Positions 1 through 64,000 of a stretch of 64,000 nt of DNA are shown here, piece by piece; position 1 is the first letter of the stretch, and each line of letters opens with the position of its first letter. The stretch spans positions 129,068,105 to 129,132,104 of the forward strand of contig NC_134572.1 of the NCBI RefSeq assembly GCF_050947875.1, written 5' to 3'. Below the pieces are notes generated by a model. That model did not search any database. It saw only the letters and a list, made by a program, of their open reading frames with translations, and had not been told where the DNA came from. This DNA comes from Dermacentor variabilis. Taxonomy: Eukaryota; Arthropoda; Arachnida; Ixodida; Ixodidae. The position numbers and the translations under genes were made by a program.

Positions 1-202
1 ACAATTGTGCAACCACCGCCTGAAGGGATTAAGCAGAACATAAGAATTACTGGTTGCTTCTCTAAAAGCTTCGAGTCTACATTCCTACTTACATTTCGTT
101 CATTGTCGCTTGTTTTAATAACCACTAGTCTTGGTATTTTACAGAAAGCGTTATATTGATAGAGACTTTCGTACGCCTCGTAATTACCAGCCATTCATAG
201 GC

Positions 203-268
203 AACCCTTTACAGAAACTTTGTATTCTTCCTACAAACCCTTTACAGAAACTTTGTATTCTTCCTACA
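203..268. repeat. 33-bp direct tandem duplication
   Basis: Two adjacent 33-bp units, 203-235 and 236-268, appear identical by eye. They lie just upstream of a longer minisatellite whose units share the words acagaaa and ctttg, so this may be an outlying part of the same unstable tract. No coding function is apparent. Confidence 0.85.
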
Positions 269-419
269 AAAATTATAGGAAAAATAGGAATCTCAGGTCT
301 GAAGAAAACATGTAGACAGTCTGCAGACTTCCTGCCACCCTCTGTGACCTCTTTGTTACCAAATAGTAGACATTTATTTTTGCAGAAAATCTGCAAATGC
401 TTTGCACTGACGGGATGCA

Positions 420-875
420 GAAAGTGTGAAGTAAGTCTACAAAACTTTCGCAGTCAGAGAACGCAGACAGTCTGCTGAATGTTCGCAGACACATAATGTG
501 GAAAGTCTTCAGGCCTTCTGCAACCACAGAATGCAGAAAGTCCGCAGAGCTTCTGCAGTCACATAACGTGGAAAGTCTGCAGAACTTTTGCTGCCACGGA
601 ATGCGGAAAGCCCGCAGAAGTTCTGCACTCACATAATGCGGGAAATCTGCAAGGCTTCTGTAATCACAGAATGCAGCAAGCCCACAGAACTTCTGCAGTC
701 ACATGTTGCGTAAAGTCTGCAGAACTTCAGCAATCACAGAATGCGCAAAAGCCCACGGAACTTCTGCAGTCACATAATGTGGAAAATCTGCAGAGCTTCT
801 GCAATCACAGAATGCGCAATGCCGGCACAACTCTCGCAGTCACAGAATGCAGAAAGTCAGCAGAAAATTTGAAGT
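420..875. repeat. 35-bp minisatellite with alternating A/B units
   Basis: About a dozen diverged 35-bp units can be phased from position 455 to about 875, with a broken unit before them. Each has the form cacaNaatgNNgaaagtcNgcagaNcttctgcaNt. Through most of the array, units beginning cacataatg alternate with units beginning cacagaatg, giving a 70-bp higher-order period. The reading frames that cross it are by-products of the repetition and I do not call them genes. Confidence 0.85.
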
Positions 876-1249
876 AACCGTAATTGCGCACCTCGGATCT
901 AGTAGTGTTCGCCATACTGACGCAGGCGCGGAACAGGCCAGCAGCCTTCTGAGTGGAGTTCTGATGCGAGAGCGGAACGTCGACAGCGTGCAGCGTGGAT
1001 TCGGTCAGGTCACGCATGTACTGCTGGACCTGTGGTTACATGCGGTGCTGACATAAAAGTGCGATCACCGCGACACACGGTCTTCGATGTGGGCGCAGAA
1101 AGGCAACGCACTAAAATGTGGCAGCCGCATTGCACAATAGCAAGTCTTAAAGAGTTCCTTAAAATATTCACCGAACGTAAAATGGGGCCTATTGGCAACG
1201 ACTTAATGTGCTGTACAGCGAAAGACACGACACATTCCGCGGTAGTCCA

Positions 1250-1485
1250 GGGGCTATAGCTTTGCGCATCTGGGCTTGATGTCGCAAGTCCGATCCCGGC
1301 CGCGATGGCAGCATTTCAATTGGGGCGAAATGCAAAAACGCTCACATACACATTTAGGCGCACGCCAAAGAAGCCCATGTAGGGAAAATTAATACCGAGT
1401 CCCCTACTACAGTTTGGCTCATAATCAGATTGTGCTTTTCGAACGTAAAGCCCCAGAATTTGTTTCAAATTTTTAACGGTACGAC
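1250..1485 (+). mobile_element. tRNA-derived SINE, Ruka-like (copy 1)
   Basis: A box B-like segment (gtccgatccc) is followed by the body shared with five other copies in this window: gcgaaatgcaaaaacgc, a diverged 'aaagaagccc' block, 'ctcataatcagattgtgc' and 'aaagccccagaattt'. This arrangement matches the Ruka SINE described from Rhipicephalus. The copy is old and diverged. It is non-autonomous and would have been mobilised by a LINE. Confidence 0.8.
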
Positions 1486-1489
1486 TCAA

Positions 1490-2520
1490 GAAGAAGGTAA
1501 AACACGGGCGTGGCACTGTGCTCACGGCTAAGGTTGATTGGAAGAAAATTAATACTTATTTATGAGCGCTAAAAATATGCGGAAAAAAGGTACAATAAGA
1601 ACAAAAGCACCCCCACCACGAAACTTCGATGAAGTGCGGTTACTAGTAAGCGAAATGGGGCTATGGTTGGTTGAACTACTATGGGTACTGATGTGGAATA
1701 TAGACTTCTGATTGGCCCTCTTTGAGTACGAGATTCATTTAACTGGTTATGCTACTTTTGTCTTCTCTGACAGTGTAAATGACACTGGCCTCTGTCCCAT
1801 GCACTGCAAACTCGGGAAATGATAGAGCATACTTTTTATTAGTGGTAATTTTCTTCAGCCCTCATCAGACAAGGCGAGCACTAGGATTTAAATGCACCAT
1901 GGGGAGAATGATATGCACAAGCTGCAATTGAATGGGAACACTGTATAGCGAGCAGGACAGCTGTAAGAATCTGTAAATAAGAGAAAGGCGTAGGATTTGT
2001 AGGGAAGGGTGATAAAATAGATGTCAGGGTATGGAGAAAATCTAGGTCTCAAATTTCCAAATATGAGGAGGTGACACGTCTCATAGTCTCGATGTGAAGG
2101 TACAGTCTTTAAATATACCAGGTGGTTGATTAATATCCTTTTTTTAATACAGAATTTTTAAATAATTTCTTGTAGCAGATGGCACAATTTTAATTCTTGA
2201 ACTGGATTGTTCGATGAGAGGGACATTATTTGCGCCAGAAATTGAAATTCCTGATCATCTAACTGAAAAATTTTAATGATTAAGTTTTGAACTAGTTATT
2301 TTACGGTACAAATTGCAGAATTGTAGCCATTGAGTTTGCGAGAGATATGTACTTGAAAGGAATTCTGAGGAAGGCATCGGTTTAGAGGTATGCGCTGCCA
2401 AACTTGCTGTAAAAATTCGATGTTGTTCCACTTAGCTTTTCTTGCAAAATGCCGTTTTATGACCTAAAGCAGAAAAATAACTAGAACGCCAATATATGAC
2501 AAACTAACTCTCTTTACACT
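1490..2520. other. AT-rich spacer, no gene recognised
   Basis: No open frame with recognisable domains, no convincing splice-bounded exon and no strong repeat structure is seen on either strand. It lies downstream of M13 exon 3 in gene orientation, so it is probably intronic if that gene continues to the left. Confidence 0.5.
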
Positions 2521-3463
2521 TACTCGCTTAACAACAGTGCTGTCACTGTCACCCCCTTGTACAAATATCTTGGTATTCATATTACAACAAACTTATCATG
2601 GAAGACGCATACAAAACATGTTACAGCAAAAGCATCTAGCACACTTGGTTACCTAAAACGAAACCTACGTGAAGCCCCTTCAGCCACTCGTGCAATAGCG
2701 TACAGAACCTTTGTTCGTCCGCAGCTTGAATTCGCTTCCGCCATCTGGTCGCCACATCAGGAATATTCAATAAATTCTCTCGAATCTGTTCAAAACCGTG
2801 CCGCGCGTTTCATCGCGAAAGATTACAGTAGGCATTCTAGCGTGACTGCTATAAAGAAATCACTATCACTCCCATCTCTAGAATCTAGAAGGACGATAGC
2901 TCTGCTTTGCTTACTGCACAAAATCACTCACAGTCAACACGCAACTACATTACCCCTTTCCCGCCCATTTCGCACATCTCGCCGCTTATATAACGCACAC
3001 AGTTTCACACGTGTTTTCGGCCACACAAATGCATTTAACAAATCTGCATTACCTCTGGCAATAGCAGCTTGAAACGATCTTCCAAGCCACAATGTTGAAA
3101 TTAATAATCTGGACACGTTTAGAGAAACATTAAAAAAAATGATTCCGTAGTTATGCGCACATGTTTCATTTGTACCATGTCACTTGACTGTCATTCTGTG
3201 GACAGCATGTCACTTGACATGCACTTGCAGTTCTTTGCAGGAATTTGATGAGCCATGCGCGTTTCTGATCGTCCAGGGTGTTTTTGTTCTTCGTTTGCTT
3301 GATGTTGTTCGGCGTATTTCGATTCAACTTTTTTTTTTCAATTGTTTGATTTGTTGTTAGCTATGTTTTTTGCTCCTGTTTTCGACATGTTGTTTCTCTT
3401 ACCCCCCTCACGCAATACTCCAGTTGGAGCCTGTGAGGTATATGTATAAATAAATAAAAAATA
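2521..3463 (+). pseudogene. LINE reverse transcriptase C-terminal fragment (Jockey/CR1-like)
   Basis: A 5'-truncated non-LTR retrotransposon. The frame at 2557-3150 contains the conserved tail of the RT ORF: KYLGIHIT, then NLSWKTH, then TFVRPQLEFASAIWSP, then QNRAARFI. The codon at 3070-3072 is TGA where relatives have Trp before NDLP, so the frame is interrupted. Translation would otherwise run to TAG at 3148-3150. A 3' UTR of about 300 bp follows, ending in an ataaataaataaa-type tail near 3463. It is dead because of the 5' truncation and the nonsense codon. Confidence 0.88.
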
Positions 3464-3889
3464 TTTCGTCGCACACTTTAGAAATCACTATCTCAAAACT
3501 GGTGCCATGTTGAGTATTTGTCCCAAGTGGACATGGCTTTGCCAATTCAAAGGCTACAATTTGTAAATTCGGATTTGTCATAAAATAACTAGTTCTTTTA
3601 TCGTTTAAGTACCCACAGCACCAGTTTGACACTGCAAATGGGTAGGGGGGTAGCAAAAAGGAGTAGAGTTAAAGAGTAGCAGGTACAATAGCACATACGA
3701 ACTAACCGAATGCAGCACAGCACATAATTTCTTAATAAGGCCCTTAAAGCACAAAACTGTGACAAACCCATAAAGCACGAAACTTGTTGTACCGAGAGTC
3801 GATCCCACCAGCGGGCAGGTAATTCAATTTTTTTTAATATGAAATATTCGGCAAAACAGCAGCCAGCCGCCACGGTAAAAAAAATCCGA

Positions 3890-5420
3890 GAGGGTGCAAA
3901 AAAAAAAAAGCTCCACTTAAAAAGAATCGGGCAGGCTGTACCAGGGACGCAGCAGTCGAAAGCGTGAAAAGTCTTGTGCGGGCTGTGGAGGGCATATGGG
4001 CACTAGGGCACAAAAATCGACGTAACGAAACACGCAAGTTACATTTGTTCACGCATTAGAAAGCTTACAGTCTTAACTTTGTTACACTAGTGGCGGTCTT
4101 GCGGTGTAATCTAGCAAACCTGCTCGTTCCGTACTCGTAGTGGGCCCGTTTGCTTTAATAAAATGCAGATGCAGCAGATGCAACGAGCTGAAATCTATGT
4201 ACAGCGAACCTTTCTGTGACTGCATAGAGAGCCGAAACACTTTTTTTGTCGAATGCCCGAACAAAGTGACACGGAATGCTATATTCGGGCATTCTACAGA
4301 GGTTAATGCGATGCCGCCACCGCTACCGTGGATGTGCGAAAGGGAGCTTTCTGGTTAGATTTCAGCAACATGGCTGAGTAAAACTCAGTCCGTTTCCGGT
4401 TCTTTTTTTTTCTTTCCCCGACAAAGGCCGGCGGCGGCGCTACCGCGGATGCGAGAGCCATCTGGTGGTGGCGCAAGGAACAAAGTGGCACGCATGGCGC
4501 GCGTACTGCGCTGTGATTGGTTGGCCTATTCTGCAGAGAACAGCCAGGCCGCAGCACGCGCGGGCACGAAACCCGGCCTCCAGCCATATTCGCAAAGAAA
4601 GGCTTCGCTTTTAAAAGGGTGTTGGACTCTAAGTACAGTGTACTAGACTATTCTAGTAGACTCTAGCTCTAAGAAATGAGACAACCTCCCCCCCCCCCGC
4701 TACTGGCGCCGCCCGAGACTGCTTTGTGCCGGTCGGCACAACTGCTCTTGTAGATGGTTGGGGTTCCAACGCTTGCGCTTGCCACAGTGACCTGCGCCTG
4801 CGTTCTCTACGGAGACGGACCCGTTCCGCCGTGGTTCACAGGGGGTTGGATATCCCTTTGTCTTGCTGCCCGACTCTCTACGCGCCACATTGTTCCGCAC
4901 GTGTAGAACGCGGTAACACCATAGCTGAGCAATCGTGAAATTTCTGTTACTGATTCCACACCTGCAGGCCTTAGAATTCCTGATGAGCCCCGGTCTTTGG
5001 TTTCATGGATTATGCCTATACTATGGCTGAGGGAGCTCTCTCAAACGCGATAACTCTCTTTCAGCTCGACAAACGTACTGCCGAGCTATGCATCTCTGAA
5101 CGCCGAGCGAGAGGGTAAATTTAGCGTCGATTGCGTCATGCCTGGCGCGGCAATAGCGCCGTCGACGCACGCGATACATGCATGAACGTGTGAAGTTTTT
5201 TGTTTTCTTTTTCTGCTAAGAACTTCCGCTAAAATAAGGCGCGAGGGTAGTACGGCTGCAAAGGTATAAGCCACAAATGTATAACACATTTTTGTTACAC
5301 GCCGTTTTAGCAAGCGACGTCCTACACCGAACTGAAAGACGTTTCATGTCTAAAGCAGGTAAAAATAATTCGTGAACTTTTGCTAATGAGAGCTTTATGC
5401 AAAATTTTTCGATTTATTAT
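3890..5420 (+). repeat. Long noncoding dispersed repeat, copy A (core replaced)
   Basis: The left part (about 3890-4170) aligns by eye with 10550-10800: the poly-A stretch, 'aggctgta', 'gcactaggg', 'cagttacattt/caagttacattt' and 'attctcgcatt/gttcacgcatt'. The right part (about 4690-5420) aligns with 11660-12370: 'accatagc', 'tcctgatgagc.ccgg', 'atggattatgc', 'gattgcgtcatgc' and 'gacgtttcatgtc'. The intervening 4180-4680 differs between the copies. No protein frame is conserved between them, so this is a noncoding or non-autonomous element. Confidence 0.7.
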
Positions 5421-5665
5421 GCAACTTACATCGGCCTCTTCGAGTAATCCAGGAATGACGTTCTGAAATCTGATACACGCAATATTATTTTTTTTTAATT
5501 CTATAGACCGTACTACTTCTTCATCAGTCAGGATGCCCGATTTCGAAAAGTTGTCATTCTGCGCTATTTATGGCCCCTTTGTCGTCCGTGCGATTAAAAA
5601 GCTTTCTGCCGGTGTTGCGTCGGATTAACCCATGGAGTGGCAAGACGATCCCAGCATAGACTCAC

Positions 5666-5833
5666 CGAAGTGATGACGTCGAACCCGGGTCCATTGAAGC
5701 GCGAGCATACGAAGCTGTAGAAGTCGTCGCACGGCTCGAATCTGTGGTCCAGCGTGGATTTCAGCAGCTCCGTCGCGTACCGGCAGTCGCTCGTGTTGCA
5801 TACCTGAGCCATGCTTTCGGCGATGTGCTTCCG
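5666..5833 (-). CDS. M13 metallopeptidase (neprilysin/ECE-like), exon 3
   Basis: This 168-nt exon (56 codons, phase 0 on both sides) begins after a tgtgtag acceptor and ends at TCG before gtgagt. The translation has the conserved start of the M13 ectodomain: a Cys, CNTSDC, an Ala-rich helix, LDHRFEPCDDFYSFVC and a short loop. PCDDFYxFVC is diagnostic of neprilysin and endothelin-converting enzymes, and its Cys residues form disulphides. The active-site HExxH and ExxxD exons would lie further left, outside the window. It joins the transmembrane exon at 13184-13420 in frame. Confidence 0.9.
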
Positions 5834-6830
5834 CTACACAGACAGACAGCGGTAAATTCCTCTACAGTCGTCCGCCCCCCTATTAAGGTAAACTGTAGCA
5901 CTGCGGCACCCATTTGACAAGCACTGCAGATGGAGGTGCTTTACTCACCAGTAGTGCCTTGTGCAGGGCAACCCCAACTCCTCAATTTTTCGATTAATGA
6001 TTCAGTCGCGATTAATCGGTTGATGTGGCGTGAGCAAAAACAGGAAAGCAGGTATTGTCGCACAGCTGCACGCGTTTCCCCGAGGCACTGCACATGACGG
6101 TCACCACCCTTATTGTTCGACTAAGACTGTTGGCACAGCATACTGGCGCATGAGCCACCTGAGCGTGAAGCGCTCATGAATTAGTGAAGGTTCGTATTGG
6201 TTTCTTTAGGTTACCAGTTAATTTTAAATCGTTTAGTTGTGCATTATGAGTGCTGCGTTATACCAAAGACGCATGCATTTTGTCCACTTTTGTAAGTGGA
6301 CAAAATCCAAAGTTTAAAGCATAAAATATATTGTTGGAAGTACCTGAGGTTGTCAATTAAGTGAGGCAAGTAATGTTCTGTGTTGCAGCTATAGTTATTT
6401 GATTTCAGTTCCCATAAATTTATGCTTTTACCTCCCGAGTAATTTTTCAAATAAACGTTTCCAGAATGCCCAATTTTTCTAACTGCTTGATTGAATCGGT
6501 ACGTTAAATGCCCGAAATACACTGAGAATAACAGATTTGTGTGCAGAGCCACGAAAATGTATTTATCTACAGAAAGTTGCCATCCCCACACTGCTTGAAG
6601 TTGGCTTTTTCAGTGCCAATAAAGGAAGCAATAGGTGAACGTCCCAAGCACAACTTCCTTGGCCTGTGAGAGTTATCACTGTCACGAAGAATCACATTTA
6701 GTCATATAGGAAGTACGGCACACATTAAAGTCAATATCACAAGGAGTGCCGTTCCAGTCTTCACAGCGCGTATGCGTTTCCCCATTTATAAATTTCTTTA
6801 TCCGTAATATCACTATCGCTTCTCACTGGA
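5834..6830. other. M13 intron 2 sequence, no feature recognised
   Basis: Intronic sequence immediately 5' of exon 3 in gene orientation. No exon-like frame, element terminus or strong tandem repeat was found, apart from the dinucleotide tract that begins at 6836. Confidence 0.5.
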
Positions 6831-6833
6831 CTA

Positions 6834-6835
<2 letters not shown>

Positions 6836-6910
<75 letters not shown>
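6836..6910. repeat. (TA)n microsatellite
   Basis: About 37 uninterrupted TA units, ending in tacacattgcc. The tract is long enough to be length-polymorphic and is prone to assembly error. Confidence 0.97.
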
Positions 6911-6915
<5 letters not shown>

Positions 6916-7039
6916 TGCCACATCCAGTACGCGGCACTTAGAGGAAGACGAAGGTCGCGCGCATTACTGAAGAGAAGAAGAGGTCCTTGCGCAATCGTTT
7001 TTCATTTGCCCTGCAATTAAAGTGTCCTGCCCTCTTTTT

Positions 7040-7800
7040 TTTATCAATTCCTGCTGCTTGTGAATCGCCACACTGGTGGAGGCGCTAGGTAAATGTTTGG
7101 GACGCCTGTCAACAGCCCCACATGAAGCCCAGGTTGTTTTCCTCGGGTCGAAACACCCATTCACCGCGCCAGCCATCACCTACTAGGCCTAAGCCCAGAA
7201 TTTGGTCCCCTACCAGGAAGTCTACCTGTTACCACGAGTGCCCAAGCCATGGCAGACCCAGGCCCTGCACAGGTGACTCTTCCGACTCCTCGATCTCCCG
7301 TGAGCTTCCACGGCAATGCCTACGAGGATGCAGAAGGCTGGCTCGAGGAATACGAGCGCGAAGTCAAGTATAATGAGTGGCATGGTGGACAGAAGCTATC
7401 CCATGTGTATTTCTCTCTTGAAGACGGAGCCCGCATGTGGTTCGTAAATCGCGAGGGAATCTGGCCAAGCTGGGATGAGTTCCGCCATACGTTCGGGAGC
7501 ACCGAAAGGCGAAACCACGCGCAGCGTCTTCTCGAATCGCGGATTCAAAAGCCGAATGAAACTGTTGCCATGTTCGCTGAGGACACAGCTCGTCTTTGTC
7601 GTCGTGGAGGCCCCGATATGCCCGAGGCAAAAAAAATTCAGCCACCTCATGCGCGGCGTAAAGGAGCAGCTGTTTGTGGGTCTTGTGCGGAACCCGCCGA
7701 CGAGCGTCGATGAATTTATGACAGAATAAACGGCCATAGAGTGCGCGTCACACCTACGCAGCCACCAGTATGTTCACCTGACCAGCACTAGACCGGCAAG
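7040..7800 (+). pseudogene. LTR-retrotransposon gag fragment
   Basis: The frame starts with ATG at 7249 and encodes a retrotransposon-gag-type domain: SFHGNAYEDAEGWLEEYER, then KLSHVYFSLEDGARMWF, then WDEFRHTFGS, then RIQKPNETVAMFAED. At the A-run near 7628 the reading shifts frame and continues as KKFSHLMRGVKEQLFVGL to a TAA at 7727-7729, where relatives continue. The upstream 7040-7248 resembles the leader of tick gypsy-type elements. No protease, RT or LTR is found here, so this is a truncated, frameshifted relic inside M13 intron 2. Confidence 0.75.
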
Positions 7801-7814
7801 CGCCGCAGCAGTGA

Positions 7815-8425
7815 CGGTCAGCTATACGAAGTAACTATATAGACAGCTATACGAAGTAACTATAGTGGTTTTATCGGCCGTATAATGTTGTAAACATTCC
7901 CTTACGAGCTAAATTGACAAGCATGGTGTCACGCGCACACAGGCATACATAACACATGTCACTCGATGACCGCGGAAACCCGTTGTCAAAACGCTGGAGT
8001 GAAGAAGCGCGGCAGCAGAAGCGAGCGAATCGGCCTTCGTGCTGCCTCACTTCAACGCCAACTAAGGGGCGAAAAGACAGCGCACACGAAACTATGAGCA
8101 CTGGGCGCACTCTGTCCCCGTCGCAGATCACTTTCAAGATAAAGCCCGCGCCGCCACCGAAGTAGGACGCCTCCCCTCCCCACGGTATCTTGCGCGTGAC
8201 GGAAGACTGCGCGCTCCCTCCCCGCTTTCCTCACTTGCGCACGCGAGCTTGTGCCGGTATCGTCGGCTTACCGTCGCACGCTTTCACTCGCACATATATA
8301 GCATACGGCGCGCGGCGACGATGTTATCGCCCTTGGACTGTACGGAATATCACGGTGAGTCCGACGCCAACGGCAGAAATGCGCCTGGATTGTCCATATC
8401 AATGCTGCCGCAATAAAAACTATGT
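7815..8425 (+). repeat. Dispersed noncoding repeat core, copy B
   Basis: Homologous by eye to 10860-11670 in the same orientation and to 39950-40570 and 62490-63140 in reverse. Shared landmarks are 'ttttatc.gccgtata', 'tcgatgaccgcgg', 'gaagcgcggcagcag', 'aaggggcgaaa/gaggggcgaga' and 'gatcactttcaagata/gatcgctttcaagata'. The left edge carries a short duplication of its own first 20 bases (agctatacgaagtaactata at about 7820 and 7845). No conserved protein frame is seen. Confidence 0.75.
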
Positions 8426-8427
8426 TC

Positions 8428-8765
8428 GACATCCGCCCATCATGGCACTGAGTGGCGCCGGCCAACCCTCGCGGGACTAGATCTAGCAAACATATATACC
8501 CAACTTAGTGCACGACTTGATAGCCGCCACCGTAAAACAATGGTAGTGCTACGCACGCGTAATGCAGAGGTTGTGGGTTCGGCTCCCACCGGTGACAAGG
8601 TATCTTTTCGTCCACTTTTATTTCCCTTTTCTTCATTATTTTCTACATTTCAACTACAGCTAATTTCCCCAATGCTTTCCTTGACTTCAGTGACTCTTAG
8701 CTCTATATGGTCAGGAATAACAAAAAACCGAGGAGCCCCTGAGTTTCGTTTCTTCTCTGGTTCAT
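8428..8765 (+). mobile_element. tRNA-derived SINE (second family), copy 1
   Basis: It contains an internal Pol III-like box B, 'ggttgtgggttcggctccc' at about 8570, followed by 'tcttttcgtccacttt'. A T/C-rich body continues through 'atttccccaatgctttccttg'. The same order of blocks recurs at 8915-9215. The leader 'acatccgcccatcatggc' is shared by both copies, so the repeated unit is longer than the tRNA head. No tRNA cloverleaf is conserved. Confidence 0.75.
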
Positions 8766-8914
8766 TGATAGCGAGGGTCTCCAATCTGGCAGCCTTGATG
8801 TTATTAGGTGGCGCACGAGGGTACGGTGGCTAGAACTAACGAGGGCTTATTAGCCACGTACCTACTCAACTACGTTCACGTGTTACGTGCCGTCATCGGG
8901 CAAAAGAAAAGGGT

Positions 8915-9215
8915 TTTCCACATCCGCCCATCATGGCTCTGAGTGACGCTGGCCAATACTCCCCAGGGCTAGAACTAGTAAACATAAATATCAAAGTTAG
9001 TGGACGAATTCATAGGCGTCGCGGTAGTCGAACTGGCAGTGTCACGCACGCGTAATGCTGAGGTTGTAGGCTCGGCTCCCACCGGCAACACGTTATCTTT
9101 TCGTCCACTTTCATTTACCTTTTTTATTCTTTTCTACATTTCAGTTTCAATCACAGCAAATTCCCCGATGCTTTCCTAGGCTTCACTGTCTGCTAGCTTT
9201 ATATGGTCATGATTA
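8915..9215 (+). mobile_element. tRNA-derived SINE (second family), copy 2
   Basis: A second copy of the 8428-8765 unit, in direct orientation and about 490 bp downstream. It shares the leader, the box B-like 'ggttgtaggctcggctccc' and the 'tcttttcgtccactttcattt' body. It breaks off at 'atatggtcatgattatat', where copy 1 continues, so it is 3'-truncated relative to copy 1. Confidence 0.72.
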
Positions 9216-9474
9216 TATATCAGCGTATGCGAGTGTGCGCGCTCTATACTGGTTGAAGTTCCGCGCCTGTCCTGTGTGTTTCCTTCTTTGTCCTTTGTTG
9301 TTTGCGCGGTTACATGATGCATTCCTATACTGGTCGTCGCCCTATGACTCCCCTGCACTTTAAGCACTGTCTATAACGTCGGCGGGCTCCATTTTGACCG
9401 CAAACACTAGCTTTTTGCCCGCACTTCGATAATTATGTCAGTAAGAAAAAGTCGTTTTTTTTTTCGCATGCACT

Positions 9475-9478
<4 letters not shown>

Positions 9479-9511
<33 letters not shown>
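9479..9511. repeat. (TA)n microsatellite
   Basis: About 16 TA units within M13 intron 2. Confidence 0.95.
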
Positions 9512-9513
<2 letters not shown>

Positions 9514-10011
9514 CATTTAAAACTTTCGTAACATTTCCGCATATAAATTGTTAGTCCCAAATATAGCAAGAAAACTATATCCAGGTACGTGGCCATCTGC
9601 CGCAGCAGAAAGCAACCACTTATATGCTAGTTCCAGTGCTTTTTTTCTTTCTCTTAGCACGCTTCAAGCATAAGGGATATTGAGGCACCCGTTCAGTCAG
9701 CAGTATATTCCGATTTATAAAACTCCCTCTAACTTAAGAATTTGGGGGCCGAGAGGCAGGGGGAGGAGGTTGGGAAGTTCTTATATATGGCTGATGTGCA
9801 ATCAAAGTTTACAGTGTGTACTCTAATTGTGACACCTTTTCAGCAAGCACTCGAATGCATCATACAAACTTTATCCGCACTGTTTCCGTTTCTCGAAGGC
9901 AGCTGTGGCAACAAATTTAAACTTGCAGGGAACGGGCGCCGTGCTATGGATCATGTGGTGGTAAAGTTTAACAGTAATCGAATGATTCAACTTTCTTTGG
10001 TAAATTATTAC

Positions 10012-10240
10012 TCACCGCGGTAGCTCTATGACTATATCGTTCCGCTGCTGAGAACGAGGTTGCTGATTCGATTCCTGCCGCGGTAGCACGCATTCCGATG
10101 GAGGCGGAATGCAAAAACGCTCGTGCACCGTGCATTGAGTGCATGTTAAAGAACGCAAGGTGGTCAAAATAATCCGAAGTCCCCCAACACGACGTGCCTC
10201 ATAATTATATCGTGGTTTTTACACTTAAAACTGCAGAAAG
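10012..10240 (+). mobile_element. tRNA-derived SINE, Ruka-like (copy 2)
   Basis: The head 'gcggtagctctatgac' and box B-like 'ggttgctgattcgattcc' are followed by the family body: 'ggcggaatgcaaaaacgctcgtg', 'gttaaagaacgcaaggtggtc', 'gacgtgcctcataattatatcg' and 'ttacacttaaaac'. The 3' end fades into AT-rich sequence near 10240. Confidence 0.82.
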
Positions 10241-10539
10241 ATAAAGTAAATTACCTTTAGAAGCGCCCCGAAGCTTTATGCATGTGTTCTAATGCTAATG
10301 CATGTGTAAAACGTAGGACGTTTTCCTGCTAGTCTGAGAAAATTGTGGGCGCCGACTTCTTATTTGGCAAAAAAATGGGCAGGGTTTTACATGGCCAGTG
10401 TATGCACAGTATGAGGTTTTTGAGTTTAAATACGACCTTTGCAGTAAACTATTCACTTCACAAAGTACAAACAACATACCACATCAAGAAAAATTTTAAA
10501 ACCCTAATCACTGTTACATCTGGCACCGCGAGTACTTTC

Positions 10540-12375
10540 GCACCACAAAAAAAAAGCAATAAAAAGTCGAGTAGGCTGTATAAAGGCCGCAGTTGGGAGC
10601 GTGAAACGTCTTGTGCCTGCTGGAGAGGATCCATCGGCACTAGGGTAGAAATGGCGTAACCAAACACACCAGTTACATTTATTCTCGCATTGAAAAGATT
10701 GACGCCTAACTTACGTTACAGCTAGTGCGGCTCTTACGGTCGAATTCTGACGCGGGTTAGCTCCCTATTCGAGTGGACCCATTTGTTCTGCAGAGGCTGT
10801 TTGGGCACTAGTGTACAGAAAAAAAGCAGTTTTGCCTGAAAGGCGAGACATCGATTACGATAGCAAATGCGTAAACAGTTATGCGAAGTAAGGATAGCAG
10901 CATGGTCCTTCAATGGTTTCTGTGAAACGTATTGACGGATCCTGATAGTTTTATCAGCCGTATAAGCTTGCAAACGTTCGCTTACCATCTAAATTAACAA
11001 GCCTGCTGTCAGCGCGCTCAGGCAGACATATCACACTCGATGACCGCGGGCATTCGCTGTCAAAATGCTGGCGTGAGGAAGCGCGGCAGCAGCAGTGAGC
11101 GAAGTGACCTTCATGCTGTGCATCGCTTCAACGCAAACTGAGGGGCGAGAACGCTGCAAGCACAAAGACACGAGCCGCCGTTGCACCTAGACTGTGCCCC
11201 GAACGCAGATCGCTTTCAAGATAGGACGCGCGCGGCCGCGCAATGCGCAGTTGCTGCCGCAGTACAACGCCTCCCCCAACGCCACGCGCGCGACGGAAGA
11301 CAGCACGTTTTCTCGCCGCTTTCTTCCCTTGCACGCGCTAGATTGAGGCGCGATCGTCGGTGGCCGTCGGGTGCGGAAGCGCAATACGCAGTTCCTGCCG
11401 GAATACAATGCCACCCCTCCCTCCGTCCCTCCCTCCCGCCCATCCCCCCGGGACCTTTCGCGCGACAGAATACTGCGTGTTTCCTCCCTGCTTTGCTCCC
11501 TTGGGCTGCGATCGTCAGCTCCCCTCACGTAGTATGCGGTGTGCGGCGACGGTGGTACCGCCCTTGCACTTTATACGGAACATCACGGCTACGGCGACAG
11601 TGACGGTGACGCCAAAATTCGCCAGAAGTGTCCATATAATTGCTATCGAAATAATAATCCACCCTCTACTGGTGGCACCCGAGATTGCCCTGCGCCGCTC
11701 GAGCCTACCGCACTCTTAGATGGGTGGAACTATTGCGCTTGTCTCAATTGCCTACGTCTGTGCACTCTATGAAGAAAGACACGTTACACCGGGGTCAAAT
11801 GAGTTGAGTAACCCTCTGTGTTGCTGCGTACGTTTCACCTCGCTTTTTCTGGATCTTAAGTGTTGAACGCAAGGGCACCATAGCCGAGAAAGAGTGAAAT
11901 GTCTGCGACAAATTGCACACTTATAGGTCTTATAACTCCTGATGAGCTCCGGTTTGGGTTTTATGGATTATGCATACTGTTACTCAGTGAGCTCCCTCAA
12001 ACATGACCACATCCGCTCAGTATCGGCAAACGTGCTAACGAGCTACGACTCTCTTAGAGCCGGGCGCGAGGCTAAGTTTAGCTCCGATTGCGTCATGCGG
12101 GGTGCGACAGCGGTGCCATCTGTGCACGAGACAGATTCATGAAGGAGTTGCTGATTATAATTTTATTTTTTTTTTGTACAACAATACCAAAGTAAAGTGC
12201 GTGGGTTTAATACGGTTAAGAATATGTAAGCGATCATAGCATAACATGTTTTCGCTACATGTGGTTTTAGCAACCGACTCCCTCTGACCAATTTTGAAGG
12301 CGTTTCATGTCCAAAACAAAAGAGATCTTTACTAAATTTTTGCCTGAGTTCGCCTCCCCTTTAACAGTCATACAT
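10540..12375 (+). repeat. Long noncoding dispersed repeat, copy C (most complete)
   Basis: The longest copy. Its flanks match copy A (3890-4170 and 4690-5420). Its centre (about 10850-11670) matches the core copies at 7815-8425, 39950-40570 and 62490-63140. The core ends carry inverted versions of 'attacgatagcaa': 'gattacgatagcaaatgcg' near 10856, and the reverse complement of 'ttcgatagcaattatatgg' near 11632. It is GC-rich in the core, with compositional open frames but none conserved between copies. I infer a non-autonomous transposon with a core-flank structure. Confidence 0.7.
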
Positions 12376-12379
12376 TGTC

Positions 12380-13183
12380 GTACAACAAACTAACATGTTG
12401 CACTTAAGTTTCGCGTTTTACCGAAGTTACGACGTTCCATGTCAAAGGAACAACGAAATGCTGTTGAAGTAAAATTAATTGGTATAGTAATTAATTACCA
12501 ATTTGTTTGTGCGACTATTCACAATTCAAACCTTGCTCCGCGTATGAGAAACGCAACTATGTGCTTTGGATTAAGCTTCTAGCGCTAAAATCAGGATTTT
12601 CAGGCATCACCCTCAGCGTACCAAACATGCAGGTAGTGGGGTTAACTAAACAGCTCAGAAGCGTTACAGACATGTTTTCCCGATACCCTGGTACCGCTAG
12701 ACGCTGCACCACATTGGAACACACCAGAAATTGAGGCCAGGTTATGTATTACATAAGGCGGAAAAGTTCGAGATTGCGAGATTTAATTACAGGCAGTAAA
12801 GAAACACTAATGCAACAGCTAAAAAAAGAAATAGCTTGACGATTCCGCTGGAAATTGCTCAAAAGAACTGCTTCTTGGCCTAGTTGATATTTGCGGAAAT
12901 ACACAGCATTTACCACTAAGATCACACACAAAAAGAAAGACACCTTAACGCTTGTGCTGTCGACAGTGTGTCCTGTGCATTACCAGTTGCTGTGTAACTC
13001 CTTTTTTGCACCATATATGCTTTGCAGCTAGAAATTGGGACATGATTCGGCAAGGTCGTACAAGTCTGCTCTATTGATTATAAGGGCGGGAGGGTCCCCT
13101 TCTCTCGCTCTCTTTTTTTTTTTTTTTTGGTACGGAGCGTCGCCAACCAGTCTCTCCGCACGGTATACCGCAGCGCCACTTAC
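12380..13183. other. M13 intron 2, AT-rich, no feature recognised
   Basis: No element or exon was recognised, apart from a T-run near 13110 close to the donor of exon 2. Confidence 0.5.
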
Positions 13184-13420
13184 CATGGACCACAGGACGT
13201 AGGCGAGCGAAACACCCACCAGCCCTCCGGGCAGCAGTCCCCAGATCCAAGCCAAGGTGAGCGCATTGAAGCGCACAGCGTCGTGTTCTTCTTGCGGCTG
13301 CGCAGGCGCTGCAATCGGGATGTGGGCTTCCCTCGTCCCACTCGCTGCAACGTCACCGCCGATGACCTGCGTCTGATTGATGGTCGTTGGATTTGAAGGC
13401 TCAGGGATTGAGTTTTCGTC
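13184..13420 (-). CDS. M13 metallopeptidase (neprilysin/ECE-like), exon 2 with membrane anchor
   Basis: This 237-nt exon (79 codons, phase 0 on both sides) follows a ctccggtag acceptor and ends at ATG before gtaagt. It encodes a hydrophilic Pro/Gln/Glu-rich cytoplasmic segment, then one hydrophobic stretch near its end (LAWIWGLLPGGLVGVSLAYV). That is a type II signal anchor, as expected for neprilysins. It splices in frame to 5666-5833, which opens the Cys-rich ectodomain shortly after the anchor. Exon 1 (25323-25397) supplies the start in the same phase. The anchor fits an ectoenzyme cleaving small extracellular peptides. Confidence 0.88.
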
Positions 13421-13845
13421 CTACCGGAGATGATCTCTATAACTGCAGTATGACTGAAATAAAAGTAAAAACTAATTCGGATCCATCGTCAGCGTGGGCC
13501 TCGGTTGGTGTCGGTGCATTCGTTCTTGGCCGCGCAATAATCAGTTGCCATCGCGGTCGAAATTGACCACTATATATGGCCGGCTTAAAGGTGGGCTTCT
13601 TCTGAACGTGCACGTGGTAAAAGACTTTGAATTTGAATTTCATTTCTCGTTCATTCAAACGAGGGTGGGCTACGACTTAAGGCATAAAGCCTGACAAATG
13701 TCTCAGCCTCCGCAAACGACAAGCTCGACAGCAGAGCACATACATACGCCTAATTTTGAAAATGCCAGCAGCGTTGACTACAGTGAAAAATCACGGTAGT
13801 AATGTGTATTATTGTTATATTCAAGCTTCTTCAAATTTATAGAGC

Positions 13846-14045
13846 AGCAACAGCATACGTACCAACAATAAATTCTTACATCCTAATTGTGTGCTAAAAT
13901 TATACAAAATAAAATAAAAAATATTAAAACGTCATCAGCCTTATACCGCCGTGTATAGCAACAGCATGCGCACAAAAATATATCACATCCAAACTGTTCG
14001 CTAAAGTTATGCGAAATAAAATGAAAATAATAACTGGAAACAGGA
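13846..14045. repeat. About 111-bp imperfect tandem duplication
   Basis: Both units begin with 'agcaacagcat' (13846 and 13957) and continue through 'acatcc.aa', 'gctaaa.ttat.c.aaataaaat' in the same order. The second unit is diverged and slightly shorter. The sequence is AT-rich and noncoding. Confidence 0.6.
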
Positions 14046-14049
14046 TACG

Positions 14050-14900
14050 CACACCTTCAAACATATTTGTTTCAATACAAAAATACAAAAAAAGAAATCA
14101 TGTAAGGTGGCATTCTGAAAATAAAATATATGTACTGCATGGCAGAAACTTTTTTTCATTTTATAAGCTCATTTATCCAATTTAAAGTGTATCCTCTCTA
14201 TGTAACCAACCTTGTATTACTTTTTTAACTGTAGTTGAAGTTTTAAGGGTGCATATTCACTGCATCTGTTCATTATTTTTGTGGACTGTACACAAAACGT
14301 ATGCTTTCAGTTGTTTTTTGGTCTAGGTTGTGTGCTATGTAGCAAGAAATTTTCTTTCTTTTATTACACGTTCTTGATCCAGAGTGGTTACGTTCACTCC
14401 TTTGCATGCCTGAGTTTTTTTTTCTTTCTAGAAAAATTTCCATATAGTATATGCAGTCCGCTCGCAGCATGTCATATTTCTGGAATAGTGGCACTGTTCG
14501 CAGATGTGCAAAACAGCCACAGTTCTTTTTTTCTTTTTTTGCATATGAGCGAATAATTATTTTCGGGGAGGTAATCAATTTCGTGTAATTTGTTCTGATG
14601 GTTGTACCCCAAAGCGATATTGCGTAGCAAAATTTTGAACAAATAGGTTCATTATACAGATCTTGTTTTTCTCAGCCACGGCGGGATCAGGTGCGCAATT
14701 TTATAGATATAGTGCCAAGAGGCATCAGCGCTTGTTCATACAGTTAGGTTATAGCGTTGTCATAGAGATTTAACATCATGCGTACCTGTACAGTCGACTT
14801 TTGTCCTTTGCTTGGCTGTGCAGATGGAGTGTCTGTACTTGAGTCAGTATCACCCTGCGCCAAAATAAAGTACAACCGAAAGTTCAGATATCAACAAAAC
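14050..14900. other. M13 intron 1, AT-rich, no feature recognised
   Basis: T-rich runs and low-complexity sequence only. No exon or repeat boundary is seen. Confidence 0.45.
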
Positions 14901-14904
14901 TGTT

Positions 14905-15135
14905 CATATAGGAGGTTGTGGCCAAGTACTGCACCAGGGTGGCCAATCCTTCTCTGGTGAGGGAGTGCGTTACCGGTTCTGGTCACCGGGATCAGGCCAC
15001 ACTGCAGGCCTGTTTATGCAATTTTATCAACACGCGAATTTTTAAATCCGGTGGAAAACTACGCGGCACCGGGATTCGAACCACGGACCTCCTGCACGCG
15101 AGGCGGGTGTTCTACCTCTAAGCCACCGCTGCACT
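14905..15135 (-). mobile_element. tRNA-Gly-like headed SINE (third family)
   Basis: On the minus strand the element starts near 15131 with a tRNA-like head. It has an A box (ggtggcttagaggtagaac) and a B box (ggttcgaatcccggtgccgc), an arrangement closest to tRNA-Gly. A non-tRNA body follows (aaattcgcgtgttgataaa, cctgatcccggtgaccaga, ctgcaccaggg reverse-complemented) and ends near 14905 with 'cctcctatatgaac'. A tail-only relic of the same family occurs at 39560-39640. It is a retroelement, not a functional tRNA, because the head lacks a plausible intact acceptor stem. Confidence 0.75.
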
Positions 15136-15139
15136 CCGT

Positions 15140-16420
15140 CACTGCACTGCGTCCTAGCGAAACAGGAACTGCTCACAGCAGGGACTACTTGCATAAAAAT
15201 GGTTCATTGTGGCATGTCCGCTACGTCTATACGCATTGGGAGGCCATAAATAGAGACGCGAGCAGATTTGTGCTCTGAAAGTCGATCACTACAACTAGCT
15301 GTCGGTAGTGTATGGAATGTCAGTTCTACATGCGACTCCGTTCAGCAGAGGAAAACCCCGCATCGTGCAACCCAGACGTAATCCATGGAGTCTGCAGTAT
15401 ATAACATGGCTTGCTTATGGCTAGCTGGAATATGATTGGTGCGAAAGATAGCTGCATAATTTTAGAAGACAGGACAACACACTTGCTCTCATGGTCCTTT
15501 CCCGTTGTCTCCTCTCCCAAAGTTACGCAGAGCTGTTTCGCCCCAATTCCTAATCCTGCATGTCGGCCTCGTACGACAGCATGCAGTCATACCCGTTGCC
15601 TTCCGCCATCCCGCGGATCAGTCGAAGTCCTATGTTCCGTGGCTCGCCGCTAGCGGGCTTCGAACTCCCCGCCAACATGCTGAGACATAGTGCCGCTACG
15701 TAATTCGCCATCAACGCCTGAGCACCGACGCATCATGCGACACCAGCTGTAGTCGTGCAGCCAGTCGTCACCTCGTCTAGGGCTGCCACTGCAACACAGC
15801 AGCCAAGGCAGCACTCCGCAGGCGTGCCATGAGGGACAAAGTCATACCCGCGACATTGTATATGTGATGTGTTTTTCTTCAATATGTAATGTATCTTTGA
15901 TATGTGTATTTTTCTTTCGCTGTTTGTTTACACTTTTTACTGATTGTTATTTTTTACGTGCATGTATTTTATTTCACCGTTTGCTTACAAGCTGCTCTGA
16001 AATATCAGGGTCAGGAATCCCGTCAGGTTGCTATTTCAGCAGCTTTTAATTCCTGTCCTTGCATCTTTCTTTACTGTTTCATTTTAGTTATCTTTTCTTG
16101 TGTAACCACTATCATTGTATATGAATATTGCATCATTGTATTCTAACATACCGTTGTGTGAAAAATATTGCTCAATAATCTACAACTGAAACTGACAGGT
16201 TTTCTAATCTTGTGGCAACGAAGGAAAAAATACAGGGGCGGGGCGTCTGCACCTATGTCACTGCAGGGAGTTGTTCGCGGCAGCGTTTGACAGAGCATTT
16301 CGTTTCTTGGAACGGACACTGAATCGGCGTAGCTTCCACGAGCGGCGCATCTGCCAAAACGCGGGAGGGAAAATCAGAAAAAGATAAGACGTAATACCAC
16401 GCGAAGTAAAATGTCTTGTT
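15140..16420. other. M13 intron 1, no gene recognised
   Basis: A moderately GC-rich stretch at 15500-15830 has short open frames on both strands but no recognisable domain or splice-bounded exon. The remainder is T-rich. Confidence 0.45.
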
Positions 16421-16429
16421 TTGCTATTG

Positions 16430-16960
16430 CAAATACACTTAAAACTCGATCTAACGAAACTCGACTTTACGAAGTTCCCGATTTAACGAAGAAATTTACA
16501 TTCCCTGGCAGGTACTCATTGGGTTTAACGTTATCATCAACCCAAATTAACGAAATAAACTTGGCTGAATTCAATTTAACGAAGTTTTCACCGAAATAGA
16601 GTAAAAATAAGCGGCGATTTCTTTCTAATTTTGTCAGACAGGGACTTATTCAAGCGTGCTCTCCGAAGCTATCGCGTTAAAACATCTAGGTGCCATGGTC
16701 ATATCCCTAGCTTTATTCTGACGAGGCTGCACGGAACAGCCGACTCAGCACCGCCTCGGTAGGGGCGGCGGTAGTCAGCTATTTCATGGTTTGTGTGACA
16801 GGTGGCTAGATTAGGGGCAAATACAATGCCGCAGTAGCCCTTTCGTGCAGCTACGTTACAATTTTAGATTTTGAAAGAACGCGAAATGCTTTTCTCGATC
16901 TTAATAACTTCCCGATTTAACGAAATAATTCGAGCGTGGTCAGCACATCGTTTCAACTGC
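16430..16960. repeat. Repeat with recurrent 'tttaacgaa' motifs (possible pogo/Tigger-like MITE)
   Basis: 'taacgaa' or 'tttaacgaa' recurs at about 16451, 16490, 16548, 16573 and 16916, usually after 'cccga' or 'aa'. This resembles the subterminal words of pogo/Tigger-type elements. I could not identify matching terminal inverted repeats, so the boundaries are approximate and the class is a guess. Confidence 0.35.
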
Positions 16961-17012
16961 AATGTGTTTATGTTTTCTCTTCCCCCAGCTTAAGCTGTAT
17001 GCGAACGCGTAT

Positions 17013-17066
17013 GAGAATGTGGAACTTCTTCCAGGAGATGAGAATGTGGAACTTCTTCCAGGAGAG
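17013..17066. repeat. 27-bp direct tandem duplication
   Basis: Units 17013-17039 and 17040-17066 differ only at the last base (ccaggagat versus ccaggagag). Confidence 0.9.
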
Positions 17067-17069
17067 TTC

Positions 17070-19390
17070 TTAGTTTTGCGCGCTTTGCATCAGTAACGTT
17101 CCATTCAGTGTCATTTATAAAGGAGCGTCGGCATGCATATCTCCATACGCATTCGGCGCGTCGAACTGTGTCCCGGCGACGCACCGCCGTGTTATACTTA
17201 CCGCAGTGCTCTCTCCCGCCGCTCAACTCCTCTCCACTTTGTGGCTTTCGTAACGTGCTCTCTCAGTTTTATAGCACGGCCTGCCGTGCGACACCGTGAC
17301 TGAACTCCTGCACCCCTAGGGCTGCCCTTCACGCCACAGGACACTTCTACATGCGCTCCGGACATTCGCCGAGGCTGTCGGCCTCGCCGACCGCCTTTAG
17401 CTCCATCACATTTCCGCGGCGTGCTGCTGTTTCTGGTGCTCCTTCTCTCCCCCTACTTTCATTCCCTACCCCCTGTGCAGCGCGGTTGAGGTGTCCTCTG
17501 CTGAGAGACAGTTACTGCGCTGCACTATACCCCAACCTTTCCTTCCCATACACAAGAATCTCCTTCTCTCTCTCTCTCTCTCAGTTTTATTGGTTAGCTG
17601 TAGGCACTGAAATACGCGGCGGCGCGTGTACGGTGAATGTATACTCCGTACCGCACATAGCAGTCAACGCTGTCTTGCAGTGGCTTCGCTCGCACTTGGA
17701 TGCAGTTCGATGTTTCTTGACCGCACTTTTGCGCAACTGTTGTTTATATAGGCTAAGTAATGAATGAAATAAGTTTTATTCCTTAGAAATAAACAGACTG
17801 TGGTATGCGGCTGCTATTACCTTGTTTTAGAACATTTTAATAATTTTTGTCGTTCGCTCTTTTCCGGTTTTTTTTTTTTTATTTGCAACCCGTCGTGAGG
17901 AGCCTCACGTGCATGCTCACGCGAGCGAACGCTGTTGGCGCGCAGCGAAGCGCGGACGGAAAGCGCGGAGTGATAACGTTTCTTGACCGAACTTCTTGCG
18001 TGGCTTCCACAGCGTTGACTGCCATGTATGGAACGGAGTATAGGCGTCGCGTGAATATACGCAAGAATATACGCTTCAGCGCTAGGACGTCGGCGCACCG
18101 TTCGTTCTCGCCCTCGCATGCGACAACGAACTGCGCCTGCCGGACAGTCGGTGAGATGCTTGTCGTCTAGTTATCTGCAGCTAAGAACAATCGCGATATG
18201 CTCACTGCGGCGCCAGGAGTGTCCGGGAGCGCGATCGCGGTGTTCTCGGCGTCGAGAGAGGACTCGGGCGCTAGGCAAAGTACTTATACATGCATTCATA
18301 ATTGGCACACGGGCCATGCAGTGCGATGCTGGCGATGAGCGTTGTGCTTCAATGCGGCTTTTCGTGCCACGTGCGTTTGGGGGCACGTAAACAAGTGTAG
18401 TTGTGCCGCTGTAGCTCACTGATAGCTCCAGCGGCGACCTTGACACGTATATATGCCTCTATTTCCATAAACATACAATTTATGGGGGACTTAAGAAAAA
18501 AGTTGCTCGCAGCAACTTGACGGACCTTAAACCCCGTCTGAGGGTAGCAGCAGAAGGCTCAGGCACTGATTCAGGACCGACGAAAACAATACATCAGCAA
18601 AGAAAATGACAAGTTGGCTTAGACATTATGCCAGCAAACAGAAATGCAATGTAAAAAAAACATTACAAACCAGTAACCAACAAGTACGTGATGGTTACTG
18701 CCAACGGCGTACAGAAGCATCTAATTCGCCGCGAATATGTTTTTCCAGCTGGATTGCATGCTACTGCGTGGGTGCTGCAGGTAGAGCTGCGAGTATTTTT
18801 ACAGCCCCCGATAGCCTTATAGCTGGACCACACGTACTTTGTACTTTGTACTTGTTCCAGTTATCTGGAAGGCATTTGGAAGGCGCAGGTATTTAATTGT
18901 CTGACGAAAAATTTGGGCCAATTCCGAACGCAGCGCAGTCGGACACAGCGTTTCGAAGCGCTAGCTGTCACAAGGATCGAATGATGTGAGAAATTGGCAC
19001 GTAATGCATGCGTCATACGTTTCAAACGGCGATCGTGGTCTAATGCTTAGAAAATTGCGCCGCTGTGCTGGAAGGCAATGGCTAATTACCACTATCAGGT
19101 CAGGCATTTCCTTACAGCTGGACTTCACCCACTGTGGAAGCATCTAAAACAAAACTCGAGGTTTGTTGAGCGAGCGCGTCATAGTCTGCACGGTGTGACA
19201 AGTTTGCGAGAGATAAGAGACATAGAAAAAGCACTTGAGGGAGCTCGTTCCGGCGTTCTTGATAGAAGAACCAGCTACAGTATGTGCATTTCACCAGGCA
19301 ATGGTGTTCTTTTTTTTAAAATAAAATTTCCACGGTCTTGATTGTGCAAACTCGTCTTCATACTATTTTGTTATTTACTTATTGTTTTTG
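17070..19390. other. M13 intron 1: GC-rich block, then unassigned sequence
   Basis: 17100-18450 is GC-rich and contains an inverted pair. 'tatactccgt.cc..acat.gcagtcaacgctgt' at about 17640-17675 recurs in reverse at about 18005-18045, which suggests repeat-derived sequence. A (CT)n tract lies at about 17565-17582. From 18450 to 19390 nothing is recognised. Open frames in the GC-rich part look compositional. Confidence 0.45.
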
Positions 19391-19640
19391 AATGAAGAAT
19401 AAACAAACTGAAACCCGCTCCTACATTCCGGCCCACAAACGCCGCTCTCGTAACATTATTTGCCGCCGCTCGCTTGCTACGATTACTGGACACTCACTAT
19501 GGCACACATTGCTTGATCCCCAGCCGGCCGCTTCTACTTCTACCGGAGGGAGTGGAGGTGGAGTTGTTGCTACAGCCCCACCCGCCCCCGGTGCTATTGT
19601 TCGAGCTGTCGCCGGGCCTTCGTCGCAAGAAACTACAGCC

Positions 19641-21484
19641 ATGGACTTCCAAGACATCTCGAAAGATCGCCATGACAACGCTGCCATTATGGAAGAGGAC
19701 CTTTCGCAAGGGACGCCATCAGAATGTCCTTATTCCAATTGGTCTTTACACCTCAAGCGAAGAACGAAGAAGAAGCTCGCCAGAGGCGAACAAGTGTGCG
19801 TGGCAGGCAGGGTAATCTCTCCGCTATCACCCTCCTCCGCCACCGAGTTATCATCAACATCCTACGCAGCTGCAGGCGCTGTGGCATCAAAGAAGCCTTC
19901 TTTTAAGAAGAGGCGACGACTCCCCCCCCCCCCTCCCTGCCACGTAGCGGCTTCAAATTCATCATTCGACCCAAGAAAGGCCTTCAGGTGAAGAGTTTCA
20001 CCAACCACCAAATCTCGAAAGCCGTCTCGGTCGTCTGCAGAGGGAAAGCTGACGATTCCCATTTCTTCGTGCGCTTGAGACCCGGCTCCAACATAATTAT
20101 TGTTGGTACCCTAGATCAGGAGGTCGCGGATATTGCGCGCAAGATCACGCGGATTGTGTCGACCTTTACGAAGTCGACACAATCCACAGGTCGACCCGAA
20201 GTCGACCTTTACGAAGTCAACTCCTACGTTGCGGCACCGTACGGAGTGTCCCGGGGCTTCATTAATGAAATCGACCCGGATGCCCCGCCCGAGGAGTTGA
20301 TGACTCACCTAAGGGTGAGGACCCAAGGCGTGGAAATCGTGCAGGCCCGCATGCTGGGAAAGACCAACACGGCCGTGATCACGTTCAGCTCTCACGTAGT
20401 TCCACGATATGTCTAGTACTACGGAGGGGAGACCGAGTGCCACCCCTACAAGCCCACAAAACAAATCTGTTGCATGTGCCAGCGCATGGGACACCGATCA
20501 GACGTTTGTCCTACCCCGAACATCAAGATCTGTCTCGCTTGCAGGACGCACGACCCGACGGACGACCACGAGTGCTCACTCAAGTGCGCCGTCTGCGGCG
20601 AAGCCCACGCCACGGGGTCTCGCGAGTGCAAGCAAAAGCTAAAAAACAACAACACTACCACCAAAAAGCATCCTCCACCCGGAAGGAGGAAGGAAGACGA
20701 CGACAATGATGGAGGAAGGCCAAGGCGAAGCGGCCTGAGGTGATTCAGCTCGAAATCATCGGCGAGCCGCTCAAGGTCCCGGTCCCGATCCCAGTCCAGG
20801 TCCTGGTCCCGATTGAGCTCGGAGTGGCCAAAGCTAGGAGAGAAGCAAGGGCAGCGGCAGCCTTCTACCTCAAAATCCACGTCGAAGCAGAAGAACCAAT
20901 CGGGCAAGAAGAACCAAGCCAACAACAACAAGGTGAGCCGGAATCAGTCTAGTACCTCCTCCGCTCAAAATACCAGTGAAAATAGGTCAATGTACGCGCA
21001 TCAGGGAAGCAAATAAAAACTCAAAGCTCAGGTTAGCGACCTAAATCAACGCATGCAACGCTTAGAAGCGTTGCTAACCAAAACAAGCAACAACACACAG
21101 GCAGGACCGCAAAGCGGAACGATAGGCTACCAGCCCGACATCTCAATTCCTCCCCTCTCAAAATCCACCACGCCATCATCGCTCCCCGGTGCGGCCTCGG
21201 CAGCGGCAGGCCAGTCAAGTGTAGTAACCCTCGAAGGCATTTATGCTACGATACAACAGATGCTTTACCAGATGGGCGAATTAACCAATAAAGTCAAGGA
21301 GAACACACTAAGCCATGAATACCTTGAAAGAAGAATACGCAATGTTGAGTTTGGCTCGCGCAAGCGGGTCGACGACAAGAGCAGCAACCCACGCATCAAG
21401 GCGTACAGGCGCATAAACAACACGAGTGACGTCAGGGACGCCGACAACTGCGATGGCGGTGGCATGAACGGCAGCAATGGCTAA
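19641..21484 (+). pseudogene. LINE ORF1 (gag-like, CCHC zinc knuckles), frameshifted
   Basis: ORF1 begins MDFQDISKD at 19641. The frame breaks at a C-run (19921-19936), resumes as VKSFTNHQISKAVSV, and is stopped by TAG at 20414-20416 after VVPRYV. It continues through zinc knuckles (CCMCQRMGHRSDVC, then CLACRTHDPTDDHEC, then CAVCGEAHATGSREC), with further breaks before a last segment, 21053-21484. A short direct repeat, 'gtcgacctttacgaagtc' at about 20158 and 20201, looks like an internal slippage duplication. The product would be a nucleic-acid-binding particle protein. Confidence 0.82.
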
Positions 21485-24400
21485 CACCACACGCAGCGCG
21501 CCCGAATACCTCGATATCTGGCAGTGGAATTGTCGCTTTTTCAACAAGAAGGCAAGTGCACTCCAACTCTTCATCCAAAATCACCTATACTTCAAAATCA
21601 CCCCCCCCCCCCGACTTCATCTGCCTTCAGGAGGTCGGGGACCAGCTGATCAGGCTACGGGGTTACTACGTAATTAATTACGCGGGATCACCGAAGGACG
21701 CGGTTTTAGTTCACAAAACGGTGACGGCCGTGGGACAACATTCTCAACATCAGGACATTAATCACGTGCTAGTGGAAGTCCTCCCGCAGAAGAGGGGTAG
21801 ACGTAGCACCTTCATCCTGAATTTGTACAGTCCGCCGAGGGCTCAGCAAGACGACTTCCGCAACATCATTTACGACAGCGTAAGAGCCGCTGGCTGCAAC
21901 CAGCTGGTAGTGATGGGAGACATGAACGTTAGACACACGACTTGGGGCTACCAACAAGACACGTAAAGAGGGAGGGCGCTCCTCGATGCGGTTGACCAAA
22001 TGGGCCTCGAATATATAACCAACCTCCTCCAACCTACCCGAGTAGGCAACCGTGTAAGTCGAAACATGTTTCCGGACCTGTCATTTGTCAAAAACGTAAG
22101 GGAATACTCATAGGCGCACCTGGGCGAAACTTTGGGCAGCGATCACTACATCCTCAGAATTTCGGTATCCACGCCGAAACCCCCCACCCGAAAACGGTAT
22201 AACGGACATAGCAGAATGCATGCAGCACCTTCGCGACGCCAACATCCAAACCACTAAAACAATCCAGCGCACGGTCGAGACGCCCGAAGTCGACCGCCGG
22301 CTCTTACACCTGTGGGAAGCCCGTGAGGGCCTCCTCAAACGGTGGTAGCGACAGCGGTTAAACCGGAAACTACGTCTACGAATCGAGAAAATAACAGACG
22401 AAGCCAGAAATTACGCAAACGAGCTCACGCAGCAAATTTGGGTACAGTTTCGAACCTCGCTCAAGGGTACCCTGAGTACGGCGCAGACGTGGGCCATCCT
22501 ACGTTGCCTGATCGAGCCTGACAAGGCGAAATCGACAACCAGTCGGACGCTTCTAGAAATCGCTCACAATTTCCCCGGAAACGACCAGGATCTGATTAAC
22601 ACCCTAAAAACCAGGTACCAGGGTAGCGACCCCATACGACCCTGCCTCCTAAAATACGAAGCAGAAGCAAGACCAGAACTGGACGCTCCCATCACGGAGG
22701 AAGAGGTGTATGCCGCGGCACGAGCCTCACAGCGCAACACTGCTCCCGGAGTTGACAAAATCACCAATGTCATGATTAGAAGCCTGAGCCCAATGCACAT
22801 CCAGGACTTGACCGAATGCCTGAACGGGGAACTCTGGAGCAAGGGCCACGTACCAAACGAGTGGAAACACGCGGAAATCGTGGCCATTCCCAAACCCGGC
22901 AAGAAGCCCGCGATCGACGCCCTGCGTCCCATCTCGCTGACTTCGTGCCTCGGCAAGCTGTACGAGAGGGTCATCGAAACTCGCCTCCAACATTACATAG
23001 AGGACGGTGACCTCTTCCCGCACACCATGCTTGGCTTCAGGCCGGAACATTCTGCGCACGATGCGTTCCTAATCCTAAGGGAAGTTCTCAAGGGCATCCT
23101 GAAGGGAGGAGAACACCTCCTGCTCGCACTCGACCTAAAAGGGGCATCTCTCACGAGGCCATTCACAAGGAACTGAACGACATCAGCTGCGGGGAGCGCA
23201 TCTTTAATTACGTTAAATCGTTCCTGACGGGCCGGACGGCAACCATCGGAATAGGCCAGACTCGATCGGGTACGATCGACGGGCCGATCAAAGGAACACC
23301 GCAAGGGGCGATAGACTCCCCGATTCTCTTCAACGTCGCAATGCTAGCACTGACCAAAGAGCTGCGGAAGATCCCCGACCTAGGTTACGCCCTGTACGCA
23401 GACGACATCACTCTCTGGGCCACCAAGAGCTCCCTAGCGCGAGAAGAGGCGACCCTTCAAGAGGCCGCAACGGCCGTGGAGAGATTTGCGGCACCGAGCG
23501 GGATGCGTTGCGCGCCCGAGAAGTCCGAGGTGATCCGGGTGCACGGAGGAGGAATCTACAAATCCCACGGCCCTATCGACCTATATCTTGAGGGCCAGAA
23601 ATCACGGAATGCGATAAGACTAGGATTCTGGGTTTTTGGATCTAGAGCAACCTGGAAGCCTCCCACACCATCCAAACCCTAAGGTCTGCCACCAACCAGG
23701 TCTCGCGGATTATCAAACGAATTACAAGAAGCCGCAAGGGCATGCGAGAAGAGGAAACGTTTTGCCTCGTCCAGGATCTGGTGATCAGCAGAATAAAGTA
23801 TAGCATGCCGTGTCACTACCACTCGCTAAACAAACGCGACCAAGAACAAGTCGATGCCATCATCAGAGGCGCGTACAAAACGGCCCTGGGTCTCCCTGTC
23901 ACCACCTCAAACGAGAAGTTAGCGGCCATCGGGATCCACAACACCTTCGCTGAGCTGTCGGACGCGGTTCTTGCCTTGCAAAAGGCCAGACTACAGAACA
24001 CGGCGGCGGGCAGAGCCATACTCCACCGGACCGGAACGGCAACGGAGCTCCGTGCCCTCGATGGGCAAAGATCACTCCCGTCTGAAGTCAGAGGCAAGAT
24101 CAAGGCGAACCCGATACCGAAGCACATGAGTCATGAACTCCATGAAGGACGACGCAAGGCTCGCGTCGACAGACAGCACCGACAATTCAAGGGTGACCCG
24201 TACGTAACGTACGTGGACGTGGCAACGTACCCTGTAGGGGGCCTCTTCGCGGTAGCCGCCGTGAACTGGAGAGACAACTCCTTGACTTTCGCGGCCTCCG
24301 TAAGGGCAGAGACCCCAACGGCGGCTGAGACCATAGCCGTGGCGCAGGTAATAAAGCAAGAAGACAGGGTAAGCAGGGAAGTTCATGTCGTTACCGACTC

Positions 24401-24993
24401 GCAACAGGCCTGCCGTAACTTTACCAACGGATGAACACCGCTGCTGGCGGCTCAGATTCTAGGCCCGAGGCTGCAAGAATACCATCAGATCACGTGGACG
24501 CCAGGCCACGCGGGTCTGGAGGGGAACGAAAGGGCGAACGCCCTAGCTCGAGCGCTAATCAATCGAGCGGGGCAAGACCAATCGTCTCATCAGACCCCAC
24601 CCTTTACCTTCATGCCCCTGCCGTCCAATTACTGCGACTGACTCGAGATCCAGCGACTCAACCACAGGATTTATCCTCCGCCTCACAGAAAGATCAGCAC
24701 TGAAGATGCAGTAGCTCTCCGACTTATTCAGACCAACACATTTCCAAACCTACACAGATACAGTAAAATGCTCCCACATACATATCGCGGCATCTGCCCC
24801 TAGGTGCGGCGACGCACGCCCTACACTCTTTCCCATCTCGTGGGAGTGCGGGGGCAAACCTCAACGCTTAAACACGCCTAGCACGTCATTTGAGCGGTGG
24901 GAGGTACAGCTGACCGGCGATACCCTGATGGGACAAGAAGCTCTCCTCTAGCAAGTACGTCGAGCAGCCATGGCCAGTGGAGTCCTGGAATGA
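21477..24993 (+). pseudogene. LINE ORF2 (endonuclease-RT-RNase H), multiply broken
   Basis: ATG at 21477 overlaps the ORF1 stop by eight bases. Endonuclease segments are IWQWNCRFFN, DFICLQEV and VVMGDMNVRHTTWG, with a C-run frameshift near 21600 and TAA at 21964. RT segments are NTAPGVDKITNVMIR, AIPKPGKKP, DALRPISLTSCLGKLYE and YADD (about 23395-23406). A small deletion near 23142 removes the residues after DLKGA. RNase H segments are YVDVATYP, AETIAVAQ and VTDSQQACRNF (then TGA at 24432), followed by WTPGHAGLEGNERANALAR. The ORF ends VLE-stop at 24991-24993. It is non-functional. Confidence 0.87.
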
Positions 24994-25322
24994 CACCACC
25001 CACTCGACCTCAAGAGCAACCACCTCGATGGTCCGAATAAATGTTTTCTCTCTCTCTCTCTCGAATGCTTAAGAATATCCACGCGTAATATTATTAGAGC
25101 ATCGCCGTATGTAAAAGACTGAAACATCCACATCCAACGAATAATTTTTCACTTCATGATCAACTGATAAACATAAATCAAGACACAGAATGTAGCATTG
25201 CGAGACACCCTTATCGAGCATACAACGTATAGGCAAACTGATGTATAGGCTGCTGTAGTCTCCTATATAGTTCTATCCAGGAAGTTAGGACACTGCGTGG
25301 TTTGAAGAAGCGCGGGGCTTAC

Positions 25323-25397
25323 TCGTTCAGGCCCCTCGGGCTGCTGCTTCTGGGTTGAGCTGGGTTCTGGAGGCATCACCGTATCTCTAGGAGCCAT
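25323..25397 (-). CDS. M13 metallopeptidase (neprilysin/ECE-like), first coding exon
   Basis: ATG at 25397 is in a strong context (gggaaaATGGCT). It opens 25 codons beginning MAPRDTVMPPEP and rich in Pro, Gln and Glu. They end at CGA before a gtaagc donor, in phase 0, which joins exactly to exon 2 (13420, phase 0, DENSIPEP). The continuing acidic, proline-rich composition across the junction supports one cytoplasmic N-terminal tail. The intron to exon 2 is about 11.9 kb and carries the LINE at 19392-25063. The start is inferred from sequence, without transcript evidence. Upstream 25398-25700 should hold the 5' UTR and promoter, but I see no clear core element. Confidence 0.72.
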
Positions 25398-25399
25398 TT

Positions 25400-27725
25400 T
25401 CCCGCGGCGACATTTAGGACCACGGCGCGTGGAATCTCAAGAGCAAACTTCTTCTTCTCGTTCTTCCACGAAAAAAAAAAGAACATTCAGGTCGTGGAAA
25501 AAACTGATAACGCACTGGTTCACAAGAGACGGAGATACTACAATATTTAATTAGAGGAGAGAATGACAGTATGAACGCAACCCCGTGCGTTATTTCGTTT
25601 AATCTAGAGTTTCAACCAGAGCGCGTTGCATTGGCAACCATATCGAGGTGTTAAAGAGAGTTAAGGCTGGTAGTGTTATGGGCAGTATATATTATAAATT
25701 ACAATAAACACTCGACTGAATGAACACCCATGGGGTCAAAGAAACTAGTCATGAGGTCAAAACGACTTCCGGTCGCTGGAAGAGATTTCGCTTCACGTCG
25801 ATTCTGATTTCTGAAACCAGGATAGACAGGTTTAGCAACTCGTCTGCACTCTGACGTTTGGGCAGTTGCTTCACAAAAACATCTCAACGTATCAGTCTCT
25901 CGTTTTAAACGGGAAAATAAGCCAGTGTATTTTGTAATAGGACGACTCGACTAGGCAGGCGTTGTGCCCCTTCCGGATGCCAGCCTGCTCCTCGCTTTTC
26001 CTTTCCTGCCATGTGTATGTATGTTTTAAATTAATAATAATAACAATAATTTCGAAATACCGGCATGCCTGTATCCATTCCAGTGCACATATTTGTGAAT
26101 TGCATAACTATATAATAAATATTTTACATACTTTCAAAAGGAGTCGAAAGGTGTGCTTTTCAAATCAAAATGCAATCGTCGAAGGAAGGTGAGGAGATGT
26201 TACCGTGCGAGAAGAACAAGGGGATCTGAGTGGATCGATTCTTTGCTAGTCGCAATCATACGAGGACAATGAAGCCAGATAAAACATAGCGTAAGGTAAT
26301 TGTTGTGTTTAACTGATATGTAGAAACAATCAAAGTAGAAGAAAATGAAAGTGGAGGGAGTTTAACCTGCAACAATTAAGCTCCCTCGGCGCCATCCTTC
26401 CGGCCACTTTCTACGGTATTTGTTTGCAAATCTAGCCCTTGGGGTGGTAGCGAGCGCCGCTCTCTGCCAAGGCGGCGGACATGGAAAGTACTTTTAACAG
26501 CAGGCGTCACGTATCACGTAAGCTTGTAGTCGGGCGACTGGTCAATAAATCCCAACATACTACGTCACGGCATCAAGGCTGCCAAATTCGTGGCTCTCGC
26601 TATGCAATGAGCGAACACGAAAGGCTTGACGCCTGTTCTCGGCCCCTACATTTGTAGGGACCGGGATGTAGGGACCGGGCAAACTTGTTGGATCGAATCC
26701 AACAAAGTTTACTGTGATTAAGTATGCACGCGGAAGAATAACTGATAAAAAACACATTGAAGTACAATTAAACTATTTTTATCCCGACAAAAATTTCAGG
26801 TCGTAAGAAGTTACAGGTGTAGCTCCGGTCGGTGGAGCATCGCCAAGCGTCAAAATATTGGCCTCCACTGTATCTACAACTGCGTCCTAAGCCATCGAGG
26901 ATACCGGACGATGTTACCAGATTGACTACCAGTCATGCTCTTTAAGTTCCCGCGCGAGCCTACTGCAAAATAGTTTAGCTTCTTGCACGTTAATCTTCAA
27001 AGCAATGTTAAACTTGCATATTCACGTCATATCTTTCTTGTAAGTAAACGATACCCAACAACAGTAGCGTCATCTCATCCTATTTTTGTGAAGTCCGATC
27101 TGATCGAACTGCATTTTGCCGATTAAGGCAAGTTTCCAAACCGCTTGAGTTCTGTTTGCTGGGAAGCGGATATAGTAGTAAAATTGACAGATCAATTTAC
27201 AGAAACTGCTTTTGGAAAGTTGGTAATGTCATCAACATGACTGACAAGAATTGTATGAAGTGTGCATACTATAGATACATTTCCGTTTAATGCCGAAGTA
27301 TGCTTCAATGCCAATTTTGTCATTAGTATCTTATCACAAAAGGTTATTAATTAGCATTTTGAGAAATGCTACAAATTTCAATTGCCTGGGATATTAGTCG
27401 ACAAATCTAAAAAAAGAACTTGAATAGTAATGCAGCGGAACTTCAGAAAGCTATCGCTGACTTTGATAATAATCGGCAGCGGTTTCAACCGGAACTTTCT
27501 ACTGCGAAAATGAGTCCTTAACTCTACATCACACCACCTCTCTTTGGTTTTCCTTAGTACAAAACATTTCAACAGCACAGTTTCAGGCTCATATATATGG
27601 ATTCGAAACAGCCCGAAAAGCGTGAATGAACAGGACAAAGCAAGGACAAAAAGGACACTAACATGTACTGCGCATAACGCAGAGGGGAGTTCAAATACAC
27701 TTGTGTACTTATAGCTGTACGTTAA
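25400..27725. other. Upstream/intergenic region of the M13 gene
   Basis: No exon was recognised. 26340-26560 has a promoter- or LTR-like look (GC-rich, followed by 'gtcaataaatccc'), but I found no partner repeat. A 14-bp tandem pair, 'tgtagggaccggg' twice, lies at about 26650-26680. A tRNA A-box-like word lies at about 26818 without a convincing B box. Confidence 0.4.
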
Positions 27726-27734
27726 AAAAAAAGT

Positions 27735-27815
27735 TTGTCGAAATTATACCGGAGTCTCTCACTGCGGCGTACCTCATAATCATATCGTGCATCTGACACA
27801 TGAAACCGCAGAATT
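27735..27815 (+). mobile_element. Ruka-like SINE fragment (copy 3)
   Basis: Only the 3' half of the family body is present: 'gtcgaaattataccggagtct', 'actgcggcgtacctcataatca' and 'aaccgcagaattta'. The tRNA head is missing, so the fragment is 5'-truncated. Confidence 0.7.
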
Positions 27816-27819
27816 TAAC

Positions 27820-28630
27820 TTTAATAATTTTAATTGAGACTACTGTGGGGAGTGCGCGGACATGCTTCTGGCTTTCCATACACCACCACATAACCGCTGA
27901 CTTCATTATCTCGTAGTGAGTGAGTGCAATTGTTTGAGTAAAAAGCAGGGACTGGAACGCTACCTTCACTGCGGAAGAATTCTGCTGTCGCTGCAAATTG
28001 AAGTTGAGAGCAGAAGGAATCACTGAAGTCGGCTGTGCCGTACTTCCCACGGACCCCTCTGTAGCCGCCTTTACACTGTTTGTATAAATGCTGCATACTC
28101 TTTATCTTCGTTTCATCTCTACAGCGGATGAGTAATGTGCAGCGTCTACATACTCGCCATCCATCACCATTGCGCAGCCTAGCCAACACCGAGGATCTCG
28201 GAAGCTCGGCTCGTGAGCCACGAGCAAGAACACGCTATCGCTCTCGGCCGGTCTGGCCGCCACATCCGTCGCTCCGCTTGTCGTCGAATTTCCGCATAAA
28301 CCTAAGGATGACGCTATACGCAACGTAGCCCGCCGTCGTGTCATTCCTTGTGGTGACGAATGCGACAACCCCGCTGCGCTTCGATCAATCAGCCCTGCCG
28401 GAGCCAGGGCAGTGTTGTCGCTTCCGCTGATGAGCGTTGTGGGCACATACACTAGCGTTCCTGCCGAGTAGGAACGCGGCACATACGTGGCGCAAACGCG
28501 CCTCAAACGTGGTGCATACATTTGTCTGCGCCGGAACGGACAAGAAGTGTCAAGCTAAATCTATCTAATCCGGATTCCTTTGCGAGCTAACAAACGCCGA
28601 CGGCTTTCTGTCAAGATGCTATTCCGGGCA
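27820..28630. other. Intergenic, GC-rich block of unknown nature
   Basis: 28100-28540 is GC-rich with an open frame of about 139 codons on the minus strand. The frame shows no domain, no signal peptide and low-complexity composition. I do not support it as a gene. Confidence 0.4.
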
Positions 28631-28632
28631 CC

Positions 28633-28770
28633 GCCTAATTCCGCTATATTGTCAAATCCCGTAATGGCGACGTTTAGAACCAATTAGAAGCGCATAGAGG
28701 GCTGCAACGGCCTCTCCGATTGGCTCAAAATGTCGCCATTGTAGAACCTGTCAAGATGGCGGAATTTAAC
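28633..28770. repeat. Foldback element
   Basis: Imperfect inverted arms of about 52 bp (28633-28685 and 28718-28770) surround a loop of about 32 bp. The left arm 'aattccgctatattgtcaa' pairs with the right arm 'tgtcaagatggcggaattt'. The inner words 'aatggcgacgtttagaaccaat' and 'gattggctcaaaatgtcgccatt' also pair. This is consistent with a short non-autonomous DNA transposon. Confidence 0.65.
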
Positions 28771-28811
28771 AATGTCCAAAATAGCACCCTTGGCCTCGTC
28801 TCCTGCAGCGT

Positions 28812-29110
28812 TCAGACGATGATACTTTAGTGGCATCCCCATTGAAGCGGGATGACGACAAATGACCTAGCCTGCTTGAGTTAATAGGTATGCTATACAT
28901 GCATTTCACTGTATTATTTTCTGCATACATCTCCTTAATCTTCTTGTCTCATCCTCAAAACTGCGAGATCCCGTATTGCTACCTATGCCTGTAACGGATC
29001 CGGTCTTAACCTCTTCTCTTTTTTATTCACCGATACTCCAAAGGACTCTTGCTTAACTCGGCTACTGACTGGTTGATGCTTCCGTCCACTTCAAATGTAG
29101 GTGCTCCTGG
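28812..29110 (+). repeat. Dispersed LINE-3'-UTR-like repeat, copy 1
   Basis: Shares 'tggcatccc.ttgaa.cgg', 'cgacaaatg', 'gcttga', and late blocks 'gatgcttccgtcc' and 'tc' with 39228-39520 in the same order and orientation. The T/C-rich composition is typical of a LINE 3' UTR. It is immediately followed by a LINE ORF2 tail. Confidence 0.5.
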
Positions 29111-29113
29111 AAG

Positions 29114-29535
29114 GTGTACGTTATCTATGGCTCTCTAGGTACTCGCCCAAACATTACAGAGGGAGCAGGAGACTTTACCCTACCACATAATTCCCTTGAC
29201 CGAGGTGATGCTGTTGCGTGGCGACAGCTTCAAACTAATTCATTTCCTTCTCTTCTTTTTCTTCACCTCTTCCACCCCACACAATATCCTGTCCTTACTG
29301 TGCAGCAAAGCCCACAGTATATCATTGCACCTGGGAGTGCCCACACCCTCCGGGTTACTCCCCTATTCCTTCACCTTCACCTACTTCCCGGGAGACTGCG
29401 CTGTTTAGACCCGCAAGAGCAGAGACGGCTGATCCGGTGGGCACGCGGAGGGGCGCGAGCCAATGGGGCCCTGAACTAAAGGCTCCACCCTACGAGGAAG
29501 TCTCCCTACATCAGTGATGATGAACATCAGTGATC
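29114..29535 (+). pseudogene. I-type LINE ORF2 C-terminal fragment
   Basis: It encodes remnants of the segment after RNase H: DAVAWRQLQTNSFPSLL, then HLFHPTQYP, then RRLIRWARGGARANGALN and a stop. This parallels the VRRAAMASGVLE ending of the LINE at 19392-25063. The Cys/His segment between these blocks reads partly in another frame (ITLHLGVPTPSG), showing frameshift decay. It is a 5'-truncated relic. Confidence 0.6.
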
Positions 29536-29539
29536 ATGT

Positions 29540-32535
29540 TCTCTCACTGGGTGACCCCCTTCGCATTCCATTAGCGTGTCCAGAGTGTCTTTGAATTTTT
29601 GCTGCAGCATGCACACGAGTCGTGTTGCGAATATTTGGTTCGGTATGTTTGTCCTAATAGGCAACTAGTTAGAGCCTCAAATAACAAGGCATTGCCCTAT
29701 GTGTTATTGTACAGACTTTCCTTCCCAATTCCTCTCGTCTCATTCTTTTAAATTTCCATGGTCTTCTTTTATTTCAATTCTTTGCATCCAATTCGCAGTC
29801 TCAGCTTCCCTTAGTTTTTTTTTTCTGATAACTCCTAGTTTTCTCTTTGCACTTTCAATTACCCTGTACTCGGTTGCCAACATAACTTCCTCCAACCTGT
29901 GTCCACGCTTTCAAGGTACCAATACTTGTGCACTTCAGCCGTCCATTTACCTTGATCCATGTTCCCGGGTCTTTCTTCAACTGCAAGGCCTGCAAAGCCG
30001 CTGGCGCCGTTCCTCCTTTCGCCAGCGCTTCCAGACACCATCAGTGCAACGCTAAGCCTTGCTTTTGTTTTCAGTGCTTCGCTCTTCTGTCTAAACTGTC
30101 ATTTTTTTTTTCTTTAGAGCCAAACTGTTAGTGCGGCTTGAAGCTGTAGAAAACCTTATGTGCGTGCGTGTTCTCACACTAGAAAATCTTACGTGCGTGC
30201 GTGTTCTCACATTCTCCTAAAAAAAATATGATGATGTGCAGACAAATTTTGAAGCGTCTAGTAACTAGGGTTTGAAAGGAAATTGGTAAACCCTCTTTCA
30301 CGCTCGGAAAAACACATAACCTACAGGGCTACAGAAATCTGCATCGGGAGTTTTTCAAGTTGCTATACAATTTTCTCATTGACACTTTTCATTTAATTAT
30401 AATATTTGAGAATTTGATTGAGGCTAATTATCTAATTAGACGGAATTCGAAAAATAATCCAAGTATCCCCAAGCGACGCCAAACAACGTCACCTAGGTTC
30501 TGTTCATCTACGCGTGGCCTTTGCATATTTTTTAAACCTTGGTGCATGAAGTTGGGACGCCCTGCATATTATATATATATATAATCGCGCGCGAACATTT
30601 TTTTCCACTTTGACACTCCTAATGCTAGCTAATTAAAACAGCACGTAGGATCTGGTAACTGCGCGAGAAGACTGGACACACACTCCGGAAGCGCTTTTGT
30701 AAACGTGACCGCACCGCCTTGCGTACCGTAGAATGCAGAATTTAAGATTTAGATGACGCATATAATTGCATAATTCCGTCCAAATTCCATTTGTAGTTGA
30801 GCATATGCATATAATTCAGTGTGCACCATCCCTCACCGACTGTTATGACCAGAAATCATCCACAGAGCACCTGATTCGTCTTAGGCGTAGAAGTAATATG
30901 TCGATAAAACACACTTATGTAATGCGATGCAATCTTTTTTTTTCGTAAATTAGGTCAACTGATAAATGAAAGCAGGGATCGTAATAATAAATCTACAGTT
31001 GCATAGCCTTCCTACCTTGAACATTTGTGGTCAGAAAGTTGAAACAACTTGAACGAGGCAGTAGCAGTAGCGCATTGGATTGGAACATACGAATGAGCTA
31101 GAGTAACAGCATATCGTTGACATTCGTGAAAGCCTTTACGCCCTCACTGACGCGCTCTCGGTCGGTCGTTGTATTTAGGCTACGTAATTACGGGAAGGTG
31201 CCCGCAAGTTCAAAGGAAACTGCTAACAACACGTAGTAAGTCTCGACCGTCTGCAACGCTTTCCCTATATTTGATAACACGACGCAATCTGTGCATAGTA
31301 TTATAATGTGTACTCAGGAGCACGTTGTCAATGCCCTTCAACCGCTAACTTTCAGCGAAGTCGACAATAGCAACTTTACAGTCACTTTTCGTTCGTACAT
31401 GGGAACGCGAAACATCATTCGCTACAGTGATGTGATGGTGCAGACTGCTGAATGTAATTAGCGAGTGTGCGTTATGCGGCGGGTACGGTGTCCCCCTAGC
31501 TCACTACAACAATACGCAACGCCAGGTGAGACCAACGGATGGAACCTCGTGATTCCTCGTTTCGGAAGGACAATGGCGTTCTCCAGTGCAGGCACACTAA
31601 ATTGGGCGTGTCGTATGCCACGACACATGAGTGTACGACACGTGCTATAGGGTAATACGGCAGATGCACAGGTCGCAAAAGACGTTGAAGTAAGGGCGAA
31701 CATGACGATGATGTAGATGATGATGATGCTTCGGAGACACGGAATGCACACACGTTGATGTCAGTTTGCTCTCTTGGGCGATTCGCACCCGTTGGCTTGA
31801 CATCACAATGACTGGTACCCTCTCGGGATATTTCGGCCCGAGAGGCCTTTCACTCTGAAAGAGAAGGAATTTAGTAAAATAAAATATTAAATAAAGCAAA
31901 AGTACAGAAGCAAGTGACATTTACCTTCCACACCATAATTTTACGATACAGTGGAAAGTAGGAGAGCGGCAACTCTACAGGCTCTAATTCAATATCGGCC
32001 ACTCTGCACTTCAGTTGGGAGCTCTCCCAAAACGCCATTCGTAAACAGCACTGATATTGTTACATTCATATCGTAGTCTAATGTTATGAACAAATAAAAC
32101 AAGCACTCGCCTAAGGCTAAAAAAAGAATAGTTATTCCAATGAAGAACAAAAACAAGTCAGTCAGGCACATCGACAGCGCTTCTTACGGGGCCAGTTCGA
32201 GCTGCGAACCTTGTTCGCAAGTTGGAGCAAGTCGAGAGGGCCAGACTGTTTATGCGTTAGCTGGCAAACAGTGCGGATGTTGCCTAAGCCTTAATGTACC
32301 CCGCGGGGACCGGGAACGGCCCCGAAACGTCACTTGTGTGTTTCTGTACATCACAGGCGAGTGCTCATATTATTTTGTGTTGACCCAACATTATACTACG
32401 CAAAGGCATTCATGTTACTGCCGATCAACACGGGAGATGGTAGCGGCAATACTCCTGGATCTTAAGCTTATGCGACAAAGTTACACGGCGTGGGTTGAAA
32501 CACATAGCGTCGACTCTATTTACTAGGAGGTAAAT
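29540..32535. other. Intergenic region downstream of the PKG-like gene
   Basis: No gene was recognised. A 33-bp tandem duplication lies at 30147-30212. Elsewhere the sequence is AT-rich with T-runs. A plus-strand open frame at 32140-32526 (128 codons, Cys-rich in places) lacks any family signature and is not supported. Confidence 0.45.
30147..30212. repeat. 33-bp direct tandem duplication
   Basis: Units 30147-30179 and 30180-30212 each begin tagaaaa and end gcgtgcgtgttctcaca. They differ at only a few bases. Confidence 0.88.
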
Positions 32536-32539
32536 CCTG

Positions 32540-32580
32540 ATAAATCCGTGAATGCGTGGGCAACGCATTCACGGATTTAT
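32540..32580. terminator. Perfect 18-bp hairpin at the 3' end of the PKG-like gene
   Basis: Arms 32540-32557 (ataaatccgtgaatgcgt) and 32563-32580 are exact reverse complements around a 5-nt loop. On the minus strand an AATAAA (32576-32581) overlaps the outer edge of the hairpin, 13 nt after the stop codon at 32595-32597. It could shape the mRNA 3' end, or be an unrelated palindromic insertion. Labelled terminator only because of its position. Confidence 0.5.
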
Positions 32581-32594
32581 TCACGGTCAGCAAG

Positions 32595-32711
32595 TTAACG
32601 TCTCAAGAGCACTCGCCTGGTGAAGCTGTCCCAGTCAACATGGCGGAAGAACGGGTGCTTCATCACTTCGTAGAAGCCCGTTGAGCGACAGCCCAGACGA
32701 AGCCGAGGTCT
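32595..32711 (-). CDS. PKG-like pseudokinase, last coding exon
   Basis: Begins after a ttatttcag acceptor in phase 0 and encodes RPRLRLGCRSTGFYEVMK, HPFFRHVDWDSF and a basic end, then TAA at 32595-32597. RLGCR-x-GFYEVMKHPFF-x-x-xDW is the conserved end of AGC kinase domains (RLG ... HxWF ... W). The protein stops right after the Trp-containing segment. It therefore lacks the AGC C-terminal tail and hydrophobic motif. An AATAAA follows 13 nt downstream. Confidence 0.9.
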   Translation of the reverse strand, partial: RPRLRLGCRSTGFYEVMKHPFFRHVDWDSFTRRVLLRR

Positions 32712-33174
32712 CTGAAATAATTACGACACCAAAATATATATGTATAACTTGGCGTTACGGCGGGCACTGAGTTTTGAACATGTCATATATTGCGCTATAA
32801 CGAAAAATAATTATCTCTGTTGTAGATAACTCCCTGCGGACCCGCAACACCTACGCCTTATTTGTGAAAGGATTAGCACAACGTGCTGCCTCCGTAATTG
32901 CCCAAATTTTTGTAGGGCAGCAAGGCAGAACGGTTCTTGCTGTTGCCGTTGTTGCAGAAGGGTTAGTTTACTAATGCCGGCCTACTGACTCCTCCCTTTA
33001 CCGTCATTTTTATTCATGCATGGAAACGTGCTCCATCGAGATTTTGCTGTCATTGTAAGTAGATTACGTCGTCCAACCGTCTTCCGTTTATAATTACTAG
33101 CTGTTTACTTTCGGCGCATGTTGCTTAAATGACCACCCCTTCACTTCCCCTTTCATGCAAACCCGCTAAATTAC

Positions 33175-33254
33175 CTCAACTAGGAGTCCACTTATAAGGC
33201 TTTTTGCATGCGGAGGCATGTGCTTGGGCAGGGTAATGGGGACCACTTCAGCGT
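33175..33254 (-). CDS. PKG-like pseudokinase, exon 8
   Basis: 80 nt between a tttttccag acceptor and GAG before gtaatt, entering in phase 1 and leaving in phase 0. It encodes AEVVPITLPKHMPPHAKSLI and SGLLVE, equivalent to the AGC segment xxFPxxxSxxAKDLIxxLL. It joins the flanking exons without a frame break. Confidence 0.82.
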
Positions 33255-34299
33255 CTGGAAAAAAAGAAACACAATATCATATGAATACACCTTGTTGAAG
33301 CGTCTTCTTCCCCTCACACTGGAACAGTGACTGTCATTCTTAACCCGAACACGCCTTAAGCGCATTGTTGGTTCTCCTTGAAGGGTGCTAGGATTTTCTC
33401 GATAGGGATACTCGAATTGGGCTTGATTAATTCATCTTCCTTCCAAAGTATTCGATGTTTGCTACTTACAGTCCGTGTTTCGTCAAACCGCTATAGATTG
33501 GTCTTCCATTATGCGGGTTAACCCTGACGACGGCTGTGCATGTGTCGTGGATGCAGTCTGCGCGTATTTAGAAAGAAGGCAGGGTCGAGGCGAGAGGGCC
33601 GCGAGGGTGGTTACGTTCTATGTTTGGTCTCTTAAATGTAGGAAATTATGTACCTTTGGACCGCGAGACCGAAATGTGGATGAGTGTAGCTTGCCGCTTT
33701 CTTGGTCGAGTGTCACTCGCTATGTATTAATCTTGTTGCGATAACCTCCGCTCCGTCATGTATTGCTAGTCCCAGGGGGCTGCTCACTTCAGCAATGAAA
33801 GTAAGCGTTAAAATAAATAGTTAAAATTAATCTGGAGTTCTCCACTACACGGTGTGCCTTACATCCAATACTGCGAGATTCTGGCACTTTACTCCAAATA
33901 AACACTCAACTCCTTGTGCAAAAATATCCCAGGCGAAGGCAGGAGCGGGAAATGCACAGAAGTGACGTTATTATTTTTTTGTAATGCGAACAGCATTGTA
34001 GGCATTGTAAGACCAGTTTTCTTCTGGCTAACTGAAAATGGGGGCCGATTCCGAAGGCAATGCCATCTAAATATATCTGCCTAAACTCTTTCACGACGCC
34101 TTTCAATAAAAAAAGATCCTTTAGAACATCTCCAGTAGTAGTCCGGAATGTAACCCGCGTTATCACCAGTTCTTCACTCACAGCAGCATGACTCTCCAAC
34201 GCGCTGGGCTACGAATGCCCGTGGGGAGGGAGGGATTAATTCTCAGTGTTCGCATGAACCGGCGCGCCACGGATCTAGGAGGCCATGCGCATACTTAGC

Positions 34300-35004
34300 A
34301 GGCGCACTGCTAGATGGCGCCGCGCGGCCAGAGAGAACACAGAATGAAGGAAGAGGTCAGGAAAGTTGGCAACCAGGTGCAGGGTAAAATCAAGTGTGAA
34401 AAGACGAACACAAGTCATCCGAAAGAAAGCGACAGAAACAGATACAGCGAATTTGGATACAAAGAATGGAAACATGACCATGGAAAAATGCTGGAATGGG
34501 AAGAATAAAATGAATGGGAAGTGCCGTGCTATTTGAGGCTCGAGCCATAGTTGTTTAAGGACGAAAGCATACCGGAGCAAATATTCGCAACAACATGAGG
34601 CATGTGCATGCTGCAGCAAAAATCCGGAGGTCACTCAGCGCATGCTTATGGAATGCGAAGGAATACATCCAGTGACACCCGTAGGTAACCACAACCTTCC
34701 AGAAGCGCTTGGATTTCAAGTGGACGGAAGTATCATCCGTTCAGCAGTCAAGATAAGCAAGAGAGGTTAAGAGTACTGGTGAAAAATAAAAGAAGGGAAG
34801 AGATTATTGATACGATCGGGTCTGGTACAGGCATAGGTAGCGGCGTACAAGGTAGAGTTATGAGGGAAAAATTATTAAGGAAATGTATACAAGAAATGTT
34901 AGGATGAAAAACATGTATAGCATACCTGATTACACCGAGCAGCCTAGTTGACTATTTGTCATCGCCTCATTTCAAGAGCGATTCCAACTAATCATCATCA
35001 TCAG
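34300..35004 (+). pseudogene. LINE 3' end fragment with (atc)n tail
   Basis: A diverged LINE ORF2 C-terminal segment is readable around 34590-34765, with a Cys-rich motif followed by TQRMLMECEGIHP and ALGFQVDGSIIRSAVKI, then a stop. A 3' UTR with further remnants ends in 'aatcatcatcatcag' near 35004. The upstream part to 34300 has frame-broken remains. It lies in the intron between exons 7 and 8 of the PKG-like gene, on the opposite strand. Confidence 0.6.
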
Positions 35005-35315
35005 AAGCACGCGAGTGGAGCCCTGCGGCAGTACAGGCTTCATAAATGGCGTGCTCCCGTGGCTCTTATTTGGAGGAAAACCAAGACGTTGACCGTCCCC
35101 GCAATGGCGCGTTGTGTTCGCATATTTGGATAGCCATCGTAAGGGAGTGCTTCCCGAAATTTTTTAACGAATACTGCGGCAGCTGCGGTGATGGCCAGCG
35201 CGCTCTTATTATAAGTGGATACGTCTGCGTCGCCGTCGCGTGTGGAAGAACTGTTCATAAGAGGCTGCAGCTATATCGTAGAACACTTAGGGACACGTCG
35301 ACTTCTCGCACTTAC

Positions 35316-35444
35316 ATTGGTACATGTAGTCCCTGTCGACCCAGTGGTCCAGGTTGGTTTTCGCCGAGTAGATGGACATTGGCGTGTGCCGGACGTACAG
35401 CACGTATGCGAGGATGCCCAGCGACCAGTAGTCGGATGTGCGAT
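35316..35444 (-). CDS. PKG-like pseudokinase, exon 7 (subdomain IX)
   Basis: 129 nt after a gaaacacag acceptor, ending CAAT before gtaagt (phase 1 in, phase 1 out). It encodes RTSDYWSLGILAYVLYVRHT followed by PMSIYSAKTNLDHWV. SDYWSLGIL is the conserved subdomain IX motif, and its Asp anchors the catalytic loop. DYWSLGIL is the form seen in PKG kinases. The usual G-x-P-P-F after it is altered to HTPMSIY. Confidence 0.9.
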
Positions 35445-37970
35445 CTGTGTTTCAGCGTGACAAAGCGCATGCGCGTACGTACCGAGTTCGTTAAAACAAC
35501 CAACATCACGTATAAATGAAATTAAAAGGAGCAGTTTATACAAAAGTTTAGCAGAAGAGCAAGTTTAGCAGTGGAACGAAAAAATTGTCCCGGTCCTGGT
35601 CGGAAAATCAAACCTACCACTGTGACCTCCGAAAGTGACCAACGTGTCAGTGACCTCAGAGTAACGACAAAACTGACCGATAACGACAGCCACAGGTCGT
35701 GCCGGGAGTTCCTGTCGGTCCAACATTCGACATGTGCTGGAATGACTTGACAGTGTCGTTACTCATTTCAGGTTGATTTTCTCTCTTCTATGGGTATTCG
35801 AATACCGAAAACTTTGAGTATTAATCGGATAGGCTTTGTTGTTCGAATCGTATCCGATTACAATATTAATTCTTCAAAAGTGTAGAGTATCCGCCTATGG
35901 TCGAAAAAAAAAGGGGGGGAGGGACTACAATACTTATTTGTGACTCAAGAGAGACAGTGACTAATGCAAATTTTGACTTCGCCGAATGAATTCTTCTGCA
36001 AGAGAGCCGCTGAGGCACCATGCAGTTCCTGAACGAGGGTGCGGGGCAGATTACTTCTTCTCAACCAAAACCAATTTAAGTCGTTCAGTAAGAACCGCCT
36101 CACTCAGCCCATGCACGAATTCCTTCTTTATTTGGCCAGTCTCTCAATGTTCGCATTTAAAGCAACTGCGGGGCTGCATAGCCACACTTCTCTCTCACAG
36201 GCGAACAACACACTCTAGGCCCATCTAGTGAGGTGTTGCTTCCTTGTTTCATTGGCAGTCACTTACGTGATTCACAAGCTTTCACAAGCTTGACCATTGT
36301 ACTGTTAACAAGTTGCAAACGCGATTACATGCAATAAAGAATCAATGTAAGTAAGCATTTCTTTTTGTTTTTGTTTTTTCGTGGAGCGAACTCAACGAAA
36401 GATTTATATTTCCCTTTGCGTATAAAAACAAAAAATATTCAATAGTCGAAAGTTGCTTTTCTCCAGCATTCGTATTCGCATAGACCCGGAAAGTTCACTA
36501 TTCTAGCACCCGTGCTATTTTGAGACATCCTCCATCTTGCCCTTTTCGTAGAACCTGTTGCTTTATTCAATATTCCCGTGCTTCGAGTTGTCTATAAATT
36601 CGCTTTCTCATTGTCTCCTGGTTGGCATAGTTCTTATAGCGACTTCCCAAAATTGGCGGTGGTGCCGGGCTGGACACTCCGACAAATTTTTATTGCGGCA
36701 GCGATCCTTTGGGGACCCGAGACGAATTCGCGCCGTCGGCGCCGCCAACAGCCGTGCTGTCCCGGTACCGACGGTGCACGTGTGGCCTGACGAGTTCAGG
36801 GTTAGACTGTCCTCGGAGACGCGAGAGGCGCGCAGTGCGTCTTGGCTGACAAAACAACGACACCTTTGGGAACACCGTTCCATTCGCCGTCCAGCCTTTG
36901 ACGTAATTATGTACAGTGCTGCACATAACAGACACGCACACAATAAGAGACAGCGATGGGACACGCAAGGCGCCAGGTGTGTCCCATTGCTGTTTTACGG
37001 CATACCAACAGGCCCAAGCAGCTACCGCCTTCGACGCGTCTGGCGCCGCCGCCGTCGTCGTCGTGCCGTACCGGGTATCGACGGCGCATGTGAAGCACGT
37101 CAGCGGAAAGGTAGTCAGTCTCCAGACAGGCTACATGAGTTCGGCTGAAGAAACGACGAAGCGAGTTGGACGCACAGTCGACGCCACACGCTCATTCGAA
37201 GCTTCGGTGGGGGAGCACGGACGGCGTCGTGACTCTGAAGGTTTTACGTGCAGTAATGAGCCATGTTCCTATTATTTCTTAGTCAGGACCATAGTATTGT
37301 AGTTTGTAAAGACCCAGTGTATTACTATTTTAAGAACGCCTCTCATCTTCTCCCGCCGCCCTCTCCCCGTGTGACGGCTGCGGGAAAGTGCTGCGTGTGC
37401 AGGAGAGCGGAGGGAGGCAATCAACGCTCATGCCGCTGGAGGCAACACGCATGGCGATTCGACTTATACAAAGTGTCCCAGCTATCATGCATCGCGCTTT
37501 TATAAGAAATACTGGCAATTCTACACGAAGATAAACGAGAAGATATTGTTCGTCGTCGAATAGAGTAACCATCTGTAATTTTTGTTGATGTCATTCGTTT
37601 TATTAATAAAATGAAATTACTTATATTTTTTTTTACTTACTGCTCTAATGGCAAGGTGCTCATGGCAAGGGCAATGAAGGATTTGTAGAAAATTTAAACA
37701 AACTTACAACTCGCTTGTTTTCAGTCAGGTACTTTATTGCCCGTTTACCTTTCCTGGCTGATACCGAAAGTCCTCTAAAGATGAAAAAATATCACGTGGT
37801 TAACCGACCGACTGCATCAAAAACAGCATCCTCAAACACACTCCACAGGGGCTAGTGGGCGCTGACGTTCCACGCATCAACAACCAGTTATGGGGCACTC
37901 TTATCAACATCAAGGCGCCGCGCTGTCGCAGGCGGGGCGTGCCAGATAAAGTGCCAGCTCTGCCAATAAC
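35445..37970. other. PKG-like gene intron, no feature recognised
   Basis: 36640-37260 is GC-rich with several compositional open frames, one of about 196 codons on the plus strand. None shows a domain or splice boundary. The rest is AT-rich. It may contain an unrecognised repeat. Confidence 0.45.
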
Positions 37971-37974
37971 TTCT

Positions 37975-38190
37975 AAAAATTATGGGGTTTTACGTGCCAA
38001 AACCACTTTCTGATTATGAAGCACGCCGTAGTGGAGGACTCCGGAAATTTCGACCACTTGGGGTTCTTTAACGTGCACATAAATCTAAGTACACGAGTGT
38101 TTTCGCATTTCGCCCCCATGCGGCCGCCGTGGCCGGGATTCGATCCCGCGACCTCGTGCTCAGCAGCCCAACACCATAGCCAACTAACTT
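37975..38190 (-). mobile_element. tRNA-derived SINE, Ruka-like (copy 4, well preserved)
   Basis: A reverse-oriented, nearly complete copy. The tRNA-like head at the high-coordinate end contains box B (reverse complement of gggattcgatcccgcgacc). The body runs through 'gcatttcgcccccatg', 'acgtgcacataaatctaagt', 'gaccacttggggttcttta' and 'acgccgtagtggaggactccg' to 'attatggggttttacgtgcc'. It is the cleanest reference copy in the window. Confidence 0.88.
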
Positions 38191-38629
38191 CTATGAAGCT
38201 TGTTTTGGTGCACTGTTTTTTTATACGAGCGGAGGGTTAGCCACATGGTTGTTCTTTTTTCATTTTTCGCGGTCTTTCTGTATCACCTGGCTGAAAACAT
38301 GCCAAACGCACTCCATGTCGCTCGCGCCTCTGGATATGTAACCCTCCGTGCGCGGGACGCACATGCACCGTCAGTATGGCGGCGACAAGGGGTCGGTGTA
38401 GGCGCTCGCAGAGTGTCCGTGTAATTGCAATAACAATATCCAGCTGCCACTGGAACTGGAGTACCCGTGCGTTTCTACCGCTCTATATAGCATGACACCT
38501 TGCGCGCCAATTCCGGTGGCTATACCTAACACGGTTCCACAAACATTCGCACTGCTTTGAGGGCACGCATTTCTGCAGAACGAGGTCATAAACATCGCGC
38601 AGTTAGGAAAAGTAAAACAAGCGCGTTAC

Positions 38630-38705
38630 CGTATACTTCCATCCTTAGAACTTCCGGCGCCATATAGGGTATCGAGCCAACCCGGCTGCTCGACGTTTTG
38701 CCAAC
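38630..38705 (-). CDS. PKG-like pseudokinase, exon 6 (activation segment/APE)
   Basis: 76 nt after a ctccgcag acceptor, ending TACG before gtaacg (phase 0 in, phase 1 out). It encodes VGKTSSSRVGSIPYMAPEVL and RMEVY. GSIPYMAPE corresponds to the AGC GTPEYLAPE signature (subdomain VIII), so the APE motif is kept. The segment lacks the usual T-(L/F)-C-GTPE context, so canonical activation-loop phosphorylation is doubtful. Confidence 0.9.
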
Positions 38706-39074
38706 CTGCGGAGACGGAGGCCCAACGCCAAGATATATCTCAGCCACTGCTAAAGCATTTTTTTTTTTCAATGCTGCTGTCGCTGTACTAGGCCATTTCT
38801 GCATTATTTTCGGCCAATCTTGCAGACGGAAAAGATTGGCTGACTTTTTTTCTCCTGATCCTTATCGGTGAGTTTGAATGTTGTGATTATATTTTTGGGT
38901 CTTTTATGGCTTATCAAGTTGCCGTTCACGGTATAGTATGGACGTTTCTGGCATTACAAAGAAAAGTAATTTATCAATCCCGACTAACCTATTGTCTCTC
39001 TTTAGCATCACTGCAAATGGCCAATGCATACGATGCATGCAGAAAATACTGCGGCCACATTGGTCGCCACTCAC

Positions 39075-39160
39075 GGAGCAGAAGGCGAAGTCGAAGAGTC
39101 GCGCGATGCCGGTCATGTCGATGAGGATTGTCGTCGGCGAGATGTTGCGGTACATCATGT
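39075..39160 (-). CDS. PKG-like pseudokinase, exon 5 (catalytic loop, degenerate)
   Basis: 86 nt between a tcgtgcag acceptor and TCC before gtgagt (phase 1 in, phase 0 out). It encodes MMYRNISPTTILIDMTGI followed by ARLFDFAFCS. In active AGC kinases this region reads YRDLKPENLLID...DFGFA. Here the catalytic Asp is Asn, the Lys two residues on is Ser, the Asn of the loop is Thr, and DFG is DFA. The fold is recognisable but phosphotransfer chemistry should be lost. Confidence 0.9.
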
Positions 39161-39227
39161 CTGCACGACAGAAGCGCAACATGAAGCAGCTGCATAGGCT
39201 GCACCGATGCCAGCTGCATACTAGTGT

Positions 39228-39640
39228 GATAACAATGATGATGTTTTTTTGGCATTCCCTTTGAAACGGGGCGGCGACAAATAGTCCCATGTAACTTGCT
39301 TGAGGCAGTCAACTTATAGATATTTATAGGCCAAGCGTTTTGCCTATGTCTCCTGAATCTTTGCTCTCTTTCATAAAACATATCCGCCTTCTACGGATTA
39401 GGTCCTATTAATTTATTCCCTGCTTACTCTAAACATATTTTACTCATCTCGATTGTTGCCTGCGGTTAATGCTTCCATCCGCTTTATCTCCCAGGGACAC
39501 TGACATAGCCAGGGCGAGGCATACCGGATTCGTGACCCTCCCCCTCCCCCTTACATGAGTGAGGTAGTGGCCGAATATTGCCCCAGAGAGGTCAATTCCT
39601 GTTCTGGTGAGGGTGCCTTCCTAATTGGTAACCTGGACCA
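39228..39640 (+). repeat. Dispersed LINE-3'-UTR-like repeat copy 2 plus SINE tail relic
   Basis: 39228-39520 resembles 28812-29110 (see that entry). 39560-39640 matches the body of the tRNA-Gly-like SINE at 14905-15135: 'gaggtagtggcc', 'tgttctggtgaggg' and 'taacctggaccag'. Both are fragments inside a PKG-like gene intron. Confidence 0.5.
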
Positions 39641-39949
39641 GAAAAGCACCGCTGGCTATCTGCATTTTCCTCTGTAGCGGCAGCAGCATCGGCGTCGCAT
39701 GAGAGTTACGTAGATGCTCGCGTCCACACGAGGCACGAGCAGCTGGCACGCTCCGGCACGGGCTAGCGTTCCGAAAGAGATTAAAGAAAGAATGCTACGC
39801 TAAGAGATCGAGTGTCGGTTCTTCCTCTCCCGCGAGAGCCCGAGACTTTACCGGTCCACGTGGTCGCTCGTCGTCACACCTTTTTTTTGCCAGGATCAGG
39901 CGCCAATCCAAGGCTGAAAAATGTAGCGGCCTAATTGTTCAGCGCTAAC

Positions 39950-40660
39950 TGTTTTATTACGATAGTAGTTATATGGGCACTCCAGGCGAGTTTATGCCGT
40001 TGTAGTGAGGTTCCGCATAAAGTTCAAGGGCGATAAAATCGCCGCCGCGCGTCGTATGCTGTACGTCCGATTGAAAGCGTGCGAAGGTGCAGCTCAATGT
40101 CGCGCACGTAAGGGAGGGAAGCGGGGAGGAGGCGCGCCATCTTGCGTCGCACGCAAGGATACGAGGGGAGGGGAGGGAGGACATGGAGGGGCGTTCTACT
40201 CCGGGCGTCCCGGCGCCCGGTCCGCTGTATCTTGAAAGCCATCTGCGACATGAATAGAGCACGCCGCGCGCTGTGTTTTCGCGGTTTAGTTTGCGTTGCT
40301 GCGAGACGCAGCAAGAAGGTCAATTCGCTCGCTGCTGCTGCCGCGCTTCTTCACTCCGGCGTTTTCGACAGCGAGTTTGCAGGGTCACCGAGTGAGATGT
40401 GTTCATGTTTGCTCGTGCGCGCGTGACACCATCCTTGTTAATTTAGCTACTATGCCTATGCTTGCAAGTTCATACAGACAATAAAACTACTATCCTTACT
40501 TGGTATAGCTGTCCACTGATATTCTATCGCAATCGATGCTTCGCCTTTCGTGCAAAACTGCGACATTATTTTTTATGGTGCCCTCTATTTGCTAAGCAGT
40601 TTGCCTTTAAAACCTCTGCGGTCCGACTCTACAAGTTTCGCGTCATCTTTCCATATTGAA
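39950..40660 (-). repeat. Dispersed noncoding repeat core, copy D
   Basis: Reverse-oriented copy of the core at 10860-11670, starting 'ttttattacgatagtagttatatgggcactcc' (read forward in two words). It continues through 'gggcgataaaatcgccgccgcgcg', 'tatcttgaaagc', 'aaggtcaattcgctcgctgctg' and 'ataaaactactatcctta'. Homology to copy C extends past the core to about 40640. It lies between exons 4 and 5 of the PKG-like gene. Confidence 0.75.
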
Positions 40661-40851
40661 ACTACCCTAGTAGAAGTGCCACTGCAGGTTACTGGCTTTG
40701 GTACCAATTATATTTGAGCCATATATAACCGTGCACATCCGAATGAATTCAGCGTCGTACTTACAGAAAATCTTTCAGACCGCGCTCAGCACACGAATGA
40801 ACGATACCCATTTGTCATGGTTACGCCGTCAAAAATGAAAGCTCAGCCCAC

Positions 40852-40985
40852 CTCGGTCGTGGATGTACTTGAGCGCGTATGTCACGTTGGCGACGATGTT
40901 CACGATGACGTCATCTCTCAGCGCGCCTTCTTCGAGAAGCGATTGGAGTGTGCATCCCTCGTAGTACTCGGCCACGAAACAGTAA
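40852..40985 (-). CDS. PKG-like pseudokinase, exon 4 (hinge to helix E)
   Basis: 134 nt after a ttactgcgcag acceptor, ending CGAG before gtgggc (phase 2 in, phase 1 out). It encodes YCFVAEYYEGCTLQSLLEEG followed by ALRDDVIVNIVANVTYALKY and IHDR. This is the hinge strand, helix D and helix E region, equivalent to YMVMEYxxGGxLFxxL...ALxYLH. It splices in frame to the catalytic-loop exon to give IHDRDMMYRN. Confidence 0.9.
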
Positions 40986-41149
40986 CTGCGCAGTAAACGC
41001 GAGGCACACGTTGCAGTGCTTCCGAATAACTCAGGTGCAGCATGTTTTCATCGTACGACGATGTGAAGCCGTGAAGGGCGGGAAAACCTGGGCCCAGATT
41101 TAATAATGATCCCACCCCCGTTTTCTTTCTTTCACCCTTCGTTACTTCT

Positions 41150-41372
41150 TCGCGTGGTGTTGGGCTGCTAAGCACGATGTCGCGAGATCGAATCCCGTTC
41201 ACGGCGGCTGCTTTTCGATGGGGACGAGATGCGAAAACACCCGTGTACTTAGATTTAGATGGACATCTAAAAACCCCTGGCACTCCAAATTTCCTGAGTC
41301 CTTCACTACGGCGTGCCTCATAATCAGATCGTGGCTTGGGCACGTAAAACCCCATAATTTGTTTTTTTTTTT
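41150..41372 (+). mobile_element. tRNA-derived SINE, Ruka-like (copy 5, well preserved)
   Basis: The head is 'gtggtgttgggctgctaagc', with box B 'cgagatcgaatcccgttc'. The full body follows ('gatgcgaaaacacccgtgta', 'cttagatttaga', 'cactacggcgtgcctcataa', 'cacgtaaaaccccataattt') and ends in a T-run. It lies in the intron between exons 3 and 4 of the PKG-like gene. Confidence 0.88.
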
Positions 41373-41715
41373 TGCTTTTTCGCACACCACCTCGTTGTCT
41401 TTAATGCCGACATCAGCCTTCCGAAGCAAATGATGAATGAAAATAAACGGAAGAAAGAGCATATATAAATTGTCACAAAATGCGGATCGTTCGATAGTGT
41501 CTTGCAACGGTTCAAACCTTTCCTGTTTTTCTTTTTTTTTTCCTCTCATTCGTTTCGCTCATCGTCATATCAGCTTGGGCATCGCTGCACCGCCGTTATC
41601 GCCGAGATCGGCAGCATAGCGTGAGCGACGATTAAGAAAGAAGAAAGATTTTGTGAAACAATAAAGTTGCTCGTCGCAAAATGCAACCGCAGGTTTATGC
41701 TTAATAGCGCCTTAC

Positions 41716-41831
41716 CATTGCGCCGTTTTAAAATACGCCTTGAGGCCCACGATGAACTGGCAGTCAGACACGGACTCCCAGACCTTGCGCTCTCGGGTGA
41801 TGTCAGCCTTTTTCTGCAGCAGCGAGAGAAA
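41716..41831 (-). CDS. PKG-like pseudokinase, exon 3 (helix C)
   Basis: Ends CAATG before gtaagg (phase 2 out), which joins exon 4. It encodes FLSLLQKKADITRERKVWES followed by VSDCQFIVGLKAYFKTAQ. RERKVWE with SDCQFIVGL matches the AGC helix C pattern (NEKRIL...PFIVxL), so the helix C Glu is present. The 5' edge at 41831 (after ctcggag) is the only acceptor keeping phase 0 with exon 2, but its pyrimidine tract is weak. A small additional exon cannot be excluded. Confidence 0.78.
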
Positions 41832-42514
41832 CTCCGAGTTTAGGTACGGTGACGCTTAAAGACTCCTCAGAAACTTCATCAGACTCATCAGCACACCCGG
41901 CTAGATGCTATGTTCGTTTGTGCGCGGAACGCTTCGGAGAAATGCAATCGCGACGCGCGAGCGTGCATGTCACGTGGTGTTTTTTTGTTTTTCGCGGGCA
42001 TCCGCAGTAAGCTGAAGAACACTAATGCTTAATAAATAGAAAGTTAGAATCTGTCTAATCGGACGTCTTGCAAAATGGTCTACAACGTTCTAATTGGAAT
42101 GTTTTGCCTAGCTTCGTTACTTCAGAAGTTTGTTAATTAACCTTGACTAATTATCTAATTAAGCAAAATTTAAAAAATACCGACACCCCCTACATGAAAA
42201 AGTGAGCAACATGCATCTAGTCGCGTCGTCTTAGAGTGAATCGGCATATTTTTACACTCTGGCTAAAGTTAGCTGAAACACTTTGTACATACTATACGCA
42301 CTGCCTAACCCGCCCAGGGTTAAACATACATAGACAACATATCTCTTGCATTTTAACAAACCATGGAGCGCAAGCCTTGAGAATTATTTCACGTTAGAAA
42401 AAGAAGGCGACTATTGCATCAGTCAGCCTTCCGCAAGCTTGTCTTTCTTTGGGTGCCTGCATTCTCTTTTTGGCGTTTTTTTATTTATTTCTCGGTGCAG
42501 TCTGTTTCTACCAG

Positions 42515-43274
42515 TGTTTGGATCGGACTGCTGGTACGATCTGTTGTTGGGAACTCGGCGCTGACGCCCGTGGTTGTACCTGGGTCGCAAGCCCCAAGGG
42601 TAGCGTTGGCCTGGCGGCCTGGGGTACAACTGGAAGCATCCGAAGGTCCCGGCAAAGCATGAGTCGACTGGTAACAACAAAACAACTTGTTTATTTTAAC
42701 ATCGCAAAGAGTTGGCGGTCAGGTTTGACCGAAGTAGAGAGACGGGAGAGCACTTTACTCAACAGAAGAAATCGGAGCCCTCTTTTTGGCGTCCGGGGGC
42801 AGCTGTTTTTATACTCTCGCAGTTGAGGGCAAGAAGGAACCCCTCAAAAGACGAGCACGTGAATGTACAATGGGCTAATGGTGACGCACACTGTCGTAGC
42901 GATGCCGTAGCACCATGTCGAGCACGATCTCGTAGCACCCTGTCGTGGCGCTGCCGGTCGGACACAATGACTGTAATGAGAGGATGGTCCCTGCTTTGGC
43001 ATCGCCTGTTTCGGGCACAATGACTGGAATGAGATCCCTGCTTTGGCATCGCCTGTTTCGGCCACAATGACTGGAATGAGATCCCTACTTTGGCATCGCC
43101 TGTTTCGGGCACAATGACTGGAATGCGAGGATGATCCCTAGGCGGTCGCATCGCCGCAGTCGCGCCTGGAAACACCTGGCGATGAGTGTTGCGGCGACGA
43201 CGATCGGGCCAAAATGTCTGCCGCCCCGCCGCAGTCGCGCCGGCAAAACCACGTCTCGCAGGCGAAACGCAACA
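42515..43274 (-). repeat. 3' LTR of the Gmr1-like element
   Basis: 760 bp, TGTT...AACA ends. It contains three to four tandem copies of a 47-bp unit starting cacaatgactggaatgagat (about 42964-43130), with the first copy a few bases longer. The element sense strand is minus. The purine-rich tract expected just upstream (43275-43300 on the minus strand) reads ggcggggcgg followed by tc. Confidence 0.93.
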
Positions 43275-43758
43275 GACCGCCCCGCCGGGGGAAGGAGATC
43301 CCGATGGACAGGGGACTGCATCCGCTGTCCGGAGGGATGTCGCTCGATGATGCTCATAACCGAAGTCGGGCGTCCCTCGACGTTTCTTGAGCGCAGCGCA
43401 CAGAGAAGGCCTCGTTCTCTTGTTCAGGTTCGCACGGGACACTGCAAAGTGACTTCGGGAGAGTTCACATTTTTGTTCTCGTTCCCGGCAAGCGTTAGAA
43501 CCACGCTGAAACTCAACCGCTCAGTCAGCAAGCACGGCACAACCCTCACTAAGCCCTGCCAGGCTCTTTCCCCTTTTTATACCACTGCCTAGTTCCTTAC
43601 AGTAGTCTAGCATCACTCAGAACGCGTCCACAAATTGAAAAATTGCACTAGAAAGCATATCATCACTTTGAAACACTAAACAAAAGCAATATGTTAAAAA
43701 AATCCTGCCTCAGGAAAAAAAACATCAGTAACAAACAATTTTGAGGCTGATTCCTACG

Positions 43759-46700
43759 TTAGGGGCTTCGACTCAAGCCATCGGCGTTACCGTTGAGACT
43801 CCCCTTTTTGTAACGCACCTCAAAGGAATATTGTTGTAAAGCGAGGCTCCAGCGCAGGAGGCGGCCATTTTTGGGAGAGATGGTCTGCAGCCATTGGAGA
43901 GGGCAGTGATCCGTCTCAATGATAAACCTCGAGCCGGCTAGATAGCATGACAATTTCTGAACGGCCCACACGAGACACGCACACTCTTTCTCGGTGGCGC
44001 TATACGCCTGCTCACGACTGGTCAGCTTACGACTAGCATACAGGACGGGGTGTTCTACTTCTCCATTTTCCCGTTGGCACAGTACAACGCCCATGCCTCG
44101 CTCACTAGCATCGCACTGAACAATGAACCCTTTTGTATAGTCTGGCGATCGTAGCACAGGCTGGCTTGTTAGGGCACTCTTTAGGGCGCTAAAAGCTCTT
44201 TCCTTTGTCTCGTCCCAGACGACTGTTTGAGGCTCTGTCTTTCTTAGAGCATCCGTCAGGGGAGCCGCGATATCAGAGTACCTAGGGATGTACCTCTGAT
44301 AGTAGCCGGCGACACCTAAGAACGACCGAATATCGGTCTTTGTGCGCGGTTGCGGAAAGTCTCGCACAGCGGCCACTTTTATTTCAGAGGGGCGGCGACG
44401 ACCCTGACCAATCACGTGACCGAGGTAGACAACCTCGGCCTGTGCTAACTGGCACTTAGGAGCCTTTACTGTCAAGCCTGCTTCGCGCAGGCGGGTTAGC
44501 ACTGCCCGCAAGTGTGTCATATGCTCAGACCAGGATGCGGAGAATATCGCTACGTCGTCTAGATACGGTAAAGCGAATTCTTGCTGTCCCCGCAACACTT
44601 TATCCATGAGACTTGAAAAACAGTATGGCGCGTTCTTCAAACCAAAACTCAACACTTTAGGACGGAATGTTCCCATTGGTGAAATGAACGCCGCATACCT
44701 ACTAGCCTCTTCTGTAAGTGGAACCTGCCAATAACCCCTGACAAGATCTAGGGTGGAAATAAACTGAGCGCTACTAACTTTCTCAAGGCGCTCCTCGATG
44801 TTAGGGATCGGATAAATTTGATCCTTAGTGATGGAATTAAGCCTGCGGTAGTCGACGCAAGGACGAGGTTCCTTGCCCGGTACCTCAACTAAAATCAAAG
44901 GGGAGGTATAATCGCTCTCACCTGCCTCAATAACACCGAGCTGTAGCATTTTCTTTACCTCAGCCTCCATAATATCGCTCTGGCGGGGTGACACCCGATA
45001 CGCCTTGGATCGTACTGGCTCTGGGGAGGTAAGTTCTATATCATGAGTAAGTACCGAAGTCCTACCAGGCCTCTCAGAGAACAGACCTTGAAACTCTTGT
45101 AATAGCTGGTGTAGTTCGGTTTTCTGCTCAGGCGACAGCGGTGCTTTACTGATAAGGTCACTAATGACTTGACCGGTGTCTTCCCTGTTCGTCACTGAGC
45201 CTAGTCCCGGAAGCTCGACCGGAAGCTCTTCAGGAACGTTTACCATCATGCACACCACTGCTTCCCTTTGTCTATAAGGTTTGAGCAGATTACAGTGGTA
45301 AACTTGCTGTGCTTTCCGCTTTCCTGGCAGACTTACCACGTAGTTAACGTCCGACAGTTTCTGAACAATTCGTGCTGGGCCCTCCCACTGCACGTCTAGT
45401 TTGTTGTTTAGCGATGTGCGCAATATCATGACCTCATCGCCAACCTCAAAACGACGGGCCCTGGCTGTCCGATCATAATAAACCTTGGCCCTCTGCTGGG
45501 CCTTTGTCATTGCTTCACCTGACAACTCCTGTGCCCTTCTTAAGCGTTCGAGGAGCTTAAGCACGTACTCCACCACGCCCCTACCTTCCCACGATTCTCG
45601 AAGCATGCGAAGCGGAGATCGAAGCGAGCGACCGTACACCAGTTCAGCTGGCGAAAACCCCGTAGCCGCATGCGGCGCGGTCCTTAAAGCAAACATCACC
45701 CCAGGCAGACACAGCTCCCAGTCAGTTCGATGTTCAAAACACAAGGCTCTCAACACGCGCTTCATGACGGAGTGGAGCTTCTCAACGGAATTCGACTGTG
45801 GGTGGTACACTGAGCTGTGTAACAGCTTTACCCCACACCTTTCGAGAAAAGTTGTCGTCAAAGCGCTAGTAAACACTGTGCCCTGATCTGATTGGATTTC
45901 CGCAGGGAAACCAACTCGCGCAAATATGGATAGTAGTGCATTAACTATCTCAACTGAGCTGAGTTCTTTAAGCGGCACTGCTTCAGGGAACTTTGTCGCT
46001 GGGCAGATCACAGTCAAAATGTGTCTGTACCCCGTGGCTGTTACCGGCAGAGGTCCCACAGTATCAATAACGAGCCGTCTAAAAGGCTCCGTAATGATAG
46101 GTACCAATTTCAACGGCGCCCTCGATTTGTCCCCTGGTTTGCCCACCCGCTGACAAGTGTCACATGTCCTCACGAAATGGTCTGCGTCCCGAAAACACCC
46201 TGGCCAATAGTACTCTTGCAAGAGACGGTCCTTAGTTTTCTTAACTCCTAGGTGTCCGGACCACGAACCCCCATGCGACAAGCGCAACAGATCCTGACGA
46301 TAGCATTGAGGCACGATCAGCTGATCGAACTCCACTCCTCTTCGGTCTAGATACTTCCGGTACAGGACTCCACCTCTTTCCACAAAACGCGCAGTTTTCC
46401 TGGCGATACCTTCTTTGACATTGCAGCGCACGTTTTCCAGGCTGCCATCCTTTTTTTGCTCGGCTATCAAAGCCGACCGGCTGACTTTTAGCAACCTATC
46501 AAGTCCGTCTGACGTAGGCGCGATGAGCAAATCAGTAGATAGCTCTTCTAACTTTCCCGAATCGGGATTTTCCTCTCCAGTATCTGGCGCCTTCAACGCT
46601 ACAGACTCAATTTTATTCAGTTCGGGCGTGCTCGGAATATCAGCTTGCTGCGCCTCTGACCCTTTTTCGTTGTTTGATAACGTTGGCCCCGCAACTACCG

Positions 46701-48246
46701 CCTTTGCAGCGAGCTCCCGAACCTTCGATCTGGTTAAGGCCTGAACACTAGCTTCACCAAACAAAAGCCCCTTCTCGCGCAGGAGGTGATCGGACCTGTT
46801 TGAAAATAGGTACGGGTACTGGGGTGGCAGCATAGATGACACTGCCGCCTCCGTCTCAAGCGCTCCGAAAGGTCCTTCAATAAGCACCTTTGCTACTGGC
46901 AGACACACGCTATGAGCTTCCACGGCTTGCTTGATCCACGCGCACTCGCCCGTGAACATATGGGGTTCTACGTAAGATGGGTGAACTACATCCATCGTAG
47001 CTGCGGAATCGCGAAGCACTCGGCACTCTTTCCCGTTCACGAGGAGGTCTCGCATGTAAGGCTCGAGAAGCTTCATGTTCTCGTCAGTGCTGCCTATTGA
47101 AAAAAACACAACTTTTAGTGTTGTTTCCGGACACTGCGCCGAAAAGTGACCCGGCTTCTGGCACGTATAACAAACGCCCGCTCGCCTCATCTCGAACCGC
47201 TTTCTGCGTTCGGCTTCGGCTGCCGCCGTCTCCTTAGGTTCGGTCGCACTGTTTCCACTCGCATCCGCACTACGCGTGTTCCCCTTTGCTCTCATGGGTG
47301 TGAACTTCGGCCTCTCAAACTTCGAGCCAAATTCACCCTTTTGACCGTCCTTAGCTCCGCGAGCTCGACGCGTCACAAACTCCTCGGCTAGCTCAGCGGC
47401 TCTAGCCACCGTACTCACGTCTGGCCTATCCAAGACCCAGTATCGCACGTTCTCAGGTAACCGACTATAAAACTGTTCTAGCCCGAAACACTGCAGAACT
47501 TTATCGTGGTCACCAAACGCTTTCTCTTCTTTGAGCCACTCCTGCATGTTCGACATAAGCCTATACGCAAACTCTGTATATGACTCACTTCTGCCTTTCT
47601 CATTTTCCCGAAACTTCCGACGGAACGCCTCCGCAGACAGCCGGTACTTTTTTAGAAGACTCGATTTCACTGTGTCGAAATCCTCTGCCTCCTCTCTATC
47701 CAAGCGAGCGACTACGTCGGCCGCCTCGCCGGGTAACAAAGTGAGCAAGCGCTGTGGCCACGTTTCCCGAGAGAACCCCTGCTTCTCGCACGTTCGCTCA
47801 AAGTTAACCAGGAACAAACCAATGTCCTCTCCAAGCTTAAACGGCCGCATCAGGTCAGTCATTTTGAACAATACTCGTTCTCCTGCACCGTGTGCCTGAC
47901 TTCCATTACGAGCGCGTTCCATCTCTACCTCAAGACGCTTCATTTCCAAAGCGTGTTGACGGTCACGCTCTTCTTTTTCTTTCTGCTCTTTAAGTTCGCG
48001 CTCCTGTTTCTCTTTTTGGTCTTTAAGTTCGCGCTCATATTTCTCTTTTTGCTCTTTAAGTTCGCGCTCCTGTCTTTTTGACCTCTCCTCAATAGTCTCA
48101 AGGCATTCCGACAGCTCGTCATCCTCAGCCTCTAACTCAAGAATAGCCTTTAGCAGTTCTGGTTTTCTGAGTTTGTCCGAGACATCCAGACCCAACTCTC
48201 TTGCAAGCTCCAACAATTTCGGTTTGCGCAACGACTTCAAATCCAT
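43759..48246 (-). CDS. Gag-Pol polyprotein, 1495 aa, integrase upstream of RT
   Basis: Residue positions are counted directly. A SAP-like N-terminus (1-40) repeats LRKPxLLxxA. A charged coiled coil with ERELKEQKEK repeats covers about 50-110, and a gag domain about 125-300. A CCHC knuckle follows (C359, C362, H367, C372). A protease-like region has RDSAAT at 412-417 instead of D(S/T)G. Integrase has its zinc site (H658, H665, C695, C698), DDE core (D728, D787, E822, D35E spacing) and a GPY/F-like segment near 956. RT has STLDLVRGY (D1167) and YLDD at 1228-1231. RNase H has D1379, E1419, D1446 and D1489, then the ORF stops. Canonical Ty3/gypsy has RT-RH before integrase. Confidence 0.95.
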   Translation of the reverse strand: MDLKSLRKPKLLELARELGLDVSDKLRKPELLKAILELEAEDDELSECLETIEERSKRQERELKEQKEKYERELKDQKEKQERELKEQKEKEERDRQHALEMKRLEVEMERARNGSQAHGAGERVLFKMTDLMRPFKLGEDIGLFLVNFERTCEKQGFSRETWPQRLLTLLPGEAADVVARLDREEAEDFDTVKSSLLKKYRLSAEAFRRKFRENEKGRSESYTEFAYRLMSNMQEWLKEEKAFGDHDKVLQCFGLEQFYSRLPENVRYWVLDRPDVSTVARAAELAEEFVTRRARGAKDGQKGEFGSKFERPKFTPMRAKGNTRSADASGNSATEPKETAAAEAERRKRFEMRRAGVCYTCQKPGHFSAQCPETTLKVVFFSIGSTDENMKLLEPYMRDLLVNGKECRVLRDSAATMDVVHPSYVEPHMFTGECAWIKQAVEAHSVCLPVAKVLIEGPFGALETEAAVSSMLPPQYPYLFSNRSDHLLREKGLLFGEASVQALTRSKVRELAAKAVVAGPTLSNNEKGSEAQQADIPSTPELNKIESVALKAPDTGEENPDSGKLEELSTDLLIAPTSDGLDRLLKVSRSALIAEQKKDGSLENVRCNVKEGIARKTARFVERGGVLYRKYLDRRGVEFDQLIVPQCYRQDLLRLSHGGSWSGHLGVKKTKDRLLQEYYWPGCFRDADHFVRTCDTCQRVGKPGDKSRAPLKLVPIITEPFRRLVIDTVGPLPVTATGYRHILTVICPATKFPEAVPLKELSSVEIVNALLSIFARVGFPAEIQSDQGTVFTSALTTTFLERCGVKLLHSSVYHPQSNSVEKLHSVMKRVLRALCFEHRTDWELCLPGVMFALRTAPHAATGFSPAELVYGRSLRSPLRMLRESWEGRGVVEYVLKLLERLRRAQELSGEAMTKAQQRAKVYYDRTARARRFEVGDEVMILRTSLNNKLDVQWEGPARIVQKLSDVNYVVSLPGKRKAQQVYHCNLLKPYRQREAVVCMMVNVPEELPVELPGLGSVTNREDTGQVISDLISKAPLSPEQKTELHQLLQEFQGLFSERPGRTSVLTHDIELTSPEPVRSKAYRVSPRQSDIMEAEVKKMLQLGVIEAGESDYTSPLILVEVPGKEPRPCVDYRRLNSITKDQIYPIPNIEERLEKVSSAQFISTLDLVRGYWQVPLTEEASRYAAFISPMGTFRPKVLSFGLKNAPYCFSSLMDKVLRGQQEFALPYLDDVAIFSASWSEHMTHLRAVLTRLREAGLTVKAPKCQLAQAEVVYLGHVIGQGRRRPSEIKVAAVRDFPQPRTKTDIRSFLGVAGYYQRYIPRYSDIAAPLTDALRKTEPQTVVWDETKERAFSALKSALTSQPVLRSPDYTKGFIVQCDASERGMGVVLCQRENGEVEHPVLYASRKLTSREQAYSATEKECACLVWAVQKLSCYLAGSRFIIETDHCPLQWLQTISPKNGRLLRWSLALQQYSFEVRYKKGSLNGNADGLSRSP

Positions 48247-48600
48247 GGCTGCTCTGAATGCTGCTTTCTCTACTGCTTACTATTGTCTTGCCGCAAACTA
48301 ACCCGGCAGCAACGACAACCACAAATACCAGCTCTGTTTCTAACACTAACAAAAGCCTGGCAAAGCTCAGAAGAAGAAAGTCCCGCACTCACCAAACCTC
48401 GCAGGCAGGAATTCCGCGCAGTCGTTCCGCTGCAGGCAACCAGTCATCACACAGGGCTCGTTGCACTGCTCCCGGATCGTCGTTGAGCTGCTCAGCATAC
48501 AGTCAACTGCATCTCTTCGCTGCTGGCCTCCGTTGTCGCGATCTCTCCGCTGGCAGACAGTTGTTTGAAGTCGGAGGCGATCTCACCGCTGCCAACCAGA
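48247..48600 (-). other. 5' leader and primer-binding site of the Gmr1-like element
   Basis: 354 nt between the 5' LTR and the polyprotein ATG. Two bases after the LTR the minus strand reads TGGTTGGCAGCGGTGAGA (48598 to 48581). The TGG start and the position fit a tRNA primer-binding site. I cannot assign the tRNA by eye. Confidence 0.75.
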
Positions 48601-49360
48601 TGTTTGGATCGGACTGCTGGTACGATCTGTTGTTGGGAACTCGGCGCTGACGCCCGTGGTTGTACCTGGGTCGCAAGCCCCAAGGGTAGCGTTGGCCTGG
48701 CGGCCTGGGGTACAACTGGAAGCATCCGAAGGTCCCGGCAAAGCATGAGTCGACTGGTAACAACAAAACAACTTGTTTATTTTAACATCGCAAAGAGTTG
48801 GCGGTCAGGTTTGACCGAAGTAGAGAGACGGGAGAGCACTTTACTCAACAGAAGAAATCGGAGCCCTCTTTTTGGCGTCCGGGGGCAGCTGTTTTTATAC
48901 TCTCGCAGTTGAGGGCAAGAAGGAACCCCTCAAAAGACGAGCACGTGAATGTACAATGGGCTAATGGTGACGCACACTGTCGTAGCGATGCCGTAGCACC
49001 ATGTCGAGCACGATCTCGTAGCACCCTGTCGTGGCGCTGCCGGTCGGACACAATGACTGTAATGAGAGGATGGTCCCTGCTTTGGCATCGCCTGTTTCGG
49101 GCACAATGACTGGAATGAGATCCCTGCTTTGGCATCGCCTGTTTCGGCCACAATGACTGGAATGAGATCCCTACTTTGGCATCGCCTGTTTCGGGCACAA
49201 TGACTGGAATGCGAGGATGATCCCTAGGCGGTCGCATCGCCGCAGTCGCGCCTGGAAACACCTGGCGATGAGTGTTGCGGCGACGACGATCGGGCCAAAA
49301 TGTCTGCCGCCCCGCCGCAGTCGCGCCGGCAAAACCACGTGTCGCAGGCGAAACGCAACA
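48601..49360 (-). repeat. 5' LTR of the Gmr1-like element
   Basis: 760 bp, matching the 3' LTR at every position compared by eye except 49341. It should contain the element promoter. No TATA assignment is made. Confidence 0.93.
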
Positions 49361-49364
49361 CCAG

Positions 49365-50170
49365 TTACTGAAAGTACAGGGTTATTCCAGTTTTGTCATA
49401 CTTAAATTGGCAGCCCAAAGTTTTTTTGTCGACTTGCTTGCATGTTTGCTTGAGACAAAACGAAACGGTGTCGGTGGGAGAAAAGGCCATTCTTCAATTT
49501 CTTAGACGCCAATAATTGACGCTATAAACTGCCTCATGGACATACCTTAGAAACACTTCCTTTTCTAAGAGCTTTAAAATCGCGTCAAGCGCACTTAAAG
49601 GTTGTTAATGAAACGCGCTTATGCATTTTAAGCCAAGGAAGCCAGAAGATGGGGTCTGTTTAAATATACCGAAGTAAGCACACCACTACGAGCCAGCCCG
49701 TCCGATCGGTAATGCCTGTCGTGTCGTTGGTAACACAGTCGAGCGCCTCTACATCGAACGCATGTACAACATAATGACTTTTATAACGGAGGAATAATTA
49801 TGTATCGGTCCCATTGCAAGCTGAGCTGTGCGCGTTCATTACAACGAAGTGACCTATATAACGAATGATTTCAAAGGCCCCATACTCTAAAAAAAGTTTA
49901 CACCCTTTGGATCTTATCTTGTCGCGCAACAATAACAGTCATCTGGCTTGCTTGCGTTTACTCTCTTGAAAACTCGGCCCTCGCTACTTTCCTAACGAAT
50001 GCTGCATCAAACTGATAACGCGCAAGCCGTTCGTGACTAGGAAGTACCAGGCTCGCAGCGTTAAAGAAAGGAAATGCGGCCAAGACAGGAGACGATTATT
50101 GTTTGAGGACAAAATACAACCCAAAGAGTGTACAGCGCTTCGTTATAAAGAAGTCAGACTGCACATATAC
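49365..50170. other. PKG-like gene intron, no gene recognised
   Basis: AT-rich intronic sequence. Around 49780-49880 there are 'ataacgga' and 'atataacgaatgatttcaaagg' words resembling the 'taacgaa' repeat at 16430-16960, but no boundaries can be set. Confidence 0.4.
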
Positions 50171-50332
50171 CGATCTGAAGCGCCTCTTCCAGACGATCTT
50201 GAGGATGGCCCACTCTCCAGAGAAGGTGTGCCGTGCGCTGCAGACGAGGTCCTGCTTGCGCGTGCGAAGAATGTCGATGACGACGATCCTCGAGAAGGAC
50301 CACTCGCGCAGGCTCTCCAGCCGCGGCTTCTC
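50171..50332 (-). CDS. PKG-like pseudokinase, exon 2 (N-lobe strands 1-3)
   Basis: 162 nt (54 codons, phase 0 both sides) between a cacccag acceptor and TCG before gtatat. It encodes LREWSFSRIVVIDI, then LRTRKQDLVCSARHTF, then GEWAILKIVWKRRF. It aligns with the glycine-loop and VAxK strands of AGC kinases. The three loop glycines (GxGxFGxV) are replaced (RxWxFSxI), while the strand-3 Lys (AILK) is retained. Loss of the glycine loop agrees with the degenerate catalytic loop in exon 5. Confidence 0.85.
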
Positions 50333-51819
50333 CTGGGTGCATGCCGCACTCGACTTTTGTAATCGAGGTTCGCAGATAAGGTGCACGCAGGCGCTCGACG
50401 AAAAGCAGGCGAAGCCGCGTACAATGCGACAAAGCCGAGTTACCCGCTAGACAAGATTGGCACGCGTGAACAAACATAAAACATGCAGACGGCTGCACAC
50501 ACTGGGAAGGAAGCGGGCGGGACAACGCATATCGCAATAGTGCTCGTTTCGTTCGTATTTCTTTCCTGAAGTTGTGCTTCCATGTAATAAAAATGAGGAC
50601 GAAACCCCGTCGGGTCGGGACGGAACGTAACGAGAGATGAATACACAACACTGACTACAACATATTTAGTAATGGAAACATCCGCGCGATTAAGCTCGCG
50701 CGACGCGCGTGCGTTCACGCCTGCGAAAATGAACATTTCGAAGAGGTCGCTCAAGCAGCATCTAAGCGACGTCCAAGCAGCTACACCTTTTCCTCGAGCG
50801 TGCTTGCTGAGTATCTTTTTTTTCCCCTCAGGCCATGACACTAACGGGGAACAGGCACAAAGCGATTGCGGAAGAAAAGAATCTAAGAATTCGTAACATA
50901 TAATCGCCACACACACAAAGCACGGCGGACACTATCCACCGGCATGATGATAATTAGCCGCCATGTATTCGCTAGGTGTCTCGGTCAGACTGCACGACAT
51001 ACTTATGCGGATGTTTCGCCGTTCTTTAGTCTCACTGGGAACAAGGCTGCTGTGTGGGAACCTCACTAAATCTCTCGTGTTTGCCACCTGTCATGCCTTC
51101 CAATGTGTCTTTGACTATCATTGCCTTATTGTTCGTTCACATTGACGACATCTCACTAACAATGGTAACGATTGAAGGTTTTAGTTGTTTTTAAACGAGT
51201 GGCCAGTCAACTTACTTTTACAACTTACTGTCGCTTACGCGAGGCTTTTCTAGCTGTGGTCAAATTTACCCAGAGCAATATTCATCCAAGCGGCCCCTTG
51301 CTACCTCTCAGCGGTTAATAAAAGTTATTCCGATTTGCAAAAGAAAAAAAAACGGAGAGAGAGAGAGAGAGACGCTCCATCTAATCGCGCCCAATATTAC
51401 AATCATGTTATTGAATAATGCATTCCCTAGCTATTGTGATTACTGTAAGCGCGATATCTGGAAATAATGTTCTTATCTCTTAAGCTGATATTCCTTACTC
51501 GAAAATTCCAAATATGTTGCTGAAGAAATGTAATTAGTGAGCTGTTTTTAACTGATATCTATAAATTAGTTTTTCTGTATACTTTTTGTATGATGACAGC
51601 GCAAATAAATAAATAAGTAAATAAGTAAATAAATACAGAATCGCGCTTGCAATGAACTGGGCCCTCATTCGAAAAACGCTCTTTCGCTATAATTCCATCC
51701 CCACAATCCCTATGGCGGACATATTAGCGAAAGTGAGCGTCCAATGGCAGGCGGCGCTTACGAACGAAAAAAACGTTCCTGAATTCGGCCCACGAATCGT
51801 TCCGACTGGGCGCGCTCAC
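50333..51819. other. PKG-like gene intron with low-complexity tracts
   Basis: Contains a (GA)n run at about 51354-51371 and an 'aaataaataagt' microsatellite at about 51603-51640, which may be the tail of an old LINE. No exon was recognised. Confidence 0.5.
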
Positions 51820-52041
51820 CACCATTTGCGAGAAGACGGAGAACGTCTTCCAGCTGGAGAGCTTGGACCTCATGCTCATGGTCATGTGACTGCGCTCGTC
51901 GTCTTTCTCGAACACGCTCTGACTGAGCGAGCCCGGGTGGCTCTGGCTGAGCCGGCTCGGTATGAGGCGAGACAGGAAGCGCATCTTGGGCCCCCGGAGC
52001 TCGCGCCGGTGAGAGCCGGCCGTCGTCTCGGAGTCCATCAT
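51820..52041 (-). CDS. PKG-like pseudokinase, most 5' exon seen
   Basis: Ends ATGGTG before gtgagc in phase 0, joining exon 2. From the ATG at 52041 it gives 74 codons (MMDSETTAGS ... KDDERSHMTMSM ... SSWKTFSVFSQMV). KDDERSH resembles the linker between the second cyclic-nucleotide-binding domain and the kinase domain of PKGs. That is one reason for the PKG assignment. The frame stays open upstream, and a possible acceptor (gatacgcag before GTG, exon edge 52113) would make this an internal exon. The true start and any cyclic-nucleotide-binding domains may therefore lie elsewhere. Not found at 52-64 kb. Confidence 0.65.
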
Positions 52042-52447
52042 CGCCACCTCTTCCCGGGAACCCGCTCGCTCGAGCGTCACCGTGGGGAGGTTGAGCAGCG
52101 GTGGAGGGGGCACCTGCGTATCGCCGCCAAGCCTTGGCAACGGTTCAGTCGACGGAGCTGCGCAGCCGCACGCTTTTCCTTCTTACCTAACTGAAACCCG
52201 CGGCGTTCCCGCTTTTGCTTATTACGTATATCAGTCGATAGGCTGACTGATGGTGAATGTGTGGCGTTTTGTGCCGCAAGGGCCAAGTGTGGTCAAAGAG
52301 CGCCAGGCCAGTGTTGATGAATTCGCACTGGAGCTACGAAATGCGAGAGATGGATGTTACGTGTCTGTAAAGGGGCCTAAAAATGCGTAAAGCATGTATG
52401 TAATTACGCCGATGATTCAAGAGGTGTATGATTCAAGAGGTCTATGG

Positions 52448-52571
52448 ACATGTATGTACTATGACTGTGAAAGAATGATGACATAGTAACTAGTACATAG
52501 TACATAATACATAGTACATAGTGACTATGTACATGTATGTACTATGACTGTGAAAGAATGATGACATAGTA
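52448..52571. repeat. 41-bp direct repeats flanking a (tacatag)-rich spacer
   Basis: The copies 52448-52488 and 52531-52571 appear identical. The 42-bp spacer is built from actagtacatag/tacataatac/tagtgactatg words. The second copy ends exactly where the minus-strand LINE tail (poly-T read forward as poly-A) starts. Confidence 0.85.
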
Positions 52572-52572
52572 A

Positions 52573-55500
52573 AAAATGTCAGAGGCAAACATTTCCAAGA
52601 AGCAATATTGTCTTAACAGAGCCCTTGAAACGCAAGGGCCTGTGCTTTACGAAACTACCTTAGCAGCGGCATCCTCTGGAAAGAGGATGTGCTATGAATT
52701 TACGGGGCTAATAAAATGTAATAAAACATCCTTCAAGAAACCTAGGACTGCTCTGGTGTCCAAAAAAATGGTTCTGGACCAAGAAACACGACGGGAGGAG
52801 AGTGATGTGCTACCGGTATGCTACAAGAAAGTGCTTCTTTCTCTCAGCTTCTGCTTCCCGACACTCCAGGAGGGCGTGGAGATCGGCTAGCCTCTCACCA
52901 CATCTACCGCAAGCTGGAAGTTCATTACCAGTCAGCAAGAAACTGTGGATGCCATATGTGTGTCCTATTCCAAGACGACAGAATATGACATCAGCTCATC
53001 GTGTTTTCGTTGTGGAGGGCCAGGAACCTAACTGTGGCTTAATCAAGTGAAGCTAATTATTTTTTTTTCAGCGTTCCACAAGCGTCCCACAGCGGGTTCG
53101 CAGTTTCTTTTGGAAGAAAGGCTTCAAATATGTGGCAGAGACAGCTGCTGTAGGATTAAAAGCGTGCGACGTAATAGACGTGGCCCATTTGGCCTTCTAG
53201 TACATTAGCCTCGATGCCTCTATGGCCAAGCACCCAGATAAGGACATGCTGGTTAGATATATACGTCCTACACAGAACGGAATGGAGCTCAATGAGTGCA
53301 GGATTTTTGTGTTCACACAGTGACTTCAAGACTTACGACGCTTTGAGAGCCTGTATATATGATTGCTTTTTGAAGTTTTGATTTCTTTATATGCTTCACA
53401 GGCCGACAATAGTGCATAGGCCTCAGCTGTAAAGATGATTGTTTCCGGGTGCAGTGCACCGGATTCCGAGTAGGATGGGCCGACGGCTGCATAAGATACC
53501 CCGCCGTGTGACTTAAAAGCATCTCTGCAAAACTCTGCACGAATACTTGGACTGGAATTCTAGAAAATGTATTCAAATATGTGCCTCCAGCTCGTGTTTA
53601 GTGGCCACTACAAAGGATGTGTCACACTATCAACTGCCACTGCCACGGCGGTGACAGTTTCATTGGAGCCATAGGACAACGTTAAGCACTGTAACACCCA
53701 TTTCCTCCCTAAGGTTCCTTACACACAAAGAGAACGGCTTTCTCACTGCAGGGAGGTTATGGAAGAGTGTGGTAGCGGTCATATCGTTTATGGTTGAATA
53801 AGAAGGATGTTGCATCTTCACGTGTACTTTCAGAAACTATGTAAAACTGCTGTATGACCGCTGCAGATGAATTGACCCCTGAATCGACTCTGCGTAGAGG
53901 CTCTGGATCAGACTTGTCCTGAAAGCACCGGTCACGAGAGGGATCCCCTAATTTTGAACTGGGTTTAGGATTTGTAATGCGCTTAGCATTACGGAATGAT
54001 AAATTATAGCTCCGTAATCAAGGCGTGAGTGGACAAGACTGTTATACAAGTTCCGGAGACACCTTGGATCAGAGCACCTTGTTGCACACGACAGAAGTTT
54101 TAAAAGGTTCGTTGTGCTGAGGCATTTTGTCCTCTGATGCTTAAAACGTCTGTCTGGAATCTAAAATGATTCTTATAAACTTACGCTCGCTGCTCCCAGA
54201 GAGCTCATCACCACTGATTTCAATACTTGGGACTGGAGTAAACGCGTCTCTTGTTTGTAAAGGGTACGGAAATGCACTTTTGTGAGTTTACTTTAAAACC
54301 ATCTTCAATTGCCCGCTTGGACAATCTGGTTCTTCCAAACCGCACTTGTCGTTCACAGATGGCAATGTATATTCCATGGCTTGAAGGCCGTCTGCACATC
54401 GCCGACAGAAACAGGATAAAAATTGTGCGTGGTATGATTGTATCCAAAGAATCCATTTTCACAATAAATAGTGCGCAACTATAAGCACACACCTCTGCGG
54501 CACACCGGTCTCTTTTGTAAATTGCCTAGAGAAAGGTTGGCCCACTCTTTACGCTGAATGTGCGATTAGAGAGCTAACCTTCGATTGTGTTTAGCATGTT
54601 GCCGCGGACAGCCGTCGCCAAAAGATCTCGGAGAATTCCGAAGCGCCATGTCGTGTCGTAAGCTTTCTCTAGGTCTAGAAATACAGACAAAACCACTTAC
54701 GCATAAAAGCATGCATTCCTAATATATGCCTCAATGTGGACAAGGCGGTCTATGGTGGATACGTCGTCTCGAAAACCACACTGGAAGGTGTCCAGTATGT
54801 TTTTTTATCTTCTAGGAACCAGATTAAGCGCCGGTTTATCATTTTTTCAATCAGTTTGCACAGACAACTGGTTAGCGCTATTGGCATGTACTTGCTGGCT
54901 AGGGCCAGGTCTTTGCCTTGCTTAAGAACGGGATGACTGTAGCTTCTTTCCACGAGGATGGGATATACCAAGCCGCCTACATGGCATCGCAAAGAGACAG
55001 GAGCGTTTTCAGTGTTTCAGGATATAGGCACTCAATCATTGCGTACATGACACGATCGCCGCCTGGCGCCGAGTTGTTGCAGCAAGTGAGAGAAGCCTTG
55101 AGTTCAAATAGGCTGAATTGGCGTTTGCAATCTTCATTTCATGCACATTTTCAACCAAGGGTCAGTCGCTCTGCGTGTTCTTTGAACCTCAGGAATTCAG
55201 GAATGTGTGTGTAATGGAACGCACTGGAGGTATATTCGAAGTGTTCGTTCAGACAATCTGCCTGAACTTCTAGGTTCTGAACTTGAGTACTTACTAAAGG
55301 TAATAGGTGTACCTCCCGGTGTTTCAATTTATTTATTCTATTCCACACTTTCGACTTATCCATGTAAGTATTTATACCGGAGATGTACTTCTCCAAACTC
55401 TCTTTCAGCACGTCGGCGTATATCTCTCCTTTGCGACTCTGCTTGCTTAAAATTAATCAGAATTAATCGCGAAGCAATCCCCTAGGTTTCTTTCTTTTTA

Positions 55501-58110
55501 CATTTCCATGCTTTTTGACATTCTTCATTTCAGCACGGTATACGACGTTTATTCACCAGTCCATTAGTTTGACGAGTGCATTTTGTGGCAGCCTCAATTA
55601 TAAAGCTTCTTATATACGCCACACCATCGTCTATATTAAAACAGGCAATATCATCCCACCTTGGATATGTTAGTTCTCGGAAAATTTCCCAGTTAGCAGA
55701 GTCAACTTTCCTTCGATTAAAGTGGGGAGAATTCAGTGGTCACTTCCGTAGGAATTATCAATGAGGCTCCCTCTACGTACGGCGTGAGTGTACTCGACGC
55801 TATGCTGAGGTCTATGGAAGAGTATGTTTTGCGCGCAGCGCTATAGAATGCAGGCTGTTTCTTATTTAAGAAGGCAGGTGCTGGAGGAAAATAGAAAATT
55901 TTCTATCAGGCGACTTCTCGTATCGCAGCGAGAGCCTCCCTACAGAGTGCTAGGTAAGGTTTGGGAAGTTCGAAGATAAAGTTAGGAAACTCTGTTCTGG
56001 AAAGTTGATAGCTAGGAGGGATGTATAAAGAAGTAATTGTAACTAGATTATCAAACGGTACAACTCGTACAGCAACTGCCTCAAGGGCTGTTCGGAGTTG
56101 TATCTGTTGGCAGCTATCATAGCGACACAGCCAGAAGAGGCAATGGCATCGTCGCGGTCTTTGCGAAAAATGGCATATTGCCTCGGAAAGTTTGTGTTTT
56201 CTTATTTCAGATGCATCTTCTGGACAAACAGCACCCTCAGACAATACATACGAAGGAGCTCTTTAACGTCATCAAGCTTATGGACGAGACCCCTGGCGTT
56301 TCATTGCATTATTTGCGCGTCCACATTAAAAATAGGTTTGTGGTGCATGTTAAGGAAATTAAATTGAGGTTACAGAGCCCTTGTCAAACCCCGCGATGAG
56401 GTTTTTTTTTTTTTGAGCGATTGCGAGAATCTCGCCGCTCCTTAGGCCCTGGCGGCGTTTGACCGGGAGTCGTTTCCATCGCCTCCTGCAGGGCGCTGGA
56501 CACCCGCTCTTGTGAGCGGTTTGTTTGGAGAGAGGGCCTCTTCTCAGGAGACGAGAACCTTGACGCCACGAGCCCGAAGGTCAATGGCCCCTTCTGGGAT
56601 GGTGGAGCAGCGCTAGCCGCAGCCGTCGAGGGGGCGGATATGGCGTCACCACCCGCTCACGGTGCGTGGGCCAGAAAGCATCCGGGGCACATTGTGGAGC
56701 CGCCCCCTGAAGCGTCACTTCGGCAAAGATATTCTTGGGCAGGTTAGCCATCCACCAGCGTACCACCTTGAATGATATGTTCTCTGTAACTATGATTGTT
56801 GCGATTTCTTTCTCCTTCCATGGCGGCCAGGACCATCAGTAGGCATCGTGCTCCCCATCACAATTCACACTGTGGAGCGTTCTCGTAAGAAAAAAGATTT
56901 GTAAGGATGTTCATGGGCCCATTTGGCACGAGTTAGTCGGCCTCGGCAGTTCTAAAAACTGTGGCCAAACCTCTGGCATTTGAAGCAGCAAATGGGATTC
57001 GGGATATAAGGTCTGACTCGGATCTTTACATAACCTGCCTCGGTGATCTGAGGTGGCACACTTGAACCGAATGATAGAATTAGATACTTGGTATGAATCT
57101 CTTTTTCATCACGTCTCATCTTAATTCTTTTTACAGTGATGACATTCTGGTCATCCCATGCATCCAAAAGTTCAGTCTCAGTATCTCCCATCAGATCACC
57201 ATCGGAAATGATGCCACGAATGATGTTCATAGTACTTGTGAGAGATGACGCTCACTGGAATCTCCCCGAAAGGCACATAATTAGGTACCTTCCCACGTTG
57301 CTTTTTATCGCGGAGTTCCAGAAGGAGATCACCGCTTGCCAGCCCGGAAACATTATAACCTGAGCTTAAAGCTTCAGTCAGTGATTTCGCAACCAGGAAA
57401 GGTGGGATCATTATCGCTCACTTTTTTTTTCCGAATGTACCAACATGGAATCTTAGAAAAATTATCAACGTGGTGGCCAGAAAACTTGCAGACTTCATCG
57501 GTGCGCCGTCGTTTCGGAAAGCGATCAAGGTGGAGTGGTGGGAAAGAACTTTCCATAGGTGCAGATAAAATTTCGGCAGCCGCGCCAGCCACCCACCATG
57601 AAGCCCAACGAGGGACGCTGCAATACCTGGGAAGGACAGGTCCCGCAAGCGCCATCTGTACGTCAGTGCTATAACCAGCTATGAATAAGCAAGAGTAGTT
57701 ATATAACACAAGGTTAACCCTTGCTGCCGGAAAAAGAAATGGATGTAAAAGAATGAAGAGGACCGGAAATATTGAAAATGAGGGAGAAAGACGGGGAAAG
57801 TAGGAGGAGAGTATAGGAGAAGGCAACTACAGATTTACTCCGGGTGGGTCAATGCGGGGGTGCAGTCTACGTGAAGCCTAGGCCAAAGGGGGTGTGTTGC
57901 CCCCGCCGAAGAGCCATAAAGGTCCCAGAACTCAAGATTGGCTCAACTCATGGATCCCCTTTTCCCTTAACACGGCTAAACCACATGCGGTAAAACGCGG
58001 GAGTGTTCAACCCTCGTGTGCTCGGGGACGCGGTGTCGCAAGGCACCAAACGCCTGCTGGCGCAGACGCCCCTGCGGAGCGATCTGTTGACTTCAGATGT
58101 GCAAATAAGA
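52573..58110 (-). mobile_element. Long I-superfamily LINE with RNase H, heavily decayed
   Basis: Read on the minus strand. A 5' leader ends near 57830 (GC-rich, containing 'tagactgcacccccgcattg'). ORF1 remnants run to about 56950, with the knuckle CCFKCQRFGHSF. Endonuclease remnants lie near 56244-55906 (LVTITSLYIPPSYQLSRTEF). RT blocks cover about 55000-54500: LKQGKDLALASKYMPIALTS, then CLCKLIEKMINRRL, then FLDLEKAYDTTW. RNase H remnants lie near 53580-53390 (SGALHPETIIFTAEAYALLS). There are many stops and frameshifts. It is an older family than the LINE at 19392-25063. Confidence 0.78.
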
Positions 58111-58660
58111 ACCCGGCACAGCGAAGACCAAAAGCTCTGTAAAAGAATAAGCTTATTTCGATCATACTGTAAATTAATAGAGCAACCAAGGGATTTTCAT
58201 TTCCTTCCGACACAAACACACAAAAAGAAACGCAATACTAACGGGAAACTACAATAAAAGCTGTAAACGGCAGTCAAACGTTTTGTATTCAGTAGTTCCT
58301 TGTCGCGTGCAGCACATTATAGAAAAACGAGAAGATACGTTTTCTGCAGTGCCCGGGAACGTTAACTGTTGATGAGATAAACGCGACACGCTAAATTTGC
58401 AGGTAAAAGGTAACGGTTCCTTTCGCTCGATTTCTTCCCTTCTCATCCACTGGTCACGACTGGGCACTATTGGCGATGACGTAGGCGTAGGGCAGGACGG
58501 GTCACTGAAGTAGCGCGAAAAGTTACATTTGAGTATAATCGTTAAATTATCGTCATTCCCAGGTAGCACACAAAGTCTTGAAAACGTCGTATTAAGGGAT
58601 TCAACGTCTGAAACGGATTTTCGACCAAAATCGACGCATCAAAGACGTTCCAAACAAGAT

Positions 58661-58739
58661 AGCTTAAAAACGAGGGGTGAATACGTTTTGATAACGTTGG
58701 AAGCCAGACAGCTTAAAAACGAGGGGTGAATACGTTTTG
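58661..58739. repeat. 30-bp direct duplication in the left subterminal region
   Basis: 'agcttaaaaacgaggggtga' followed by atacgttttg occurs twice, at about 58661-58690 and 58710-58739. Confidence 0.85.
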
Positions 58740-59460
58740 CAAACGACTCAAAACGCCACCGCCACGCCACGGCGCGTCAGCCTCTTTCGCGGCTTCTACA
58801 ATATTCAACAACCCATCAACGCGATCCAACCTTACGCAAGGTGGCGATACCGTCGTCAAATCATGTGACCAAGGTGGCCACGTGATTCGTGATGCCGGGC
58901 AGCCGGGCGAGCCGGGCATAGTCGCGTCGTCATGGCGTCGTCGCGTCACTGCACTCGCATTGCGCTGTGGTGTGTTTGCGGCTGTTCTGAACGTGCTGCC
59001 GCTGCCCTTTGCTATGTAAGTGTTGCAGTGTTTTGCTTTCAAGAAAACGATATTCTGTGATCAGTTTGGGTTGTGCGATATGTTTGTGTGGTCTAATTTG
59101 GAAATCAGTAGTGTTTTCAATTGGAGGGCGCGGAGTGGAGGGCACTAATCAGCTCTTCAAGTTCATTGTCATGTTATGTGAGGTGCCTTTTCACTGACGC
59201 TGTAATTAGGGCGTTAAGGGCAGTATAAGGACGAAAGTTAGAGGGACGAAATCGTGCCTGTGTGTCCCTAGCGTCGGGGTCGGCCGCTATGCGTGATCCT
59301 AACAAGAAAGCATTTTGCAGAATGCGAAAAAAGGCGGCAAAATTTCTGTCTGTGCGCACCTTGCCGATCTCCGCAATAGAGCCGTCATCGTGGTATTTTA
59401 GTCTCCCGTTTAGCAAGAGTTGAAGACAAGGGAACTGGTTCAAACAGGCTTTTTTTTTAA

Positions 59461-59554
59461 TGATTCAGTACTAGTGCGGTATGATTCAGTACTAGTGCAG
59501 TACTAGTGCAGTACTAGAGCACTTGACCTCACCAGAAGGTGAGGTCAAGTGCTC
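59461..59554. repeat. Short tandem repeat leading into a perfect 17-bp hairpin
   Basis: Repeats of 'gattcagtactagtgcggtat' shortened to 'cagtactagtg' units occupy 59461-59516. They are followed by exact inverted arms 59517-59533 (gagcacttgacctcacc) and 59538-59554 around the 4-nt loop agaa. No gene context is known. Confidence 0.85.
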
Positions 59555-61892
59555 GCCCTATTTTCTTCCCTCGCGCTACAGCGCACTGACAGAATTTCGC
59601 GTGCACCATACCGTGCTTTTATCGTTTGCGCTTCAAGTTCTCGATTGTGTTTTCGCCCCCTTTACCCACGTGATGGGTATTTCATGGTATTACCGGGTAC
59701 CACATGTGTCCATATATTGTGTCCAATATATGAAACGGCCAAATTCGATTTTATTTGACGCCTCAAATGGTAGTAATGTACTGAGTCCCTTGTAGCTTTG
59801 TGCTTGTTATCAATTTTACTATTTGGCGAATGGATACAGCATGTACGCTGCATAATTCGCTCGTGGATACTGCATACGTGAGTCTAGTATGCCCTTGGTA
59901 TAAAATAACTTGTATGCTTTAGGTAGTACGATTGTTTGCAGTTTGGGACATGTGTCGGAATGTACTTCGCACAACAGGGCATGTCGCAGTTCTTTGTCCT
60001 TGTGCAACACATTTTCCTAGTGCACGTCTGTGCATTATTTGATACCGGTTTCACACGGGGCTCTTTTAGCCGCTATCCAGTCCGTTACAAATCGAATTTC
60101 TCGGTCGTGATTGGCTCCTCTGCGCAAGCTACGAGAGTGAGCCAGTCGCATCGATAATTTCGATCCGGATCGGGCTTGATCGCGATCGAGAGTGGTCGTG
60201 TGACACCGGTTTTACACATGGCTCCCACATAGGGAACACTTTAAGTTCAATAGTACTGAGTGAAGAGCAAGTGCATATATATGCCAGTGGTGGTATGTGG
60301 GCAAGTCTTTCTGGTGAAGCCAATACTTGTGCATTCAAAAGATTTCTATTACCAGCGTAGTGCATCAATGTGTCTACTTCGACAAAATGGAGCACCAGTG
60401 CAAATATCTGAGCATACCTGTCCAGGGCAGCAAGTGTGTCTACATTGAAACCACTACCAGCATGTGCGGCAGTTCTATTTCCAGCAGCGGGACTGCACAA
60501 TAATCAGTAGGGTGCTCTCAAGCTGTTTATCTATGAAGCTCTGCCTGGACTGTGTGCCAAATATTTTTGGACGTGAAAGTGGGGGTGAATTGGTAAACAT
60601 CAGTGGAACTGTGCCTGGACTTTGTGGCAAATGTTTTTGGATGTGAAAGTGTGAGTGAACTGGCAAAGAATTTGCTCTGGGCTACACGTGTGAAACTTTT
60701 TTCTCATTCAGAGTGCTTTTTTTTTTACTTTAGGAAACTGGAGATGTGCGCAAAGTGTGACATGTCAGTGTGCTAATTAATGTATTTGCTGGTTTGCAAA
60801 TTATTCGTCGCAACTTTATTTTTGCCAGAGAGGTACAACTTTGCCTCTTGTAAAGGGCTTTTTAGATAAAACACTTACTATTTATTATGACCATTGCTTC
60901 CTTTGTTACACAAATGCAGCTTCCAGTGCATTCCAGTTTATTTCCATGTTTATGTAAGTTTCTAATATGAGGCTTGCATATTCATTTCTCACGTTCTGAA
61001 GTGGCAAGATGCAGCATTACTGTCTCATCGTTCGCTGTACTACAGTAGTGTTCACTTGTTACACTTAATCCCCCGTTTAAGTATTCTGTACTAATTTAAC
61101 TTTATTACTTTTTTGTTGTATGGTTATTTTTTCTCGCCATTACCTTCTCTGATATATCCTAAAGGCAATATTTCCAATTTTGCATTGTTCCCATTTTTTT
61201 TTATTCCTGTCACAGGATTGTTTTATGATGGTATGCGGTGGTATTTCTTTTTGTGCTCTTTTCAAGCTTCTAGATGATTGGTAACATTGCTTGGAGGCAG
61301 TTACCATCCAATTCATACTCTTGCATTTTTCAGTCTACTTCTTCCATTTGCTCCGATGTCACTTCTGCATAACTCTAGTCCATCTAATAGCACGCGCACT
61401 TTACTATGATAAATTAAACACTTTAGTACACTCCAGGTTTTTCTGTTGATTTTTGTAGGTGTACTTGGAATTTTGTTTATGTGCTAGTGAATGTTCACTT
61501 TCGAGTTCATTACGAATCCTTTCTGCGACTTTTGTCATTGTTGTTCTTTTACTTCTATTTGCATTTCTCACACAGTTTGTTCGAACCTTGCATAAGCATT
61601 ACATTTTAATAAAGTGTTTTTGCTTTGTCACAGTGTTCTCATTTCATGCACTCTTGGCATGAAGGGCTTGGTCTGGCCACCTGCCAAGACGTGGCCATTT
61701 GTTCTTTGCAGGATGTCATTCCCATTGTGGTTGTGAGCATCGTAGCTTACTAAAGGCGGTATTAAGGATTTATTATTCCTAACAGGCTCATTTTCGTGCG
61801 ACTTGGTAGAGGATGCGCCGGCCATGCGGGGAACAGTGCTTGGCACTGCGCCATGGCTCTTACAGCCAACACCGACACTTCTACTCATCTGG

Positions 61893-62055
61893 GGGGCGAT
61901 TGGAGATCGTTGTTCGAAACGCCCCATCAGTTTCACCTCACGCGATTGGCCTAGGCCGTGCCAACGGGTGCGGCTGACGACGTCTGCGCGGCATAGGCCA
62001 GTCGCGTGAGGCGAAACTAAACGCGTGTTTTGAACAACAATGTCTGATCGCGCCC
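61893..62055. repeat. Foldback element near the right end of the putative transposon
   Basis: Imperfect inverted arms of about 60 bp, 61893-61955 and 61992-62055. Pairing blocks include 'gatcgttgttcgaaac' with 'gttttgaacaacaatgtc', and 'cctcacgcgattggcctagg' with 'cataggccagtcgcgtgagg'. The loop is about 36 bp and GC-rich. Confidence 0.7.
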
Positions 62056-62489
62056 GTCACCCGCGAAAATTAGCTTCAGATGATCGTAAACCTTTCAAGA
62101 CCACTTCTAGACCAGCTTTTTGATAACGTCCTAAAAACGTTTAGAAATTGGTTACGAATAGTTTTGGCAAAGGGATTACTTGTGTCTTTCCCAATCCTAT
62201 TTCTAGACCAGCTTTTCGAATACGTCTTGCAGACCTGTTCTAGATCGTCTCAAGAAAGTAATTAAGCCGGACATTAGCAGAGATATACGACGTTTTCCCG
62301 CCGAAGTTCTCTCATTCGTGTCTTCTTTAACCCGTTTTTATCGTCTTGGATAAACGCTACGAAAACGTTACGTATCTCTTTTGTGCTACCTGGGTTGTAC
62401 TCTACACCGTTCTTGTATTTCCCAGGATTCAACCTACAGCTCCTGTCGAAATTAATTAAACAGTTTCTGCCTGGCAGTTTATGTAAATA

Positions 62490-63140
62490 CCGGGTGTTTT
62501 ATTACGATAGCAATTATGTGGACACTTCAGGAGCAATTATGCCGTCGGCGTCGGCGTGATGTTCTGTATAAAGTCCAAGGGCTGTAACATCGTCGCCGCG
62601 CGCCATATTCTGTATGTGCGAGTGAGAGCGTGGGAAGGTGAGCTGGTAATGGTAGCTCAATCTCGCGTGCAAGGGAGGAAAGGGAGGAAGAAGCGCGCCA
62701 TCTTCCGTCGCGAGCAAGGCACGGAGGCTACGGGGGGGCGTTGTATCCCGGCGGCAGTTGCGTATTGCGCGACCGCGCAGGCCTTGACAGCCATCTGAAA
62801 TGGGAACAGCATGCGCCTAGCGCTGATAGCTTCGTGTGCGCTGTGTACTCGCCGCTTAGTTCGCGTTGAAGCGAGAGGCAGCACGAAGGTCAATCGCTCG
62901 CTGCTGATACCGCACTTTCTCGCTCTAGCGTTTTGACAGCGAGTGTGCGTGGTCATCGAGTGAGATGTGTTCAGGTTTGCCTGTGTGCGTGACATTATGC
63001 ATGTTAATTCAGTTAGTAAGAGAATGTTTACATATTTGTAAGGATGATAAAACTACTATCCTAACTGCGTATAGCTGTGTACTAACTTGCTACCATCATT
63101 GATGCTTCGACTTTCGAGCGATAGCGCGACATTTGTTTTT
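62490..63140 (-). repeat. Dispersed noncoding repeat core, copy E
   Basis: Reverse-oriented core beginning 'ccgggtgttttattacgata' then gcaattatgtgg. It continues through 'gtataaagtccaagggctg', 'gtcgccgcgcgc', 'cttgacagccatctg', 'gcagcacgaaggtcaa', 'gcgttttgacagcgagtgtg', 'catcgagtgagatgtgttca' and 'gataaaactactatcctaac'. It is the cleanest copy for defining the core outer end. Confidence 0.78.
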
Positions 63141-63144
63141 AATA

Positions 63145-63525
63145 TCATATTTACAAATACTTAAATATCGCCTGCGGCAAATAGCATAAATTAAGTCATT
63201 GAGCTGCACATAGATTACTTAAAGAGGGGAAGATTGCTTGCACGACGAACCGAAACGCATCACTGCATAATGCTAAAAACGACGTTGTCCTTTAAAAAAG
63301 ATACGCAGATCCCACGCACTGTTGGAATCGATGTAAGCGAAGCTTTCCATGCTTGATGCTTTGATTGACGATAATTAGGGCGAGGTTGATGGCTAAAGCT
63401 TAATTTCTTCAACGCTTAGTCTAACAGGAGAGTGGCGAGTTGATGTTATACGTTACCTTGCGTGCACCTCTGAGAGGGTTGATCATTGTCATTGCTTCAC
63501 ATGGCACATCCCACCGTGGCAGAAG
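63145..63525. other. Unassigned spacer
   Basis: AT-rich sequence with no gene or repeat boundary recognised. Confidence 0.4.
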
Positions 63526-63527
63526 TA

Positions 63528-63745
63528 TTAAAAATTGAATTATGGGGCTGTACATGCCAAAACCACAATCGGATATGAGGCACGCCATAGTGGCAAACTC
63601 CGGATTAATTTGGACACCGCGATGTTCTTTAATGTTTTCCAAAATCTAAGTGCACGTACGTTGTCTATTTCGCCCCCGTCGAAATGCGGCCGTCGCGGTT
63701 GGAATCAAACCTGCGACCTCGAGCAAATGCCATAGACGTCCGCAT
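63528..63745 (-). mobile_element. tRNA-derived SINE, Ruka-like (copy 6)
   Basis: A reverse-oriented, moderately diverged copy running from 'aattatggggctgtacatgc' through 'gaggcacgccatagtggcaa', 'ctaagtgcacgtacg', 'ttcgcccccgtcgaaatgcg' and 'gccgtcgcggttggaatcaa' to the head near 63745. Confidence 0.82.
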
Positions 63746-64000
63746 GCCAAGTTTCATCCTAGACGCCAGCGCTCGTTTCTCCCCTGTCGGAATGATTTCA
63801 CCTCCCACGGTCGCCGCCGCTTCCCTTCAATATCGCGCCCACGCTTGGCTCGCGCCGCGCGCAGAACTCTCTTGTTTGCGACGGCGCCTCTTCGGATGAC
63901 TGGAAATTATCATTGTGTTGTTAACTACCACAAGAACAATGTAAACACGGAAGGGTTGATGGTTGATGCCACCAGTGAAATTTTGCCGATTCACAAAAAA

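Follow-up and report, generated by a model that had tools for sequence, protein, structure and literature searches.

A complete LTR retrotransposon in Dermacentor variabilis

The window, a 64,000-nucleotide stretch of the Dermacentor variabilis genome (contig NC_134572.1, positions 129,068,105 to 129,132,104), carries a complete LTR retrotransposon on its minus strand at positions 42515 to 49360. The two LTRs, 760 bp each, begin with TG, end with CA, and differ at a single position. The features, in window coordinates, are as follows.

42511 to 42514, no strand: target-site duplication CCAG, left
42515 to 43274, minus: 3' LTR, 760 bp
42988 to 43125, no strand: 47-bp minisatellite, 2.9 units, within the 3' LTR
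43759 to 48246, minus: gag-pol, one single frame, 1495 aa
43828 to 44217, minus: RNase H, residues 1344-1473 (Pfam)
44410 to 44874, minus: reverse transcriptase (RT) RVT_1, residues 1125-1279, with YLDD (Pfam and motif)
45277 to 46314, minus: integrase with H2C2 zinc domain, DD35E core, and p58-type C-terminal domain, residues 645-990
46747 to 47079, minus: aspartic protease, retropepsin fold, residues 390-500, with the DSA motif at 413-415
47125 to 47175, minus: CCHC zinc knuckle, residues 358-374 (Pfam)
47365 to 47631, minus: SCAN-type capsid domain, residues 206-294 (PF02023, E = 2.2e-13, 50.2 bits against a cut-off of 27)
47966 to 48073, minus: 33-bp in-frame repeat, giving charged repeats of gag
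48121 to 48243, minus: Rho_N-like N-terminal motif, weak and under the Pfam cut-off, residues 2-42
48581 to 48598, minus: primer binding site, 2 nt inside the 5' LTR
48601 to 49360, minus: 5' LTR, 760 bp
49361 to 49364, no strand: target-site duplication CCAG, right

The single frame thus reads SCAN-type capsid, CCHC knuckle, retropepsin-fold protease, integrase, Ty3/gypsy RT, RNase H, and stop. Within the integrase, Pfam places the zinc domain at residues 645-702, the core at 719-816, and the C-terminal domain at 956-990; it finds no second RT in the 1495 codons. The integrase triad D728, D787, and E822, the RT motif YLDD, and four acidic RNase H residues, all of which we take to be catalytic, are present. 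A preliminary description made from the letters of the window had placed integrase upstream of RT in one 1495-codon frame and had counted by eye one LTR mismatch in 760 bp next to a CCAG duplication; the Pfam domain positions confirm the former, and comparison of the LTRs and flanks the latter.

In the protease, DSA stands for DTG/DSG and LFSN for the usual LLGxD. LFSN occurs in all five tick sequences compared, those of Amblyomma (P0001), Haemaphysalis (P0003), Ornithodoros (P0022), Rhipicephalus (P0031), and the window; the first motif is DSA in three of the five and DSG in the other two. This altered second signature in ticks was less expected. All 30 aligned sequences keep the catalytic Asp, and D[ST]A or D[ST]G is found in 81 of 86.

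Copies in the same genome

The 2.477-Gb genome was searched for copies, and the 31 best-scoring of 101305 first-look candidates were scored. All 31 are full length and stop-free, with 99-100% protein identity. A search with the LTR gave 1140 candidates, of which 40 were scored; each of these reached 99-100%. Because only the best-scoring candidates were scored, these copy counts are lower bounds and are skewed to young copies. Copies were gathered at 28 loci, including the window's own, and 27 of them were analyzed; the one left out is an inner piece of an array. Their LTRs vary in length from 709 to 968 bp as aligned. The two LTRs of a copy differ at 0 to 11 aligned bases, with no difference in 8 of the 27 loci and with additional length differences in 10.

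Exact 4-bp duplications were found by script at the flanks of 20 of the 27 loci. Six of the other seven mark the two ends of three tandem pairs or arrays, and in each of the three the outer flanks agree (CTCC, GCCC, and GAAG). In the seventh, reading of the diverged LTR end by eye reveals CAGG at either side. Thus, 4-bp duplications accompany all 24 insertions analyzed (20 by script and 4 by eye). The tandem arrays, in which units share LTRs within one target duplication, were also less expected; one of them comprises six units as assembled. The small number of LTR mismatches per copy, together with the open frames, supports recent mobility, in agreement with the recent insertion proposed in the preliminary description.

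A pattern search gave 28 primer sites. Three of them are the 18-nt complement of the 3' end of tRNA-Leu(AAG), with CCA added, the gene for which is present in the same genome; addition of CCA to the tRNA 3' end is usual. The window's own site is an inexact match to this tRNA and belongs to the most frequent type (21 of 28), which departs from the match by an additional base and a substitution; the remaining 4 sites are a related variant. A clean polypurine tract was sought ahead of the 3' LTR and not found; the stretch is GC-rich and ends in GGCGGGGCGGTC.

The 3' region was compared among 24 loci. In the last 400 codons of pol, which are gap-free, variable columns number 11, 4, and 25 at codon positions 1, 2, and 3, whereas the 3' untranslated part has 8, 12, and 8 and contains 1- and 2-base gaps. 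These counts indicate that pol has been maintained as a protein and reveal no gene downstream, as the preliminary description had held in reporting nothing after RNase H. A 227-codon frame at 42759-43442 on the minus strand was considered as a separate gene past RNase H and rejected, since the longest open frame varies among the copies, the region has 1- and 2-base gaps, and there is no excess of third-position changes of the kind that pol shows. No envelope gene follows pol in these loci, whose 3' part is without coding constraint, and the element therefore differs from errantiviruses and from retroviruses with env.

Distribution of the integrase-first order

A protein search with the window's frame, in which 7992 candidates were scored out of about 5.8 billion sequences, gave 156 matches, of which 120 were classified. 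Judged by the position of the window's own domain segments, integrase lies before RT in 104 of these 120 and after it in 5, and one of the two domains is absent in 11. The integrase-first sources include hard and soft ticks (Amblyomma, Haemaphysalis, Rhipicephalus, Ixodes, and Ornithodoros), the spiders Argiope and Trichonephila, the beetle Onthophagus, the prawn Palaemon, sea turtles, alligator, and fishes. A sponge is probably among them as well, represented by EukProt records with the prefix Em0002g, which presumably stands for Ephydatia muelleri. The nearest named protein among the matches listed is from A. americanum, with 93% identity over 95% of the query, and another reaches 98% over 33%. 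A Dermacentor fragment among the relatives shows no integrase match.

A second protein search, started from an RT-first relative, supplied a comparison set. With both searches and the window combined, the order could be measured in 225 of 239 proteins: 107 are integrase-first (106 from the first search plus the window) versus 118 that are RT-first. Of the 107 integrase-first proteins, the window's own among them, 86 are matched by the window's capsid segment, which has no match in the 118 RT-first proteins. One apparent integrase-first exception, P0222 of Maylandia zebra, was rejected. It reads RT-RNase H-integrase-RT-RNase H and its best matches are integrase-last; on these grounds, it was counted as RT-first and kept outside the trees.

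Phylogeny of RT and integrase

The 176 proteins with near-complete domains were thinned by identity to 48, and 7 were added by hand (3 integrase-first and 4 RT-first), giving 55. The RT-first side consists of 5 proteins from the first search, 6 from the second, and, in the RT tree only, yeast Ty3, and it is thus a narrow set without labelled mag, CsRn1, or Mdg1 elements. In the unrooted RT-RNase H tree, a single branch (support 99) separates the 44 integrase-first from the 11 RT-first sequences; with yeast Ty3 included, support becomes 95/97, and a single change of order suffices in 94% of the 200 bootstrap trees. The unrooted integrase tree has the same split, again with support 99. The same 19 sequences surround the window in both trees (support 100), and the deeper branching within the integrase-first group differs between them.

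The agreement of the two trees indicates one shared history for RT and integrase, and hence that the gene order was inherited. Grouping of RT and integrase in different clades, which the preliminary description had raised against its own reading, is absent.

Alternative explanations

An integrase-first order in a tick might have arisen independently, by movement of integrase ahead of RT in an ordinary Ty3/gypsy element, and our literature search found no paper that joins Gmr1, tick, and retrotransposon. However, integrase-first homologs range over ticks, spiders, a beetle, a prawn, vertebrates, and probably a sponge, those sampled form one group in both trees, and a homologous capsid accompanies the order. 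A tick-specific rearrangement, which the preliminary description had kept as an option, is therefore very improbable. Still less credible, to the point of being negligible, is a misassembly or a chimeric fusion of two elements. The order is indeed unusual, and fusions are known among predicted proteins (P0222 is probably two tandem integrase-last elements), but at least 31 copies with the same frame lie at different sites of the genome, 4-bp duplications stand outside the LTRs of the copies, the order recurs in other sources, and the window's frame has no second RT.

A different kind of alternative accepts the Gmr1 lineage and questions only autonomy: the element could be complete in appearance and no longer self-mobile, for example because the altered protease is inactive, with proteins supplied in trans by another copy. 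Both protease signatures are replaced, and the primer site in most copies examined departs from the match to tRNA-Leu(AAG). Against this stand the presence of LFSN in every tick sequence compared, with DSG retained in two of them, the invariant catalytic Asp and the nearly general D[ST]A/D[ST]G motif, and the open frame of all scored copies, although these are the best-scoring ones. We consider loss of autonomy unlikely.

Placement in the Gmr1 lineage

The element is very probably a recently inserted, structurally intact Ty3/gypsy (Metaviridae) element of the Gmr1 lineage in a tick. The Gmr1 clade of Ty3/gypsy is said to go back to Goodwin and Poulter in 2002. Pfam keeps a separate family for copia RTs; the window's frame matches RVT_1 and RT_RNaseH and no RT family of copia type, and the best solved match of its RT-RNase H is Ty3, so that it does not have a Ty1/copia-type RT. 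Nor does it have the canonical Ty3/gypsy order, in which integrase follows RNase H. With integrase upstream of RT, a SCAN gag above the Pfam cut-off, and an RT and integrase that group with integrase-first elements, including those of vertebrates, as against a narrow integrase-last set, it resembles the Gmr1 clade. In particular, gene order, SCAN gag, and vertebrate integrase-first relatives would fit a kinship to the type element, Gmr1 of Atlantic cod. The placement as an arthropod member of this lineage, one of two options in the preliminary description, is supported by the RT and integrase trees and by the SCAN capsid.

Gmr1-like elements are described as unconventional Gypsy elements with integrase upstream of RT (PMC3587641, PMC8220671, PMC6238403), and SCAN has been tied to the Gmr1 gag (PMC3424704, PMC4131045). 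Among Gmr elements of the frog, SCAN is reported in over half, not all (PMC4131045); as far as these accounts go, SCAN-type gag is frequent in the clade and not strictly defining. The tick element shares with the clade the Ty3/gypsy RT, the upstream integrase, and the SCAN-type gag; it differs in its tick host and may differ from the type element in its single gag-pol frame and its altered protease signature.

The preliminary description implied a greater surprise than is warranted, because a report of 2013 describes Gmr1-related elements in crustaceans. Their hosts are hydrothermal shrimps, a spider crab, and a prawn, and the elements were presented as the first in protostomes (PMC3587641). 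Like the tick element, GyRex4, Gychoro2, GyMaja1, and GyLiva4 of that report have arthropod hosts and were placed near the Gmr1 clade; GyRex4 was identified by its RT/RH domains only (PMC3587641), whereas the copy from the tick is complete and includes LTRs and a target duplication. One Gmr1 family is reported from an annelid (PMC8220671), and an analysis of polychaetes found no Gmr1 element there, yet names Gmr1 among clades of several phyla (PMC8556966). The element is thus of a known kind, already described in fishes, shrimps, and worms, and here extended to ticks.

From a tick, Ixodes scapularis, Ty3/gypsy elements of the clades Mag, CsRn1, Squirrel, and Toxo are described; they share with the present element the tick host, TG..CA LTRs, 4-bp duplication, and CCHC gag and differ in having two frames, gag and pol (PMC4748124). 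The portion of that genome paper covered here lists Mag, CsRn1, and two new clades and does not mention Gmr1 (PMC4748124). Yeast Ty3 (PDB 7q5b and 4ol8), the best match in the PDB sequence comparison, has homologous RT-RNase H and integrase, but its integrase follows RNase H: residues 1066-1494 of the query (RT) correspond to 584-1009 of 7q5b_A, and residues 640-994 (integrase) to 1086-1447.

Proposed life cycle and significance

We infer the following cycle from the sequence features. The element would be transcribed from LTR to LTR, and the full-length RNA translated into a single Gag-Pol polyprotein. The SCAN-type capsid and the CCHC knuckle would build particles around the RNA, and the aspartic protease would cut the polyprotein. 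RT and RNase H would then copy the RNA, starting at the tRNA-Leu-type primer site, and the integrase, freed from upstream of RT instead of from the C terminus, would insert the DNA, duplicating 4 bp of the target. Expression, the formation of particles, processing, use of the primer, and activity at the present day are all predicted in this sense.

The published but thinly documented Gmr1 lineage gains a complete, young element from a tick. RT and integrase trees taken together show that the unusual order was inherited with the lineage and did not arise anew in the tick. Several tick entries in the databases are labelled only uncharacterized or hypothetical, and naming the lineage helps their annotation. 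The vertebrate SCAN domain, moreover, is reported to derive from this lineage (PMC3424704).

More tentatively, and with slightly less than even confidence, we propose that the integrase-first Ty3/gypsy elements, from sponge to vertebrates and arthropods, form a single ancient lineage that spans the animals and arose once. Ticks would host a large and still-moving radiation of it, in which the retropepsin LLGxD has become LFSN (and, in part, DTG/DSG has become DSA) and copies grow in place into LTR-sharing tandem arrays. If this is true, the tick elements would be a practical system for studying how an integrase works that is released from the middle of the polyprotein, and how an element with only one frame adjusts the ratio of Gag to Pol.

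Other features of the window and the gag N terminus

Apart from the coding domains of the Gmr1-type element, the following features were listed in the window:

7249-7713, a frame of 154 codons that matches Retrotrans_gag weakly, under the cut-off
15060-15134 (-), tRNA-Ala (cgc), called by ARAGORN
22706-24434, a partial reverse transcriptase frame (RVT_1, E 7e-9), then a weak RNase H-like frame
48121-48243, a weak Rho_N-like motif at the gag N terminus, with a match under the cut-off

The stretch at 22706-24434 is probably a remnant of a different retroelement, and the tRNA-Ala call may represent a pseudogene or be derived from a repeat. By eye, the start of gag in some relatives resembles the Rho_N-like motif of the window element.

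Primer site and tRNA-Leu(AAG) genes

Twenty-eight primer sites, that of the window (48581-48598) and those of copies, were examined against tRNA-Leu(AAG). Three of them have the match, and 21 differ from it by one extra base. The imperfect form is the commoner one among the copies examined. In the same genome, tRNA-Leu(AAG) genes lie about 749 bp apart in a tandem array (G000 contig C3:79660681-79738433; locus L037), of which the first 10 kb hold 13 such genes identified by ARAGORN, and a pattern search found tens of additional ones.

Anomalous database records

Two proteins from the homologue searches are peculiar. P0093, an integrase-first Gmr1-type polyprotein, is encoded on a 6.4-kb contig whose database source is the bacterium Breoghania sp.; this contig is probably eukaryotic and wrongly labelled. 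In P0222, a Maylandia zebra prediction, one integrase lies between two RT-RNase H units, and the record probably represents two tandem integrase-last elements predicted as a single gene.

Tandem arrays of the element

Six full-length open copies are arranged in tandem in the window's own genome (G000 contig C1:11791180-11826151; loci L026, L027, and L028), with a unit spacing of 6095 bp, LTRs common to neighboring units, and a single outer 4-bp duplication, CTCC. Two further arrays, of two units each, look similar (L005/L006, GCCC; L008/L009, GAAG). The six-copy array may be an assembly artefact. The simplest reading of the arrays is that each arose from a single insertion, followed by unequal recombination between LTRs.
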